Below, one piece after another: positions 1 through 64,000 of a stretch of DNA of 64,000 nucleotides. Positions within the stretch are counted from its first letter, which is position 1; each line of letters starts with the position of its first letter. A program made the position numbers and the translations under genes. Source of the DNA: Collimonas humicola (GTDB taxonomy: Bacteria; Pseudomonadota; Gammaproteobacteria; Burkholderiales; Burkholderiaceae_D); contig NZ_JAGQEE010000002.1 in assembly GCF_018304945.1 (NCBI RefSeq), positions 434,001 through 498,000 on the forward strand, in the 5' to 3' direction. The notes below the pieces were generated by a model. That model was not told the DNA's origin. It did no database searches and saw only the letters and a program-made list of their open reading frames with translations.

Positions 1-1035
<1,035 letters not shown>

Positions 1036-1051
1036 TTAAACGCAATTTGCG

Positions 1052-1924
1052 TTACACCGCAGCAGCACCGGCGACGATCTCAGACAATTCCTTGGTGATC
1101 GCAGCTTGACGCGTCTTGTTGTAGACCAGTTTCAATTCGCCGATCACGTTACCCGCGTTGTCGCTGGCCGACTTCATCGCCACCATGCGCGCCGACTGCT
1201 CGGACGCCATGTTTTCTGCGACAGCCTGATAAATCAGCGCTTCCACGTAACGCACCAGCAATTCATCGATGACGCTTTGAACATCCGGCTCATAAATGTA
1301 GTCCCATGCATGCGAACCTTCTTTATCAGCCTCAAGACGATCAGACGACAGCGGCAGCAATTGCTGCAGCATCGGCTCTTGCTTCATCGTGTTGATGAAC
1401 TTGGTGTACACCAGATAAACCGCGTCCAGGCGACCTTCCTGGTAAGCGTCGAGCAGCACCTTGACTGGCCCGATCAGCTTGTCCAGATGCGGCGTATCGC
1501 CCAGTTGCACGGCATGCGCCACAACCTTGGCGCCGATCCGGTTAAGGAAACCCAGACCCTTGTTGCCGATCGCTACTGCCTGAACCTTGTTGCCTTGTCC
1601 TTCCAGCTCACGCAGCTTCGCGGTCAGCAGACGCAAGGAATTGGTGTTCATGCCGCCGCACAGACCTTTGTCGGTCGTCACAACGATGAAACCAATGTTC
1701 TTGGAGCTGTCTTGCTTCACCATGAACGGGTGCGTGTACTCTGGATTGGCTTGTGACAAGTTGGAAGCGATATTACGAATCTTGTCACTGTAAGGACGTG
1801 CCGCATGCATCCGGTCCTGCGCCTTGCGCATTTTGGAGGCAGCGACCATTTCCATCGCCTTCGTGATCTTCTTCGTATTTTCTACGCTCTTGATCTTGCC
1901 ACGTATCTCTTTACCTGTAGCCAT
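1052..1924 (-). CDS. atpG: F1 ATP synthase gamma subunit
   Basis: This is the central rotor shaft of F1, 290 residues, normal for the family. The N-terminus ([20 protein letters not shown]) and C-terminus ([20 protein letters not shown]) are the two helices that form the coiled-coil shaft inside the alpha3beta3 ring, and both are intact. The gene sits between atpA (17 bp away) and atpD in the operon. The ATG start at 1924 gives the canonical N-terminus. Confidence 0.97.
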
Positions 1925-1941
1925 TCCGTGCTCCAGTTAAA

Positions 1942-3483
1942 TTAAGCCACGAACGATTTTTTGAAATCAGCAACGGCAGCGGACAATGCAGCTTCGCCAT
2001 CTTTATCGAGTTGCTTGGTTTCTTCGATCTTTTGCAGCAAAGGCGCATGGCTGGACTTCATGAAGCTGTGCAGGCCGCTTTCGAACGGCAGTACTTGCTT
2101 GACGTCGATGCTGTCCAGGAAACCCTTGTTGACCGCGAACAAAGTCACAGCCATCAGCGAAATCGACAGCGGCGAGTATTGCGCCTGCTTCAACAGCTCG
2201 GTCACGCGTGCACCGCGGTCCAGCTGCTTGCGGGTCGCTTCGTCGAGGTCGGAAGCAAACTGCGCAAACGCTGCCAGTTCACGATACTGCGCCAGGTCGG
2301 TACGGATACCGCCGGACAGGTTCTTGATGACTTTGGTCTGAGCGGCGCCACCAACGCGCGACACCGAAATACCAGCGTTGATCGCTGGACGGATACCGGC
2401 GTTGAACAGCGAAGTTTCCAGGAAGATCTGACCGTCGGTAATCGAAATCACGTTGGTCGGAACGAAAGCGGAAACGTCGCCTGCTTGCGTTTCGATGATA
2501 GGCAGAGCTGTCAGCGAACCGGTCTTGCCCTTGACTGCGCCCTTGGTGAAAGCTTCGACGTAGTCAGGATTGACGCGTGCTGCGCGTTCCAGCAGGCGGC
2601 TGTGCAGGTAGAACACGTCGCCAGGGTAAGCTTCGCGGCCTGGCGGACGGCGCAGCAGCAGCGATACCTGACGATATGCAACGGCTTGCTTGGACAGATC
2701 GTCGTACACGATCAGCGCATCTTCACCGCGGTCGCGGAAGTATTCGCCCATTGCGCAGCCGGAATAGGCCGACACGTATTGCATCGCAGCCGACTCGGAA
2801 GCCGACGCAGCAACCACGATGGTGTATTCCATGGCGCCGTGCGCTTCCAGCGAACGCACGATGTTCTTGATCGACGATGCTTTTTGACCGATCGCAACAT
2901 AGATACATGTCACGTCCTGGCCCTTTTGATTGATGATGGCATCAATCGCAACAGCAGTCTTGCCGGTCTGGCGGTCGCCGATGATCAGTTCGCGCTGGCC
3001 GCGGCCGATAGGCACCATCGAGTCGATCGACTTGATGCCGGTCTGCATTGGCTGCGAAACGGATTGACGGGCGATAACGCCTGGTGCGATCTTTTCGATC
3101 GGCGCCGACAGCTTGGCGTCGATAGCGCCCTTGCCGTCGATCGGCTGGCCCAGCGCGTTGACAACACGGCCGCGCAGCTCAGGACCAACCGGCACTTCCA
3201 GGATGCGGCCGGTACATTTGACTGTATCGCCTTCGGAAATGTGCTCGTAGTCGCCCAGAATAACGGCGCCGACAGAGTCGCGCTCGAGGTTCAGCGCGAG
3301 GCCGAATGTATTGCCTGGGAATTCCAGCATCTCACCTTGCATCACGTCAGACAGACCATGGATACGGCAGATACCGTCGGACACGGAAATAACCGTGCCT
3401 TGATTGCGAATTTCAGCGGTATCGCCAAGGCCTTGAATCCGGCTCTTGATCAGTTCGCTGATTTCAGACGCGTTGAGTTGCAT
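1942..3483 (-). CDS. atpA: F1 ATP synthase alpha subunit
   Basis: This is the non-catalytic nucleotide-binding subunit of F1, 513 residues, the usual length. The N-terminus [19 protein letters not shown], the P-loop GDRQTGKT at residues 169-176 and the [10 protein letters not shown] segment are all characteristic. The alpha-type Gln in GDRQTGKT separates it from beta (GGAGVGKT). It is flanked by atpH (51 bp) and atpG (17 bp) in one transcription unit. Confidence 0.98.
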
Positions 3484-3534
3484 ATAAACTCCTAAAATTT
3501 TTCTCGTTGCTCGTTACGCAAATACGCAGGGGCC

Positions 3535-4074
3535 TCAGGCAGCCAGGGCAGCGTGCAGTTCCTGCAGCTTGGCACGTACCGAGGTGTCGAGCACTTCGTC
3601 ACCGACTACTACGCGCACACCGCCGATCAGGGAGTTATCCACCGTTACCGACGGGTTCAGCTTGCGGCCGAATTTCTTTTCCAGCGCGGCGATCAGATCC
3701 TTCACCTGCGCTTCAGTCATTTCAAAAGCACTGGTGATCTCAGCATCGGCAGCGCCTTCTTGTGCGTTCTTCAGCACTTGAAACTGCTCGGCGATTTCCG
3801 GCAACGCCATCAAACGGCCGTTATCAACCAGCGTCGCGATGAAGTTCTTGACTTCAACGCTGGCCGGCTGCGGCGATTTCAACAGCGCCAGAAACGTATC
3901 AGCTACTTGCTGATGCGAGACGGCAGGATTTTGCGCCAGCGCCTTGACTTCAGGATGGGACACGACTTGCCCCATTTCCGAAACCAGATTGGCCCAGGCT
4001 GTCAGATCTTGCGATTTGGCTACACGGAACAGCGCTTCTGCATAAGGGCGAGCAATCGTTGCAAGTTCTGCCAT
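3535..4074 (-). CDS. atpH: F1 ATP synthase delta subunit
   Basis: This is the peripheral stalk subunit linking the top of F1 to the b subunits (OSCP family), 179 residues. The N-terminal [16 protein letters not shown] and the C-terminal [21 protein letters not shown] motifs are family hallmarks. It starts only 2 bp after the atpF stop, so the two are probably translationally coupled. Confidence 0.96.
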
Positions 4075-4076
4075 GA

Positions 4077-4547
4077 TTACAGCTCTGTTTTCAGTTGGTT
4101 CAGCAAATCGGCATGAGCAGCAGAATCGACTTCACGCTTGAGGATCTGTTCGGCGCCTTTGACCGCGAGGGTCGCAACGTCGCCACGCAGAGCTTCGCGC
4201 GCTTTAGTCATTTGCTGTTCCGCTTCGGCCTTGGCGTTGGCGATGATGCGAGCAGCTTCTTCGGCAGCCGTTTTCTTGGCTTCGTCGACGATCTGCTGGC
4301 CGCGCTTTTCAGCTTCGCCAATACGCTTTTGACCTTCGTCGCGTGCGGTTGCCAGTTCTGCCGAAGCACGCTTTTCAGCGGCTGCCAGATCTGCCTTGCC
4401 GCGATCAGCGGCTGCCAGGCCGTCCGCAATCTTCTTGGCGCGCTCATCGAGCGCTTTTATCAACGGCGGCCAGATGAATTTCATCGTGAACAACGCGAGG
4501 ATAAAGAAGACTACGAACTGCGCAAACAATGTTGCATTTAAGTTCAT
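4077..4547 (-). CDS. atpF: Fo ATP synthase subunit b
   Basis: This is the membrane-anchored peripheral stalk subunit, 156 residues. One N-terminal membrane helix (about residues 5-27, [20 protein letters not shown]) is followed by a long charged Ala/Lys/Glu-rich helix that dimerises along the stalk. Length and architecture are typical of proteobacterial b subunits. It lies between atpE and atpH. Confidence 0.96.
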
Positions 4548-4614
4548 AGTAATTTCCTTCTCAGAATAACGTGGGCTGAAATGCTTTCAGCCGATTCGGT
4601 TACGCTCGATTAAA

Positions 4615-4893
<279 letters not shown>

Positions 4894-4973
4894 TTAATAC
4901 AAAAAATTAATACAAAAAACAGATCTAAAACCAAAACTACAAATTCACATCCGCTGCCGACAAGTGCCGCTTG

Positions 4974-5798
4974 TTAGTGAGCCTCATGTGCCTGGCCGAT
5001 ATACACCAGGGTCAGCATCATGAAAATAAACGCTTGCAGCAACACGATCAGGATATGGAAGATCGCCCAGATCGAACCGGCGACCACGTGGCCCACAAAG
5101 CCAAACGCCGTCGCGGTGGAGCCCAGCAGCGCAATCAACAGGAACAACAGTTCGCCGGCATACATGTTGCCGAACAGCCGCATTGCCAGCGATACAGTCT
5201 TGGCAGCAAATTCAATCAGGTTCAGCAGCAGGTTGGCTGGCGCCAGCCAGATGCCGAAAGGCGCCGCCACCAGTTCGTGCAGGAAACCGCCGACGCCCTT
5301 GATCTTGAAGCTGTAGTACAGCATCAGCACCAGCACGCCGAGGGCGATGCCCATGGTGCCGTTCAGGTCGGCGGTTGGCACCACGCGGTGATGCGAAATC
5401 ACGCCGTCCAGGCCGACGAATTTGAAGAGGGAAGAGAACATGTCGACCGGCAGGAAGTCCAGCGAGTTCATCAGGGCGACCCAGATGAACACGGTCAACG
5501 CCAGCGGTGCGATGAAGCTGCGGTCGCCGTGGACGATGCCCTTGGCCTGGTCGTCGACCATCTCGACCACCATTTCAACGAAAGCCTGGAAACGGCCCGG
5601 CACGCCAGCGGTCGCCTTGCGCGCGGCGACGTACATCAGCAGGCAGCCGATCACGCCAGCGAACAGCGACCAGAAAATCGTGTCGATATTGATGATCGAA
5701 AAATCGACGATCTTGCTTTGATGGCCGGTTGAAAAATGTCCAAGGTGATGGACGATATATTCTGAGGGGGTTAGTGCTTCGCTTGGAGCTACGGTCAT
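4974..5798 (-). CDS. atpB: Fo ATP synthase subunit a
   Basis: This is the stator channel subunit of Fo, 274 residues with about five to six membrane helices. The essential arginine lies in [14 protein letters not shown], and the C-terminal helix region [14 protein letters not shown] is present. Its ATG overlaps the atpI stop by 4 bp (ATGA), so translation is coupled to atpI. Confidence 0.97.
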
Positions 5799-6139
5799 GA
5801 TCGATGTCTAAAAAGTAAGATTATGTAACTTTTAAGTACCACGATGAAGCTGACGATAAATGCCGGCCAATTCAAACCGTGGTACAACCATACGACCGCG
5901 CCAATCAGCGCAATCGTTGTAGCAATTTTGACAAACTCGCCGATGAAAAAAGACATCGGGTTGGCGCCACCTGGTTTGCGCGCGCTGATGTAAAGACGGA
6001 GAGCAAACAGTCCATTGGGAACCGCGCAGCACACACCACCTAAAAGCGCGGAACAGAATCCGGGTACGCCGGCTAGTAAACCTGCTATACATGCCAGCAC
6101 GGCCGTAGTAACAAATTGCATAAGCACGATGCGCAGCAT
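5795..6139 (-). CDS. atpI: ATP synthase subunit I
   Basis: This is a small membrane protein of 114 residues with four predicted helices, the first gene of the atp operon. AtpI proteins help c-ring assembly and are poorly conserved. The call rests mainly on position, size and hydrophobicity ([30 protein letters not shown]). It overlaps atpB by 4 bp. Confidence 0.88.
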
Positions 6140-6463
6140 ACTGACCCAATAATGTGCGAAAAAGACTCGCTTGACAGAACGCGGTTGCAGTGTGGTGATG
6201 CAGCGCAGTTATACGCAACGACCAGTCTACGGCTGATTTAGAAGCCCGAGGATTATAAAGGCTGGGCGCGGCTTTCGTCAAACTTTTGCTGCCGAATCAT
6301 AAGCTTATACAACAGGCGGCGAGGGATCCGATCGCTGCGGCGCAGCGGATCTTTGGGACCGATCCAGACGTTCGCCGGCGGCGCGAATTTACTACGATGC
6401 ACCAAATTCGTGAATCCGGAAAATCCCTCGGCCTGCCTGCCGCCACATCCTTTGTAACTTACC
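6140..6463. promoter_or_regulatory. parB-atpI intergenic region; presumed atp operon promoter
   Basis: These 324 bp lie between the parB stop and the atpI start, both on the minus strand. I see no convincing gene; the short plus-strand frames look like chance. A GC-rich inverted repeat (GATCGCTGC-GGC-GCAGCGGATC, about 6329-6351) has no T-run and could be a weak terminator or processing hairpin. The atp promoter is inferred to lie here from position only. Confidence 0.4.
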
Positions 6464-7360
6464 TTACTCTACGCCCTTGAGACGCGTAATCAGACCGTCC
6501 AACGTATCCAGGTCGGCAAAGTCGATGATCAGCTGGCCGCGATTTTTTGCCGCCGTCTTGATTGTTACCTGGGTCGCCAGCAGATCCGACAACTCCTCTT
6601 CCAGCCTGGCGATATCGCGCGATTTTTCCTTGTTCCTGGCTGGACGGTTCGCCGCTTCCGCTTCTGTCGTGGCGCGCACCACCAGCTTTTCGGTATCGCG
6701 CACCGACATGCGCTTGGCCACCACCTGGTTCGCCAGCGTGATCTGGGTGGCGGCATCGACCGCCAGCAGCGCCCGCGCGTGGCCCATGTCGATATCGCCG
6801 GCCATCAGCATGGTCTGCACCGGCTTGGCCAGGTTCAGCAGGCGCAGCAGGTTGGACACCGCGCTGCGCGAGCGCCCTACCGACACCGCCGCCTGCTCAT
6901 GGGTGAAACTGAAATCGGTGATCAGGCGATGGATGCCCTGCGCTTCTTCCAGCGGATTCAGGTCTTCGCGCTGCATGTTTTCGATCAGCGCCATCGCCGC
7001 CGTGGTCTGGTCGTCCACATCCTTGACCAGCACCGGCACCTCGATCAGGCCGGCCAGTTGCGCAGCGCGGAAGCGCCGCTCGCCGGCGATGATTTCATAG
7101 TGCTGGGCGCCGTTGTGCAAGGCGATCGGCCGCACCAGGATAGGCTGCAGCAAGCCCTGCTCCTTGATCGACGACGCCAGTTCCGCCAGCGCGCCTTCAT
7201 CCATGCGGGTGCGCGGCTGGTATTTACCAGCCTGCATGACGGTCACCGCCAATACCGACGGCGCGCCGACCACTGTCGGCACCGCTTCAGTGATATCTGT
7301 CGATCCGCCCAGCAAGGCTTCGAGACCGCGACCCAGACCCTTTGATTTTTTCGTGACCAT
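6464..7360 (-). CDS. parB: chromosome partitioning protein ParB
   Basis: This is the centromere-binding CTPase that loads at parS and spreads, working with ParA in origin segregation. It has 298 residues. The CTP-binding motif GERRFRA is at 93-99, the ENMQREDLNPLEEA segment at 127-140, and a helix-turn-helix for parS recognition at about 153-175 (THEQAAVSVGRSRSAVSNLL). The C-terminal dimerisation domain ends at VE. It lies 150 bp downstream of parA. Two candidate parS sites are at 11710 and 11760. Confidence 0.97.
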   Translation of the reverse strand: MVTKKSKGLGRGLEALLGGSTDITEAVPTVVGAPSVLAVTVMQAGKYQPRTRMDEGALAELASSIKEQGLLQPILVRPIALHNGAQHYEIIAGERRFRAAQLAGLIEVPVLVKDVDDQTTAAMALIENMQREDLNPLEEAQGIHRLITDFSFTHEQAAVSVGRSRSAVSNLLRLLNLAKPVQTMLMAGDIDMGHARALLAVDAATQITLANQVVAKRMSVRDTEKLVVRATTEAEAANRPARNKEKSRDIARLEEELSDLLATQVTIKTAAKNRGQLIIDFADLDTLDGLITRLKGVE

Positions 7361-7510
7361 CTTTTCCTACCGTAGATTGCTGGCCACAGGCTGGCAGCCT
7401 GTGGATAACTCAGTGGACAACCATGTGGGCAAGCCGGGAATAAGCTGTGACCAAGCCCATGGATAACTTCTGTATTAACCGTGTATTACCGGTGTATTAG
7501 CTGTGATTAA
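7361..7510. promoter_or_regulatory. parA-parB spacer with DnaA box and short repeats
   Basis: The spacer holds one perfect DnaA box on the minus strand (TGTGGATAA, 7400-7408), a related ATGGATAAC, and a tandem of GTGTATTA-type repeats near 7481-7505. No gene is visible. The box could let DnaA influence parB expression, but that is inference. Confidence 0.5.
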
Positions 7511-8281
7511 CTACATGCTCTTGATGCGTTCCACCATCTCGGCACCAAAGGCGATATACGCTTGCGCACCTTTGGAAGCCGCATCGAAACTCACGCCCGG
7601 CATGCCGTACGACGGCGCTTCCGCCAGCCGCACGTTGCGCGGGATCACCGTCTTGAACACCTTGTCGCCAAAATGCTTTTCCAGTTCTTCCGACACTTGT
7701 TGCGATAAAGTCATGCGCGGATCGAACATGACACGCAGCAGGCCGATGATCTTCAGGTCCGGATTCAGGTTGGCGTGCACCTTCTTGATGGTGTTGACCA
7801 GGTCCGACAGCCCTTCCAGCGCGTAGTACTCGCACTGCATCGGGATGATGACGCCGTTGGCCGCGCACAGGCCGTTCAGGGTCAGCATCGACAAGGCCGG
7901 CGGACAGTCGATCAGGATGAAGTCGTATTCCTCGGCAACCGTGGCGAAGGCGTCTTTCAGGCGCTTCTCGCGATTCTCCAGTTCGACCATTTCCACTTCG
8001 GCGCCGGCCAGTTCGCGATTCGCCGGCAAGACATCGAAGCCGCCGGTTTCCGAAGTCTTGCGCACCGATTTGATATCCGACATGCCCAGCAGCACTTCAT
8101 AAATCGAGGCAGTCAATGCGCCCTTGTTGATCCCGGCGCCCATGGTGGCGTTGCCTTGCGGGTCGAGATCGGCCAGCAATACGCGCTGATTCAGTTGCGC
8201 CAGGCCGGCTGCCAGGTTCACGGCGGTGGTGGTTTTACCGACTCCGCCCTTTTGATTGGCGACACAAAATATTTTTGCCAT
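7511..8281 (-). CDS. parA: chromosome partitioning ATPase ParA
   Basis: This is the ParA/Soj-type nucleoid-bound ATPase that moves ParB-parS complexes. It has 256 residues, the short chromosomal form without an N-terminal DNA-binding domain. The deviant Walker A KGGVGKTT is at 11-18, Walker A' is LLADLDPQGNAT, and Walker B is DFILIDCPPALSMLT. The gene lies upstream of parB and downstream of the LysE gene on the same strand. Confidence 0.97.
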   Translation of the reverse strand: MAKIFCVANQKGGVGKTTTAVNLAAGLAQLNQRVLLADLDPQGNATMGAGINKGALTASIYEVLLGMSDIKSVRKTSETGGFDVLPANRELAGAEVEMVELENREKRLKDAFATVAEEYDFILIDCPPALSMLTLNGLCAANGVIIPMQCEYYALEGLSDLVNTIKKVHANLNPDLKIIGLLRVMFDPRMTLSQQVSEELEKHFGDKVFKTVIPRNVRLAEAPSYGMPGVSFDAASKGAQAYIAFGAEMVERIKSM

Positions 8282-8298
8282 GTAGTGGTCTGGTCGTC

Positions 8299-8940
8299 TT
8301 AATTGGTTGTTAACTTGATGCCAAAGCCGATCAGGAACATCCCTGCGGCCCTGGAGGCGAATGCGGCGATACGGCGATTTTGTCCCAGGCGCTTGGCGGC
8401 GGTATTCCCGAGCAGTACCAGCAGACTACCGTAAATCAATGTGCAACTGGAAATGATTGCAGCCATGGCCAGGAAAGTCAGGCTGCCGCGATGCGCCGCC
8501 GGATCGATGAACAGAGGGAAAAACGCCATGTAGAAGATGATCGATTTCGGATTGACCAGCGTCACCAGGAAACCGCGGGTGAAATTGCCGCCGCTGACGA
8601 AGCCGCCGTCGCTGTCGGTGCTAGCGCCGCCCTTCTGCTTGGCAAACAGCAATTTGCAGCCGAGGAAAGCCAGGTAGGCCGCGCCCAGGTACTGCACGCC
8701 CTTGAACACCAAGGGGTTAGCCGTCAGCAATGCCGCCACGCCGATCGCGGCCAGGAACATCAGCACCGCATCCCCCAGCATGACGCCAAGCACGGAGGCA
8801 AAACCGCCGCGCAGTCCGGCCTTGCCGGCGCAGGTCAGGATGCAAAAGGTTCCTGCCCCGGGCAGCACCAGGAACACCACGGTGGCTGCAATCAGCTGCC
8901 AGACGTCGGTAATGCCGAGGATGTGAAAAAAGGCGCTCAT
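8299..8940 (-). CDS. LysE family amino acid exporter
   Basis: This is an inner-membrane exporter of the LysE/RhtB superfamily, 213 residues with about six hydrophobic segments. The early PGAGTFCILTCAGKAGLRGGF loop and GVMLGDAVLMFLAAIGVAALL match the family, as does LVTLVNPKSIIFYMAFFPLFI in the middle. The substrate cannot be read from sequence. It is inserted between rsmG (23 bp away) and parA (17 bp away), so it is probably co-transcribed with them. Confidence 0.9.
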   Translation of the reverse strand: MSAFFHILGITDVWQLIAATVVFLVLPGAGTFCILTCAGKAGLRGGFASVLGVMLGDAVLMFLAAIGVAALLTANPLVFKGVQYLGAAYLAFLGCKLLFAKQKGGASTDSDGGFVSGGNFTRGFLVTLVNPKSIIFYMAFFPLFIDPAAHRGSLTFLAMAAIISSCTLIYGSLLVLLGNTAAKRLGQNRRIAAFASRAAGMFLIGFGIKLTTN

Positions 8941-8963
8941 ATCAATTAAATCCGTTCCAGTTG

Positions 8964-9623
8964 TTACTTGCTGCGTTTGATAAAAATCAGATGCCGTTCC
9001 GCATCTAGCCCCGGCACCGCCAGCGGCTTTATGTCCGTCACTTGCCAGCCAGCCGGCAAGCGGGCGATTTCCTCATCCGGCTTGACGCCCTTGAGCGCGA
9101 TGAACTGGCCGTCATCTGTCAGCAAATGCGCCGACCAGTTGATAAAATCGGCCAACTCGGCAAAAGCGCGCGAGGTAATCACGTCGAACTTCTGCGCTAC
9201 CTGCAGCTGCTCTACCCTAGCCGTATGGACGCTGACGTTGCTCAACCCCAATTCTGCCTTGACCTGGGTCAGGAATGCCGTTTTCTTGTGCACGGTGTCG
9301 ATCATCGACACCCGCATCGCCGGCTTGGCCTTGCCGGCCCAGATCGCCAGGATCATTCCCGGCAAGCCGCCGCCGGCGCCGACATCCAGCACGTTCTCGG
9401 CCGCGGCAAAAGCCGGCACCACCGCCAGCGAATCGAGCAGATGATGGGTCATCATCTGCGCCGGTTCGCGGATCGAGGTCAGGTTATAAACCTTGTTCCA
9501 TTTCGCCAGCAAATTCAGATAGGCCAGCAATTGCTGCTGCTGCTGCTGATCCAGCGTAATGCCTAATGTTTGTGCACCCTGCTGCAGGCTCGCTTCCAGC
9601 GATGCGGTCTGCGTTGAACTCAT
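8964..9623 (-). CDS. rsmG: 16S rRNA (guanine-527-N7) methyltransferase RsmG
   Basis: This is an S-adenosylmethionine-dependent methyltransferase modifying G527 of 16S rRNA. It has 219 residues. Motifs seen are WNKVYNLTSI (42-51), HHLLDSLAV (60-68) and the SAM-binding LDVGAGGGLPG (79-89). A run of six glutamines at 26-31, encoded by a CAG-rich stretch, lies in the N-terminal helix and is probably a lineage oddity. It is downstream of mnmG, the classic gidA-gidB order. Confidence 0.96.
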   Translation of the reverse strand: MSSTQTASLEASLQQGAQTLGITLDQQQQQQLLAYLNLLAKWNKVYNLTSIREPAQMMTHHLLDSLAVVPAFAAAENVLDVGAGGGLPGMILAIWAGKAKPAMRVSMIDTVHKKTAFLTQVKAELGLSNVSVHTARVEQLQVAQKFDVITSRAFAELADFINWSAHLLTDDGQFIALKGVKPDEEIARLPAGWQVTDIKPLAVPGLDAERHLIFIKRSK

Positions 9624-9690
9624 GCTGCCACTCCTTGATTATCCCGGCAATTACCTGGGCGGTCGTTGTTTTTCATGCAATGCGGTTTTA

Positions 9691-11613
9691 TCAGGCGGCC
9701 TGGTCGTCTGCATTCAGGCGCTTCATGCCTTTTTTCAGATGTACCAGCAGCAGCGACAAGGCCGCCGGCGTGACGCCGGAAATACGCGAAGCCTGGCCGA
9801 AGGTTTCCGGCCGGTGCAGGTTGAGCTTCTGCCGCACTTCGATCGACAAGGCTTGCACCTCCATGTAGTCGAGGTCGGCCGGCAGCTTCAGGTTTTCGTT
9901 GTGCTCGTGGCGCTCGACTTCGCGTGCCTGGCGGTCGATATAGCCAGCGTATTTGACCTGGATTTCGACCTGTTCCCGGACGCTGTCGTCCTGCACGCCC
10001 GGACCGCCAAGATCCTGGCCATCAACGCCTTTCAGCGTCATTAATTGATCATAAGTAACATTTGGCCGGCGCAGCAGATCGGCCAATGCATATTCGCGCT
10101 CCATGGACTTGCCCAGCAGGCGCTCGGCTTCGGCATCGGCTACGAGGCGCGGATTCACCCAGGTCGAGCGCAGGCGCTCCATCTCGACGGCGACCGCTTC
10201 GCGCTTCTTCTCGAACTGCACCCATTGGACATCGCCGACACAGCCAAGCTCGCGGCCGATTTCCGTCAGGCGCAGGTCGGCATTGTCTTCGCGCAGGCTC
10301 AGGCGATACTCGGCGCGGCTGGTGAACATGCGGTACGGTTCCTGCACGCCCTGGGTGATCAGGTCGTCGACCAGCACGCCGAGATAAGCCTCATCGCGGC
10401 GCGGGGTCCAGGCATCGCGCTCCTGTGTCTGCAAGGCGGCGTTCAAGCCTGCCAGCATGCCCTGCGCAGCGGCTTCTTCGTAACCGGTGGTGCCGTTGAT
10501 CTGGCCGGCGAAGTACAAGCCCTGGATCTGCTTGGTTTCCAGCGAAGCCTTGAGGCCGCGCGGATCGAAGTAATCGTATTCGATGGCGTAGCCGGGACGC
10601 AGGATGTGCGCATTCTCCAGGCCCCGCATCGAGTGCACCAGCGCCAGCTGCACGTCGAACGGCAGGCTTGTCGAAATACCATTGGGGTAAAACTCGTTGG
10701 TGGTCAGGCCTTCCGGCTCAAGGAAGATCTGGTGCGAATCCTTGCCGGCGAAACGATGGATCTTGTCTTCGATCGATGGGCAGTAACGCGGCCCCACTCC
10801 TTCGATGACGCCGGTATACATCGGGCTGCGGTCCAGGCCGGCGCGGATGATATCGTGCGTTTGCTGGTTGGTATGGGTGACCCAGCATGACAATTGCTGA
10901 GGATGCATGGCGGCATTACCCATGACCGAAAACACCGGCACCGGATCGAGATCGCCCGGTTGCGGCTCCATCACGGAAAAATCGATGGTGCGGCCGTCGA
11001 TGCGCGGCGGCGTCCCAGTCTTGAGACGCCCTTGCGGCAACTTCAATTCTTTCAGGCGCGCCGACAGGGAAATCGCAGGCGGATCGCCGGCGCGGCCGGC
11101 TGAATAGTTGTTGAGGCCGACGTGGATCTTCCCATCCAGAAAAGTACCGGCAGTCAGCACCACTGCCCGGCTGCGGAACTGGATGCCGACCTGGGTCACG
11201 GCGCCGACGACGCGGTCGCCTTCCACCAGCAGATCATCCACGGCCTGCTGGAACAGCCAAAGGTTTTCCTGGTTTTCCAGGCGCGAGCGGATAGCTTGCT
11301 TGTACAGGATACGGTCGGCTTGCGCCCGGGTCGCTCTTACTGCCGGACCTTTGGAAGAATTCAGGATACGGAACTGGATACCGGCTTCATCTGTGGCGAT
11401 TGCCATCGCGCCGCCCATGGCGTCGACTTCTTTCACGAGATGGCCCTTGCCTATCCCACCAATCGACGGGTTGCACGACATCTGGCCCAGTGTCTCGATA
11501 TTGTGTGTCAACAACAGCGTTTTTTGGCCCATGCGGGCGGATGCCAGCGCGGCTTCGGTGCCGGCATGACCGCCGCCAACGACGATTACATCAAAATGTG
11601 TAGGAAAAAGCAT
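9691..11613 (-). CDS. mnmG: tRNA uridine-5-carboxymethylaminomethyl modification enzyme MnmG
   Basis: This is the FAD-dependent partner of MnmE that installs cmnm5U34 in tRNA wobble positions. It has 640 residues, within the family norm. The FAD motif [10 protein letters not shown] lies at about 13-22, [12 protein letters not shown] at 47-58, and the C-terminal segment carries [17 protein letters not shown]. It is origin-proximal in many bacteria. The upstream flank holds two parS-like sites. Confidence 0.97.
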
Positions 11614-11709
11614 AGTGCGCCTCTTGGAGACGATGAATAACGATGAGCAGAGGGGTGATTATAAAGCATGCAGAGGTCGCAGACATTCCTATGCCGGACA
11701 TACAACAGA

Positions 11710-11725
11710 TGTTTCACGTGGAACA
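11710..11725. other. parS-like site 1
   Basis: The 16-mer TGTTTCACGTGGAACA has the CACGTG core and matches the widely conserved chromosomal parS (TGTTTCACGTGAAACA) at 15 of 16 positions. It is 97 bp upstream of the mnmG start and about 4 kb from parAB, a typical parS position. Confidence 0.85.
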
Positions 11726-11748
11726 TTTATATATTGCACGATAAAAAC

Positions 11749-11787
11749 AAAACGGCGATTGTTTCACGTGGAACAATCGCCGTTTTT
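11749..11787 (-). terminator. Rho-independent terminator with parS in its loop
   Basis: A 15 bp perfect stem (AAAACGGCGATTGTT at 11749-11763 with AACAATCGCCGTTTT at 11772-11786) has an 8-base loop TCACGTGG. On the minus strand it is followed by TTTTGTTTTTAT, so it would end the TSUP permease transcript. On the plus strand it is followed by T as well. The parS 16-mer at 11760-11775 spans the loop and the loop-proximal stem ends. Confidence 0.85.
11760..11775. other. parS-like site 2, inside a terminator hairpin
   Basis: This is the same 16-mer as site 1 (TGTTTCACGTGGAACA), 50 bp away. It is embedded in a 39 bp terminator-like hairpin between the TSUP gene and mnmG. Two identical copies this close strongly support a real ParB nucleation region. 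Confidence 0.85.
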
Positions 11788-11804
11788 GACAGAAGCTGGA
11801 TACC

Positions 11805-12578
11805 TTACTTAAGGAATGCGTCGTACCCGGTTTTCAGGATCAATACCGATACCACGAACAAGAACAGCTTCCTGACAAAACCACTGCCGTGTTTGAGCGC
11901 CAGCCTGGTGCCGACCAGCGAACCGCCCACATTACAGATAGCCATAATCAATCCAAGCTGCCAGATGATATGCCCACTGTATCCAAACCACAGCAAGGCT
12001 GCCAGGTTGGTTGCAACATTGATGACCTTGGATACCGCCGAGGCCGCAAGGAAATCGAAGCCGAAAAACCGCACAAACAGGAAAATCAGGAAGCTACCTG
12101 TGCCAGGACCGAAAACACCGTCGTAAAATCCGATGCCGCCGCCAATCAGCATCGCCAGCAGCTTCTCTTTTGAACCGGTATGCAACGGTGCATGGATACT
12201 GCCGAAATCTTTCTTCTTCACCGTGTAGATGGCGACCGCCAGCAGGATGAAGGGCAAAGACTTGCGGATTGCTTCGGTCGGGATGTGGGTAACGGTATAA
12301 GCGCCAAGGAAGGCGAACAGGAATGCCGCCCCCGCCGCCGGCAGTGCGGAGTTCCAGGCGATCCTCACCCGTCGCGCAAAATTCGCGGCAGCGGCGCCGG
12401 TACCGAAGATGCCCGCCAGCTTGTTGGTGCCGAATATGGTTGCAGGTGCGGCATTCGGCAGCATCGCAAACAAGGCGGGAATCTGGATCAGCCCCCCTCC
12501 TCCCACTACCGCATCAATCAAACCGGCAAGGAAACTGGCAAACGCCAGGATAAGAAAATCAGGGAATAATTCAGGCAT
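11805..12578 (-). CDS. TSUP family membrane permease (YfcA-like)
   Basis: This is a sulfite/anion exporter TauE/SafE (TSUP) family protein, 257 residues with about eight hydrophobic segments. The two glycine-rich half-repeats FLAGLIDAVVGGGGLIQIPAL and GGGIGFYDGVFGPGTGSFL are diagnostic. The frame is open further upstream, but the ATG at 12578 gives the family start MPELFPDFLILAFASF. The substrate is unknown. A strong hairpin terminator follows the gene. Confidence 0.92.
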   Translation of the reverse strand: MPELFPDFLILAFASFLAGLIDAVVGGGGLIQIPALFAMLPNAAPATIFGTNKLAGIFGTGAAAANFARRVRIAWNSALPAAGAAFLFAFLGAYTVTHIPTEAIRKSLPFILLAVAIYTVKKKDFGSIHAPLHTGSKEKLLAMLIGGGIGFYDGVFGPGTGSFLIFLFVRFFGFDFLAASAVSKVINVATNLAALLWFGYSGHIIWQLGLIMAICNVGGSLVGTRLALKHGSGFVRKLFLFVVSVLILKTGYDAFLK

Positions 12579-12883
12579 GGGATGTATCAGCAAAAAATGG
12601 AAAGCAGCCGGAGGGGCATCGTTCGTTGGAATAAAGACAGCAATTCTACGTCTCATGGGCCGCGCCGGCTTACCCGGCGGCTATGTTATTTCATCATAGC
12701 TATCCAAGTAATTCCGTTATCTCGCATGGCATGTGAAGATAAGTTCAGGCAAGCAACAAGCCGTACAAAACATCAGTTGCCTATTATTTGAGCAGATCGA
12801 ACAAGCCGCCTGCCAAAAGAAAAAGCCCGCACAAGACAAGCTATGTGCGGGCCGTTGGCCACCTGCTAACGGGACAATCAGGG
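12579..12883. other. intergenic region TSUP permease-livM
   Basis: No supported gene is seen in these 305 bp. The only clear element is the livM terminator at 12817-12852. Confidence 0.5.
12817..12852 (-). terminator. terminator of the liv-type operon
   Basis: The stem is GCCCGCAC (12825-12832) with GTGCGGGC (12845-12852) and a 12-base loop. On the minus strand it is followed by TTTTTCTTTT. It sits 32 bp past the livM stop. Confidence 0.85.
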
Positions 12884-13864
12884 TCAGCTGCCGCCGGACG
12901 ATGATCGCCTGTTCAATGCGGCGGAAATCTCGCCGACTATCCCGCGCCGGAAAGCCAGCACGCACACGATGAAGATGAAACCGGTGACAATAGTCACCGA
13001 TTCGCCCAGTCCGCTAAACCATTCGATATGCGTCACCCCGGCCAGCCAGTTGCCGATATCGCCCAGCTTGTTTTCCAGCACGATGATGATGATCGCGCCG
13101 ACAATCGGCCCGATGATGGTGCCCAACCCACCCACCAACGTCATCAGCACCACCAGTCCGGACATGGTCCAGTGGACATCGGTCAGCGTTTCAAAACCCA
13201 GCACCAGGGTCTTGGTGGAACCGGCCAGGCCCGACAATGCAGCCGACAACACGAAGGCCAGCAGCTTGTAGCGGTTGACGTCATAGCCCAGGGAAATAGC
13301 GCGCGGCTCGTTTTCCTTGATGGCTTTCAACACCTGGCCGAAGGGAGAACTGACGGTGCGCATGATCAGTGCGAAGCCGGCCACCGCAATTGCCAGCACC
13401 ACGTAGTACAAAGTGAGGTCGTTGCCGAGGTCGATGAAGCCCAGCAAGCGGCCGCGCGGAACGCCCTGCAAGCCGTCCTCGCCGCCAGTGAAATGCATCT
13501 GCAGGCAAACGAAATACAGCATCTGCGCCAGCGCCAGGGTGATCATGGTGAAATAGATCCCCTGCCGGCGGATCGCCAGGCTACCCATCACCAGGCCGAT
13601 CAGCGCACCGGCAGCGGTGCCGGCCAGCAATCCAAGCTCGGTTGGCAAGCCCAAGGTTTGCAAGGCGTAGCCAGTCACATAGCCGGCGCCGCCGAAGAAT
13701 GCGGCATGTCCAAACGACAACAATCCGGTAAAGCCGATCAGCAGGTTGAACGCGCAGGCGAACAGCGCGAAGCAAATGATCTTCATCAGGAACACCGGAT
13801 AGATGCCGAACGGCGCCGCCAGCGCAGCGGCCAGCAGCAAGCCGTAACCAATTTTCTTATTCAT
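12884..13864 (-). CDS. livM: branched-chain amino acid-type ABC transporter permease LivM
   Basis: This is the second permease subunit of a HAAT-family importer, 326 residues with eight to ten hydrophobic segments. The motif NLLIGFTGLLSFGHAAFFG and the cytoplasmic loop AIKENEPRAISLGYDVNRYKL are typical of LivM. The open frame runs further upstream, but that part is antisense-like to livH. The ATG at 13864 gives MNKKIGYGLLLAAALAAPFG. It lies 17 bp after livH. Confidence 0.93.
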   Translation of the reverse strand: MNKKIGYGLLLAAALAAPFGIYPVFLMKIICFALFACAFNLLIGFTGLLSFGHAAFFGGAGYVTGYALQTLGLPTELGLLAGTAAGALIGLVMGSLAIRRQGIYFTMITLALAQMLYFVCLQMHFTGGEDGLQGVPRGRLLGFIDLGNDLTLYYVVLAIAVAGFALIMRTVSSPFGQVLKAIKENEPRAISLGYDVNRYKLLAFVLSAALSGLAGSTKTLVLGFETLTDVHWTMSGLVVLMTLVGGLGTIIGPIVGAIIIIVLENKLGDIGNWLAGVTHIEWFSGLGESVTIVTGFIFIVCVLAFRRGIVGEISAALNRRSSSGGS

Positions 13865-13881
13865 TGTGCGTGCTCCGTCTC

Positions 13882-14766
13882 TCATTTCTCTTTGCCGAAC
13901 AGGCCGGCAGGCCGGATCATCAGCACGATCGCCATGACGATAAACACCACCGTGGCCGACGCTTCCGGATAGAACACCCGGGTCAATCCCTCGATCACGC
14001 CCAGCGCCAGGCCGGTGACGATGGAGCCCATGATGGAGCCCATGCCGCCGATCACCACAACCGCGAAGACGACGATAATCAGGTTGGAACCCATCAGCGG
14101 CGAGACCTGGATCACCGGCGCCGCCAGCACCCCGGCAAAGGCCGCCAAAGCGACGCCGAAGCCATAGGTCAGGGTCACCATCAGCGGCACATTGACGCCG
14201 AACGCTTCCACCAGCTTCGGGTTCTCTGTGCCGGCGCGCAGGTAAGCGCCAAGCTTGGTCTTCTCGATCACGAACCAGGTGACGAAGCACACCGTCAGCG
14301 AGGCCAGCACCACCCAGGCGCGGTAGTTCGGCAGCACCATGAAGCCGAGGTCGGTGGCGCCGCTCAGTGCATCAGGCACCGAATACGGCTGCCCTGAGAC
14401 ACCGTAGAACGAGCGGAAGATGCCCTCCACCATCAAGGTGATGCCGAAGGTCAGCAGCAAGCCATACAGGTGATCCAGCTTGTACAGCCAGCGCAGCATG
14501 GTCTTCTCGATGACGACGCCGAACAGGCCCACCAGCAGCGGCGCCAGGGCCAGCATCACCCAGTAGTTGAGGTTGAAATAGGTCAGCCCGATCCAGGCCA
14601 GGAAGGCGCCCATCATGTACAGCGCGCCATGGGCGAAGTTGATCACGTTGAGCAGGCCGAAGATCACCGCCAGGCCCAGCGACAGCATCGCATAGAAGGA
14701 GCCGTTGACCAGTCCCAGCAGCAGCTGGCTCATCAAGGCTTGCAAGGGAATGCCGAAAATTTCCAT
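13882..14766 (-). CDS. livH: branched-chain amino acid-type ABC transporter permease LivH
   Basis: This is the first permease subunit of the importer, 294 residues with about eight hydrophobic segments. LLLGLVNGSFYAMLSLGLAVIFGLLNVINFAHG and the GGMGSIMGSIVTGLALGVIEG loop are hallmarks of LivH. It lies between the binding protein gene and livM, 17 bp ahead of livM. The 135 bp gap on its upstream side contains a hairpin. Confidence 0.94.
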   Translation of the reverse strand: MEIFGIPLQALMSQLLLGLVNGSFYAMLSLGLAVIFGLLNVINFAHGALYMMGAFLAWIGLTYFNLNYWVMLALAPLLVGLFGVVIEKTMLRWLYKLDHLYGLLLTFGITLMVEGIFRSFYGVSGQPYSVPDALSGATDLGFMVLPNYRAWVVLASLTVCFVTWFVIEKTKLGAYLRAGTENPKLVEAFGVNVPLMVTLTYGFGVALAAFAGVLAAPVIQVSPLMGSNLIIVVFAVVVIGGMGSIMGSIVTGLALGVIEGLTRVFYPEASATVVFIVMAIVLMIRPAGLFGKEK

Positions 14767-14824
14767 GGCAATATCATCTAAAAATCACTCGTGCGAGTGA
14801 AGAACAATCAAACAGCGCAAGGGC

Positions 14825-14850
14825 GCGCGGATCTTCGCAAAGATCCACGC
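14825..14850 (-). promoter_or_regulatory. intercistronic hairpin between binding protein gene and livH
   Basis: The stem GCGNGGATCTT pairs with AAGATCCGCGC around a 4-base loop, with no T-run. Such hairpins after periplasmic binding protein genes usually protect the upstream mRNA and lower downstream expression. That role is inferred here. Confidence 0.5.
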
Positions 14851-14901
14851 ACGCTTAGAACTGGCTAGGCCAGGCACAGTGCTCAAAAAATCAGCGCGCC
14901 A

Positions 14902-16116
14902 TCACTTCCACAACGCGCACTTGCTCTCGGCCTTCTGCGTGAAAGCCTGCTCGCCCGGAATGGTCTCTATCTTGTTCAGATAGTCCCAAGGATATTTCGA
15001 ATCGGCCGGCGCCTTGACCTGGTACAGCATCATGTCGTGCACCACGCGGCCGTCGGGACGCAGATAGCCGTTCTTCGCATACATGTCGCTGAACTTGCTC
15101 TTGCGCAGCTGCGCCATGACCTTGTCGCCGTCGTCGCTGCCGATCGCCTTGACGGCAGTCAGGTATTGCATCGCCGCCGAGTAGTCCCCTGCCTGCAGGC
15201 TGGAAGGTTCTTTTTTCATCTTTTCAAAATAACGCTTGGCCCAGGCGCGCGATTCCGCATTCTGATCCCAGTACCAGCTGTCGGTCAGGTACATGCCCTG
15301 CGTCTGCTTCAAGGTCAGCGAATGGATATCGTTGATGAACACCAGCAGGCCGGCCAGCTTGGCGTTCTTGGTGACGCCGAATTCATTGGCCGCCTTGACC
15401 GCATTGATCAGGTCGCCGCCGGCATTGGCCAGGCCGATGATCTGCGCCTTGGACGATTGCGCCTGCAGCATGAACGAAGAGAAATCAGAGGCATTGAGCG
15501 GATGCTTCACCGAACCGAGGACGGTGCCGCCGGAAGACTTCACCACTGCGGTGGTGTCTTTTTCCAGCGATGCGCCGAAGGCATAATCGGCGGTGATGAA
15601 ATACCAGCTCTTGCCGCCCTGCTTCACCACCTGCGAGCCGGTGCCGTGCGCCAGCGCGTAGGTATCGTAGGCATAGTGCACGGTGTACGGCGTGCATTCC
15701 TCGTTTGTCAGGCGGGTGCTGCCGGCGCCGATTTCAAAGAACGGCTTTTTCTTTTCCGCCGCAATCTTCGCCATCGCCAGCGCAGTGCCGGAGTTGGTGC
15801 CGCCGATCAGCATGTCCAGCCCTTGCTGGTCGAACCATTCGCGCGCCTTGCTTGAGGCGATGTCCGCCTTGTTCTGATGGTCGGCCACGATCAGCTCGAT
15901 CTTCTTGCCGTTGATGCTGCCGCCCATGTCGGCGATCGCCATCTTGATCGCTTCCGCGCCGCCAGGACCGTCGATGTCCGAATATACGCTCGACATGTCG
16001 GTGATGAAACCGATCTTGACCACGTCGCCCGAAATCTGCGCCGACGCCGGCAGCGCCGCGCCGAAAGCGATTGTGCTGCCCACTGCAACAGCCAAGGTCT
16101 TTAATTTGATATTCAT
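14902..16116 (-). CDS. ABC transporter periplasmic substrate-binding protein (LivJ/LivK-type)
   Basis: This is a type I periplasmic binding protein of the branched-chain amino acid/amide family, 404 residues. A signal peptide with an AxA cleavage site (ALPASA-Q) is followed by VVKIGFITDMSSVYSDIDG. It also has the repeated domain segments YDTYALAHGTGSQVVKQGGKSWYFI and ASDFSSFMLQAQSSKAQIIGLANAG. The ATG at 16116 fits the signal peptide; the upstream extension does not. The ligand cannot be assigned. Confidence 0.92.
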   Translation of the reverse strand: MNIKLKTLAVAVGSTIAFGAALPASAQISGDVVKIGFITDMSSVYSDIDGPGGAEAIKMAIADMGGSINGKKIELIVADHQNKADIASSKAREWFDQQGLDMLIGGTNSGTALAMAKIAAEKKKPFFEIGAGSTRLTNEECTPYTVHYAYDTYALAHGTGSQVVKQGGKSWYFITADYAFGASLEKDTTAVVKSSGGTVLGSVKHPLNASDFSSFMLQAQSSKAQIIGLANAGGDLINAVKAANEFGVTKNAKLAGLLVFINDIHSLTLKQTQGMYLTDSWYWDQNAESRAWAKRYFEKMKKEPSSLQAGDYSAAMQYLTAVKAIGSDDGDKVMAQLRKSKFSDMYAKNGYLRPDGRVVHDMMLYQVKAPADSKYPWDYLNKIETIPGEQAFTQKAESKCALWK

Positions 16117-16184
16117 TGTCTCTTCTCCATTTTTAAACGACCAGTTATCCCGCAAGCTGCCCGCAGGACCTCCCTTACCCAGAC

Positions 16185-16940
16185 CTACACACCTAGCAAA
16201 GCATTCAACACCGGCATTTTTTCTTCCAGCTGAGATGAGGCAAACGACTCGACGATCTGGCCATGCTCCATCACATAAAAACGGTCCGCCAGCGGCGCCG
16301 CGAAACGGAAGTTCTGCTCCACCATCACGATCGTATACCCCTTCGCTTTCAGGGTCGTGATCATGCGCGCCAGCGCCTGCACGATCACCGGCGCCAGGCC
16401 TTCGGAAATCTCGTCCAGCAGCAGCAGCCGCGCGCCTGTGCGCAGGATGCGCGCCACCGCCAGCATCTGCTGCTCGCCGCCCGAAAGGCGCGTGCCCTGG
16501 CTGTTCCTGCGTTCTTTCAGATTGGGGAACATGTCATAGATTTCTTCCACCGACATGCCTTTTTCTGTGCTCGACAAGGATGGCGGCAACAGCAGGTTCT
16601 CTTCCGTCGACAGGGACGAAAAAATGCCCCGCTCTTCGGGGCAATAACCAACGCCATGGTGGGCGATCTTGTAGGTCGGCAGCGCGATGGTTTCGACGCC
16701 GCCGATCTTGATCGAGCCCTTGCGCGCGCCGGTGAGGCCCATGATCGCCCGCATGGTGGTAGTGCGGCCGGCGCCGTTGCGGCCCAGCAGCGTCACCACC
16801 TCGCCCTTGTGCACGCTCAGGTTGACGTTATGCAGGATGTGCGATTCGCCGTACCAGGCTTGCAGGTTCTCGATACTGAGCGCGATGGCGCCCTGCGCGG
16901 TCGGTGCTGCGGCCGGCGATGAGGAATGAACAGCGGACAT
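16185..16940 (-). CDS. livF: ABC transporter ATP-binding protein LivF (variant P-loop)
   Basis: This is the second ATPase of the importer, 251 residues. The signature is LSGGEQQMLAVAR and Walker B is LLLLDEISEGLAP. The Walker A reads GRNGAGRTTT, so the invariant lysine is replaced by arginine (codon CGC on the coding strand). The ATG at 16940 shares one base with the livG stop (TGATG). A TTG three bases earlier is possible but less likely. The rest of the protein looks intact, so this may be a functional lineage variant. Confidence 0.92.
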   Translation of the reverse strand: MSAVHSSSPAAAPTAQGAIALSIENLQAWYGESHILHNVNLSVHKGEVVTLLGRNGAGRTTTMRAIMGLTGARKGSIKIGGVETIALPTYKIAHHGVGYCPEERGIFSSLSTEENLLLPPSLSSTEKGMSVEEIYDMFPNLKERRNSQGTRLSGGEQQMLAVARILRTGARLLLLDEISEGLAPVIVQALARMITTLKAKGYTIVMVEQNFRFAAPLADRFYVMEHGQIVESFASSQLEEKMPVLNALLGV

Positions 16941-17710
16941 CAATGCGCTCCCACCAGTGCGTCGGTGGTGGTGCCCATATAGGCTTCCATCACCAGCGGA
17001 TTCTTCGATACCTCTTCATAGCGCCCTTCGGCCAGCATGGCGCCGCGCTGCAGCACGCTGATCTTGTCGCAGATGCCGGACACCACATTCATGTTGTGCT
17101 CCACCATCAGGATAGTGCGGCCGGCCGACACCTTCTTGATCAGCGCCGTAACGCGATCGACGTCTTCGTGGCCCATGCCCTGAGTCGGTTCATCGAGCAG
17201 CATCAGCTCCGGCTCCATGCCCAGCGTAGTGGCGATTTCCAGCGCCCGCTTGCGGCCGTATGGCAGATCAACGGTCAGGGTGTCGGCGAACTCGGTCAGG
17301 TCGACTTCCGCCAGCAGCTCCATGGCGCGCTGGTTCAGCTGCGCCAGCGACTTGCCGCTTTTCCAGAAGTGGTAAGACGTGCCGAGCGTGCGCTGCAAGC
17401 CGATACGGACGTTCTCCATCACGCTCAGGTGCGGAAACACTGCCGATATCTGGAAGGAACGGATAATGCCCTGGCGCGCGATCTGGGCCGGCGCATCGGG
17501 CGTGATGTCGCGGCCATTGAAAAGGATCTGGCCGGAAGTAGGAATCAGGAATTTGGTCAGCAGATTGAAGCAGGTCGTCTTGCCGGCGCCGTTGGGGCCG
17601 ATCAAGGCATGGATATGGCCACGTTCCACCTGCAGGTTGACGGCATTGACGGCCGTAAACCCCCTGAACTCCTTCGTCAGGTTTTTTGTCTCCAAGATGA
17701 TGTCGGTCAT
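16940..17710 (-). CDS. livG: ABC transporter ATP-binding protein LivG
   Basis: This is the first gene of the liv-type operon, 256 residues. Walker A is GPNGAGKTTC. The switch/signature region reads DLPYGRKRALEIATTL and Walker B is LMLLDEPTQGM. The C-terminal extension (GRYEEVSKNPLVMEAYMG) is typical of LivG. The start was placed at 17710 because GGGAG precedes that ATG at good distance; in-frame ATGs further upstream lack this. Confidence 0.94.
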   Translation of the reverse strand: MTDIILETKNLTKEFRGFTAVNAVNLQVERGHIHALIGPNGAGKTTCFNLLTKFLIPTSGQILFNGRDITPDAPAQIARQGIIRSFQISAVFPHLSVMENVRIGLQRTLGTSYHFWKSGKSLAQLNQRAMELLAEVDLTEFADTLTVDLPYGRKRALEIATTLGMEPELMLLDEPTQGMGHEDVDRVTALIKKVSAGRTILMVEHNMNVVSGICDKISVLQRGAMLAEGRYEEVSKNPLVMEAYMGTTTDALVGAH

Positions 17711-17911
17711 CTGGTCTCCCATTGATGTTGCTTTATTCGGAACATCCCGCGCTGATAGATGATATGGCAACCACCTTATCAGCCTTATATTTTTTTACGG
17801 ATACTACCGGTGCCGCTCTGACGGGGCAATACGTAGAAATACTATACAAAAACCGAGCAGAAAATCAGCCATGCCTAACAAAATAATTTAAAACACACAA
17901 TAAACCACAGA

Positions 17912-19537
17912 TCAAGAGCGGCTTTCCTTGATGAATTTTGCCGCCATCTCGGCGATCATCAAGGTCGGCGAATTGGTATTGCCGGAAGTAATGGTCGGCA
18001 TCACGGAGGCGTCGACCACGCGCAAGCCCCCTACTCCCTTGACCCGCAATTTGCTGTCGACCACCGCCATCGCATCGTCCGCGCGTCCCATCTTGCAGGT
18101 TCCTACCGGATGGAAGATCGTGGTGCCGACTTCGCCGGCGGCTTTGATCAAATCCTCCTCGGTACGATACTGCAAGCCGGGCTTGAATTCCTCAGGCGCA
18201 AAGGGCCGCAAGGCCGGCGCTGCGGCGATCTTGCGGGTCAGCAGCACCGACGCCGCCGCAACTTTGCGGTCCTCTGCCGTCGCCAGGTAATTCAAGGCGA
18301 TCCTGGGCGCGCTTTCTGCATCGCCGGAAGCAATCCGCACATGGCCGCGCGAGCTCGGCCGCAGGTTGCAGACGCTGGCGGTAAAGGCCGGAAAATCGTG
18401 TAAAGGATCGCCGAATTTTTCCAGCGACAAGGGCTGCACGTGATACTCCAGATTGGCGCTGGCTTGCGCCGCATCCGACTTGGCGAATGCCCCCAGCTGC
18501 GAAGGCGCCATCGACATCGGCCCGCTTTGCGTCAGCAGGTATTGCACGCCGATCTTCGCCTTGCCAAGCCAGCTGCTGCTCATCGTATTCAGCGTCTGCA
18601 CGCCGCTGACCTTGAACGCCATGCGGATCTGCAAATGATCTTGCAGATTCTCGCCAACGCCCGGGGTATCCTGCAGCACCGGGATCTGATGCTGTTGCAA
18701 TAAAGCGGCCGGGCCGATGCCGGACAGTTGCAGGATCTGCGGTGAACCGACAGCACCGGCGCTCAGCAGGGTTTCGCGGCTGGCCTCGGCGCTCCACTGT
18801 TTGCCGCCGCCGGAAAATTCCACGCCCTTGCACACCAATCCCTGCTCGCCGCGCTCAAGCAGCAGGCGCTTCACCTGGCAACCGGTCATGATCTCCAGGT
18901 TGCCGCGCCCGGTCGCCGCGCGCAGGAAAGCCTTGGATGCATTCCAGCGGATGCCGCGCTTTTGATTGACGTCGAAATAGCCGCAACCTTCATTATCGCC
19001 GCGGTTGAAATCATCGGTTTTAGGAATGCCTGTTTGCGCCGCCGCCTCGCGGAACGCATCCAGGATTTTCCATGACAGGCGCTGCTTTTCCACCCGCCAT
19101 TCACCGCCCGCGCCATGGAATTCGCTGGCGCCGTTGTAGTGGTCCTCGCTCTTCTTGAACAACGGCAGCACATGCTCCCAGCGCCACGATTCATCGCCGC
19201 TCAACTGCGCCCATTGCTCATAATCGCGGGCCTGGCCGCGCATGTAGATCATGCCGTTGATCGAGGAACTGCCACCCAGCACTTTCCCGCGCGGATACAG
19301 CAGGCTGCGGCCATTCAGGCCTGCATCCGGCTCGGTCCGGTACAGCCAGTCGGTGCGCGGATTATTGATGCAATACAGATAGCCGACTGGAATATGGATC
19401 CAGATGTAATCGTCTTTTGCGCCCGCTTCAATCAGCAGCACCTTGACTGAACTATCCTGTGTCAAACGATTCGCCAGCACGCAGCCGGCGGTTCCCGCAC
19501 CGATGATGATGTAGTCGTACTTGCCTGCTGATTCCAT
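17912..19537 (-). CDS. GMC family FAD oxidoreductase (choline dehydrogenase-like)
   Basis: This is an FAD-dependent alcohol dehydrogenase of the glucose-methanol-choline family, 541 residues. The FAD motif [15 protein letters not shown] lies at about 11-25. GMC signature 1 is in [18 protein letters not shown], signature 2 in [15 protein letters not shown], and the C-terminal catalytic His region in [10 protein letters not shown] and [17 protein letters not shown]. The start at 19537 gives [15 protein letters not shown]. It lies 158 bp downstream of mmsA on the same strand. The substrate alcohol is unknown. Confidence 0.93.
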
Positions 19538-19695
19538 GCGCCTCTTTCTATTTTTCCGATCGTTGCAAAAAATTTTTCCGCTCATGCGACCATGGCCGCA
19601 GGCAGCGATGAAGTACGCCGCATGCAGCCACAAAATAAACAATAATATGATTTATATAATTTATACCATTAATTAAAATTTATTGTTTACACCAT

Positions 19696-21222
19696 TTATT
19701 TCGCCACCGGCATGGTGAATTCCGCACCCTTGGAAATCGTCTGCGGCCAGCGCTGCATGATCGATTTGTAGCGTGTATAGAACCGCAATCCTTCTTCGCC
19801 GTAAGCATGCGTATCGCCGAACAGCGAGCGCTTCCAGCCGCCAAAGGAATGCCATGCCATCGGCACCGGAATCGGCACGTTGACGCCCACCATGCCGACC
19901 TCGACACGCCGCGAAAACTCGCGCGCAGTATTGCCGTCCGACGTAAACAAGGCCACGCCGTTGCCGAATTCGTGGGCATTGATCAGGTTCACCGCGGCAG
20001 CAAAATCAGGCACGCGCACGATGCACAAAACCGGCCCGAAAATTTCTTCCCGATAGATCTTCATCTCGGGCGTCACCTGGTCGAACAGGGATCCGCCAAG
20101 GAAGAACCCGTTTTCCAATCCAGCCACTTTCAAGCCGCGCCCATCGACCAGCAGCTTGGCGCCGGCAGCCACGCCGCTCTCGATGTAGCCTTCGATCTTT
20201 TCCTTGTGCACTGCCGTGACCACCGGTCCCATTTCGGCATGGGCTTCCATGCCGTTCTTGATCTTCAACGCCTTCACGCGCGGGATCAATGCTTCGATCA
20301 GCTTGTCGGCGACATTACCCACCGCGACCGCCACCGAGATCGCCATGCAACGCTCGCCGGCAGAACCGTAAGCCGCCCCCATCAAGGCATCCACTGCCTG
20401 GTCGAGATCCGCATCGGGCATCACCACCAGATGGTTCTTGGCGCCGCCCAGCGCCTGCACCCGCAACGGATATGCGCCTTTGCGCTTGGCGCCTTCCTGG
20501 TAGATATATTCTGCAATCGGCGTCGAACCGACAAACGACACCGCTTTCACATCCGGATGCTGCAGCAAGGTATCCACCGCCAGCTTGTCGCCCTGCACCA
20601 CGTTGAACACGCCATCCGGCAAACCAGCTTTCTTGAACAACTCAGCCATCATCAGCGATGGCGAAGGATCGCGCTCCGACGGCTTCAGGATGAAAGTATT
20701 GCCGGTCGCAATCGCCATCGGCGCCATCCACAGCGGCACCATCACCGGAAAATTGAAAGGCGTGATGCCAGCGGTCACGCCAAGCGGCTGGCGCAGATTC
20801 CAGTTATCGATGCCGCCGCCGATATTGTCGGTAAATTGCGTCTTCAGCAGCTGCGGAACGCCGCAGGCGAATTCGACAATCTCCAGGCCGCGCGTGACTT
20901 CTCCCCTGGCGTCGGACAGCACCTTGCCGTGTTCGCGCGTAATCGCCGCAGCCAGCGCCTCATGATGTTGCTCCATCAACTCCTTGAACTTGAACATCAC
21001 CCGCGCGCGCTTCAGCGGCGCAGTCTCCGCCCAGGCCGGCGCCGCTGCCGATGCCGCCGCTACCGCAGCGTTAACTTCCTCCACGCTGCCCAGCACGACT
21101 TTGGCAGCAACCGCGCCGGTCGCTGGATTGAACACATCCTGCTGGCGGCCGCTGGAAGATTCCGTCACCTTGCCGTTGATGTAATGCTGGATCAAAGGGG
21201 TGGCGCTTGATGAAGTAGTCAT
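19696..21222 (-). CDS. mmsA: methylmalonate-semialdehyde dehydrogenase (CoA-acylating)
   Basis: This ALDH-family enzyme converts methylmalonate or malonate semialdehyde to propionyl- or acetyl-CoA in valine, inositol and beta-alanine breakdown. It has 508 residues. The MmsA-type catalytic motif is GSAGERCMA with Cys292, and [19 protein letters not shown] and [11 protein letters not shown] fit the subfamily. A good ribosome site (AAGGAATCCTT) precedes the ATG. It is divergent from a LysR gene 151 bp away. Confidence 0.95.
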
Positions 21223-21373
21223 AAGGATTCCTTTTATTAGGGCTGGGTTGAATTTGTTTCGTATTATTTTTTGCCCAGAATATCGTTAGCCATGCCAACA
21301 ATCCAATGAGTTATGATCAATGGCATTATAAGAAACACTAATAATGAAACACTCATGATGAAAATTTAAGCAC

Positions 21374-22261
21374 ATGGACCTCATCCAACTCCGCGCCTTC
21401 GTCACGGTCGCCCGTGAAGGCAACCTGACGCGCGCAGCAGAATTGCTGCACGTCACCCAGCCGGCCGTCAGCCTGCAAATCAAATCGCTGCAGGCCAGCT
21501 TGAACCTGCAATTATTCAACCGCATCCCCAGCGGCATGATGTTGACCGACGAAGGCATCAAATTACTGCCTTTTGCCGAACGCGCCATTGCCGTCATGTC
21601 GGAACTGCGCCAGCAAGCTGCCAGTTTGCATCCAGGCAACTCAAAAATACTCAGCGGAAAACTCGCGATCGGCACGATTCTCGATCCGGAATTCATCCGT
21701 CTCGGCGCCTTTCTGCAGCGCTTGGTGGAAAGTTATCCACAGCTTTCTACACAGTTGCAGCACAGTATGTCAGGTGATGTTTTGCAGCAAATCAAGTCAG
21801 GCCATCTCGATGTCGGCTACTACCTCGGGACCCCGAACAAGAGTTTTCACCGGCTCACATTGACACAATTTACTTACTGCGTGCTTGCACCGTCGGGATG
21901 GAAAAGCCGGGTTTCCGGAAAAGACTGGCCGGCGCTGGCGAAATTGCCCTGGATCTGGACGCCGCCGGAATCGGCGCATCATCGTTTACTCAGCAAAACG
22001 TTTGCACAATATAAAGTTACGCCAAATAAAGTGGCTCTTGTCGACCAGGAACCGTCAATGCTGGACCTGGTGAAATCAGGCGTCGGACTTTCTCTTGTCA
22101 GAGAATCAATTGCCTTGCGTGAAGCACATGCGCATGGCCTGGTGATTTCCGACACGGTCAATTTATCCACTGAACTATCGTTTATTACGCTGGAAAAACG
22201 TAAAGAAGAGCCGGTAATTGCAGCCGTGTTTGCCATATTGGAAACAATTTGGCGAAACTGA
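21374..22261 (+). CDS. LysR family transcriptional regulator
   Basis: This is a LysR-type regulator of 295 residues. The N-terminal winged helix-turn-helix is intact (MDLIQLRAFVTVAREGNLTRAAELLHVTQPAVSLQIKSL) and a periplasmic-binding-like effector domain follows. It is divergent from mmsA and the GMC gene, so it probably controls them. The shared 151 bp region holds TTATGATCAATGGCATTATAA (an interrupted TTAT/ATAA dyad) and a repeated GAAACACT. A perfect DnaA box (21733-21741) occurs within the coding sequence. Confidence 0.93.
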   Translation: MDLIQLRAFVTVAREGNLTRAAELLHVTQPAVSLQIKSLQASLNLQLFNRIPSGMMLTDEGIKLLPFAERAIAVMSELRQQAASLHPGNSKILSGKLAIGTILDPEFIRLGAFLQRLVESYPQLSTQLQHSMSGDVLQQIKSGHLDVGYYLGTPNKSFHRLTLTQFTYCVLAPSGWKSRVSGKDWPALAKLPWIWTPPESAHHRLLSKTFAQYKVTPNKVALVDQEPSMLDLVKSGVGLSLVRESIALREAHAHGLVISDTVNLSTELSFITLEKRKEEPVIAAVFAILETIWRN

Positions 22262-22280
22262 CTTTCTGAAAGCGGTTTTT

Positions 22281-22304
22281 AAAGGGGTTAAATCCCCTTT
22301 TTTT
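22281..22304 (+). terminator. terminator of the LysR gene
   Basis: The stem AAAGGGG pairs with CCCCTTT around a short AT loop and runs directly into a T tract. It ends 43 bp past the LysR stop and separates the gene from the origin-like region. Confidence 0.85.
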
Positions 22305-22336
22305 GGATTTCACCGTCCGTCGTGTTTACATTTATA

Positions 22337-22548
22337 GGTTTATATATATGAATAGTAGTAGTAGTTAACGCCCTGCTTTTCTGTGGATAACTATAAATTT
22401 GACTATTCATTCAAGCACTTACGACTTGGATAAGGGCTGAGTAAACCTTGTATCTGGAAAGAACATTTCTTGGATAAAAATGAGGCTGTGGATAGCTGCT
22501 TCGCTTATGCACATTAGATTCCTGTAGTTATCCAAAGACTTATCCACA
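22337..22548 (+). repeat. origin module copy 1
   Basis: This is the first copy of a 211-212 bp direct repeat. Order: GGTTTATATAT, the TAG-triplet run, TTAACGCCCTGCTTTTC, a minus-strand DnaA box, TTCATTCAAGCACTT, two CTTGGATAA elements, a GTGGATAG element, TTATGCACA, TTATCCAAA and a perfect plus-strand box. The ends of the module are conserved between copies while the middle has drifted. Confidence 0.85.
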
Positions 22549-22729
22549 GTTATAAATTTTCATCCTTTCCATTTCTACCTTCCGTGTAGATTTTTTCTTT
22601 CCTTTTCATAAAAACCAAACACCGAAAAAGAACAATTTTTTTTGAAAAGTTGTTTTCTTAGCTTCTTTTTATGAATTGATTTTTTAAAAGCAACTTCAAA
22701 AGAAAAGGCTTTTCGGTTTTGTATTTAAA
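22549..22729. other. AT-rich spacer between origin modules
   Basis: These 181 bp are rich in homopolymer T and A runs, with no DnaA box or gene visible. They could act as an unwinding or bending segment between the two modules; that is inference. Confidence 0.5.
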
Positions 22730-22940
22730 GGTTTATATATAAAAATAGTAGTAATAGTTAACACCCTGCTTTTCTGTGGATAACCGCAAATTTGACCATT
22801 CATTCAAGCACTTGCAGCTTGGATAAAAGCTTGGTAATCGGTGTATCGCGGCAGAATAATTCTTGGATAAAAAAGCCGCTGTGGAAAACCGGCCCAGATA
22901 TCCACAATTCAAAAACAGGATATCCACAGCTTTATCCACA
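22730..22940 (+). repeat. origin module copy 2
   Basis: This is the second copy, offset by 392-393 bp from the first and in the same orientation. It repeats GGTTTATATA, the triplet run, TTAACACCCTGCTTTTC, the minus-strand box, the CATTCATTCAAGCACTT segment and two CTTGGATAA elements. It ends with ATATCCACA twice and a perfect TTATCCACA. The 17 bp triplet-to-box spacing is identical in both copies. Confidence 0.85.
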
Positions 22941-23107
22941 AAATCGTGAAAATAGACTGATTTCGATGTTTTTTTGGCACTGCAGAGCCGTTTTGCCAAG
23001 AATTTTCCTGACTGCTTAAACGGTAGGCAGCATCGCTTTTAGAAAAATTCCTAGACAAGCTGAATCGAAAGCTTTAATGTACGCAAAGCGTATATTTGGA
23101 GAAGCGA

Positions 23108-24409
23108 ATGCTCGATCAGCAGACTTTTTTGCGCGATGCAATGCGTCGCTTGAACCTTACCCGGGAAAGTTTTTCAGAGCGGATCGGCATCCGGAAGCGC
23201 GCATTGGATACCTGGCTGCTGCCGGAAACATCTGGTGAATACAGGGTAATGCCGGATATTGTGACGAAATTTGTCAGTGAAATCCTGAGCGGAAACATCG
23301 TCGCCCAAGGTACTACGCAGAGCGTATATATCCCCGACCCCAATGCCCCGCTGCACACGCGCATCGGCTACAACGGCAAGCCGCAGCTGCTGTCGGTGGA
23401 CCAGTTTTCGCGCGATTCGCTGGAAGAGCTGTTCCGCATCGCCGACATCATGCAGCCCATTGCAAGGCGCCAGAAGGTCTCGCGCATCCTCGAGGGTGCC
23501 GTACTAGCCAATTTGTTCTTTGAAGCCAGCACGCGCACGCGTATCAGCTTTGGCGCGGCGTTTTGCCGGCTGGGGGGATCGGTTTGCGACACCACCGGGT
23601 TTACTTTCTCTTCCATGACCAAGGGCGAGTCGATCTACGACACCAGCCGCGTCATCAGCGGTTATGTCGACGCCCTGGTCGTGCGGCACCCGGAACAAGG
23701 CGCAGTCGATGAATTCGCCCGCGCCACCAACATTCCGGTGATCAATGGCGGCGACGGGCCGGGCGAGCATCCCAGCCAGGCGATTCTCGACCTGTACACG
23801 ATCCAACGCGAATTCTCGCGGCTGGGGAAACTGATAGACGGCGCCCATATCGTCATGGCGGGCGATCTCAAGTACGGCCGCACGGTGCATTCGCTGATCA
23901 AGCTGCTGGCCCTGTACCGCAATCTCAGGTTCACCCTGATCGCGCCGCCGGCCCTGGAGATGCCGGCCCACATCCTGGAGCGCATCGCCCGCGCCGGCCA
24001 TGTGGTGGAACAATCGACATCGCTGCAGCAAGGTTTGCGAGGCGCAGACATCGTGTACGCCACCCGGATCCAGAAAGAACGTTTCGCCGACGAGGCGATC
24101 GAGGGCTATACGCCGGATTTCCAGATCAATCAGGCCCTGATCAACGCCGCCTGCAGCGCCGACACCATTGTCATGCATCCGTTGCCGCGCGACGGCCGGC
24201 CCGGCGCCAACGATCTCAGCACCGATCTGAATCACGATCCGCGCCTGGCGATATTCCGCCAGACCGACAATGGCATCCCGGTTAGGATGGCGATCTTCGC
24301 AACTTTGCTGGGAGTGGAAAACCAGGTGCAGCATTCGATGCGCGACGTCAGCTGGCGCTCGCCGCACCACGTAGGACCGGATGACGCAGCTTTCGACGGC
24401 CTGGACTGA
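23108..24409 (+). CDS. aspartate carbamoyltransferase with HTH-like N-terminal extension
   Basis: The protein has 433 residues. Residues from about 95 on are an ATCase catalytic chain: carbamoyl phosphate motif STRTRISF (141-148), HPSQ (221-224), GDLKYGRT (252-259) and HPLPR (357-361). Residues about 7-60 look like an XRE/CI-type helix-turn-helix (LNLTRESFSERIGIRKRALDTWL), an extension absent from the usual 300-340 residue PyrB. The ATG at 23108 has GGAG six bases upstream; a TTG at 23096 is less likely. It could be the pyrimidine pathway enzyme or a second ATCase with a DNA-binding role. It directly abuts the origin-like region. Confidence 0.88.
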   Translation: MLDQQTFLRDAMRRLNLTRESFSERIGIRKRALDTWLLPETSGEYRVMPDIVTKFVSEILSGNIVAQGTTQSVYIPDPNAPLHTRIGYNGKPQLLSVDQFSRDSLEELFRIADIMQPIARRQKVSRILEGAVLANLFFEASTRTRISFGAAFCRLGGSVCDTTGFTFSSMTKGESIYDTSRVISGYVDALVVRHPEQGAVDEFARATNIPVINGGDGPGEHPSQAILDLYTIQREFSRLGKLIDGAHIVMAGDLKYGRTVHSLIKLLALYRNLRFTLIAPPALEMPAHILERIARAGHVVEQSTSLQQGLRGADIVYATRIQKERFADEAIEGYTPDFQINQALINAACSADTIVMHPLPRDGRPGANDLSTDLNHDPRLAIFRQTDNGIPVRMAIFATLLGVENQVQHSMRDVSWRSPHHVGPDDAAFDGLD

Positions 24410-24500
24410 GGCCGGCGCCAGCTGTCAACGCCGGCCCCGGCGGCCAAGCCTTGCCAGGCCTTCCGGGCGGCGCCGCTGAACTGCAAGGCAAGCGCACTTA

Positions 24501-24528
24501 AACTGCCGCGCATACATCCGCGGCAGTT
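24501..24528 (+). terminator. possible terminator between ATCase and AsmA genes
   Basis: A 10 bp stem AACTGCCGCG pairs with CGCGGCAGTT around an 8-base loop between two convergent genes. The downstream T-run is weak (TCTGTAGTTCTAT), so the call is tentative. Confidence 0.45.
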
Positions 24529-24589
24529 CTGTAGTTCTATACATCTCTAGTACGCCAGCGCGGATTGCGCAATTTTTAAAACGAGAAAT

Positions 24590-26617
24590 CTATTTCGTCT
24601 TTTTCTGCTTCAGGGTCTTGCCCGGCGGCGGCGCCACCGGCTTTTGCCTGGCTTGCGCCAGCAAGGCGGCGCAATCGTTTTCCTGTGCCGGGGTGACATT
24701 GATCAATGGGATCACCGCCGCTACCGGCGCCAGCACGCCGAGCGCAATCGCGCCGCCAGCCTTCAGCGCCAGGATTCCCTTGTCCACTCCGACATCCGGA
24801 TTCTTGAAGCTGCCATTGACATGCAGAGGCGACCTGAGCGAAAAAATCCGCATGCCCTTGCTTTCCGGCTTGACCGTCAGCGCCAGCGTTTCCTGCGCCA
24901 GGTTGATCTGGCCCTGGACATTGATGACGGCGTCGTCGGTATCCATCACGAAGGTGCGGGCGTCCATCACGCCCTTGGTCACGGCAAAATCGCTGGCCAG
25001 GCAGTTCAGCTTGACCTGCTTGTCGCCGAACAGCTTGGAAATGACAACGTTGCCGATGTTCAAGCCGGCGGCTTCCAGCAGGAACTTGCTGACGGTGCCT
25101 TGGTTGACCAGGGTTTTCAGCTCGCCATTGGAACTTCCCAGCAGGCTGGCGACAGAGTTGCCCACCGCCGACAGGGAAGCGTCGCCGTTGATTTCGCCGA
25201 GGCTGGCCTGGGCCGATTCGAAAGTCGGAAACAGTTGCTTGATTTTCAGGTGGCGCGCAGAAATTTTCATTTCCGCCTTGATCGCCTTGCCGCTGCCGTC
25301 CAGCTTGATGTCGGACACCATATTGCCGCCGGCGACGCCGAAATTCAGGGGCGTCAGCGACAGCACGCTGTCTTTCAGGTGAAGGTCGGCGACCAGGTCC
25401 TGGATCGGCAATTCCTTGTCGCGCACGATCTTGCGCCCGGTGAACTTGACGTCGGCATCGATGCTGCCCCAGCGGCTGGTGTCGAACTGCTCGACCGGCA
25501 GCACCTTGTTGCCCGGCTGGGCCACGCCATCGCCGCGGTTGGCCTTGCTGGCGTTGGAGTCGGCGCCGATCAGCGGCGCCAGGTCTGCCAGCCGGAGCTG
25601 GTTGGACAGCAGCGTGCCTTTCAACAGGGGCCGCGGCTTCTGCGCGACATATTCCAGCGTGCCGGACAAATCGCTAGAGCCGACGCGGCCGCTGAACTTG
25701 TCGTAAATCCAGTCGCCGCCGGCGCTGTTGAGCTTGCCGACCAGGCGGCCCTCCGTGGAAAACGGCGGCGTCGCCGGCAGCACGATGCCGGTCAGCGGAT
25801 AGAGGTTGGACATGCTCGCGCCGGACAATTTCAGGCGCAGGTCGAGCGCGGCCAGGTCGCTGGGCTTGGTCAGCGTTCCTTGCACGCCGATTGTTGTCTT
25901 GCCGACGCGGACGTTGGCTAGCAGCGGATAGGGCGTGCTGGAGTTCTGCAGAGACAGCACGGCGCCCGCCTTGCCGTCGCCGCTGACCGCCGCCTTGTTG
26001 AAACTGCCGCTGACTTTCCAGCCGATGCCGTAGCCTTCCGCGCTAGCGGCGGGCAAGCTGTCGATGTCCGCCCTGATATCCAGCTTGCTGACCGGATCCA
26101 GCAAACGCACAGTGCCTTTGGCCAGCACCAGCTTCTGCAATTCCAGCTGCCAGGCGGACGGTCCGCTTGATGTGAAAGTCCAGTTGTTGTCGCCGTCCGG
26201 CTTGCGTTCCAGCGCCAGCACCGGCGCGTCCAGCTCCAGCGACGGCAGCACGATGCGGTGCGCCAGCAAGGGCAAGGGACTCAGCGAAAACGTCAGCTGG
26301 CCGATTTCCGCCATATGCGGCCCGGTTTTGGCCCACTCCGGATTATCCAGCACAATGTCTTTCGCACTCAGGCGCGGCCACGGGACCCAGCGCCGCCAGC
26401 TATCCAGGTCGCTCTGCGATTTTTGCCAGGTCAGCGCCAGATCGCCGCGAATCGCAAACGGTCGGCCTGCGGCCTCGCTGACGCGCTGGTTGAGCCAGGG
26501 CTTGGCGCGGTTCCAGTCGAAAGTAAGCAGCAATGCCGCGCATACGGCGATCAGCCCCGCCAGCGAGGCCAAAGACCATAAAAAAAGTCTCGCCGGACGA
26601 AATTTAGTTGTAGTCAT
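24590..26617 (-). CDS. AsmA family protein
   Basis: This is an envelope protein of the AsmA/YhjG group, 675 residues. It has one N-terminal membrane helix (LFLWSLASLAGLIAVCAALLL), an AsmA N-terminal domain (GRPFAIRGDLALTW, PRLSAKDIVLDNPEWA) and a C-terminal AsmA_2-like region (ARHLKIKQLFPTF, GLNIGNVVISKLFGDKQVKLNC). Such proteins span the periplasm and are linked to outer-membrane lipid homeostasis. The start at 26617 was chosen because it leads into the membrane helix. The ribosome site is weak and an upstream start is possible. Confidence 0.85.
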   Translation of the reverse strand: MTTTKFRPARLFLWSLASLAGLIAVCAALLLTFDWNRAKPWLNQRVSEAAGRPFAIRGDLALTWQKSQSDLDSWRRWVPWPRLSAKDIVLDNPEWAKTGPHMAEIGQLTFSLSPLPLLAHRIVLPSLELDAPVLALERKPDGDNNWTFTSSGPSAWQLELQKLVLAKGTVRLLDPVSKLDIRADIDSLPAASAEGYGIGWKVSGSFNKAAVSGDGKAGAVLSLQNSSTPYPLLANVRVGKTTIGVQGTLTKPSDLAALDLRLKLSGASMSNLYPLTGIVLPATPPFSTEGRLVGKLNSAGGDWIYDKFSGRVGSSDLSGTLEYVAQKPRPLLKGTLLSNQLRLADLAPLIGADSNASKANRGDGVAQPGNKVLPVEQFDTSRWGSIDADVKFTGRKIVRDKELPIQDLVADLHLKDSVLSLTPLNFGVAGGNMVSDIKLDGSGKAIKAEMKISARHLKIKQLFPTFESAQASLGEINGDASLSAVGNSVASLLGSSNGELKTLVNQGTVSKFLLEAAGLNIGNVVISKLFGDKQVKLNCLASDFAVTKGVMDARTFVMDTDDAVINVQGQINLAQETLALTVKPESKGMRIFSLRSPLHVNGSFKNPDVGVDKGILALKAGGAIALGVLAPVAAVIPLINVTPAQENDCAALLAQARQKPVAPPPGKTLKQKKTK

Positions 26618-26899
26618 AGATTTATGAGGTAGGCGTCGCTGAAAAGTTTCATTCGACAAGTATCCACCTGATCCCGCCGCCGGTGCTTTAACAAATGCAA
26701 AATTTCCGGCAACAGTCGCCATTGTGCACCTGGCGCCAGGACTGTCATCGGGATCCGCGCGGCAGACGTTAACCTGTGACATTGGCAGGTCCAGGTGTGC
26801 ACTTTGTTAGACATGCAAGTGTTTGTAACCCACTGTAGCTAATGCAAATCGACGTGCTAGCTTGTAAACACAACCCATTCCCGTTGTATGGAGTAAAAA

Positions 26900-28876
26900 A
26901 TGACTAACAATAAAAAGCCGGTGTCGTTAATGCTCGGCGCTTCTGTCTGCGTGGCGCTGCTGTCGCTCGCCGGCTGCGATAAAAAACCGGATGCCAGCGC
27001 ACCCGCCGCCGCGCCGGTCGCGCCGCAGGCGCAAGCCGCGCCGGCATATGTGCCGCCAACTGCCGATCAGCTGTACCAGCTGGTGGGGCCGATCGCCCTG
27101 TTCCCGGACAAACTGGTGGCGCAAGTGCTGGCCGCATCCAGCTATCCTGAGCAAGTCACCGCCGCCGACAACTGGCTGGGGCAGAACAAGAACCTGAAAG
27201 GCACGCAGCTGCAGGACGCCGCCAACCAGCAGCCATGGGACGTCAGCGTCAAGGGCTTGACGCAGTTTCCAAGCGTGCTGGACCAGATGGCGCACAATCT
27301 TCCCTGGACCTCGGCGCTCGGCGACGCTTATGTCAACGACCCGACCGATGTCATGAACGCGATCCAGGTGATGCGCCAGCGCGCCGCCGCCAGCGGCAAC
27401 CTGAAAGACAGCAAGCAGCAGCGGATCGCCAGGGCGCCGCGGGTGCAGGCAGCACCGCCTGTCGGCTATGCGCCGCCGCCCGACGAACCGCCTATCTATG
27501 AAGGACCGGAAGTGATTCCGCCGCCGCCGGAAACCATCGTGATCGAGCCGGCCGAGCCGGATGTGGTTTACGTGCCGGCCTACAATCCCGGCGTGGTCTA
27601 CGGCGAGCCGCTGCCGGTTTATCCGGGCTACACCTATGAACCGCCGCCGGCCTACTATCCGCCCGGCGAAATCGTCACCGCCGGCGTGCTGACCTTCGGC
27701 GTCGGGATTGCCGTCGGCGCCCTGATCGAACATCAGCACTGGGGCTGGAATTCCTGGGGCGTGCATTGGGGCGGCGAAGGCGGCGGCGGCAACTGGCGCG
27801 GCGATGGCGACCGCGACCACGGCGGCTGGCACCGGCCGGCGGTGGTGTACAACAACAATACCTATGTATCGCGTTCCACTACCATCATCAACCGTGTAAC
27901 CAACAACTACAACAACAGCACTGTTATCAACAACAACACCCGGAATAATTTCGGGCCGGGCCAGGCAAACAACCAGCCCTTCCCCAACGGCGGGCCGGCC
28001 GGCCAGCCGGGCGGCGGCGCGGCTAGTTTCGCCGGAGTGCGGCCGAATGCGGTGCAGCCTAACGTTGCCCGGCCTGACGCGGCGCGACCGAATTTCGCCC
28101 CGCCGGGCAATCCGCAGCAAGCACGTCCCGTTCCGAATGCCGCGCCGTTCGCCGCGGCGCCAAGGCCGAACCACGGACAGCCGGATTTCAGCCACATGAC
28201 GCAGCCGAACTTCGGTCGGGTCCCGCCAGGAGCCGGACCGTCGGCTGCCGCCAGCGCCAACCAGCTGGCAAAGCCTGGATTCGTGCATCCGGCGCCGAAT
28301 CAGGTTCAGCCTGGCGCAGTGCCGCAACATCCCGGCTTTGGCCAGCCGCCGGTACAGAACGGCCGGCCGGTGCCTAACCAGCTGCAGCAAAACGCCTTGA
28401 ACCACCCGCCGGCCATGCCGAAAAATCTTCAGGGTGAAAGGCCGCCGGTGAACCTGAACCAGCATCCTTTCGGCGGCAATCCGCAGCGGCCGAATTTCAA
28501 CCGGCCGGCCGAGGCGGCCAGGCCGCAGCCCCAGCCTATGCCTGTGCCGCAAAACGTGCAAAACCGGCCGCCTCAGCAGTTCGAAAACCGCCCTAACGGC
28601 GGCCAGATGCATCAGGAAATGAGCCGCCCTGCGCCTGCACCGGCGCCGGTATTCAACCGTCCGGAACCGCGCCCGCAGCCGCAACCGCAACCGATGTCAA
28701 GGCCGGAGCCGCGTCCTCAGCCGCAGCCTCAGCCGATGGCAAGACCGGAACCGCGCCCTCAACCACAGCCACAGATGCAAGCGCCACATCCGGCGCCGCC
28801 GCCACCGCAAAACCACGAGGTGCATCATGACGGCGGAAACCTTCATCCGGACAAGCGCGCGGATGAGCATAAATAA
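26900..28876 (+). CDS. DUF3300 lipoprotein with Pro/Gln-rich tail
   Basis: The 658-residue protein begins with a lipoprotein signal (LLSLAGCDKK, lipobox LAGC). Residues about 55-170 match DUF3300 (YQLVGPIALFPDKLVAQVLAAS, AQNPTDVMNAIQ-like NDPTDVMNAIQVMRQRA). A Pro-rich linker with a membrane-like glycine segment (AGVLTFGVGIAVGALIEHQHWGW) follows, then an Asn-rich patch. The last 300 residues are low-complexity Pro/Gln/Asn with short PEPRPQPQPQPM repeats. The function is unknown. GC-rich low complexity gives a long false frame on the other strand. Confidence 0.85.
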   Translation: MTNNKKPVSLMLGASVCVALLSLAGCDKKPDASAPAAAPVAPQAQAAPAYVPPTADQLYQLVGPIALFPDKLVAQVLAASSYPEQVTAADNWLGQNKNLKGTQLQDAANQQPWDVSVKGLTQFPSVLDQMAHNLPWTSALGDAYVNDPTDVMNAIQVMRQRAAASGNLKDSKQQRIARAPRVQAAPPVGYAPPPDEPPIYEGPEVIPPPPETIVIEPAEPDVVYVPAYNPGVVYGEPLPVYPGYTYEPPPAYYPPGEIVTAGVLTFGVGIAVGALIEHQHWGWNSWGVHWGGEGGGGNWRGDGDRDHGGWHRPAVVYNNNTYVSRSTTIINRVTNNYNNSTVINNNTRNNFGPGQANNQPFPNGGPAGQPGGGAASFAGVRPNAVQPNVARPDAARPNFAPPGNPQQARPVPNAAPFAAAPRPNHGQPDFSHMTQPNFGRVPPGAGPSAAASANQLAKPGFVHPAPNQVQPGAVPQHPGFGQPPVQNGRPVPNQLQQNALNHPPAMPKNLQGERPPVNLNQHPFGGNPQRPNFNRPAEAARPQPQPMPVPQNVQNRPPQQFENRPNGGQMHQEMSRPAPAPAPVFNRPEPRPQPQPQPMSRPEPRPQPQPQPMARPEPRPQPQPQMQAPHPAPPPPQNHEVHHDGGNLHPDKRADEHK

Positions 28877-28936
28877 TATGCCTGTCTGAAAGCGCTGATC
28901 AGGGGGCGGCGCAGGTTTTAAAAGCAGCCGTCCAAC

Positions 28937-28976
28937 AAAAAAAGCTGGCTGAACTTTTGTTCAGCCAGCTTTTTTA
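28937..28976. terminator. bidirectional terminator between DUF3300 gene and putA
   Basis: A long stem AAAAAAGCTGGCTGAAC pairs with GTTCAGCCAGCTTTTTT around a 4-base loop, with A and T runs on both sides. It can end both convergent transcripts. Confidence 0.9.
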
Positions 28977-29005
28977 TTGCAGGCAATAGACTTGCATTAC
29001 ATCAC

Positions 29006-32000
29006 TCAAGCCTGCAAGGTCATCAGGCTGGCGTTGCCCCCCGCAGCGGTGGTATTGACGCACACCGCGCGCTCGGCCAGCAGGCGCCACAGCGGAATCG
29101 AGGCGTACTCGGAGGTTTCCAGCAGCGGCACCAGCGCGCCGGATTTTTCGCTCAATGCCGTCAGCATCGGACGCAGGCGCCAGGTGCCGGCGCCATCCAC
29201 CAGCGCCAGCTGCAGGCGCGCGCCATTGTTGTCGGCATCGAGCTTGTCGATCACCCGGATGGCAGCGTGCACCGCTTTCGGCAACCCTTCCGGAATCATC
29301 GCCGCCGCGGTCGCTTCCACCACCGGAGAGTTGCCGGTGGCGAACACCGCCGCCAGCTGGTTCAGCATCGCGCCGACATTATCCGCGCTGCACAGGATGG
29401 CGCCGCGCGGTGCAAACGACAGGCTGTTGCGTTCGCCGGTCGGGCCGGGCAGCACCAGCGAAGTGCCGAGCCAGCTGGCGTGCATGTATTCCTCGCCCAG
29501 CGCGGCAATGCGTTGATGGCCGTGGGTCTTTGCCCAGCCCAGCAAGGCTTGCAGCACAGGCGTATCGATCGCCGCGTCGGCATTCGGCGCATGGATCGTA
29601 TGCGCACCCAGCGATACCACGGGATTGCGTTGCAGCCGCTTCAGGTACAAAGGGCCGCCGGCTTTTGGTCCGGTGCCTGATTTCCCTTCGCCGCCGAACG
29701 GCTGTACGCCGACCACGGCGCCGACGATATTGCGGTTGACGTAGATATTGCCGACATGCGCATGGCCGACGATGTAGTCGATGGTTTCATCGATGCGCGA
29801 ATGGATCCCCAAGGTCAGGCCGTAGCCGCTTCCGTTGATCGCTTCGATCAGCTGCGGCAGCTCATTGCGGGCGTAGCGCAGCACGTGCAATACCGGTCCG
29901 AACACTTCGCGTTTCAGTTCCGACATGGAGCCGATCTCGATCAGAGTCGGCGCCACGAAAGTGCCATTGGCTTGTTCCGCCGGCAGCGGCAGCTGGAAGA
30001 AATCCTTGGCCGTGCCGCGCATCTTTTCAATATGCGCCAGCAACTGGCCCTGGGCGTCGGCATCGATCACCGGGCCGATATCGGTCACCAGCCGGTCCGG
30101 GCTGCCGACCCGCAATTCCTGCATGGCGCCCTTGAGCATATGCAAGGTGCGGTCGGCGATATCGCTTTGCAGGCACAGCACGCGCAATGCCGAGCAGCGC
30201 TGGCCGGCGCTGTCGAAGGCCGAGTTCAGCACATCTTGCACGACTTGTTCCGGCAAGGCGCTGGAATCCATGATCAAGGCGTTCTGGCCGCCGGTTTCTG
30301 CGATCAGCGGCAAGTCGACCGATTCTTCCAGCGAGCGTTTCGCCAGCGTGCGGCTGATGATCTGCGCGACTTCGGTCGAGCCGGTGAAAATGACGCCCTT
30401 GACGCGCGGGTCTGCGGTCAGCGTGGCACCGACGGTATCGCCCTGCCCCGGCAGGAATTGCAAGGCCGCGTGCGGCACGCCGGCGTCATGCATCAGCTGC
30501 ACTGCGCGCGCGGCGATCAGCGGCGTCTGTTCGGCCGGCTTGGCCAGCACCACATTGCCGGCTGCCAGCGCGGCGCTGACTTCGCCGACAAAAATCGCCA
30601 GCGGGAAATTCCACGGGCTGATGCACACCACGGGACCGAGCGCCAGCGCGTTCTGGGTGTGGCGGATCTGCGCCGCATAGTAGCGTAGGAAATCGACCGC
30701 TTCGCGCACCTCGGCGATGGCGTTCGGCAGCGATTTGCCGGCTTCGCGGATCGCCAGCGCGATCAGTTCCATCTGGTTTTCTTCAAACAGGACCGCCGAG
30801 CGGTCCAGCTTGTCGGCGCGTTCCGCCGGCGGCAGGGTTTGCCAGTCCATGGCGTAGACGCTGGCGGCATGCAGCGCCTTGTCGACATCGGCCACGCTGG
30901 CTTCGATCACGCTGCCGACCACATCGCGATGGTTGGCCGGGTTCAGCACCGGACGCGCGGCCTGGCTGTAGGCTTGCAGCTCTCCCAGCATAGGTGTGGC
31001 ATGCCATTGCTGCTGGCCGAAAATCTTGAAGGCGCTGTCGATCTGGCGCAGCACTTCTTCATTGCTCAGATCGAGGCCGGCCGAATTCTTGCGCTCGGCG
31101 CCGAACATGGCCGGCGGCAAAGCAATCTGCGGGTGCGGCTCGCCGCCCAGCTGCTGGGCGGCCTGCAGCGGATCGGCGATGAGCGAATCGATAGAGACGT
31201 TCTCATCGACGATCTGGTTGACGAAGGACGAGTTGGCGCCGTTCTCCAGCAAGCGCCGCACCAGGTACGCGAGCAAGGTCTGGTGCGAACCGACCGGTGC
31301 GTAGATGCGGCAAGGCTTGTCCAGCATGTCTTTGCCGACCACCTGGTCGTACAGCGTTTCGCCCATGCCGTGCAGGCACTGGAATTCGTAGTCGGTGACG
31401 TTCTTTTCCTTGGCCCAGCTGTAGATGGTGGCCAGCGTGTGCGCGTTATGCGTTGCAAACTGAGGATAGATGACGTCGGTCGCCGCCAGCAGTTTTTGTG
31501 CGCAGGCCAGGTAGGAAACGTCCGTATAAACCTTGCGGGTGTACACCGGGAAGCCCGGCAAGCCGTCGACCTGGGCGCGCTTGATTTCGGAGTCCCAATA
31601 GGCGCCCTTGACCAGCCGCACCATGAATTTGCGGCCGCTGCGGCGCGCCAGGTCGACCAGGTAGTCGATCACGAAAGGACAGCGTTTCTGGTAGCCCTGC
31701 ACCACGAAGCCGATGCCGTCGAAGCCGGCCAGGTCAGCGTCGAAAGCCAGCGCTTCCATCAGGTCCAGCGACAGTTCCAGGCGATCCGCTTCTTCCGCAT
31801 CGATGTTGAGGCCGATGTCGTATTGCTTGGCCAGCACCACCAGCTGCTTCAGGCGCGGCAGCAGTTCTTGCATGGTGCGCTGGCGCTGGGCGCGCGAATA
31901 GCGCGGATGCAGCGCCGACAATTTGACCGAAATGCCAGGACCCTGCTTGATGCCGCGTCCGGCCGAAGCCTTGCCGATGGCGTGGATCGCATCTTCATAC

Positions 32001-32737
32001 GAACGGTAATAGGCAGCCGCGTCTTCCTCGGTCAGCGCCGCTTCGCCCAGCATGTCGTAGGAGTAGCGGTAGCCGCGCTTTTCATTGTCGCGGCTGTTGC
32101 TCAGGGCTTCGGCGATGGTCTGGCCGGTGACGAACTGGTTGCCCAGCATGCGCATGGCGACATCCACGCCCTTGCGGATCAGCGGTTCGCCGCCGCGGCC
32201 GATCAGCTTGGTCAGCGCCGAGCCGAGGCCGCTTTCGCTGCTGGTGCCGACCAGCTTGCCGGTAATCAGCAAGCCCCAGGTGGCGGCATTGACGAACAGC
32301 GACGGCGATTCGCCCAGATGGCTGCGCCAGTCGCCCTTGCTGATCTTGTCGGCGATCAGGCGGTCGGCAGTCTGGTGATCGGGAATGCGCAACAGCGCTT
32401 CCGCCAGGCACATCAGGGCCACGCCCTCTTCCGAGGACAGCGAGAATTCATGCATCAAGGCGTCGACGCCGGAGGCGCGCGTGCGCTTTTCGCGCACGGC
32501 CTGCACCAGCTTGCGCGCCAGCGCCTGGCTGGCGGCATGTGAATCGGCGCTGGTTTGCACCTGCGCCAGCAGCCACTGGACGGCCAGCGTTTCATCGCGC
32601 CGATAGGCGGCAGTAATGGCGGCGCGCAGCGGCGTGGCGTCGGCCATCATCTCGGCGTGGAAGGCAGCGAAGGCGGTGCTGGGAATGGCGGAAGGGGTAA
32701 TGCTGGACGGCTGGGATGACGGCTGTAGCGGCGGCAT
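29006..32737 (-). CDS. putA: bifunctional proline dehydrogenase/P5C dehydrogenase PutA
   Basis: This oxidises proline to glutamate in two steps with substrate channelling. It has 1243 residues. The FAD-dependent PRODH barrel includes RLVKGAYWDSE near residue 372. The NAD-dependent P5CDH domain has its nucleophile in SAGQRCSAL near residue 848. A C-terminal ALDH-like lid domain follows (to about 1240). There is no N-terminal ribbon-helix-helix: the chain begins FAAFHAEMMADATPLRAAI. So this form should not autoregulate by binding DNA, and the divergent Lrp-type gene is the likely regulator. Confidence 0.96.
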   Translation of the reverse strand: MPPLQPSSQPSSITPSAIPSTAFAAFHAEMMADATPLRAAITAAYRRDETLAVQWLLAQVQTSADSHAASQALARKLVQAVREKRTRASGVDALMHEFSLSSEEGVALMCLAEALLRIPDHQTADRLIADKISKGDWRSHLGESPSLFVNAATWGLLITGKLVGTSSESGLGSALTKLIGRGGEPLIRKGVDVAMRMLGNQFVTGQTIAEALSNSRDNEKRGYRYSYDMLGEAALTEEDAAAYYRSYEDAIHAIGKASAGRGIKQGPGISVKLSALHPRYSRAQRQRTMQELLPRLKQLVVLAKQYDIGLNIDAEEADRLELSLDLMEALAFDADLAGFDGIGFVVQGYQKRCPFVIDYLVDLARRSGRKFMVRLVKGAYWDSEIKRAQVDGLPGFPVYTRKVYTDVSYLACAQKLLAATDVIYPQFATHNAHTLATIYSWAKEKNVTDYEFQCLHGMGETLYDQVVGKDMLDKPCRIYAPVGSHQTLLAYLVRRLLENGANSSFVNQIVDENVSIDSLIADPLQAAQQLGGEPHPQIALPPAMFGAERKNSAGLDLSNEEVLRQIDSAFKIFGQQQWHATPMLGELQAYSQAARPVLNPANHRDVVGSVIEASVADVDKALHAASVYAMDWQTLPPAERADKLDRSAVLFEENQMELIALAIREAGKSLPNAIAEVREAVDFLRYYAAQIRHTQNALALGPVVCISPWNFPLAIFVGEVSAALAAGNVVLAKPAEQTPLIAARAVQLMHDAGVPHAALQFLPGQGDTVGATLTADPRVKGVIFTGSTEVAQIISRTLAKRSLEESVDLPLIAETGGQNALIMDSSALPEQVVQDVLNSAFDSAGQRCSALRVLCLQSDIADRTLHMLKGAMQELRVGSPDRLVTDIGPVIDADAQGQLLAHIEKMRGTAKDFFQLPLPAEQANGTFVAPTLIEIGSMSELKREVFGPVLHVLRYARNELPQLIEAINGSGYGLTLGIHSRIDETIDYIVGHAHVGNIYVNRNIVGAVVGVQPFGGEGKSGTGPKAGGPLYLKRLQRNPVVSLGAHTIHAPNADAAIDTPVLQALLGWAKTHGHQRIAALGEEYMHASWLGTSLVLPGPTGERNSLSFAPRGAILCSADNVGAMLNQLAAVFATGNSPVVEATAAAMIPEGLPKAVHAAIRVIDKLDADNNGARLQLALVDGAGTWRLRPMLTALSEKSGALVPLLETSEYASIPLWRLLAERAVCVNTTAAGGNASLMTLQA

Positions 32738-33046
32738 GGCGATTGTCTCTGTAAGGGTATTTGTTTTGTCAACTTGCTATGTTTTCAAACAGGCAGCGGG
32801 CAAGCAGGCGCCATGCCGCAGTGACGGATCGCCGCGCTTCGGGGAACGGGAAATCCGGCATCGCAGCGCTGCGCCCGGTTTGCCGGGGAGCGTTGTGTTG
32901 AATGACTCTGTCAGCTTTCCGGGAAAGCCAAGTTGTTCGATTGTAGGCGGCATCGGCATGGATTAATTCTGGTAATAATGGCTGCTATCAAAATTTTGTT
33001 ATTGGTGCGAAAATTTAACCGAATAAAATTTTTCGGAAGATAGTGC
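32738..33046. promoter_or_regulatory. divergent putA/lrp-type promoter region
   Basis: These 309 bp lie between two divergent starts. The part next to the regulator is AT-rich (TTATTGGTGCGAAAATTTAACCG). No gene is supported. The region must hold both promoters and probable regulator sites, but I cannot define them. Confidence 0.5.
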
Positions 33047-33505
33047 ATGCTTGACAAGATCAGTAAGAAAATCCTGGCGGAACTGCAAAACGATGGTCGC
33101 ATCAGCAATGTCGACCTGTCAGCCCGCGTCAACTTGTCCCCCGCGGCTTGCCTGGAACGCGTGCGCAAACTGCAGGAAGCCGGTTATATCCTGCACTACA
33201 CCGCCCAGCTCAATCCACAGCTGCTCGACGTCGCCCTGCTGGTCTTCATCGAAGTCGTCCTGGACCGCACGACGCCGGAAGTGTTCGAAGCCTTCAGCCA
33301 GAGCGTGCAGATCATTCCCGAGGTCCTGGAGTGCCATATGGTGGCTGGCGGCTTCGATTACCTGGTCAAGGCGCGCGTCAAGGACATGAACGCCTACCGC
33401 GAGTTCCTCGGCAAATCGCTGTTGCAGCTCAAGGGCGTGCGCGAGACGCACACCTATGCCGTGATGGAAGAGGTCAAGCACACCACCAAGCTGCCGATAC
33501 GCTGA
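33047..33505 (+). CDS. Lrp/AsnC family regulator, probable regulator of putA
   Basis: The 152-residue protein has an N-terminal helix-turn-helix (MLDKISKKILAELQNDGRISNVDLSARVNLSPAACLERVRKL) and a RAM effector domain with VLECHMVAGGFDYLVKARVKDM. It is divergent from putA. Regulators of this type activate putA in response to proline in other proteobacteria, and PutA here lacks its own DNA-binding domain, so that role is likely. Confidence 0.93.
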   Translation: MLDKISKKILAELQNDGRISNVDLSARVNLSPAACLERVRKLQEAGYILHYTAQLNPQLLDVALLVFIEVVLDRTTPEVFEAFSQSVQIIPEVLECHMVAGGFDYLVKARVKDMNAYREFLGKSLLQLKGVRETHTYAVMEEVKHTTKLPIR

Positions 33506-33543
33506 AAATGCGCTGAAATGCCCCTGAATCCAGACGATAGAAA

Positions 33544-33861
33544 ATGACCATGAACCGATTGATATTAGCGGCGGCATGTTTCGCCGCCCTGCAAGGATGT
33601 ACCGCCATGGATGAACCGGTTGTATCCCCGCAAGCTGGAACACATGCGGCTGATTCCGCAGCGGGCTGCCCTGCCGACAAGCAGGAAGACAATGCGCTGG
33701 TCGGCAAGACCGAACAGGAAGCCACCGCCCTGCTGTCCGGCTGCGTCTGGCGCATCGGCGAGCGCGACGGCGAGCAGTTTGCCGGCACCATGGATTACCG
33801 GGAAGAGCGGCGCACATTGGGGATTGCCGCGGGCAAGGTGACGTGGGTGCGGCGCGGTTAA
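33544..33861 (+). CDS. small lipoprotein, possibly peptidase inhibitor I78-like
   Basis: The 105-residue protein has a lipoprotein signal (ACFAALQGCTAM; lipobox LQGC). The mature part contains CPADKQEDNALVGKTEQEA, GCVWRIGERDGEQFAG and a C-terminal TMDYREERRTLGIAAGKVTWVRRG. The C-terminal part resembles the core of the I78 elastase-inhibitor family, but I cannot confirm this. It lies 38 bp after the Lrp-type gene and may be in the same transcript. Confidence 0.7.
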   Translation: MTMNRLILAAACFAALQGCTAMDEPVVSPQAGTHAADSAAGCPADKQEDNALVGKTEQEATALLSGCVWRIGERDGEQFAGTMDYREERRTLGIAAGKVTWVRRG

Positions 33862-33889
33862 GCAAAATTAAGCAAAGAAGTCTGCCTAA

Positions 33890-33988
33890 GAATAAATAGG
33901 GTCAGAGAATAAATAGGGTCAGAGTTGAGAATAAATAGGGTCAGAGTTGAATTTTCCCAAGTGGAGATTCGACTCTGCCCTTTTTTTT
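33890..33988 (+). repeat. REP-like repeat cluster with terminator-like hairpin
   Basis: Three tandem copies of GAATAAATAGGGTCAGAG begin at 33890, 33907 and 33929. The last copy (AGGGTCAGAGTTGAAT, 33937-33952) pairs with ATTCGACTCTGCCCT (33967-33981) and leads into T8. The GGGTCAGAGT/ACTCTGACCC core resembles REP elements mobilised by REP-associated tyrosine transposases; no transposase gene is nearby. It may also terminate the upstream transcript. Confidence 0.7.
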
Positions 33989-34084
33989 GTTCCAAAAACA
34001 CATCTGCAGCCTGCGGCATGCGCTTTTAACACGCATTCAAAACATTGCCGCAAGTAATTGCCCAGTCATATATGAAGCTTATTC

Positions 34085-34110
34085 TTGACGTCGACTTTTG
34101 ACGTCGACTT
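34085..34110 (+). repeat. 13 bp tandem duplication
   Basis: TTGACGTCGACTT occurs twice in tandem, about 45 bp before the phosphodiesterase start. The unit contains the self-complementary GACGTC. It could be a slippage product or a regulator site. Confidence 0.55.
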
Positions 34111-34155
34111 TCTTCGTTCCAGTTTTTTTCACTATCCCCCTATAGGAAAATAACT

Positions 34156-35877
34156 ATGCAAATCCCGAAAAAAATCGCCTTGGCGCTGATGCTGCCTTTC
34201 CTCGCATGTGCAACAAAGTTTATCCATGCCGAAGAGATGGATGCTAAAAAACAGCCGGCCAAGCATATTCTGCTTATTTCAGTCGATGGCATGCACCAGG
34301 CTGATCTTGACTGGTTTGTTACCGCGTATCCGCAATCGACCCTCGCGCGCATGGTGCGTGAAGGCGTCAACTACACCAACGCCAGAACCCCTTTTCCGTC
34401 GGATTCATTCCCAGGCATGGTCGGCCAGGTCACTGGCGGCAATCCAAAAACCACAGGCATTTATTACGATGATGCCTACAGCCGGGGGCTGCTGCCTGCC
34501 GGAACGACCAGCTGCGCAGGAGCGAAACCGGGGGCGGAGGTCTACTACGCCGAAGTTGACGCAAAGGACATGAACCGCTTGGACAGCGGCCAGCAGATTC
34601 CCGGCTTATATACCGACTTTACAAAGATTTCTCAGTTGACTGGCCATGCGCAAGATTTGATCGATCCGAAAACATTGCCAGTAGATCCAAAGACATGTTC
34701 GCCGGTGTATCCGCATCAGTATCTCCAGGTGAATACGATTTTTGAGGTGGCGAAGCAGCATCATCTGCGTACGGCATGGGCGGACAAGCACGCAGCGTAT
34801 GAAATTCTCAACGGCCCGTCCGGCAAGGGAATCGATGACTTGTTCGCACCTGAAATCAACAGTTCAGTCACCGATCCGTCAGCACCCGCGGGTCCCGGCG
34901 ACGACTGGACCAAGGACAACACCAATACCCAAAAATACGATGCCTTCAAAGTAAAGGCCGTCGTGAACTGGGCCAAGGGTTTCGATCACGCCGGCAATAA
35001 TTCATTGGGCGTGCCCGCCATTTTCGGCATGAATTTCCAGGCGGTCTCCACCGCACAGAAACTCAACAAGTCAAGCTACTACATCGACCCGAGCAATCCC
35101 AGCACCATCGTAGCCAACGGCTTGGGCGGCTACACCCTGAATGGCGCGGTGCCGGGGCTGGTATTGCAAAGCGCACTGACTTTCGTGGACGACCAGCTCA
35201 AGACGATGGTCGGCGCGCTTGATCTCAAAAACACGGTGGTGATCCTCTCCGCAAAACATGGCCAGTCCCCGCAAAACCGCGCGGCGCTGACGATAATCAA
35301 TGACGGCAACATGATTGACGCGTTGAACTGCGCTTGGGAAAACAATAGTGCAAGCTGCAAAGATCCCGCCCAAACCCATTTGGTGGCCCATGCAATTGAC
35401 GACGACGGCATTTTGATGTGGCTCACCGACCGCTCGACGAAAGCAACTCGCTTTGCGAAGAAGTTCCTGCTTGCTTATTCGGGGACCGGCATCGGCTCGG
35501 ATGCGTTGGGCAACCGCATCTCCAAACCATTTACGCAAGCCGGCGCCGCAAAAATCTATGCGGGCGAAGAGGCTGAAGATTTATTCGGCACCAAGCGTGG
35601 CGACGAACGCGTTCCCGATGTGGTCGGCATCGCCCAGCAAGGCGTCGTCTGGGCCGGCGGCAAGCTGTCTAAGATCGCCGAACACGGCGGCAACGCGCAT
35701 CAGGACAGGCATGTGCCTATCGTCGTATGGGGCGCCGGCATCGCACACCAATCGAATGACGATCATGTCGAGACTACGCAGATCGCCCCGACAATCCTCT
35801 CATTGCTGGCACTCGATCCGAGGCAATTGCGGGCCGTGCAGATTGAGCGTACCAAGGCTTTGCCGGATTTGCATTGA
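34156..35877 (+). CDS. secreted alkaline phosphatase-superfamily phosphodiesterase
   Basis: The 573-residue protein has a signal peptide (KKIALALMLPFLACATKFIHA). It has the type I phosphodiesterase/nucleotide pyrophosphatase fold: the metal Asp in LLISVDGMHQADLD, the probable nucleophile in PFPSDSFPGMVGQVTGGNP, and later metal ligands in KHGQSP and AEHGGNAHQDRHVPIVVWG. Expected to be periplasmic or secreted and metal dependent. The substrate is unknown. It stands alone, with moderately lower GC than its neighbours and a repeat-rich upstream region, which hints at acquisition. Confidence 0.85.
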   Translation: MQIPKKIALALMLPFLACATKFIHAEEMDAKKQPAKHILLISVDGMHQADLDWFVTAYPQSTLARMVREGVNYTNARTPFPSDSFPGMVGQVTGGNPKTTGIYYDDAYSRGLLPAGTTSCAGAKPGAEVYYAEVDAKDMNRLDSGQQIPGLYTDFTKISQLTGHAQDLIDPKTLPVDPKTCSPVYPHQYLQVNTIFEVAKQHHLRTAWADKHAAYEILNGPSGKGIDDLFAPEINSSVTDPSAPAGPGDDWTKDNTNTQKYDAFKVKAVVNWAKGFDHAGNNSLGVPAIFGMNFQAVSTAQKLNKSSYYIDPSNPSTIVANGLGGYTLNGAVPGLVLQSALTFVDDQLKTMVGALDLKNTVVILSAKHGQSPQNRAALTIINDGNMIDALNCAWENNSASCKDPAQTHLVAHAIDDDGILMWLTDRSTKATRFAKKFLLAYSGTGIGSDALGNRISKPFTQAGAAKIYAGEEAEDLFGTKRGDERVPDVVGIAQQGVVWAGGKLSKIAEHGGNAHQDRHVPIVVWGAGIAHQSNDDHVETTQIAPTILSLLALDPRQLRAVQIERTKALPDLH

Positions 35878-35895
35878 TCGGCAATGCCTTCGGTT

Positions 35896-36930
35896 TCAGG
35901 TACTGGCGCGTATCGCCAGCCTGAAACCAAGATCGACGCTGGTTTTTTCCACAGGCTCGCGCTTGAGCATTTTGATCAGCAGCTGCGCCGCGGTAAAGCC
36001 GATGTCGTAGCGCGGCGTGACGATGGTGGTGATGCCGGGATTGGCGTGGGCCGACCAGGGCAGGTCGTTGAAACCGGCGATCGCCATCTGGCCTGGCACC
36101 GAGAGGCCGCGGCGCTGGCATTCGAACAGTACGCCCAGCGCCAGGTCGTCGTTGCAGCAGAATACGGCGTCGCATGACGGCGTCTGCTGCAGGATCTGGC
36201 CCAGCATCCTGGTGCCGAGTTCCACCGTCGACGGCGCCGGCGTCAGGACTTCGATGTCGGTTGCCAGGCCGGCTTCGGCCAGCGCGCGGCGATAGCCGTG
36301 GCGCCGTTTCATCATGCGCGGATCGAGCTGGGCGCCGAGGAAGCCGGGATGGCGGTAGCCGCGTTCGATCAGGTGGCGGGCGATGCTGTAGCCCGCTTCT
36401 TCATGCGAAAAGCCGACCGCGATCTCGTTGCCTTGCGGGTTGATGTCGAACATGCGCACCGCCGGCACATTGTGCGCCGCCAGCTGTTCGCGCAGTGCAT
36501 CCTGCTGTTCTATGCCGCTTAACAAAAAGCCGTCCGGCGCATGCGCCAGGTAAGTGCTGATCAGCTGGCTTTCCTTGTCCGAGGAATAACCGCTTTCGCC
36601 GATCAGGAATTTATAGCCGTGCTGGTTCAGGCTGTCGCGAATCCCCGTCAAGGTCTCTACGAATACCGAGTTGCTGAGCGACGGCACGATCACGCCGATT
36701 ACCTGCGATTTGGCCGAGGCCAGCGTGCTGGCGGCCTGGTTCGGCACGTAGCCGAGCTGCTTGATCGCAGCAGTAATCCGTTCGCGCGCTTCCAGCTGCA
36801 CCAGGGCAGGTGTCTTCAGCGCGCGCGATACCGTCATCGGACTGACGCGCGCCACCCGCGCGACGTCCACGATTGTGACTCTGCCGCTGGCGCGGCTATG
36901 GCGTTGTTGCTTGAGTTCCGGGCTGTTCAT
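35896..36930 (-). CDS. gntR: LacI family transcriptional regulator, probable gluconate repressor
   Basis: The 344-residue regulator has the LacI helix-turn-helix and hinge (VTIVDVARVARVSPMTVSRALKTP at 18-41, then YVPNQAASTLASAKS). A sugar-binding-protein-like domain follows, with FCCNDDLALGVLFECQRRGLSVPG. It is divergent from gluconokinase, and the shared region has a perfect LacI-type palindrome. The overall type is that of GntR of the gluconate regulon; the gene symbol is inferred from context. Confidence 0.88.
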   Translation of the reverse strand: MNSPELKQQRHSRASGRVTIVDVARVARVSPMTVSRALKTPALVQLEARERITAAIKQLGYVPNQAASTLASAKSQVIGVIVPSLSNSVFVETLTGIRDSLNQHGYKFLIGESGYSSDKESQLISTYLAHAPDGFLLSGIEQQDALREQLAAHNVPAVRMFDINPQGNEIAVGFSHEEAGYSIARHLIERGYRHPGFLGAQLDPRMMKRRHGYRRALAEAGLATDIEVLTPAPSTVELGTRMLGQILQQTPSCDAVFCCNDDLALGVLFECQRRGLSVPGQMAIAGFNDLPWSAHANPGITTIVTPRYDIGFTAAQLLIKMLKREPVEKTSVDLGFRLAIRAST

Positions 36931-37324
36931 GGTTGATGGGAAGGTTAAGGTCTCTGTGCATCTGGCTCATTGCCAGTGGTTTTTGTTTATTGTCTGCGGG
37001 CCTGCCTGCTTGATCTGCGCCGGGCTACGGATCTGGCCTGCGAATTGTGTCCGCAGGTCTTGTCTATGTATCTTGTTTACCAGCGCGTCCAATGTTACAC
37101 GCAAGCCGAGCCGCATTGTTATGCATTGTTGCTGTTTCCCTGGAGTAATGATACTACCTGCGCAGGCGCTCTTCTTGCGGATTTGCCCGGAGGCGCGATG
37201 TTAGCGCTAACATATGCTGTATCATCGCTGCCTTCGGCAAGCGCTGCACAAGTACTACAATTGGGCGCTAAGGCCGGCGTCAGGCCGGCCCCGCCGCCAC
37301 TATCCATCGATCAAGAGGACGTTC
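36931..37324. promoter_or_regulatory. divergent lacI-type regulator/gluconokinase control region
   Basis: This 394 bp intergenic region holds the operator at 37198-37213 and several AATGTTAC/GCATTGTTATGC-type partial elements around 37091-37130. No coding sequence is supported. In-frame open codons upstream of the gluconokinase ATG do not look like protein. Confidence 0.6.
37198..37213. promoter_or_regulatory. LacI/GntR-type operator
   Basis: ATGTTAGCGCTAACAT is a perfect 16 bp palindrome with the central CG typical of LacI-family operators. It closely resembles the GntR operator form ATGTTACCGGTAACAT. It lies 112 bp upstream of the gluconokinase ATG. Confidence 0.85.
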
Positions 37325-38881
37325 ATGCAGCAGCCAGAATACATGCTCGGCGTAGATATCGGCACCACCAGCACCAAGGCGGTGCTGTTCACCACCCAGG
37401 GGCAGATCGTGGCGCAGCACGCGGTGGAATATCCGCTGCTGTGCACGACGCCGGGCATGGCGGAGCAGGATCCCTTGCAGATCTATGAAGCGGTGCTGGG
37501 CACGATCCGCAACGCGGTCGGCGCCAGCCGCGTCGACCCCGCCCGGATCGCGCTGGTCTCCTTCAGCGCCGCCATGCACAGCGTGATTGCAGTGGGCGAT
37601 GACGGCCAGCTGCTCAGCAACAGCATCACCTGGGCCGACAACCGCGCCGGCGCCTGGGCCAACCGCATCCGCGACGAACTGGACGGCCACGCGATCTACC
37701 TGCGCACCGGCACGCCGATTCATCCGATGTCGCCGCTGTGCAAGATCATGTGGCTGCGGCACGAGCAGCCGGAATTGTTTGCGCGCACCGCGCGTTTCGT
37801 CGGCATGAAGGAATACGTGCTGTACCGCCTGTTCGGCGCATGGCTGGTCGACCATTCGATCGCCTCCGCCACCGGCATGTTCAACCTGCAGCAGCTGGAC
37901 TGGGACCAAGGCGCGCTGAGCATGCTCGGCATCGGTCCGGCGCAGTTGTCGGCGCTGGTGCCGACTACCCATCACCTGAGCGGCCTGGCGCCCGCCGTGG
38001 CGCAGCAGCTGGGACTGGCGCGGGCGACGCCGTTCGTGATCGGCGCCAACGACGGCGTCTTGTCCAATCTCGGCGTCAACGCCATCGGCCCCGGCCAGGT
38101 GGCGGTCACCATCGGCACCTCGGGCGCGATGCGGACCGTGATCGACACGCCGAAGACGGATCCGGCCGGCCGCACCTTTTGCTACGCGCTGACGGCAAAG
38201 CACTGGGTGGTGGGCGGCCCCACCAACAACGGCGGCAGCATTTTCCGCTGGGTGCGCGATGAGCTGGCCACTGCCGAAGCGGGCGCCGCCACGCAGGCGG
38301 GAACCGACGCCTACGAGGCGCTCACCAAGATTGCCGAAGCGGTGCCTGCCGGCGCCGAAGGCTTGCTGTTCCATCCTTACCTGGCGGGCGAGCGGGCGCC
38401 GCTGTGGAATGCCGATGCGCGCGGTTCCTACATCGGGCTGGCGATGCACCATGGAAAAGAGCACATGATACGGGCGGCGCTGGAAGGCGTGATTTTCAGC
38501 CTGTACAGCATTTTGCCGGCGGTGGAAGACCTGATCGGGCCGACCACCCGCATGATGGCCACCGGCGGCTTCGCCCGTTCGGCCTTGTGGCGGCAAATGA
38601 TGGCGGATATTTTCGAGCGCGAAGTAGTGGTGCCGGAAAGCGTCGAATCGTCCTGTCTCGGCGCGGCGGTGCTGGGTCTGTATGCGCTGGGGAAAATCGA
38701 TACGCTGGAGGCGATCGGCGGCATGGTGGGCGCTACCCATCGGCATTTGCCCAAGCCGGAGAACGTGGCGTTGTACCGCCGCCTGTGGCCGATCTACGCC
38801 GCCATCCCGAAACTGCTGGAGCAGCAGTACCGGCAACTGTCGCAGTTCCAGCGCGAGACGGCAATTAGCGATCCTGGCTAG
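37325..38881 (+). CDS. gntK: gluconokinase (FGGY family)
   Basis: This is an FGGY-type sugar kinase of 518 residues. N-terminal phosphate motif YMLGVDIGTTSTKAVLF; middle SVIAVGDDGQLLSNSITWADNRA; C-terminal GLLFHPYLAGERAPLWNADARGSYIGL and MMATGGFARSALWRQMMADI. The FGGY gluconate kinases share these, so gluconate to 6-phosphogluconate is the best call, supported by the GntR-type regulator. Other substrates such as xylulose are possible. The ATG at 37325 gives MQQPEYMLGVDIG; the longer frame adds non-protein-like sequence. Confidence 0.85.
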   Translation: MQQPEYMLGVDIGTTSTKAVLFTTQGQIVAQHAVEYPLLCTTPGMAEQDPLQIYEAVLGTIRNAVGASRVDPARIALVSFSAAMHSVIAVGDDGQLLSNSITWADNRAGAWANRIRDELDGHAIYLRTGTPIHPMSPLCKIMWLRHEQPELFARTARFVGMKEYVLYRLFGAWLVDHSIASATGMFNLQQLDWDQGALSMLGIGPAQLSALVPTTHHLSGLAPAVAQQLGLARATPFVIGANDGVLSNLGVNAIGPGQVAVTIGTSGAMRTVIDTPKTDPAGRTFCYALTAKHWVVGGPTNNGGSIFRWVRDELATAEAGAATQAGTDAYEALTKIAEAVPAGAEGLLFHPYLAGERAPLWNADARGSYIGLAMHHGKEHMIRAALEGVIFSLYSILPAVEDLIGPTTRMMATGGFARSALWRQMMADIFEREVVVPESVESSCLGAAVLGLYALGKIDTLEAIGGMVGATHRHLPKPENVALYRRLWPIYAAIPKLLEQQYRQLSQFQRETAISDPG

Positions 38882-38949
38882 GCGACCCCACCCGGCCGGC
38901 CACGTCTAGGCGACCAGGTTGCGAATGACGGCATCTTCCGTCTTATTTT

Positions 38950-39915
38950 TTAATCTTCGTCTTCCGGATCGATCAGGCTGAATTTCTCATGCGCGGTTTC
39001 GCTCAGGTGGCTGCGTAGCCATTTATGCGCCGGGTTGCGTGCATCGCGTTCGTGCCACAGCATGTCGACGTGTACGGCGGGCGTTGGAAACGGCAGCTCG
39101 CGCGCCACCAGCACGTCGGTCATGCCGGTCGCGCCGATCAGGTGGCGCGGCAGCACGGTCAGCAGATCGGAACTGGCGACCACGCGGCCGGCGGTGAAGA
39201 ACTGGTTCACGGTCAGCAGGATGCGCCGCTCACGTCCCATTGCCGCCAGGGTCTCATCGATCAAGCCATGCGCGCGGCCGGAAAAACTTACCAGCAAGTG
39301 ATGCGAGGCGCAGTAGTTATCCAGCGTCAGCACCTGGTTCGCCAGCGGATGGTTCTTGTGCATCACGCACACGTATTCGCCGGTGTACAGGCGCTCGTGG
39401 TGTATCGGCGACGCGCTGGTGGTCTGGCCGCCGGCCAGCTGCGCCGCCACGCCCGGGAAGAAGCCGACCGCCAGGTCGACATCGCCGCGCAACAGCATCT
39501 GGCGCGGATCGCGGGTGGTCAGCGGCACCATGCGGATGTTCATTTGCGGTGCATTGCGCTCGATGGTGCGCACCAGCGCGGGCAGCCACAGCGCGGCGGT
39601 GGCGTCCGCCATCGCCATCTGGAAGGTGGTGTGGGCGCGAGAAACGTCGAAGGTTTCGGGCGTGATCGCGGTTTCCAGGTCGGTCAGGGCGCGCCGCACC
39701 ACCGGCCACAGTTCCTCCGCATGCTGGGTCGGCTTGACGCCGTGCGCGGTGCGGATCAGCAGCTCATCGTTGAGCGTATCGCGCAGCCGCTTCAGGGCAT
39801 TCGATACCGCCGGCTGCGTCATCGCCAGGCGGCTGGCGGCGCGCGTCAGGTTTTGCTCGGTCATGACAGCATCGAAGACGCGCAGCAGGTTCAAGTCAAG
39901 CGTTAAAAAACTCAT
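38950..39915 (-). CDS. LysR family transcriptional regulator
   Basis: The 321-residue regulator has an N-terminal HTH (LDLNLLRVFDAVMTEQNLTRAASRLAMTQPAVSNALKRL). The NodD/PcaQ-like effector domain contains MNIRMVPLTTRDPRQMLLRGDVDLAVGFFPG. It is convergent with gluconokinase, and no clear target gene lies divergent to it within 400 bp except a small membrane protein. The regulon is unknown. Confidence 0.92.
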   Translation of the reverse strand: MSFLTLDLNLLRVFDAVMTEQNLTRAASRLAMTQPAVSNALKRLRDTLNDELLIRTAHGVKPTQHAEELWPVVRRALTDLETAITPETFDVSRAHTTFQMAMADATAALWLPALVRTIERNAPQMNIRMVPLTTRDPRQMLLRGDVDLAVGFFPGVAAQLAGGQTTSASPIHHERLYTGEYVCVMHKNHPLANQVLTLDNYCASHHLLVSFSGRAHGLIDETLAAMGRERRILLTVNQFFTAGRVVASSDLLTVLPRHLIGATGMTDVLVARELPFPTPAVHVDMLWHERDARNPAHKWLRSHLSETAHEKFSLIDPEDED

Positions 39916-40319
39916 GTCTGGATATAAGGTTGATTATTTTTGGTTAATTTTTTGGCCGGCAGGGCCGCGGAAATTATTTGACCCGCAAGAAATATTCACA
40001 GATTCTATAACTGTTATATGAAAGCGCAATGACAGAATTCAAGATGCACCAGAATATTGCATCGCCGCATAAGTCGCATATCAGGCTGGATTATGTCTGA
40101 TATATAAAATGGTTTCCACAAGGAAATTCAAGGGAAATCGAATTCCCTTCCGCAGCCTTTATATTACACACATTGGATGGATGATGAGGGGGCGCGGATT
40201 TTCTCTGGAATCCAGCCATTATTCGTCGAACACATAACTGATATCCAAAATCAGAATTGGCGAGCTTCCTCCGCAATCAATATACTGCAATGCAACAACA
40301 TCATTGAAAAGTAGTCGGT
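39916..40319. other. 404 bp intergenic region
   Basis: This AT-rich stretch lies between a LysR gene and a small membrane-protein gene. I see no gene, repeat or terminator. It presumably carries two divergent promoters. Confidence 0.4.
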
Positions 40320-40637
40320 ATGTCTTTATTCGCTTTTGCCCTGCCAGCTGAAATGGCCCTGTTCGACGCATCGGCGCTGCTCGCAGCCGCTGCAGCCGCG
40401 CTCCGGCCGGCGCTGGGATTGGGCGCACTGGCGACCTTGATGGTGGTTTTCAAGCCGCTTTGGATGGGGATCTTGCGTGCCGCCTTGATATTGATCAAGC
40501 CGCGCAAATCGCTGGAACAGCGGATAGCCCGCAGTAAGTTCAAAGGGCAGCAATTGATGCGCCGCCTGGCTAACGACCAGGCCGTCAGCCAGCCCCTCCT
40601 GGCCGCCGAACTGCGCATGCTGGCTGGCCGCGATTAA
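40320..40637 (+). CDS. small membrane protein of unknown function
   Basis: The 105-residue protein has a hydrophobic Ala-rich half (about residues 10-60; GALATLMVVFKPLWMGILRAALILI) and a basic C-terminal half (KPRKSLEQRIARSKFKGQQLMRRL). I do not recognise the family. It has no strong ribosome site but a credible composition, and a small ORF with an excellent ribosome site follows 16 bp later. Confidence 0.6.
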   Translation: MSLFAFALPAEMALFDASALLAAAAAALRPALGLGALATLMVVFKPLWMGILRAALILIKPRKSLEQRIARSKFKGQQLMRRLANDQAVSQPLLAAELRMLAGRD

Positions 40638-40653
40638 CCATAAGGAGTTTTCC

Positions 40654-40767
40654 ATGCACCAATACATCTATCACGACGAAGACGGTTTCCCGACTTTTGC
40701 AGTCATGCAGTGGCTGCGCGCGCAGGTAAGCCGCGTGCTGGCCTGGATGGGCCTCAACGGTCTGTAA
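40654..40767 (+). CDS. 37-residue small protein
   Basis: The translation MHQYIYHDEDGFPTFAVM (then QWLRAQVSRVLAWMGLNGL) starts at an ATG preceded by a strong TAAGGAG six bases upstream. The C-terminal half could form an amphipathic helix. It lies just after the 105-residue membrane protein gene and before a clear terminator, so a two-gene unit is likely. I do not recognise it. Confidence 0.6.
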   Translation: MHQYIYHDEDGFPTFAVMQWLRAQVSRVLAWMGLNGL

Positions 40768-40830
40768 CAAGCAATATTCCGCTGCACGGTTTTTTCTGAC
40801 GTCTCCTCTTTCCTGCGAGGGAAGGATTCA

Positions 40831-40864
40831 CCCTGCTGCCAACCTGACAGCAGGGATTTTTTTG
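40831..40864 (+). terminator. terminator after small-protein unit
   Basis: The 8 bp stem CCCTGCTG pairs with CAGCAGGG around a 9-base loop and is followed by ATTTTTTT. It ends the unit at 40320-40767. Confidence 0.85.
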
Positions 40865-40890
40865 ACTTCGATTGAATCAGGATGCAGCAT

Positions 40891-40926
40891 AAAAAAACGC
40901 CCGCGACATGCGGGCGTTTTTGTTTT
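40891..40926 (-). terminator. terminator of pckG
   Basis: The stem AAAACGCCCGC pairs with GCGGGCGTTTT around GACAT. On the minus strand it runs into a T stretch, 15 bp past the pckG stop. Confidence 0.9.
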
Positions 40927-40940
40927 GCGCGATGGCAGCG

Positions 40941-42812
<1,872 letters not shown>

Positions 42813-43173
42813 GACTATTTACCTCCAATACCAATAAAGAAATCTGCTGTTGCCTGCCCGGGGAGCCGCGGAAGAAGTCGCGGAACATGGCCGGCGGGCG
42901 GAATGTTGTTGCGCTCACTGCGAGCGGCAAAAAATGAAATAATGCTCAGGTTTCAGATAACAACCAGCACCCGGTTTTACTGCTGCCAAAGGCCGCACAC
43001 CGCAGGCTGAAGTTGTTTATTTTATGTACATTGTGGTGGAAAAGTCGGCCGATTGTACACCCGATTTGTAGTGAAAATGACCAACTATTGTAGTAAGGTA
43101 TTTCCCATTTTCCGGATGCTGTTGCTTTATTACGCGGCAGCCGTTTTTTCACCGTTTTTGATTGAAAAGCCCC
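42813..43173. other. divergent pckG/dehydrogenase intergenic region
   Basis: These 361 bp lie between two divergent starts. No gene or clear operator is visible. The pckG-side half is GC-rich and the other half is AT-rich and promoter-like. Confidence 0.4.
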
Positions 43174-44166
43174 ATGAAAATTGCCGTACTGGATGATTAT
43201 CAGGATTGCGTGCGCCATCTCGACAGCTTCAAGCTGTTGGAGGGCCATGAGGTCAAAGTGTTCAACAATTCTGCCCGCGGCCTGGGTCAGCTGGCGATAC
43301 GCCTGGCCGATTTCGATGCGCTGGTGTTGATACGCGAACGCAGCAGTTTTTCCAAGGCCCTGCTGCAAAAATTGCCGAAGCTGAAACTGATCTCGCAAAC
43401 CGGCAAGGTGAGCGGCCATATCGATGTCGAGGCCGCCACCGCGGCCGGCATTGCGATCGTCGAAGGCGTCGGTGATCCGACCGCGCCGGCTGAGCTGACC
43501 TGGGCCCTGATCATGGCCGCCAGCCGCCGCATTCCGCGCTATGTCAGCAATCTGCAGGAAGGGCAATGGCAGTCGGTTTCGGCGCTGCCGCAAAACAATG
43601 TGCTCGGCACCGTGCTCAAGGGGCGCACGCTGGCGGTCTGGGGTTATGGAAAAATTGGCCGCATGGTTGCCGGTTACGGCAAGGCCTTCGGCATGCGAGT
43701 GCTGGTCTGGGGCCGCGACGGCAGCCGTGCCGCAGCGCTGGCGGACGGTTATCAGGCGGCGGAATCGAAACAGCAGTTCTTTGCCGAGGCGGATGTGCTG
43801 ACGCTGCATCTGCGCTTGAACGACGCCACCCGCGGCATCGTCGAGGCTGCCGATCTGGCGCAGATGAAAGCCAGTGCGATTTTCGTCAACACCAGCCGCG
43901 CTGAACTGGTGGCGGCAGGCGCCCTGTTGCCCGCCTTGCAGCAAGGGCGGCCGGGCTATGCCGCGCTGGATGTGTATGAAACCGAGCCGCTGGCGCCGGA
44001 TTCGCCGCTGCTGCGGATGGAAAACGTGCTGGCTTCGCCGCATCTGGGCTATGTGGAAAAGGACAGCTATGAGCTGTACTTCCGCGCTGCGTTCCAGAAT
44101 GTGGTCGAGTTCGCCAACGGCACGCCGAAGAATGTCTTGAATCCGGACGCGCTGCGGCCCAATTAG
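43174..44166 (+). CDS. D-2-hydroxyacid dehydrogenase family protein
   Basis: This is an NAD(P)-dependent dehydrogenase of the SerA/formate-glycerate family, 330 residues. The nucleotide fold has WGYGKIGRMVAGYGKAFG. The catalytic Arg is in FVNTSRAELV, the Glu in LDVYETEPL and the His in LASPHLGYVEKDSYE. The ATG at 43174 gives MKIAVLDDYQD; a TTG four codons earlier is less likely. The substrate is unknown. The gene end overlaps the convergent next gene by 4 bp. Confidence 0.92.
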   Translation: MKIAVLDDYQDCVRHLDSFKLLEGHEVKVFNNSARGLGQLAIRLADFDALVLIRERSSFSKALLQKLPKLKLISQTGKVSGHIDVEAATAAGIAIVEGVGDPTAPAELTWALIMAASRRIPRYVSNLQEGQWQSVSALPQNNVLGTVLKGRTLAVWGYGKIGRMVAGYGKAFGMRVLVWGRDGSRAAALADGYQAAESKQQFFAEADVLTLHLRLNDATRGIVEAADLAQMKASAIFVNTSRAELVAAGALLPALQQGRPGYAALDVYETEPLAPDSPLLRMENVLASPHLGYVEKDSYELYFRAAFQNVVEFANGTPKNVLNPDALRPN

Positions 44167-44921
44167 TCGTCGTCGGCGCTGGCGCCGTTCGGCAGGATCA
44201 GCTTGTTCAGCCTGGCCGCCGGCATCGCCAGCGTGGTGTCGCGCCACATTCCTTGCCAGCCGGGCGGCCACGGCAAGGGCGGGCCGCTGTATTCCGCCAG
44301 GTTCTTGCGCACCGGGATCACCGGCAGGCTATCCGGCATCGGGCCTTCGCTCCAGCCCAGGCTGAAGGCGTAATCGGGCAGCAAGGCCTCGCATACCTTG
44401 GCAAACCAGCTGCTGTGGTCTTCGTCGCGCCCGAGCGCCTGCGCCAGCCCGTGCGGATCGAACTGGGCCAGCGCGCTGGCCAGCTCGGGCACGCTGGCGC
44501 CTGGCTGGTCGCCCCAGCCCATGATGGGATTGAAGTTGTAGTCGGCGCCGGAGCCGTACCAGCCTTCGCGCCGCGGTCTTTCCATCCAGCTGCGCCGGCC
44601 GCAAAACAAATGCCAGCGCCAGTGCAGGCCGGACGGCTTGGGCCAGCTGTACAGGTACAGGCGCTGATAGCCGGCGCGATGCAGCTCGCGCACCAGCGCC
44701 ATCAGGCGCGCATGCGGCATGCGGTCCGGCGGCGCGTGGCGGAACAGGATCGCTTCGCCGTCCGCATGCTGCACTTCATCCGACGACAGGTTCAGATCGA
44801 GGGTCCGCATCTCGCTGCCGAAACGCGCGGAGATCCAGCCGGTCAGCAGATTGACCGACGTGATGACGCCGTAGCCGCGGAAGCGGTGGAAGATAACGGT
44901 GCCGGGAGCGATGGGTTTCAT
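44163..44921 (-). CDS. hypothetical protein
   Basis: The 252-residue protein has no signal peptide. The N-terminus (PGTVIFHRFRGYGVITSVNLLTGWISARFGSEMR) looks like a small beta-barrel and the middle is rich in aromatic residues (GWYGSGADYNFNPIMGWGDQPGA). I do not recognise the family. Codon use resembles neighbours. It overlaps the end of the dehydrogenase gene tail to tail. Confidence 0.75.
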   Translation of the reverse strand: MKPIAPGTVIFHRFRGYGVITSVNLLTGWISARFGSEMRTLDLNLSSDEVQHADGEAILFRHAPPDRMPHARLMALVRELHRAGYQRLYLYSWPKPSGLHWRWHLFCGRRSWMERPRREGWYGSGADYNFNPIMGWGDQPGASVPELASALAQFDPHGLAQALGRDEDHSSWFAKVCEALLPDYAFSLGWSEGPMPDSLPVIPVRKNLAEYSGPPLPWPPGWQGMWRDTTLAMPAARLNKLILPNGASADDD

Positions 44922-45075
44922 GATCTGAAAATTCTTTTAAAAAGCGCACATGCAAAAATCAAATGTTACCAGTGTAGCCGCTGCGCCGCGTTTTCCTAGG
45001 GTAGTCGAAAGGCGCAACATCGATTTGCTTAGCTGAGTATAATCAGCCTACCCCAAGGCAGAAAGGACTAGCCAT

Positions 45076-45690
45076 ATGAAGCAAGGTCCATCGGTACCCG
45101 ACGAGCAATCAGGCAAGCAGTCCATCGACCAGGCTTCCGGCGGGTTCTCCGCCGGCAGGCGCAAGCTCATGTTGCTGGCCGGTGCAAGTTTCGCCATGAT
45201 GAGCATCCCCCATTGGCTGCAGCAAGCCGCGGCCCAGAGCAGCGCTCCAGCCGCCCCTTCCGCCGGCGCTAACACCCGGCAGCAAAGCGATTTCATGGCC
45301 CTGTCGGCACTGCTGACTGCTACGCCGAAACTGAACGCGCGCATCGGCGCCAGGATTTACAACGCGCTAAGCGTGCAAGCCATCGAGTTTGAAAAACAGG
45401 CGGCAGCGCTGTGGCAATACAGCCAGGACCATAAGATCCAGGATGTCGATAACCTGGCTTCGGCTGTCGGCAGCGACAGCGCATTGTCGCTGGTGCTGCA
45501 CCGTATCGTCAGCGCCTGGTACCTGGGCGTGGTGGGCGACGGCGGAGTTACCGGCGGCGCCAAGGTGATCGCTTTCGAGCAGGCGCTGATGTTCGACCAG
45601 GTGCGCGATGCCGTCGTCGTGCCGACTTATTGCCGCGCCGCTCCCGGCTACTGGGTGACCCAGCCGGCGGTATTGAAAGCGAGGGTTTGA
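45076..45690 (+). CDS. membrane sugar dehydrogenase, small (gamma) subunit
   Basis: The 204-residue protein has a twin-arginine-type signal (SAGRRKLMLLAGASFAMM). It has the family core DFMALSALLTATPKLNARIGARIYNAL and a C-terminal QALMFDQVRDAVVVPTYCRAAPGYW. It matches small subunits of FAD-dependent sorbitol/gluconate/glucose dehydrogenases, which are exported as a complex with the large subunit. It is directly followed by the large subunit and a cytochrome c subunit. Confidence 0.88.
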   Translation: MKQGPSVPDEQSGKQSIDQASGGFSAGRRKLMLLAGASFAMMSIPHWLQQAAAQSSAPAAPSAGANTRQQSDFMALSALLTATPKLNARIGARIYNALSVQAIEFEKQAAALWQYSQDHKIQDVDNLASAVGSDSALSLVLHRIVSAWYLGVVGDGGVTGGAKVIAFEQALMFDQVRDAVVVPTYCRAAPGYWVTQPAVLKARV

Positions 45691-45692
45691 CC

Positions 45693-47294
45693 ATGGCTGA
45701 CAACTTGTCTGCAGACGTAGTGATTGTCGGTTCCGGCGTCGCCGGCGCCCTGGTGGCGCACCAGCTGGCAGCGTCCGGGGCTTCGGTGCTGGTGCTGGAA
45801 GCCGGGCCGCGGCTGGAGCGCTGGCGCATCGTCGAAAACTATCGCAACACGCCCAGCAAAGACGATTTCATGGTGCCCTATCCGTCCACCAAATATGCGC
45901 CGCATCCCGAATACACGCCGGAAAACAATTACCTGATCCTTAAAGGGACGCACAAGTACAACTCGCAATACATCCGCGCGGTCGGCGGCACCACCTGGCA
46001 CTGGGCTGCCGCCGCATGGCGTTTCCTGCCCAACGACTTCCGCATGAAAACCCTGTACGGCGTCGGCCGCGACTGGCCGATCAGCTACGACGAACTGGAA
46101 CCTTATTACTATCGCGCGGAAGTCGAACTCGGCGTATCCGGCCCCAACGACGGCACCGATCTCGGCTCGCCGCGCAAGCAGCCCTATCCGATGGATCATC
46201 TGCCGCTGTCGTGGAACGACCAGCGCTTCAGCGCCGTGGTCAACGCCAACGGCCACAAGGTGGTGTCGGAACCGGTGGCGCGCAACAGCCGCGCCTACGA
46301 TGAGCGGCCCAACTGCTGCGGCAACAACAACTGCATGCCGATCTGCCCGATCGCCGCGATGTACAGCGGCATCATCCATGTCGAAAAGGCCGAAAAAGCC
46401 GGCGCCAGGGTGCTGCCCGACGCCGTGGTCTACCGCATCGAGGTGGACGCCAAGGAGCGCATCAGCGCGGTCCATTACAAGGATCCGGAGGGCGTCACGC
46501 ACCGCGTCGCCGGCAAGTATTTCGTGCTGGCGGCGAACGGCATCGAGATCCCCAAGCTGATGCTGATTTCGACCGACGACAAGCACAAGAACGGCATCGG
46601 CAACAGCTCGGACCAGGTCGGCCGCAACCTGATGGATCATCCCGGCACCGGCGTCACCTTCCTCGCCAATGAAGACTTGTGGCCGGGGCGCGGACCGATC
46701 GAAATGACGTCCATGGTGGACATGCGCGACGGCGCTTTCCGTTCCGAATACGCCGCCAAGAAACTGCACCTGAACAATATGGCGCAGACCAACCACGCGA
46801 CCCAGAGCGCCTTGAAGGATGGCCTGGTCGGCCTCAAGCTGAACCAGGAAATCCGCCGCCGCGCCGCGCGCACGGTCAACATCAACAGCTTCCACGACAT
46901 CTTGCCGAATCCAGAAAACCGCATACGGCCAAGCAGCGAGAAGCGCGATGCGCTCGGCATTCCGCAACCGGAAATCACCTACTCCATCGACGATTATGTG
47001 AAGAAGAGCGCGGTGCTGACGCATGAAACCTATGCCAGCATCGCCGCCATGTTCGGCGGCACCGAAGTCAGGTTCGACGACGATTTCGCCCCCAACAACC
47101 ACATCATGGGCGCCGTCATCATGGGCGGCGATCCGCGCGATTCGGTGGTCGACGCCCATTGCCGCTCGCATGACCACGAAAACCTGTTCATCGCCAGCAG
47201 CGCGGTGATGCCGGTCGCCGGCACGGTCAACTGCACGCTGACGATTGCCGCCCTGTCGCTGCGCATCGCCGACACCTTGAGGACAGTGCTATGA
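45693..47294 (+). CDS. membrane sugar dehydrogenase, large FAD subunit (GMC family)
   Basis: This catalytic subunit has 533 residues. The FAD motif GSGVAGALVAHQLAASGASVLVLEAG lies at about 13-38. A cysteine cluster in CCGNNNCMPICP (Cys208, 209, 214, 218) is the probable 3Fe-4S site seen in FAD-dependent glucose and fructose dehydrogenases. The C-terminal part has HIMGAVIMGGDP and MPVAGTVNCTLTIAALSLRIAD. It starts 2 bp after the small subunit stop. Gluconate, sorbitol or 2-ketogluconate are candidate substrates. Confidence 0.92.
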   Translation: MADNLSADVVIVGSGVAGALVAHQLAASGASVLVLEAGPRLERWRIVENYRNTPSKDDFMVPYPSTKYAPHPEYTPENNYLILKGTHKYNSQYIRAVGGTTWHWAAAAWRFLPNDFRMKTLYGVGRDWPISYDELEPYYYRAEVELGVSGPNDGTDLGSPRKQPYPMDHLPLSWNDQRFSAVVNANGHKVVSEPVARNSRAYDERPNCCGNNNCMPICPIAAMYSGIIHVEKAEKAGARVLPDAVVYRIEVDAKERISAVHYKDPEGVTHRVAGKYFVLAANGIEIPKLMLISTDDKHKNGIGNSSDQVGRNLMDHPGTGVTFLANEDLWPGRGPIEMTSMVDMRDGAFRSEYAAKKLHLNNMAQTNHATQSALKDGLVGLKLNQEIRRRAARTVNINSFHDILPNPENRIRPSSEKRDALGIPQPEITYSIDDYVKKSAVLTHETYASIAAMFGGTEVRFDDDFAPNNHIMGAVIMGGDPRDSVVDAHCRSHDHENLFIASSAVMPVAGTVNCTLTIAALSLRIADTLRTVL

Positions 47295-48697
47295 CGGCCC
47301 GCTCGCAAATTTCCGCATGGTGCGGCGGCCTGGCGCTGGCGGCCGGCCTGGCGCATGGCGCTGTTGCCGCCGCTGCGCCCAGCGCCGACCAGATCAAGCG
47401 CGGCGAATACCTGGCCAAGGCCGCCGACTGCATCGCCTGCCATACGGTCGATCCGGCCAAGCCTTTCGCCGGCGGCTATCCGCTGGCGACCCCGTTCGGC
47501 ACCATCTACGGCCCGAATATCACGGCTGACAAGGAAACCGGCATCGGCGACTGGAGCGACGAGGATTTCGTCCGCGCGCTGCATGAAGGGATCGACGATG
47601 AAGGCAAGCGCCTCTACCCGGCCTTCCCCTACGCCTCCTTCACCAAGCTGTCGCGCGACGACGTGCTGGCGATCAAGGCCTATCTGTTCAGCCTGCCGCC
47701 GATACAGCAAAAGACCCCGGAAAACAAACTGCCCTTCCCGTTCAGCCAGCGCTGGCTGATGGCCGGCTGGAACCTGTTCAATTTCACGCCGGGCGAGCTG
47801 AAGGCGGATGCTGCCAAGAGCCCGGAATGGAACCGCGGCAATTATCTGGTCAACGGCCTGGCGCATTGCCAGGAATGCCACACGCCGCGCAACCTCACCA
47901 TGGGGCTGGACCTCAAGCGTTCCTTTGGCGGCGCCCAGCTGGGCGGCTGGACCGCGTTCAACATCACGCCCGATCCGGTCAGCGGCGTCGGCGGCTGGAA
48001 AGACGAAGAACTGCTGCAGTACCTGAAAACCGGCATGGCGCCAGGCAAGGCTTCGGCCGCGGGCGGCATGGCGGAAGCCATCGAGCACAGCTTGCAGTAT
48101 CTGACCGATGACGACCTGAAGGCGATCGTCACCTATCTGCGCAGTGTACCGGCAGTCAACGATGCAGCCGACAAGAAGCCGCGCTATGCCTGGGGCCAGC
48201 CGGCCGACGACGATGCCGAGATCCGCGGGATTGCCGCGGTATCGGTCAGCAGCAATGCTTCCGGCGGCGCGGAACTGTTCAGCGGCAATTGCGCCAGTTG
48301 CCATTCTGCCAGCGGCAGCGGCGTGGTCGATGGCTACTATCCTTCGCTGTTCAACAACAGCGTGGTCGGCGCCCGCGATCCAGGCAACCTGCTGATGGTG
48401 ATCCTGGATGGCGTGCAACGCCGCGGCGCCAAGGAAGAAACTTTCATGCCCGGCTTTGCCGGCCACCTGGATGACGCTCAGGTCGCCGTGCTGGCCAACT
48501 ACGTGGTCAAGCGGTACGGCCATGCCGATACGCCGCCGATCACGCCCGAACAGGTGAAAATCCAGCGCCAGGGCGGACCGCCCTCGCCGCTGACAACTTT
48601 GATGCCGGCGGGGCTGGCGGGATTGGCGCTGATCGTGGTATTTATACTGTTTTCAATCTTCAGGCGCGGCGGCCGTCGCCAGTCCAGGCAATCCTGA
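47291..48697 (+). CDS. sugar dehydrogenase cytochrome c subunit (triheme)
   Basis: The 468-residue protein has a signal peptide and three c-type heme sites, CIACH (47-51), CQECH (193-197) and CASCH (334-338). A C-terminal anchor (TLMPAGLAGLALIVVFILFSIF) follows. It accepts electrons from the FAD/Fe-S subunit and passes them to the quinone pool. Its ATG overlaps the large subunit stop by 4 bp. Confidence 0.94.
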   Translation: MTARSQISAWCGGLALAAGLAHGAVAAAAPSADQIKRGEYLAKAADCIACHTVDPAKPFAGGYPLATPFGTIYGPNITADKETGIGDWSDEDFVRALHEGIDDEGKRLYPAFPYASFTKLSRDDVLAIKAYLFSLPPIQQKTPENKLPFPFSQRWLMAGWNLFNFTPGELKADAAKSPEWNRGNYLVNGLAHCQECHTPRNLTMGLDLKRSFGGAQLGGWTAFNITPDPVSGVGGWKDEELLQYLKTGMAPGKASAAGGMAEAIEHSLQYLTDDDLKAIVTYLRSVPAVNDAADKKPRYAWGQPADDDAEIRGIAAVSVSSNASGGAELFSGNCASCHSASGSGVVDGYYPSLFNNSVVGARDPGNLLMVILDGVQRRGAKEETFMPGFAGHLDDAQVAVLANYVVKRYGHADTPPITPEQVKIQRQGGPPSPLTTLMPAGLAGLALIVVFILFSIFRRGGRRQSRQS

Positions 48698-48731
48698 TAC
48701 GGCCACATTATAGAAAAGGAAACGGATTCTC

Positions 48732-49217
48732 ATGGCTTTACGCATCATCGCCACCGGCGGCACCTTCGATAAACACTACGACGAGATCGCCGGCAAGCTG
48801 ACCTTTGCCGCCAGCCACCTGCCGCAAGTGATCCAGCGCGCCCGCATCACTACCGAAATCGCCCTGGAAGAGCTGCCGCTGCTCGATTCGCTCGACATGC
48901 AGGACATCGACCGCCGGCGCGTGCTGGCGTCCTGCAGCCATGCCAAGGAAGAAGCGATCGTCATCATCCACGGCACCGACACCATGCGCGAGACCGCTGC
49001 AGTGCTCGGCGCGGCTACGCTGGACAAGACCATCGTGGTGACGGGCGCGATGATTCCCTATGCCATCGCCAACTCCGACGCCCTGTTCAATTTCGGCTTT
49101 GCCTGCGGCGTTGCGCAAGTCTTGCCGCACGGCGTGTACGTGGCGATGAACGGCAAGATCTTTGCCTGGGACAAGGTCGCGAAGAACCGCACTGCAGGGG
49201 TTTTCGAGCCGCTGTAG
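48732..49217 (+). CDS. asparaginase N-terminal domain protein
   Basis: The 161-residue protein corresponds only to the N-terminal half of L-asparaginases. The first threonine motif is in IATGGTFDKHYDE and the second in VIIHGTDTMRETAAVLG; the C-terminal half is missing. Single-domain forms of this kind exist in proteobacteria and their activity is unclear. It follows the cytochrome gene by 34 bp with no terminator, so it may be read through. Confidence 0.85.
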   Translation: MALRIIATGGTFDKHYDEIAGKLTFAASHLPQVIQRARITTEIALEELPLLDSLDMQDIDRRRVLASCSHAKEEAIVIIHGTDTMRETAAVLGAATLDKTIVVTGAMIPYAIANSDALFNFGFACGVAQVLPHGVYVAMNGKIFAWDKVAKNRTAGVFEPL

Positions 49218-49323
49218 TACTGCTATCTTGTTGATACTCGTCATACAAGATGTTGAGGAGGAAAAGAAGCGTAATGGTGTGCAGGCAGAAATTAGGATAA
49301 ATGCGTCAATGTTCTCACAATGA
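49218..49323 (+). other. short open frame overlapping the darT start
   Basis: A frame without stops reads ILVIQDVEEEKKRNGVQ then [12 protein letters not shown] and ends in TGA at 49321-49323. Its TGA overlaps the darT ATG (ATGA). It has no clear ATG of its own and continues back into the asparaginase gene in another frame. It may be the 3' remnant of a lost gene or a leader for coupling. A GAGGAGG lies about 60 bp before darT. Confidence 0.35.
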
Positions 49324-49961
49324 TTTATTCCAATCTCAATCCAGACAAGGCACTGATCTGGCGTATTACTCACCGCAACAACCTGCCGTGGATTTTGGAC
49401 AATGGCTTGCATTGTGCAAATTCAAATTTACTGGCACCGAATTACATCAATATCGGTAATCCCGAATTGATCGATAAACGTCGTCATCGCGCGGTGCCGA
49501 TCGCGCCAGGTGGCACATTGGCAGATTACGTGCCTTTTTACTTCACTCCGTTCTCGGTGATGATGAAGAGCATCCATTCCGGATGGGGTGTACAACAACG
49601 CCCTAATGACGAAATCGTGATTATTGTGTCGAGTCTGCATCATGTGCAGTCGTTGGATTTACCCCTAGTATTTACCAATGCCCATGCTTACCCGGACTGG
49701 ACTAATTACTATAGCGATTTGACCGAGCTCTCTGAGATCGACTGGCCCCTCTTGCAGCGGCGGGATTTCAAGCGTGATGCGGATGATCCTCGTAAGATGG
49801 AGCGCTATCAAGCTGAGGCGTTAATCTATCAGCGCTTGCCAATTCAAGGTGTGCTCGGTATCGTTTGTTATACTGAGAATTTGAAACAAAGCATTGGGCA
49901 ACAGGTACGGGCACGCGGCCTTACCTTGCCGGTTCATGCAAGAACGGGATGGTACTTCTAA
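49320..49961 (+). CDS. darT: DarT DNA ADP-ribosyltransferase toxin
   Basis: This is a DUF4433/DarT toxin that ADP-ribosylates thymidine in single-stranded DNA. It has 213 residues. The NAD-fold entry is [18 protein letters not shown] (13-30). The [24 protein letters not shown] segment carries the active Arg (54/55), and the catalytic Glu is 166 in YQAEALIY. The VHARTGWYF end is typical. It looks like the DarT2 subgroup. There is no ribosome site before the ATG, so translation is probably coupled to the upstream frame. GC is clearly below that of the flanks. Confidence 0.93.
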
Positions 49962-51037
49962 TGATCACATTTGCTCAAGGCAATTTACTGGAAGCCAAGG
50001 TAGAAGCGCTGGTCAATACCGTCAATACTGTGGGGGTAATGGGTAAAGGCATTGCGCTCATGTTCAAAGAGCGCTTCGCCGACAACTTCCAGCGCTATGC
50101 CGCCGCGTGTAAAGCCAAACAAGTCCATACCGGCCAGATGTTCGTGACTGAAGTGCGCGAGCTCGACGGTCCGCGCTGGATTGTGAACTTTCCTACCAAG
50201 CAGCATTGGCGTGCACCGTCGCAAATGAGCTGGATAGTGGACGGATTACAGGATTTGCGTCGTTTTTTGCTTGAAAATAAGGTCAAGTCGATTGCCATTC
50301 CACCGCTCGGCGCAGGCAATGGTGGGTTGGATTGGCCCCTGGTTCGTGAACAGATCGAGTTGGCATTTGCTGATCTGCAGGACGTTGATATCACAGTGTT
50401 CGAACCAACCAATCAATACCAAAATGTCGCCAAACGTAGCGGGGTGGAAAAACTCACTCCTGCACGTGCATTGATTGCCGAACTGGTGCGGCGTTATTGG
50501 GTGCTGGGCATGGAATGCAGCCTGTTGGAAATCCAAAAATTGGCATGGTTCTTAGAGCGTTCGATCAAACGCTATGCACCTGATAACCCGTTAGACCTGC
50601 AATTTGTCGCGCACAAATATGGCCCTTACGCTAACCGGTTGGATCATCTGCTGAACAACTTAGATGGCAGTTATCTGCATTGCGACAAACGCATCAGCGA
50701 TGCTGATCCACTCGACGTCATTTGGTTTGATGACGAGCGCAAAACATTTCTGGACACTTACCTGAAAAGCGAAGCCAAGCCTTATGTACAGGCACTGGAA
50801 CGCACGACGGCCTTGATTGACGGCTTTGAATCGCCGTTTGGGATGGAACTGCTGGCTACCGTTGACTGGTTGTTGATCAAAGAGAGCGTTCCCGCAACGA
50901 TTGCAGGCGTGCGTGAAGGTTTGCAAAGTTGGCCGGCAGGAGCTGCGGAGCGCAAGAGTCGCTTGTTCGATGAACGGGCGATTGGTATTGCATTGGAACG
51001 TCTTACTATGCGGGACAATCAAGTCGCCATGGTTTGA
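49961..51037 (+). CDS. darG: DarG antitoxin, DNA ADP-ribosyl glycohydrolase
   Basis: This antitoxin removes the DarT modification and binds the toxin. It has 358 residues. The N-terminal macrodomain (1-155) has [18 protein letters not shown] and Lys80 in NFPTKQHW, equivalent to the key lysine of characterised DarG. The substrate loop is [13 protein letters not shown]. The C-terminal domain (about 165-358; [30 protein letters not shown]) is the toxin-neutralising part. Its ATG overlaps the darT stop by one base (TAATG). GC is low, like darT. Confidence 0.94.
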
Positions 51038-51078
51038 AGACAGATATTTTGCATTATTGACGCCCTTTCTTCAGGCGT

Positions 51079-51110
51079 AAAAAAACGGGGCAGAATTTCT
51101 GCCCCGTTTC
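51079..51110 (-). terminator. terminator between darG and the M3 peptidase gene
   Basis: The stem AAACGGGGCAGAA pairs with TTCTGCCCCGTTT. On the minus strand it is followed by TTTTTT, so it ends the M3 peptidase transcript; it may also serve darG. Confidence 0.85.
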
Positions 51111-51125
51111 ACATTTTTCCTGCAA

Positions 51126-53312
51126 CTATTTGGCGGCGCCGCTCAGGCCGCGCGCTTCCAGCAAAGGCCCGACATCCGGGCCGCGTCCGTAGAAATCCTT
51201 GAACAGGGCGCCGGGATCGCCGCTGAAGCCGCGCGACAGCACCTTGGCGCGCAGCAGGTCGCCATTGGCGCGCTTCAGGCCGCCGTGGGTATTCATCCAG
51301 TGCTCGGTGTCCTTGGCCAGCACGTCGCTCCAGATATAGGCGTAGTAACCGGCTGAGTAGCCGTTGGCGAAGACGTGCGAGAAGTACGTCGTGTGATAGC
51401 GCGGCGGCACCACGTAGCCCTTGGCGTTGCCCAGCGCCTTGGTTTCAAACGCCATCACATCGGTGACGTCCGGCGTCTGGTTGGTCGACAGCTGGTGCCA
51501 GGACTGGTCCAGCATCGCCGCCGCGAGGTACTCGGAAGTATCGTATCCGGCGCTGAATTTGCGCGCCGCCAGCAGCTTGTTGAGCAGCGCCCGCGGCATC
51601 GGCTTGCCGGTCTCGTAGTGCTTGGCGTAGTGCGCCAGCACCTTCGGATCGTGCGACCACATTTCGTTGAACTGCGACGGATACTCGACAAAGTCAGGCG
51701 GCACCGAGGCGCCGGAGAACATCGGATATTCGACGTTCGAGAACAAGCCGTGCAAGCCATGGCCGAACTCGTGGAACATGGTGTTGACTTCGTCGAAACT
51801 GAGCAGCACCGGCTTGCCTGCGGGCGGCTTGGCGATGTTGATATTGTTCGACACCACCGGCTTGGTGCCGAACAGGCGCGACTGCGAGACATAGCTGTTC
51901 ATCCAGGCGCCGCCCTGCTTGTTGTCGCGCGCGAACGGATCGAACAGGAACAGGCCCAGCGCCGAACCGTCTTCATTGAACACCTCGAAGACGCGCACAT
52001 CCTGCTGATATACCGGCAGGTCGGTGCGTTCCTTGAACGTTACGCCGTACAGTTCGTGGGCGGCGTAGAACACGCCTTCCTGCAGCACGTTGTTGAGTTC
52101 GAAGTAAGGCTTGATCTGGGATTCATCGAAGCTGTAGCGCGCCTTGCGCACCTGTTCGGAATAAAAGCCCCAGTCCCACGGCTGCAGCTTGAACGGCTTG
52201 GTATGGCTAGCCTTGGCCTGGCGCTCGATCAGCTGCTGCATGGCGGCCGCGTCCCTGCGTGCGATGGCGTTGGCGGGCGGCGCCAGCTGCGCCAGCATCT
52301 TGTTGACCGCGGCCGGAGTGCCGGCGGTTTCCTCTTCCAGCACATAGGCAGCGTGGTTCGGATAACCCAGCAATGCAGCGCGCTGCGCCCGCAGCTTGAC
52401 GATCTGTGCGACATTGCCGACGTTGTCGCCGGCGCCGCCGTCGCCGCGGTTGATCGAGGCTTTATAGATGCGCTCGCGCAGCTGGCGGTTCTTGAGTTGC
52501 GCCAGCACCGGCTGGTCGGTGGTGTTTTGCAGCGTGATCAGCCACTTGCCTTCCAGCTTGCGGCTGGCGGCGGCTTGCGCGGCGGCGGCGATGCCCTCTG
52601 CCGACAAGCCGTCCAGGTCGGCGACCTTGTCGATCACTATCGCGCCTTCATTGCTGGATTTCAGCAGGTTTTGCTGGAATTGCGTGGTCAGCGAAGAAAG
52701 CTGCTGGTTCATCTTGCGCAGCTGATCCTTGTCCGCCGGGGACAGGCGCGCGCCGGCCCTGACGAAGTCAGTCCGGTAACGCTCCAGCAAACGCAGCGAT
52801 TCAGGATCGAGGCCAAGGCCGGCGCGCTGCTGGTACAGCTGTTCGATACGGGCGAACAAGGCAGGATCGAGGAAAATCGCGTCTTCATGCTCGGCCAGCT
52901 TGGGGGCGATATCCTGCTGGGTCTGGTCCAGCACCGGGCTGGTGTTGGCGCTGATCAGGTTGAAGAAGACATCCTTGACCCGTCCCAGCATCTGGCCGGA
53001 ACGCTCCAGCGCTACGATCGTATTGTCGAAGGTGGGCGCCGCCGGATTGGCCGCGATGGCGCTGACTTCCTGGCGCTGCTGCGCCATGCCGGCTTCGAAC
53101 GAAGGCTGGTAGTCGGAATCCTTGATCTTGTCGAAGGGCGGCAGGTTGTAAGGCAAGGAGCTGATCTGCGCGAAAGGCGAAGATGCGGCATAGGCCGCGC
53201 TGGCCGTGGCGGCGTTCTGTGAGGCCTTGGTGGGCACGTCGCAAGCCATCAGGCTTACGGCGGCAGTCACCATCAACCCGCATACCGCGATACGTTTCGT
53301 CGAAACTTGCAT
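51126..53312 (-). CDS. M3 family zinc metallopeptidase (peptidyl-dipeptidase Dcp-like), lipoprotein
   Basis: The 728-residue protein has a lipoprotein signal (VTAAVSLMACDVP, lipobox LMAC). The catalytic zinc motif HEFGH is in MFHEFGHGLHGLF near residue 512. The DSQIKPYFELNNVL-like segment and the C-terminal FSHVFANGYSAGYYAYIWSDVLAKD are typical of the Dcp branch. It is probably periplasmic, cleaving dipeptides from peptide ends. It is transcribed alone. Confidence 0.92.
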   Translation of the reverse strand: MQVSTKRIAVCGLMVTAAVSLMACDVPTKASQNAATASAAYAASSPFAQISSLPYNLPPFDKIKDSDYQPSFEAGMAQQRQEVSAIAANPAAPTFDNTIVALERSGQMLGRVKDVFFNLISANTSPVLDQTQQDIAPKLAEHEDAIFLDPALFARIEQLYQQRAGLGLDPESLRLLERYRTDFVRAGARLSPADKDQLRKMNQQLSSLTTQFQQNLLKSSNEGAIVIDKVADLDGLSAEGIAAAAQAAASRKLEGKWLITLQNTTDQPVLAQLKNRQLRERIYKASINRGDGGAGDNVGNVAQIVKLRAQRAALLGYPNHAAYVLEEETAGTPAAVNKMLAQLAPPANAIARRDAAAMQQLIERQAKASHTKPFKLQPWDWGFYSEQVRKARYSFDESQIKPYFELNNVLQEGVFYAAHELYGVTFKERTDLPVYQQDVRVFEVFNEDGSALGLFLFDPFARDNKQGGAWMNSYVSQSRLFGTKPVVSNNINIAKPPAGKPVLLSFDEVNTMFHEFGHGLHGLFSNVEYPMFSGASVPPDFVEYPSQFNEMWSHDPKVLAHYAKHYETGKPMPRALLNKLLAARKFSAGYDTSEYLAAAMLDQSWHQLSTNQTPDVTDVMAFETKALGNAKGYVVPPRYHTTYFSHVFANGYSAGYYAYIWSDVLAKDTEHWMNTHGGLKRANGDLLRAKVLSRGFSGDPGALFKDFYGRGPDVGPLLEARGLSGAAK

Positions 53313-53482
53313 CTATTCTCCTGGAGTGAGTACGGCAATTGTTTTTTTGACGAAACATTTTACGCCGCATTCATGAAGAGTGGATGAGGCTTGTCCCGGC
53401 TTTTTCGAGCTAAGGCCAGGTAAATTGCAGGCCGGAGCGGCGCTGCATGTTCCAGCGCCACCCCGGCCCGCTTGCTGCAGGT

Positions 53483-54559
53483 TTAGAAGCGGTGCTGGAT
53501 CCCGCCGATCACGCCGGTCTGGCTGCTGCCGTAGGCGATATCGTCACGCGACAGGCCGACCAGCTGCTGGTTCTTGGCCTTGGCATAGGCCGCGCTCAAG
53601 TACAGGTCGGTGCGTTTCGACAGCGCGTACTTGCCGCGCACCGAATACATGATCGGATCGGCGTCCTTGCCGCTGGCGACGTTCTTGATATTTTGATAGT
53701 AGATAGCGCCGATCAGCGTCACTGCCGGCGTCGCCTTGTAGCTGGCGCCGCCCCAGAAGAAATCGCTGCGCAGGTCGGGCGCGTTCGATGCCAGCGTCTT
53801 CTTGTAGTTGCGATAACCCAGGCTCATGCTCAGGTTGCTGCCGAGCTGGTAGTTGCCGGCCAGGTGGATGCTGGTAGCCTTGTCGTAAGCGCTGCTGGCA
53901 GCGCTGGCGGCAGCGCCGTTGACCCGGTCATAGGTCAAGGCGATACGGAAAGGACCGCTTTCGTAGCCCACGCCCAGATCGTATTTCGCGCTGTCGCTGG
54001 CGCTGCCGGCAGTCTCGCCAAAGCCGTAGGTGGCGCCCAATTTGAAGTCGCCGAACTTGCCCTGGTACTTGACGATGTTCTGCAGGTTGGTCGGCATGCC
54101 GTCCTTGCGCCCGCCGGTGGCGCCGGCCGAAGTCACCCAGGAATACTGGGCCGAATAACCCATGGGGTCGAACGGCAGGATGAAGTCATAGGTGGTGGTA
54201 AAGGAGCGGCCCAGGACTACCCGGCCAAAGCCGCCTTCCAGGCCGACATTGGCTTGCCGGTTGAACAGCACGCCGGCGCTGTCGAATTCGCCGGTATCGG
54301 TCTTGAAGCCGTTTTCCAGCTGGAACACGGCTTTCAGGCCGCCGCCCAGGTCCTCGCTGCCGCGAAAGCCGATGCGCGAGGTGTTCATGGCGCCGGAACT
54401 CAGGCGCAGCAGGCTGTCCTTGCCGGCATTGGCATGGTTGACGTACTCGATGCCGGTATCGATGAGGCCGTAGATGCTGACATTGGTTTGCGCGTAAGCG
54501 CCGGACGTGGTTGCCCCGAGCGCGGCCAGGGTTGCGGCCGCCAGGTATTTTCTGTTCAT
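53483..54559 (-). CDS. general porin (Gram-negative porin family)
   Basis: This is an outer-membrane trimeric porin of the Neisserial/Burkholderial type, 358 residues. A signal peptide ending GAYA is followed by QTNVSIYGLIDTGIEYV, and the chain has the SRIGFRGSEDLGGGLKAVFQLENGF loop. It ends in the conserved GGIQHRF with terminal Phe. The ATG at 54559 has GGAGGAAGC upstream. It sits just downstream of the iron-type ABC operon, on the same strand, and may serve the same uptake. Confidence 0.94.
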   Translation of the reverse strand: MNRKYLAAATLAALGATTSGAYAQTNVSIYGLIDTGIEYVNHANAGKDSLLRLSSGAMNTSRIGFRGSEDLGGGLKAVFQLENGFKTDTGEFDSAGVLFNRQANVGLEGGFGRVVLGRSFTTTYDFILPFDPMGYSAQYSWVTSAGATGGRKDGMPTNLQNIVKYQGKFGDFKLGATYGFGETAGSASDSAKYDLGVGYESGPFRIALTYDRVNGAAASAASSAYDKATSIHLAGNYQLGSNLSMSLGYRNYKKTLASNAPDLRSDFFWGGASYKATPAVTLIGAIYYQNIKNVASGKDADPIMYSVRGKYALSKRTDLYLSAAYAKAKNQQLVGLSRDDIAYGSSQTGVIGGIQHRF

Positions 54560-54665
54560 CTTGCTTCCTCCGTTGTGGTATTTTTTTGTTGGTTGTGCGA
54601 TTGCCGAGCAGCTGCACAAAGGCTGTTGTGTGACCTCTCCTCCTTTCTTCTTCTTTAGTCTGCAA

Positions 54666-55745
54666 TCAGAAGGCCCATAGCGCCTCTTGCGGCAACTGCA
54701 GCCAGTACTCCCCCGGCGCCAGGCGCTGCCGCGCGTAAGCGCGCAAGACGCTGCTGTCGTCGCCGTTGCGGAAGACGCATTCCCAGCGGTCGCCCAGATA
54801 CATGCAGGTGGCCAGCGGCAGCCTGATGCTGTTCTCGACCGGGGTGTCGGCAATGTTGACCTGCTCGACGCGAATGATGGCGACCGCTTCCTTGGCGTCG
54901 CCGGCAGCGGCCCCGCCGCGCAAGGTGGCGCTGACGTTGCCGCCATCGACCTGCAGCAAGGCCTGGGCGCCGTCGCGCTGCAACAGCCTGGCCGGCAAGC
55001 GGTTATTGCTGCCCATGAATTCCGCCGTGAACAAGGTATCCGGCGTTTCATACATGCTTTGCGGCGTGCCCTGCTGCTCGATCTTGCCGTTGTTGAGCAG
55101 CAGGATGCGGTCCGAGATCGCCATCGCCTCGGCCTGGTCGTGGGTCACCATCAGCGCCGACAGGCCCAGCCGCACGATCAGCTCGCGCAGGAAGGCGCGC
55201 GCTTCTTCGCGCAGCTTGGCGTCGAGGTTGGAGAGCGGCTCATCGAGCAAGATCACCGGCGGGTTGTACACCAGCGCGCGGGCGATCGCCACCCGCTGCT
55301 GCTGGCCGCCCGACAGCTGGTGCGGAAAGCGCTCGCCGAGGTGGCCGAGGCCGAGCTGGCCGAGCACGGTCTTGACCCTCTCGGCGATATCGCTGCCGTT
55401 CATCTTGCGCAGCTTGAGGCCGTAGCCGACATTGTCGGACACGGTCTTGTGCGGCCACAAGGCATACGACTGGAACACCAGCCCGAGATTGCGTTCTTCG
55501 GCCGGGATTTCCAGCTTGCGCTGGCCGTCGAACATGACGCGTTCGCCGATCTGGATGCTGCCGGATTTCGGCGATTCCAGGCCCGCTACCGCGCGCAGCA
55601 AGGTGGTCTTGCCGCTGCCGGATGGCCCCAGCAGGGCGACCACTTCGCCGCGCTGCAATTGCATCGATACGCCTTTGAGAATCGGATTGGCGCTGGCGCC
55701 GCTGCCGTAGTCGAGATGCAGGTTGTTGACACTTAATTCGCTCAT
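54666..55745 (-). CDS. ABC transporter ATP-binding protein (iron/polyamine type)
   Basis: The 359-residue ATPase has Walker A GPSGSGKTTLL (about 40-50), the Q-loop FQSYALWPHKTV, the signature LSGGQQQRVAIAR and Walker B ILLDEPLSNLDA. A C-terminal TOBE-like domain follows. It belongs to the FbpC/PotA class of importers. It is the third gene after the binding protein and the fused permease. Confidence 0.93.
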   Translation of the reverse strand: MSELSVNNLHLDYGSGASANPILKGVSMQLQRGEVVALLGPSGSGKTTLLRAVAGLESPKSGSIQIGERVMFDGQRKLEIPAEERNLGLVFQSYALWPHKTVSDNVGYGLKLRKMNGSDIAERVKTVLGQLGLGHLGERFPHQLSGGQQQRVAIARALVYNPPVILLDEPLSNLDAKLREEARAFLRELIVRLGLSALMVTHDQAEAMAISDRILLLNNGKIEQQGTPQSMYETPDTLFTAEFMGSNNRLPARLLQRDGAQALLQVDGGNVSATLRGGAAAGDAKEAVAIIRVEQVNIADTPVENSIRLPLATCMYLGDRWECVFRNGDDSSVLRAYARQRLAPGEYWLQLPQEALWAF

Positions 55746-55794
55746 GATGATTTCCTGTTTTCGTTGTGCTTGGTGGTGCAGCTCAGTGGCCAGT

Positions 55795-57600
55795 TCAGTC
55801 GTGCAGCTTGATGCCGAAGCGCAGCGCGATGCCGAGGCCGATGGCCACCAGCGTGATGTTGATAAAGGACAGCGTCGCCACCAGGTCGACCGAGCCGGAA
55901 GCCCACAGCGAGACGATGAGCGCGCCGATGACTTCGGTACCGGGCGACAGCAGGTACACGCCGGTGGAGTATTCGCGTTCGAAGATCAGGAACACCATCA
56001 GCCAGGCCCCCAGCACGCCGTAGCGCACCAGCGGCAAGGTGACGTCGCGCGTCACTTGCGAACGGCGTGCGCCGACTGCACGGGCGGCTTCTTCCAGCTC
56101 CGGCCCGACCTGCAGCAGCGCCGTCGTGATCAGGCGCAAGCCATAGGCCAGCCACACCACCGAATACGCCAGCCACACCGAGAAAATGGTGGAACGCAGT
56201 TCGCGCAATTGCGGGATAAAGTTTTCGACCAGCCAGCTGGCGGCCGCGTTGTCGAAGCCCTTCAGGAAACCGTCGAGGAAAGACGGCACGAACAGGAACA
56301 CCCACAGGAACGACAGGCCGGCCAGCAATCCAGGTACTGCACGCGGAATCAGCACGCTGTAGTCGAGGAAGCGGGTGATGCCATCGGGCTTGCGGTGCAT
56401 CGCCAGCGCGATGCAGCAATAGCAGGCCACGGCAATCGCGCCGCCGATGACGCCGATGAGGATGGTGTTGACGATGCCGCGCACCAGCGCCGGCTGTTCC
56501 CAGATGTCGCGGAAGTGCTGGAAAGTCAGCGCGTCCAGCAGCGACACGCCGTAGCCCCAGTGCGAAACGAAGGCGCGCAAGGCGATGCCGGACAAAGGAA
56601 TCACGATGGTGAAAATCAGCCAGGCTGCGATCAGACTGAACGCCAGCCATTTCCACTTGCCCAGCGGCAGCGCCTTCTGGCGCGCGCCCTTGCCTTTGAT
56701 CGAGACATACTTGTTGGCCGAACGCAGCAGCCAGCGCTGTATCATCACCAGCGGCAATGTCACCGCCACCAGGCACACCGCTACCGCCGCCATCAGGTGA
56801 TAGGAAGGCGTGCCGAGCTTGTTGGTCAGCTTGTAAAGATACGTCGGCAGCACCAGGTGGCCTTCCGGATCGCCCAGCACCAGCACCAGGCCGAACACCT
56901 CGAAGCCGAGGAAGAACACCAGCACGCCGGCATATGCCAGCGCCGGCATGATCATCGGCAACGATACGTTCAGCGCCACTTGCAACGGCGAAGCGCCGGC
57001 CACGCGCGCCGCTTCTTCGACGTCGGCGCCGAGGCTCTTCAGCGCGGCCGAGGCGTACAGATAAACGTGCGGCACGTGAGTCAGGCCGGCGATGATGACA
57101 ATGCTGGGGAAGGCATATACATTCCACGGCGTCGCCTCAATGCCGACCAGGCGCAGCAGGTCTTGCATCCACACGGTATAGAAGCCGACCGGCCCCATCG
57201 AGACCACATAGCCGAAGGCGATCACCATCGGCGAAACGAAAATCGGCACCAGCAGCATGGGCGCGATCCAGGTGCGGCCCGGCAGGTCGGTGCGCACCAT
57301 CAGGAACGCCAGCATGCCGCCCAGCGGCACCGCGATCAATGCCAGGCCGCTGGCCAGCAGCAAGCCGTTGATGAAAGCCTGGCGGAAATCCGGATCGTCG
57401 AAGATGAAGCGGTACGGTTCCAGGCTCAGGGTCTTGATCGGCGCGAAAAAAGGCGCGGACAAAAAGCTTTGATAGAAAATCAGCAGCAGCGGCAGGAAAA
57501 TCGCCACCGCTGCCAGCGTGACCACCAGTCCGCGCGGCCAGTTGATGCGCGCCAGCCGAGAGCGGCTGGCCAGCGGATGGGGAGGAGAAATTGAAGTCAT
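55795..57600 (-). CDS. ABC transporter permease, fused double-domain (FbpB type)
   Basis: The 601-residue protein has about twelve hydrophobic segments in two homologous halves. Each half has a cytoplasmic EAA-like loop: EEAARVAGASPLQVALNVSLPMIMPAL in the first and EEAARAVGARRSQVTRDVTLPLV in the second. This duplicated form is typical of ferric iron (FbpB/SfuB) and related importers. The ATG at 57600 gives MTSISPPHPLASRSRL; the longer frame is less likely. Confidence 0.92.
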   Translation of the reverse strand: MTSISPPHPLASRSRLARINWPRGLVVTLAAVAIFLPLLLIFYQSFLSAPFFAPIKTLSLEPYRFIFDDPDFRQAFINGLLLASGLALIAVPLGGMLAFLMVRTDLPGRTWIAPMLLVPIFVSPMVIAFGYVVSMGPVGFYTVWMQDLLRLVGIEATPWNVYAFPSIVIIAGLTHVPHVYLYASAALKSLGADVEEAARVAGASPLQVALNVSLPMIMPALAYAGVLVFFLGFEVFGLVLVLGDPEGHLVLPTYLYKLTNKLGTPSYHLMAAVAVCLVAVTLPLVMIQRWLLRSANKYVSIKGKGARQKALPLGKWKWLAFSLIAAWLIFTIVIPLSGIALRAFVSHWGYGVSLLDALTFQHFRDIWEQPALVRGIVNTILIGVIGGAIAVACYCCIALAMHRKPDGITRFLDYSVLIPRAVPGLLAGLSFLWVFLFVPSFLDGFLKGFDNAAASWLVENFIPQLRELRSTIFSVWLAYSVVWLAYGLRLITTALLQVGPELEEAARAVGARRSQVTRDVTLPLVRYGVLGAWLMVFLIFEREYSTGVYLLSPGTEVIGALIVSLWASGSVDLVATLSFINITLVAIGLGIALRFGIKLHD

Positions 57601-57684
57601 AGTGTGTACCTTGCTGAAAACCTGCTTGAAAACTGCGGCCGGCTGCACTTGAGGTAGCCGGCCGGAATCCTGCTATTGCCGCCC

Positions 57685-58794
57685 TTACTTCTTGCCCGCG
57701 GCAGCCTTCCATTGCTTGAGGAAAGCCAGGCGCTTGGTCTGGTCCAGGTATTGCAGCAACGCCGGGGTCAGCGGAATCGGCTTGAGCGCGCTGCCCAGTT
57801 GCGTGGTCAGGCCGGCCACGGTGGAGGCGCCGCTGACATCAGAGCGCAGCGAATACAGCTGCGATTCAGTCGATATGATGGTCTGGCCGCGCTTGGACAA
57901 CAGGTAGTCGACCCACAGCTTGGCTGCGTTCATGTTCTTGGCCGACTTGTTGATGAACACCACGCGCGACAGCACCAGGTTGTAATCCTTGGTGAAGGCA
58001 ACGCCGAGCGATGGATCCTTGGCGGCGCGCGCCTGTGCATAGGAACCGATGACGTTGTAGCCGATCAGGTTCTCGCCCGAGGAAATCCGTTCCAGCATGG
58101 TGCCGGTGGAGGACTGCACGCGGATGCTGACGTCGCCGAAAGCCCTGGCAAGGTCCCAGAACTGCGGATTGATTTGCGCATCTTCGGTGATGAAGGAAAA
58201 GCCGACGCCGGATTTTTCGATATCGTAGGTGGTGACCTTGTTGCGGAATTTATCGGCCTTGCTGCCCAGCAGCTTGACCAGGTCGGCATGGGTGGACGGC
58301 ACTTCGTCGGCGCTGACCAGGCGCTTGTTATAGACAATCGCCAGCGGCTCGAAAGTGGTGCCGTAGGCGCTGTCCTTGTAGTTGGCCCAGGCAGGAATGG
58401 CGGCCGCTTCCTGCGACTTGTAGACCGCGCCGTAGCCTTCGCTGACCAGCTTGAACTGCAGGTCCATCGCCGACGACCACAGCACATCTGCGGTGGCGCC
58501 GCCGGCAGCGGCTTCGGAGATGAAGCGGTTATAGACCTCGGTCGAATTCATGTCGTTGAACTCGACCTTGACGCCGGGATAGAGCGCGCTGAAATCCTTG
58601 ATCAACGGTTCCGCCGCCTTGGAATCGGTGGCGCTGTAGATCACCAGCTTGCCTTCTTTTTTGGCGCCGTCGACGACCTTGGCGTAATCCGCCGGATAGC
58701 CTGCCGGCGCCTGTGCGGAAGCGTTCAGCGGCAGGCTGAATGAGAGAGCGGCGAGCGCTGCGGCCAATGGTTTTAAAGGTTTTTTGATCAACAT
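57685..58794 (-). CDS. ABC transporter periplasmic binding protein (iron-type)
   Basis: The 369-residue protein has a signal peptide ending NASA-Q. The type II binding-protein core VDGAKKEGKLVIYSATDSKAAEPLIKDF and FNDMNSTEVYNRFISEAAAG is shared with ferric-iron, phosphonate and phosphoglycerate binding proteins. Tyr residues of the FbpA iron site are not clearly present, so the ligand may not be iron. The ATG at 58794 leads directly into the signal peptide. Confidence 0.9.
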   Translation of the reverse strand: MLIKKPLKPLAAALAALSFSLPLNASAQAPAGYPADYAKVVDGAKKEGKLVIYSATDSKAAEPLIKDFSALYPGVKVEFNDMNSTEVYNRFISEAAAGGATADVLWSSAMDLQFKLVSEGYGAVYKSQEAAAIPAWANYKDSAYGTTFEPLAIVYNKRLVSADEVPSTHADLVKLLGSKADKFRNKVTTYDIEKSGVGFSFITEDAQINPQFWDLARAFGDVSIRVQSSTGTMLERISSGENLIGYNVIGSYAQARAAKDPSLGVAFTKDYNLVLSRVVFINKSAKNMNAAKLWVDYLLSKRGQTIISTESQLYSLRSDVSGASTVAGLTTQLGSALKPIPLTPALLQYLDQTKRLAFLKQWKAAAGKK

Positions 58795-58951
58795 GGGTGT
58801 CGTCTCCTGATGGTTATGGGTGCTGCTGATGAATCCGGGGTTAAAAAGTGCAGGCAACAGTCGAGCACCGGCCTGCCAAGGCGTGGCGGCCACTTGCTGT
58901 CGCTTGCGGGAGTCTTGCCTGGCCTGAGGCTGCGGCGGGTTTATCCGAGGT

Positions 58952-59932
58952 TTATCTGATCAAGCCGAGCTGGTCCGATTGCTTGCGGTAATCCGCAACG
59001 GTCGTTTTGATATAGGCAGTCAGTTTGTCGCCGCTCATGGCGAATGGTGAAAGCCCGGTAGCGGCGCGCAGCTGCGCGAATTCAGGCGTCGCCATCATGG
59101 CGTCGAAGCGCTTGACCCAATGCCGGTAGGCGGCATCACTGACTTCCGGTCCGACATAGACGCCGCGGATGATCGGCCAGCTCACCGCCAGGCCCTGTTC
59201 GCGTGCGGTCGGCACTTGCGCCAGCGCGCCCGGCAAGCGCTGTTCGGACAGCACGGCAAGAATGCGGATCTCGCCATCGAGCGAATGCAGGGTGGCTTCC
59301 GAGGCGTCGCCCGAGACGACCTGCACATGGCCGGCGCGCAAGGCGGTGAAGGCTTCGCCGCCGCCCTCCAGCGCAACGAAGCGCAAGGTTTTGGGATCGA
59401 TCTGGCTTTGCTTGGCCAGCATCGAGATTTTCAGCCAGTCCTGGCTGCCGACGGTGCCGGCGGCGCCTATCGTGACCTGGGCCGGATTTTTCTTGAGCGC
59501 GGCCAGCAGGTCGCGCAGCGTCTTATAGGGAGAATCGTGGCGCACCGCAATCATGCCGTAGTCGACGCCGATAGCCGCCACCCAGCGCACATTGCTGACG
59601 TCGGCATCGCCGTATTTTCCCTGCGCCAGGTTCATCAGCGAACCGCCGGAAAACGCCACCAGCGTGTCGGCCTCGGCGCGGCGCTGGCTGACGATGGAAT
59701 TCCAGGCGACGGCGCCGATGCCGCCCGGCAAATAACTGATCTTCAGCGGACCGTCCTGCGCTTCGGCGACGGCCGGTATCTGCAAGCCTTTCTGGATCAG
59801 CTTGCAGGTGACAGCCATGCCGCCGCCCGGCTTGGCCGGGGCGAGGCATTGCAGCGGCGCTGCCTGCGCGCTGAGCGTGACGGACGTGACGAATGCACCG
59901 AGTGCACAAATCCAGGCGATTGCGGAATTCAT
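58952..59932 (-). CDS. tctC: Bug/TctC-type tricarboxylate-binding periplasmic protein
   Basis: The 326-residue protein has a signal peptide (ALGAFVTSVTLSAQA). The Bug-family features are ISYLPGGIGAVAWNSIVSQRRAEADTLVAFSGG and the C-terminal GVYVGPEVSDAAYRHWVKRFDAM. Bug proteins bind citrate and other carboxylates. No tctA or tctB membrane genes are present, so it may act as an extracellular sensor subunit for the divergent two-component system. Confidence 0.88.
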   Translation of the reverse strand: MNSAIAWICALGAFVTSVTLSAQAAPLQCLAPAKPGGGMAVTCKLIQKGLQIPAVAEAQDGPLKISYLPGGIGAVAWNSIVSQRRAEADTLVAFSGGSLMNLAQGKYGDADVSNVRWVAAIGVDYGMIAVRHDSPYKTLRDLLAALKKNPAQVTIGAAGTVGSQDWLKISMLAKQSQIDPKTLRFVALEGGGEAFTALRAGHVQVVSGDASEATLHSLDGEIRILAVLSEQRLPGALAQVPTAREQGLAVSWPIIRGVYVGPEVSDAAYRHWVKRFDAMMATPEFAQLRAATGLSPFAMSGDKLTAYIKTTVADYRKQSDQLGLIR

Positions 59933-60124
59933 TGTCTCCTACCCATTCTGTTGTTATGCCTCCTGCTGCGCCGTGGCGGCGGCAGGGGTGAAACCGGGCT
60001 TTTATACGTTTTTTTGCATCATAGCGGCCTCAGTCTTTCATTTTCCTTTCACTCGCATTTTGCCAACAGCGGTTTTCTGTGTGAGTATTAACGTCCTCTT
60101 TTTTAATCCCAACTGCCCGAAGCC
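59933..60124. promoter_or_regulatory. divergent tctC/tctD promoter region
   Basis: These 192 bp lie between two divergent starts and should carry both promoters. I see no gene and no clear operator. Confidence 0.4.
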
Positions 60125-60808
60125 ATGCGGATTTTGCTGATTGAAGACCATGTCGAGCTGTCGCGCTGGCTGACCAAGGCATTGCAGGATGCCCACTGGT
60201 CGGTCGAATGCGCGATGAACGGCGCCGACGCCGACAGCCTGCTGCACACCCAGCAGTATGCACTAGTGATACTCGACCTCAGCCTGCCGAAGATGGATGG
60301 CCTGGAAGTCTTGAAGCGCCTGCGCGCGCGCGGCAGCAAGACGCCGGTGCTGATCCTGACCGCGCGCGGCGGCTTGCAGGACCGCGTGCAAGGCTTGAAC
60401 CTGGGCGCTGACGACTACCTGGCCAAACCCTTCGAGCTGGTCGAACTGGAAGCGCGCGTCAAGGCCTTGCTGCGGCGGGCGCAAGGCGGCGAGGCCCCGG
60501 TCTACAGCTGCGGCGCGCTGCAGTTCGATACCGTCACGCGCATGTTCAGCTACGGCGGCGCGGCGCTGGCGCTGACGCCGCGCGAACATGCGGTGCTGGA
60601 GGTGCTGATCAGCCGCGCCGGCCGCGTGGTGTCCAAGGAAAAATTGTTCGATGAAGTGTTTTCGCTGGTCGACGACGCCAATCCCGATGCGATAGAAATC
60701 TATATCCACCGGCTGCGCAAAAAATTGATCCGCAACGGCGCCGAAGCGGTCGCCATCACGACCTTGCGCGGCCTCGGCTATCTGCTGGAAGTTGCCGCTG
60801 AAAAATGA
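60125..60808 (+). CDS. tctD: OmpR-family response regulator (TctD-like)
   Basis: The 227-residue protein has a receiver domain with phospho-acceptor Asp51 in LVILDLSLPKMDGLEVL and a winged-helix DNA-binding domain (NPDAIEIYIHRLRKKLI, TTLRGLGYLLE). It is followed with a 4 bp overlap by the kinase gene. The adjacent Bug protein and this pair form a TctCDE-type sensing unit. Confidence 0.95.
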   Translation: MRILLIEDHVELSRWLTKALQDAHWSVECAMNGADADSLLHTQQYALVILDLSLPKMDGLEVLKRLRARGSKTPVLILTARGGLQDRVQGLNLGADDYLAKPFELVELEARVKALLRRAQGGEAPVYSCGALQFDTVTRMFSYGGAALALTPREHAVLEVLISRAGRVVSKEKLFDEVFSLVDDANPDAIEIYIHRLRKKLIRNGAEAVAITTLRGLGYLLEVAAEK

Positions 60809-62298
60809 ATGCCGCCAGTCCCGCCGCCGCCAAACCCGCAAAATCCTTGGGAAGCTTGCGCAGCCAGCTGTTGAGCTGGCTGTTGATCCCATTGCTGCTG
60901 CTGGTGGCGCTGGATGCCTTCTCGGTCTACCGCAATGCGCTCGATGTGGCCGACCTGGCGTACGACCGCGCCCTGCTCGCTTCTACCCGCGCGCTGGCGG
61001 AGCGCGTCTCGGTGGTAGACGGTAAAGTCGTTGCAGATGTCCCCTACGTCGCGCTGGACAGCTTTGAAACCGACACCCTGGGGCGCATCTACTACAAGGT
61101 CACCGGCACCAAGGGCGAATTCGTCTCCGGCTACGAAGACTTGCCGGTGCTGCCGCCCGATGTGCCGCGCTCGGAAATCTATCCGGCGCTGGTGCGCTTC
61201 TATCACGCCAGCTATCACAACCAGCCGGTGCGCATCGCCGCCCTGTATCAGCCGGTCTATGACGACTCGATGCGCGGCATCGCCCTGATCCAGGTCGGCG
61301 AAACCATGGATGCGCGCAGCGACCTGACCCGCAAGATCCTGTTCAGCACCTTGTGGCGGCAAGGCTTGCTGGTGTGCGTGGCGGCGCTGCTGGTATGGTT
61401 TGCGGTGCGCTTCGTGCTGCGCCCGCTGATGCAGCTGAAAGCGACGGTGGAGGCGCGCGCCAGCACCGACCTGGCCGATTTCGACGCCGACCAGGTGCAC
61501 AAGGAAGTGCGGCCCCTGGTGGTCGCCATGAACGGCTATATGGGGCGCTTGCAGACGCTGATCAGCGGCCAGCGCCGCTTCATCGCCGACGCCTCGCACC
61601 AGCTGCGCACGCCGTTGACGGTATTGAAGACACAGGCTGAGCTGGCCATGCGTGAGCTTGACCGTCATCCCGATGACCCGCGCGCCTGGCAGGATATGCG
61701 CGAGATCGTCGCCAGCATCGCCGGCACTACCGACGCCACGGTGCATCTGGCGAACCGCTTGCTGACGCTGGCGCGCGCCGAGCATGGCGTGGCCGAGAGC
61801 GGCGCGGCGCCGGTGTCGCTGACCGGCATCACACGCCAGGTCGGGCTCGAATACGCGCTCATGGCTGTCAAGAAGCAGATCGACTTGTCCTTCGATGCCG
61901 ACGAGGACCTGATGGTGGACGGCAGCACCTTGCTGTTGCACGAGCTGGTCAGCAATCTGCTCGACAATGCGATTCACTATACGCCGGCCGGCGGCAAGGT
62001 CGTCCTGCGCGTGCGTTGCGACAGCGTGGCGCGGCGCGCTCTGCTGGAAGTGGAAGACAGCGGCATCGGCATCGCTGCCGAAGATCGCGAGCGGGTATTC
62101 TCGGCTTTTTACCGGGCGCCGTCGGCGCAGCAGCAAAATCCCAGCGGCGCTGGCCTCGGCTTGGCTATCGTGCGCGATATCGCCAGCTCGCATGGCGCGC
62201 AGATCGTGCTGGGCGACGCCGGCAACGGCACGGATGGCGCCGCCGGGCTAAAGGTCACGCTGAGTTTTCCCTTGTCGTCATTGGCGCATTCGGCTTAG
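60805..62298 (+). CDS. tctE: sensor histidine kinase (TctE-like)
   Basis: The 497-residue kinase has two membrane helices (about 20-41 and 185-205) around a periplasmic sensor. Its H-box is ASHQLRTPLTVLKTQAEL with His265, the N-box is LLHELVSNLLDNAIHYTPAGG, and the G-box includes DSGIGIAAEDRERVFSAFYR. The periplasmic domain is of the TctE type. It is coupled to tctD by an ATGA overlap. Confidence 0.95.
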   Translation: MNAASPAAAKPAKSLGSLRSQLLSWLLIPLLLLVALDAFSVYRNALDVADLAYDRALLASTRALAERVSVVDGKVVADVPYVALDSFETDTLGRIYYKVTGTKGEFVSGYEDLPVLPPDVPRSEIYPALVRFYHASYHNQPVRIAALYQPVYDDSMRGIALIQVGETMDARSDLTRKILFSTLWRQGLLVCVAALLVWFAVRFVLRPLMQLKATVEARASTDLADFDADQVHKEVRPLVVAMNGYMGRLQTLISGQRRFIADASHQLRTPLTVLKTQAELAMRELDRHPDDPRAWQDMREIVASIAGTTDATVHLANRLLTLARAEHGVAESGAAPVSLTGITRQVGLEYALMAVKKQIDLSFDADEDLMVDGSTLLLHELVSNLLDNAIHYTPAGGKVVLRVRCDSVARRALLEVEDSGIGIAAEDRERVFSAFYRAPSAQQQNPSGAGLGLAIVRDIASSHGAQIVLGDAGNGTDGAAGLKVTLSFPLSSLAHSA

Positions 62299-62364
62299 GG
62301 TTTGCGTTTTGCCTCGGCCTTGGTAAGCTACCCGGCACGATGTTCCTGGTGAAGGAGACTGGCT

Positions 62365-62676
62365 TTGAGCGATACATCCATCAAGATGGTGCACGGCACG
62401 GCGCTGACTGATGCGCAGAAGAAGGATTTGCTGAACCGGCTGGCGCGGGTCGAGGGCCAGATCCGCGGCGTGCAGAAACTGATCGCCAATGCCGCCGTGC
62501 CGGCTGATTGCGACAGCGTCGCCCAGCAGCTGGCGGCGGCGCGCAAGGCGCTGGACCGCGCCTTCATCACCTTGCTGACCGATGCCATCGTCACCCACAG
62601 CGCAGCCGCCGCCACGCCGGAGCAGGCCTTGCAGAGCGCGCAAAACCTGGCGGCGCTGCTGGACAAGTTCGGCTGA
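62365..62676 (+). CDS. CsoR/FrmR/RcnR family metal or formaldehyde-sensing repressor
   Basis: This DUF156 repressor has 103 residues with the helical core RLARVEGQIRGVQKLIANAAVPADCDSVAQQLAAARKAL. Cys49 is the conserved cysteine; His78 and His10 are possible further ligands. The start is a TTG at 62365, preceded by AAGGAG with seven bases between; the next ATG at 62386 lacks such a site. No transporter or formaldehyde gene is next to it, so the signal is unknown. Confidence 0.88.
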   Translation: MSDTSIKMVHGTALTDAQKKDLLNRLARVEGQIRGVQKLIANAAVPADCDSVAQQLAAARKALDRAFITLLTDAIVTHSAAAATPEQALQSAQNLAALLDKFG

Positions 62677-62789
62677 CGTTTTTTCTTCACGGCGCTGCTG
62701 ACAGGCTTTAGGCGCATCCCTTATTTCTTTAATCCCGTGCCATTTTTATAATTCCTTTCACGAAATGTGGCGCTGAAAAGGAGTAAGGC

Positions 62790-63329
62790 ATGATCGTGGC
62801 CGGCATAGATAATCGCCCCGCTGTGCAGTCCGGGATCGGCATGATAGAAGTGCTGGTGGCGATGGTCATCGCCGCCTTCGCCATGTTTGCCCTGATCGAC
62901 ATGCAGACCACGGCCCTGCGCTATCAAAAGACGGCGCATTTGCGCGCCACGGCCGGCCAGTTCGGCGCCGATCTTGCCGAGCGGGTGCGCGCCAATATCC
63001 GCGGCGCGCACGAGGGGGCTTACAATCTGCCGCGGCAGGTCTATCCGGTACTGGATGCGCTGGCGCCGGCTTGCTTCGATCCCGGCCGCTGCACGGCGCG
63101 GGAACTGGCGGCACAAGATATCCATGACTGGCGCAGCCGCCTCAGCGCTGCGCTGACGGGAGGCTGGGGCGAAATCAGCGGCTCGGTCAGCAGCGGTTTC
63201 ACGATACGGGTGTACTTCCGCGATGCCAGCGTCCCGGATGGCCTGTTCGCTGAAAATTGCCGGCCGCTCGCCGCCGATCCCGCAAGCCATAAAGATGTCG
63301 CCTGCTTCGCTACCGCGTTCCTGCCATGA
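62790..63329 (+). CDS. pilV: type IV pilus minor pilin PilV
   Basis: The 179-residue protein has a prepilin peptidase site G15-I16 with Glu at mature position 5 (GIGMIEVLVAMVIAAFAMFAL). A cysteine-bearing globular region follows (CFDPGRCTARELAAQDIHDWRSRL) that is typical of PilV. A strong ribosome site (AAGGAG) precedes it. It is the first gene of a pilin operon that runs out of the window. Confidence 0.9.
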   Translation: MIVAGIDNRPAVQSGIGMIEVLVAMVIAAFAMFALIDMQTTALRYQKTAHLRATAGQFGADLAERVRANIRGAHEGAYNLPRQVYPVLDALAPACFDPGRCTARELAAQDIHDWRSRLSAALTGGWGEISGSVSSGFTIRVYFRDASVPDGLFAENCRPLAADPASHKDVACFATAFLP

Positions 63330-63838
63330 AGCGCGTTAACCATTGCCGGCAACACGGCGCGGTGTTGCCGATGCTGCTGATCAGCCTGCTGGTCATGGCT
63401 TTTCTGGGCTTCAGCGCCCTGACCACTGCGCTGCTGGAAGAAAAGATGGCTGCCAATGCCGGTAGCCGGCAACTGGCATTCCAGGCCGCCGAGCACGCCT
63501 TGCGCTTTTGCGAGAATCAACTGCAGCTGACGCCGGTTGCGATTCCGCTGCTCAGGCAAGGACCGGTTGCGGTGGATGGCGCAAACAGCATGCACTACTG
63601 GGAAATGGCCGATAGCTGGCGCAACGATAAGGTATCCATCCCGGTGCCTCGCATCGGCGCTGAAGGCCTTGCCCCGGCAGCGCCGGCCCGCTGCCTGGCC
63701 GAGCGCCTGGAGCTGGATGCCGACCTGCAATTTCAGCTGCACGCGCCCCAGCCGCGGCCAGCCTTCCGGATTACCGCGCGCGGCGTCGGCGCCGGCAATG
63801 CGGCGGTGGTGCTGTTGCAGAGTTATCTGCTGCTTTAA
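63326..63838 (+). CDS. pilX: type IV pilus assembly protein PilX
   Basis: The 170-residue protein has the PilX N-terminal helix (QHGAVLPMLLISLLVMAFLGFSALTTALLEEKMAAN, then FQAAEHALRFCENQL). PilX-type proteins stay in the membrane and help the pilus assembly. Its ATG overlaps the pilV stop by 4 bp, and no pilW lies between them. Confidence 0.88.
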   Translation: MKRVNHCRQHGAVLPMLLISLLVMAFLGFSALTTALLEEKMAANAGSRQLAFQAAEHALRFCENQLQLTPVAIPLLRQGPVAVDGANSMHYWEMADSWRNDKVSIPVPRIGAEGLAPAAPARCLAERLELDADLQFQLHAPQPRPAFRITARGVGAGNAAVVLLQSYLLL

Positions 63839-63849
63839 GCCGGGGTCTC

Positions 63850-64000
63850 ATGAGCCCTCTGCTTCCCTGCATCTGCGCCATCGTTCTGGTCTTGTCCTCT
63901 TTCTCTGTTCCTGCTGCGGAGACGCCGGATGAACCGCCCTTCGTCTATGTCGGCAGCTATGAGGCGGGGTCATGGCTGGGACATGTAAAAGCCTATCCGG
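63850..64000 (+). CDS. PilY1-like protein (N-terminus only)
   Basis: The frame starts at ATG 63850, reads MSPLLPCICAIVLVLSSFS with a signal-like hydrophobic stretch, then PPFVYVGSYEAGSWLGHVKAYP and is open at the edge. Position after pilV and pilX and the VYVGSY-type segment suggest a PilY1-like tip adhesin. Only 50 residues are visible, so this is tentative. Confidence 0.55.
   Translation, partial: MSPLLPCICAIVLVLSSFSVPAAETPDEPPFVYVGSYEAGSWLGHVKAYP

What the first reader, a model, noticed from the sequence alone, without database searches (positions are those of the whole stretch)
22305..22960. oriC-like region with two tandem DnaA box/DnaA-trio modules
Two 211-212 bp direct copies each contain an AT-rich tract, a TAG-triplet run (3'-GAT on the opposite strand), a spacer of exactly 17 bp and a perfect DnaA box, followed by further boxes and ending in a perfect box. 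Box plus DnaA-trio is the known basal unwinding element of bacterial origins. A duplicated element with conserved spacing is unusual and could mean two unwinding sites in one origin, or a backup copy.
Basis: partly seen in the sequence, partly recalled or inferred. Interest (0 to 1): 0.85.

Follow-up and report, generated by a model that had tools for sequence, protein, structure and literature searches.

The report
Two complete replication origins in tandem
The place where this soil bacterium (genus Collimonas) most likely starts copying its chromosome holds two complete, separately conserved start units side by side instead of one, and many relatives carry two or three such units, which makes the textbook rule of one start unit per bacterial chromosome directly testable.

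Summary
Confirmed and extended. Window 22305-22960 holds two tandem copies (units A and B, 393 bp apart) of what looks like a whole chromosomal origin: an AT-rich tract, four TAG-type triplets, a 17-bp spacer, a perfect DnaA box (R1), an IHF-like site at +27, and seven DnaA-box-like sites at matching offsets, four facing one way and three the other, ending in a perfect box. E. coli oriC has its IHF site at +27 too and an inverted last box at +180 (here +158/+157). The locus is the only such box cluster in 372 kb of its contig, about 7 kb from the local GC-skew minimum, 10.6 kb from a parS-like pair and about 55 kb from dnaA, which has no comparable cluster. Twelve of 14 congeners carry both units; both are conserved between poorly conserved spacers, and their right halves form separate A and B branches, so both probably predate the sampled genus. 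Of 195 family genomes, 159 have two or three matches. The published BUS survey (read in part) kept about one candidate per genome. That both units start replication is inferred, not shown. Best reading: a two-unit oriC, a new variant of a known kind.

The parts
22325..22548 (+). Origin unit A (left unit)
   Evidence: Model R1 match 22325-22437, 94.9 bits (the model was built partly from this sequence); box array to 22548; found in 13 of 13 Collimonas loci aligned, window included
22327..22366 (+). AT-rich unwinding tract of unit A, overlapping the triplets; holds two TTAT motifs
   Evidence: Third in the list of least stable 40-bp stretches, 40.2 kcal against a mean of 61.8; motifs
22353..22364 (+). 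DnaA-trio run of unit A, TAG x4 (3'-GAT read from the box)
22365..22381 (.). 17-bp spacer of unit A
   Evidence: 17 bp in 26 of 26 Collimonas copies
22382..22390 (-). Perfect DnaA box, R1 position, unit A
22409..22421 (+). IHF-like site of unit A (1 mismatch to WATCAANNNNTTR) at +27 from R1
   Evidence: E. coli site also at +27. Unit A holds four further matches with 2 mismatches, so the position, not the match, is the evidence
22425..22495 (-). Further left-facing box-like sites of unit A at +43, +87 (2 mismatches) and +105 (1 mismatch)
22505..22548 (+). Right-facing box array of unit A at +123, +146 (1 mismatch) and +158 (perfect, R4-like)
22549..22717 (.). Poorly conserved spacer between the units
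   Evidence: Mean pairwise identity 0.65 over 22551-22711; its last 30 bp are well conserved
22718..22940 (+). Origin unit B (right unit)
   Evidence: Model R1 match 22718-22830, 93.8 bits (same caveat)
22722..22761 (+). AT-rich unwinding tract of unit B, overlapping the triplets; one TTAT inside, one TTGT just upstream
   Evidence: Second in the list of least stable 40-bp stretches, 38.8 kcal; motifs
22746..22757 (+). DnaA-trio run of unit B, TAGTAGTAATAG
22775..22783 (-). Perfect DnaA box, R1 position, unit B, 17 bp from the triplets
22802..22814 (+). IHF-like site of unit B (1 mismatch) at +27 from R1
   Evidence: seven further matches with 1 or 2 mismatches in the stretch scanned
22818..22888 (-). 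Further left-facing box-like sites of unit B at +43, +87 (2 mismatches) and +105 (1 mismatch)
22898..22940 (+). Right-facing box array of unit B at +123, +145 (1 mismatch) and +157 (perfect, R4-like)
11710..11775 (.). Pair of parS-like centromere sites (TGTTTCACGTGGAACA at 11710 and 11760, 1 mismatch to the recalled consensus), 10.6 kb from the units; same pair and distance in complete genome G005
   Evidence: parS consensus recalled
21374..22261 (+). Flanking gene: LysR-family regulator
   Evidence: Pfam
23096..24409 (+). Flanking gene: aspartate/ornithine carbamoyltransferase
   Evidence: Pfam

Best explanation
This is the chromosomal replication origin (oriC) of a Collimonas species, built as two complete origin units in tandem. 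In each unit DnaA is expected to bind R1, assemble on the left-facing sites with IHF bending the DNA at +27, and extend onto the TAG triplets of the upper strand to open the AT tract. The right-facing array ending in a perfect box would help load the second helicase, as in E. coli. Each unit therefore carries everything needed to open DNA and load a helicase pair; the most likely working mode is that either unit can start a round, the two acting as near-redundant start sites whose combined box array sets initiation timing. Shown here: the anatomy, the origin location markers, and the conservation of both units. Inferred: DnaA and IHF binding, opening at either unit, and the division of labour.
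For: Only strict-box cluster (at least 3 within 300 bp) in 372.5 kb of contig. GC-skew minimum 7 kb away here and 7.6 kb away in complete genome G005; sampled G005 skew changes sign across this side of the genome and again between 2.54 and 2.80 Mb. parS-like pair 10.6 kb away in both genomes. dnaA about 55 kb away without such a cluster. Two matches in 12 of 14 congeners and in 5 of 5 named Collimonas loci. Units 0.85-0.94 mean identity against 0.60-0.65 for the spacers and 0.84 for the LysR coding end. A and B copies separate with support 0.998 over 200 bp, 0.999 on the right half alone. All five trio changes among 26 copies are TAG to TAA, keeping the central A. Conservation of triplets and AT tract in both copies argues against a pure DnaA sink, which would need only boxes. 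R4-like box, outside the search model, present with at most 1 mismatch in 79 of 80 units. E. coli oriC has its IHF site at the same +27.
Against: No experiment. The keto (G+T) disparity minimum of the contig stretch is at 524,932, 68 kb away, nearer dnaA. The spacer is 17 bp, one more than the 16-bp limit of the published BUS search. The +105 box of unit A is lost in four of 13 loci: L024, L027, L028, L030. Two congeners lack any match: one 86% complete, one a 1.7-Mb genome said to be 99% complete. The separate branches of A and B rest on the right half: the left half alone gives support 0.58, AT tract to R1 alone does not separate them, and a 115-position tree with three Collimonas genomes grouped A with B by genome in two. 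IHF-like matches are frequent in this AT-rich DNA. R1 does not recognise E. coli oriC, so it says nothing on unit number far from the family.
Confidence: 0.7

Rival explanations
1. It is oriC, but the units are specialised: one is opened and loads helicases, the other mainly binds DnaA and sets timing (a bipartite-like origin in which the second half kept its AT tract).
For: In B. subtilis and H. pylori both halves of the bipartite origin are essential in vivo but only one is required for unwinding in vitro (PMC6669920, passages). The right-facing arrays of A and B differ in sequence (TTATGCACA/TTATCCAAA against two ATATCCACA), and the right halves form separate branches.
Against: Triplets, 17-bp spacer, AT tract and R1 are conserved in both units; a regulatory cluster needs no unwinding tract.
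Confidence: 0.25
2. One unit is a backup or a leftover of duplication without present function.
For: Some family genomes have one match only (23 of 195). Gao 2015 reports that of two autonomously replicating Pseudomonas aeruginosa origins only one is essential in the laboratory, and that no natural use of two origins on one chromosome was known then (PMC4403523, whole text).
Against: Both copies are about as conserved as coding sequence while the spacers are not, and 159 of 195 family genomes keep two or three matches.
Confidence: 0.13
3. The locus is not oriC but a DnaA-titrating or reactivating element (datA/DARS-like); the origin lies elsewhere, for example at dnaA.
For: datA holds DnaA boxes and an IHF site near oriC (PMC10380432, passages); keto disparity minimum nearer dnaA.
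Against: Triplets and AT tracts, the R1/R4 layout of E. coli oriC, GC-skew minimum and parS-like pair, no competing cluster in 372 kb.
Confidence: 0.07

Closest known systems
E. coli oriC (read from NC_000913)
   Same: Upper-strand AT tract, R1 as TGTGGATAA, IHF site at +27, a perfect inverted box at the far end
   Different: E. coli has one unit, R4 at +180, 11 GATC in oriC, other box positions; here two units, last box at +158/+157, no GATC, TAG triplets beside R1
Basal unwinding system (BUS: DnaA box plus DnaA-trios) of B. subtilis and other bacteria (PMC8287927, parts 1-3 of 5 read)
   Same: Perfect box, at least three .A. triplets of 3'-GAT type in the same strand arrangement
Bipartite oriC of B. 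subtilis and H. pylori (PMC6669920, passages)
   Same: Two box clusters at one origin
   Different: There only one half is needed for unwinding in vitro; here both units carry an AT tract and triplets, and dnaA is not between them
Putative double origins listed by Gao 2015 (PMC4403523, whole text), among them Ralstonia pickettii 12D chromosome 1; also two autonomously replicating P. aeruginosa origins cited there
   Same: More than one origin-like region proposed on a bacterial chromosome
   Different: Listed as box clusters beside particular genes, in R. pickettii 291 kb apart beside hemE and dnaA, for a few strains; here repeated complete units hundreds of bp apart across a family. P. aeruginosa elements not compared here

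Membership tests
Bacterial chromosomal origin oriC | Cluster of DnaA boxes | tested here: met
Bacterial chromosomal origin oriC | AT-rich unwinding element beside the boxes | tested here: met
   Second and third in the list of least stable 40-bp stretches of the window
Bacterial chromosomal origin oriC | At the transition of strand composition | tested here: met
   GC-skew minima 7-7.6 kb away in two genomes; sign change in sampled genome; keto disparity minimum 68 kb away is discordant
Bacterial chromosomal origin oriC | Starts replication in vivo or on a plasmid | not testable with these tools
   None
E. coli-type oriC layout | R1, IHF site, left-facing and right-facing box arrays in this order | tested here: met
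   both units; sites at +43 and +87 have 2 mismatches and the IHF-like site 1
E. coli-type oriC layout | GATC sites for Dam/SeqA control | tested here: not met
   0 GATC in 22305-22960, 11 in E. coli oriC
Basal unwinding system (BUS) | At least three trios of the form 3'-NAN-5' | tested here: met
   Four per unit
Basal unwinding system (BUS) | Trios within 16 bp of the box (rule of the published search) | tested here: not met
   17 bp in both units and in 26 of 26 Collimonas copies; 16 bp in 14 of 80 units read; hence 'works like a BUS', not filed as a strict member
Basal unwinding system (BUS) | DnaA-dependent strand separation | not testable with these tools
   None
Bipartite oriC (B. subtilis / H. 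pylori type) | Only one of the two regions carries the unwinding site | tested here: not met
   By sequence both units carry AT tract and trios; actual opening not testable here

The most novel reading that the evidence does not exclude
Most chromosomes of this bacterial family are natural multi-origin chromosomes: two to four origin units, tandem, divergent or (in Pandoraea, Paraburkholderia and Caballeronia) spread over about 3 to 330 kb, more than one of which actually starts replication, so that the one-origin rule fails for a whole family and its kin.
Probability: 0.25. Interest if true: 0.92.

Novelty: new variant of a known kind. Interest (0 to 1): 0.7.

Why it matters
Bacterial chromosomes are usually described as having one oriC with one unwinding element. 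Here an entire origin unit, with its own unwinding tract and both box arrays, exists in two or three conserved copies in most sampled genomes of a family, often tens to hundreds of kb from dnaA. It offers natural material for testing whether a bacterium can fire adjacent origins, how two DnaA complexes 400 bp apart avoid double initiation, and why the extra unit is kept. It also bears on origin annotation in Burkholderiales: for B. cenocepacia chromosome 1 the precise origin position was called uncertain (PMC4948915, passages).

Tried and rejected
Considered and rejected: chance repeat or assembly artefact (two matches in 12 other congeners, four of them single-contig); origin at dnaA (two boxes, no triplet run of three or more there); coding repeat (the 88-aa minus-strand ORF 22733-22999 over unit B, lies across box and triplet sites; not tested further); strict bipartite origin (two unwinding tracts).

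Homogenisation of A and B: suspected from similar units in L021 and L029, and the 115-position tree (three Collimonas genomes) put A with B by genome in L021 and L027, without listed support of 0.85 or more. Checked: A-B identity within a genome (0.873 left, 0.677 right) is hardly above that between genomes (0.869, 0.670), and no same-genome sister pairs appear; the A/B split has support 0.998 whole, 0.999 right half, 0.58 left half, and is absent from AT tract to R1 alone. Across genera the tree is mixed: some genera pair their own units, others share unit classes.

Led nowhere: a first alignment with three loci in the wrong orientation, redone; R1 against E. coli oriC gave no match. Paper searches for Collimonas + oriC, Burkholderiales + oriC + DnaA box (39), two DUE (58), Betaproteobacteria + duplicated (59), Oxalobacteraceae + oriC + DnaA (60), tandem/duplicated/double oriC (61) and oriC + DnaA boxes + Ralstonia/Burkholderia (73; 20 of 54 listed) showed no title or abstract start that describes multiple complete origin units in this family. 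Only the open papers of the library were searched, and only the cited ones were opened (PMC8235120: outline and abstract only).

Dropped rows and limits: 1 of 81 model matches (L164) had no R1 box within 2 mismatches and was left out of the 80-unit counts. In those 80 the script found no triplet spacer in three (L170, L179, L180) and read 35 in L173 and 11 in L171 (in L171 a second TTAAC misled it; by eye 21). The 80 include 26 from Collimonas, so they are not independent, and the IHF position lies inside the model used to find them; the R4 position does not. The counts were typed by hand from the table, include the window's own genome, and are matches at E <= 0.001; genomes under 95% complete were excluded. 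The match list was cut off by the tool, so distances are given for 40 genus representatives that I picked by hand. One search used 44 of the 80 loci; one search named 34 loci, of which 2 were not held. The 40-bp stability list is greedy and non-overlapping.

Full report
WHAT WAS CHECKED. The repeat is real: 22320-22513 and 22713-22906 match over 194 bp at 78% with 393 bp between starts. Each copy has an AT tract, four TAG-type triplets (A: TAGTAGTAGTAG; B: TAGTAGTAATAG), a 17-bp spacer and a perfect DnaA box, and each ends with a perfect box in the opposite orientation. The window has 20 box matches with at most one mismatch against 6.3 expected, and none of 100 shuffles reaches 20. In a greedy list of the least stable 40-bp stretches of the 64 kb the AT tracts of B and A rank second and third; the first is at 19642-19681.

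EACH COPY LOOKS LIKE A WHOLE ORIGIN UNIT. Measured from the first base of R1, unit A has box-like sites at 0, 43, 87 and 105 facing one way and at 123, 146 and 158 facing the other; unit B has 0, 43, 87, 105 and 123, 145, 157. The sites at 43 and 87 have two mismatches, those at 105, 123 and 145/146 one. An IHF-like site (one mismatch) starts at +27 in both. Such matches are common in this AT-rich DNA (four others in A and seven in B with at most two mismatches in the 190 bp scanned; within-unit shuffles do as well in 2.5% and 2% of cases), so the argument is the position. E. coli oriC, read from NC_000913, has its IHF site at +27 (two mismatches) and an inverted perfect box at +180. The review PMC10380432 (passages) describes the E. 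coli origin as a left array and a right array of opposite orientation with the IHF site in the left; the units here have that order. The 60 bp before each R1 also hold two TT[A/G]T motifs, the E. coli single-strand signal. Unlike E. coli there is no GATC (0 against 11).

IT SITS WHERE AN ORIGIN SHOULD. The window is G000:C17:434001-498000. In 372.5 kb of that contig the only place with three or more strict boxes within 300 bp is this one, and the GC-skew minimum is at 463,393, 7 kb away. The keto disparity minimum is discordant, at 524,932. dnaA lies about 55 kb downstream (Pfam match), followed by ORFs that I read as dnaN and gyrB from their translations (no family search); upstream of dnaA there are one perfect and one 1-mismatch box. 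Two parS-like sites lie 10.6 kb from the units (window 11710 and 11760), the only ones within one mismatch in the 372.5 kb, and the same pair lies at the same distance in complete genome G005. Of 20 sampled stretches of G005, the nine from 0.28 to 2.54 Mb have positive GC skew; the ten from 2.80 to 5.34 Mb are negative but for one near zero; the first 20 kb are negative. The local minimum is at 5,675,470 and the units start at 5,667,890.

BOTH UNITS HAVE BEEN KEPT. The genus is Collimonas, inferred from five named loci that carry both units upstream of the same carbamoyltransferase gene (89-91% protein identity). Of 14 congeneric genomes 12 have two matches; the two without are an 86% complete genome and a 1.7-Mb genome. 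Across 13 loci the mean pairwise identity is 0.90 and 0.87 for the two parts of unit A, 0.94 and 0.85 for unit B, 0.65 between them, 0.62 upstream and 0.60-0.64 downstream; the LysR coding end has 0.84. The 17-bp spacer is found in 26 of 26 copies. The only changes in 26 triplet runs are five, all TAG to TAA, keeping the central A. A and B copies form separate branches with support 0.998 over 200 bp; this comes from the right half (0.999), since the left half is too alike to tell (0.58) and AT tract to R1 alone does not separate them. A-B identity within a genome is 73.5-87%. The duplication therefore probably predates the sampled genus. Six of the seven box-like sites keep their place in nearly all copies; the +105 site of unit A is lost in four of 13.

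NOT ONLY COLLIMONAS. A sequence-only model of the left half of the unit (R1, 115 positions) was built from Collimonas and four sister genera. In 195 family genomes at least 95% complete, the window's own included, 121 have two matches, 38 three, 23 one and 13 none. In 40 hand-picked genus representatives, 23 have two or three, 12 one and 5 none. In all 23 the matches lie on one contig, neighbours 0.3 to 3.4 kb apart, on the same strand in 17 and on opposite strands in 6. In 80 units with sequence in hand, R1 is perfect in 71 and within one mismatch in 79; the best IHF-like match is at +27 in 79 (76 units with at most two mismatches, 75 of those at +27); and the R4-like box, which lies outside the model, is perfect in 70 and within one mismatch in 79, in 69 of them at +156 to +159. 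The triplet spacer was read as 16 to 18 bp in 68, 19 in one, 21 in six, and not found or misread in five. Among the complete genomes compared by hand the distance from units to dnaA runs from 7 kb (G225) to over 500 kb (G199, counted across the record start).

RELATIVES OUTSIDE. In 32 genomes behind named Pandoraea, Paraburkholderia, Caballeronia and related loci the model finds two to four matches in 31 and one in 1, mostly weaker and often tens to hundreds of kb apart. In eight Pandoraea the two lie 21.7-23.7 kb apart on one contig; in the six of these in which dnaA was searched, one lies within 0.5 kb of the dnaA match. In Paraburkholderia monticola four lie within 329 kb of one contig, one of them weak (E 0.002). 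Of nine such units read from three genomes, one (L164) had no R1 box; the other eight have the last box at +168 to +180 (one with two mismatches), and six show a 21-bp triplet spacer. The two matches of the reduced Candidatus Pandoraea novymonadis show boxes at 0 and +157 but no triplets that the script could find.

HOW IT MOST LIKELY WORKS. DnaA would bind R1 and the left-facing sites, IHF would bend the DNA at +27, the DnaA chain would run onto the upper-strand triplets and open the AT tract, and the right-facing array would assist loading of the second helicase. This follows from established work on E. coli and on the basal unwinding system (PMC8287927, parts 1-3 of 5). Because each unit has all of these, the simplest reading is two start sites of which either can serve. 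Tandem, divergent (five) and convergent (one) arrangements and variable distances among genera suggest that units are autonomous rather than parts of one larger complex. Conservation of triplets and AT tract in both units argues against a mere DnaA sink. None of this shows that both fire.

WHAT IS KNOWN. The BUS survey narrowed each genome to about one candidate by design, so a second unit would not have appeared there. B. subtilis and H. pylori bipartite origins need only one half for unwinding in vitro (PMC6669920, passages). Gao 2015 (PMC4403523, whole text) listed four bacteria with putative double origins, including Ralstonia pickettii 12D, and recalls two autonomously replicating P. aeruginosa origins of which one is essential. 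For Cupriavidus metallidurans the text places a region about 90 kb from dnaA-dnaN-gyrB and the GC-skew transition beside a 213-nt stretch with three perfect boxes (PMC2864759, passages), which agrees with an origin displaced from dnaA. For Burkholderia cenocepacia chromosome 1 the precise origin was left uncertain, with a second box cluster noted (PMC4948915, passages). In the ten paper searches I saw no description of two or three complete units in this family; this covers only listings and the papers opened in the open library.

VERDICT. Observation confirmed, interpretation supported and widened. New variant of a known kind: an oriC made of two complete units, common in its family. Function of the second unit is open.

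Noticed in passing
Genomes G226-G257, e.g. L164-L172: Pandoraea, Paraburkholderia and Caballeronia genomes carry 2-4 origin-like matches (one genome: 1) spread over about 3-330 kb, at similar relative spacings in several Paraburkholderia (G240, G244, G248, G253).
   Followed up: partly
G001: A 1.7-Mb, nominally 99% complete genome placed in the same genus has dnaA but no recognisable unit; perhaps a reduced symbiont with a changed origin.
   Followed up: no
L156 (G185), 769-881 and 1724-1836: Two divergent units with equal model scores and identical 45 bp before R1 on opposite strands about 0.95 kb apart, suggesting recent gene conversion.
   Followed up: no
window 22425-22433, 22469-22477 and 22818-22826, 22862-22870: The two CTTGGATAA sites in each unit are exactly 44 bp apart (+43 and +87 from R1), about four helical turns, in 25 of 26 Collimonas copies as exact TTGGATAA.
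   Followed up: partly
window 11710-11775: Pair of parS-like sites 50 bp apart between two minus-strand ORFs (9691-11613 and 11805-12656).
   Followed up: partly
window 49949-51037: ORF with a Macro domain (Pfam).
   Followed up: no
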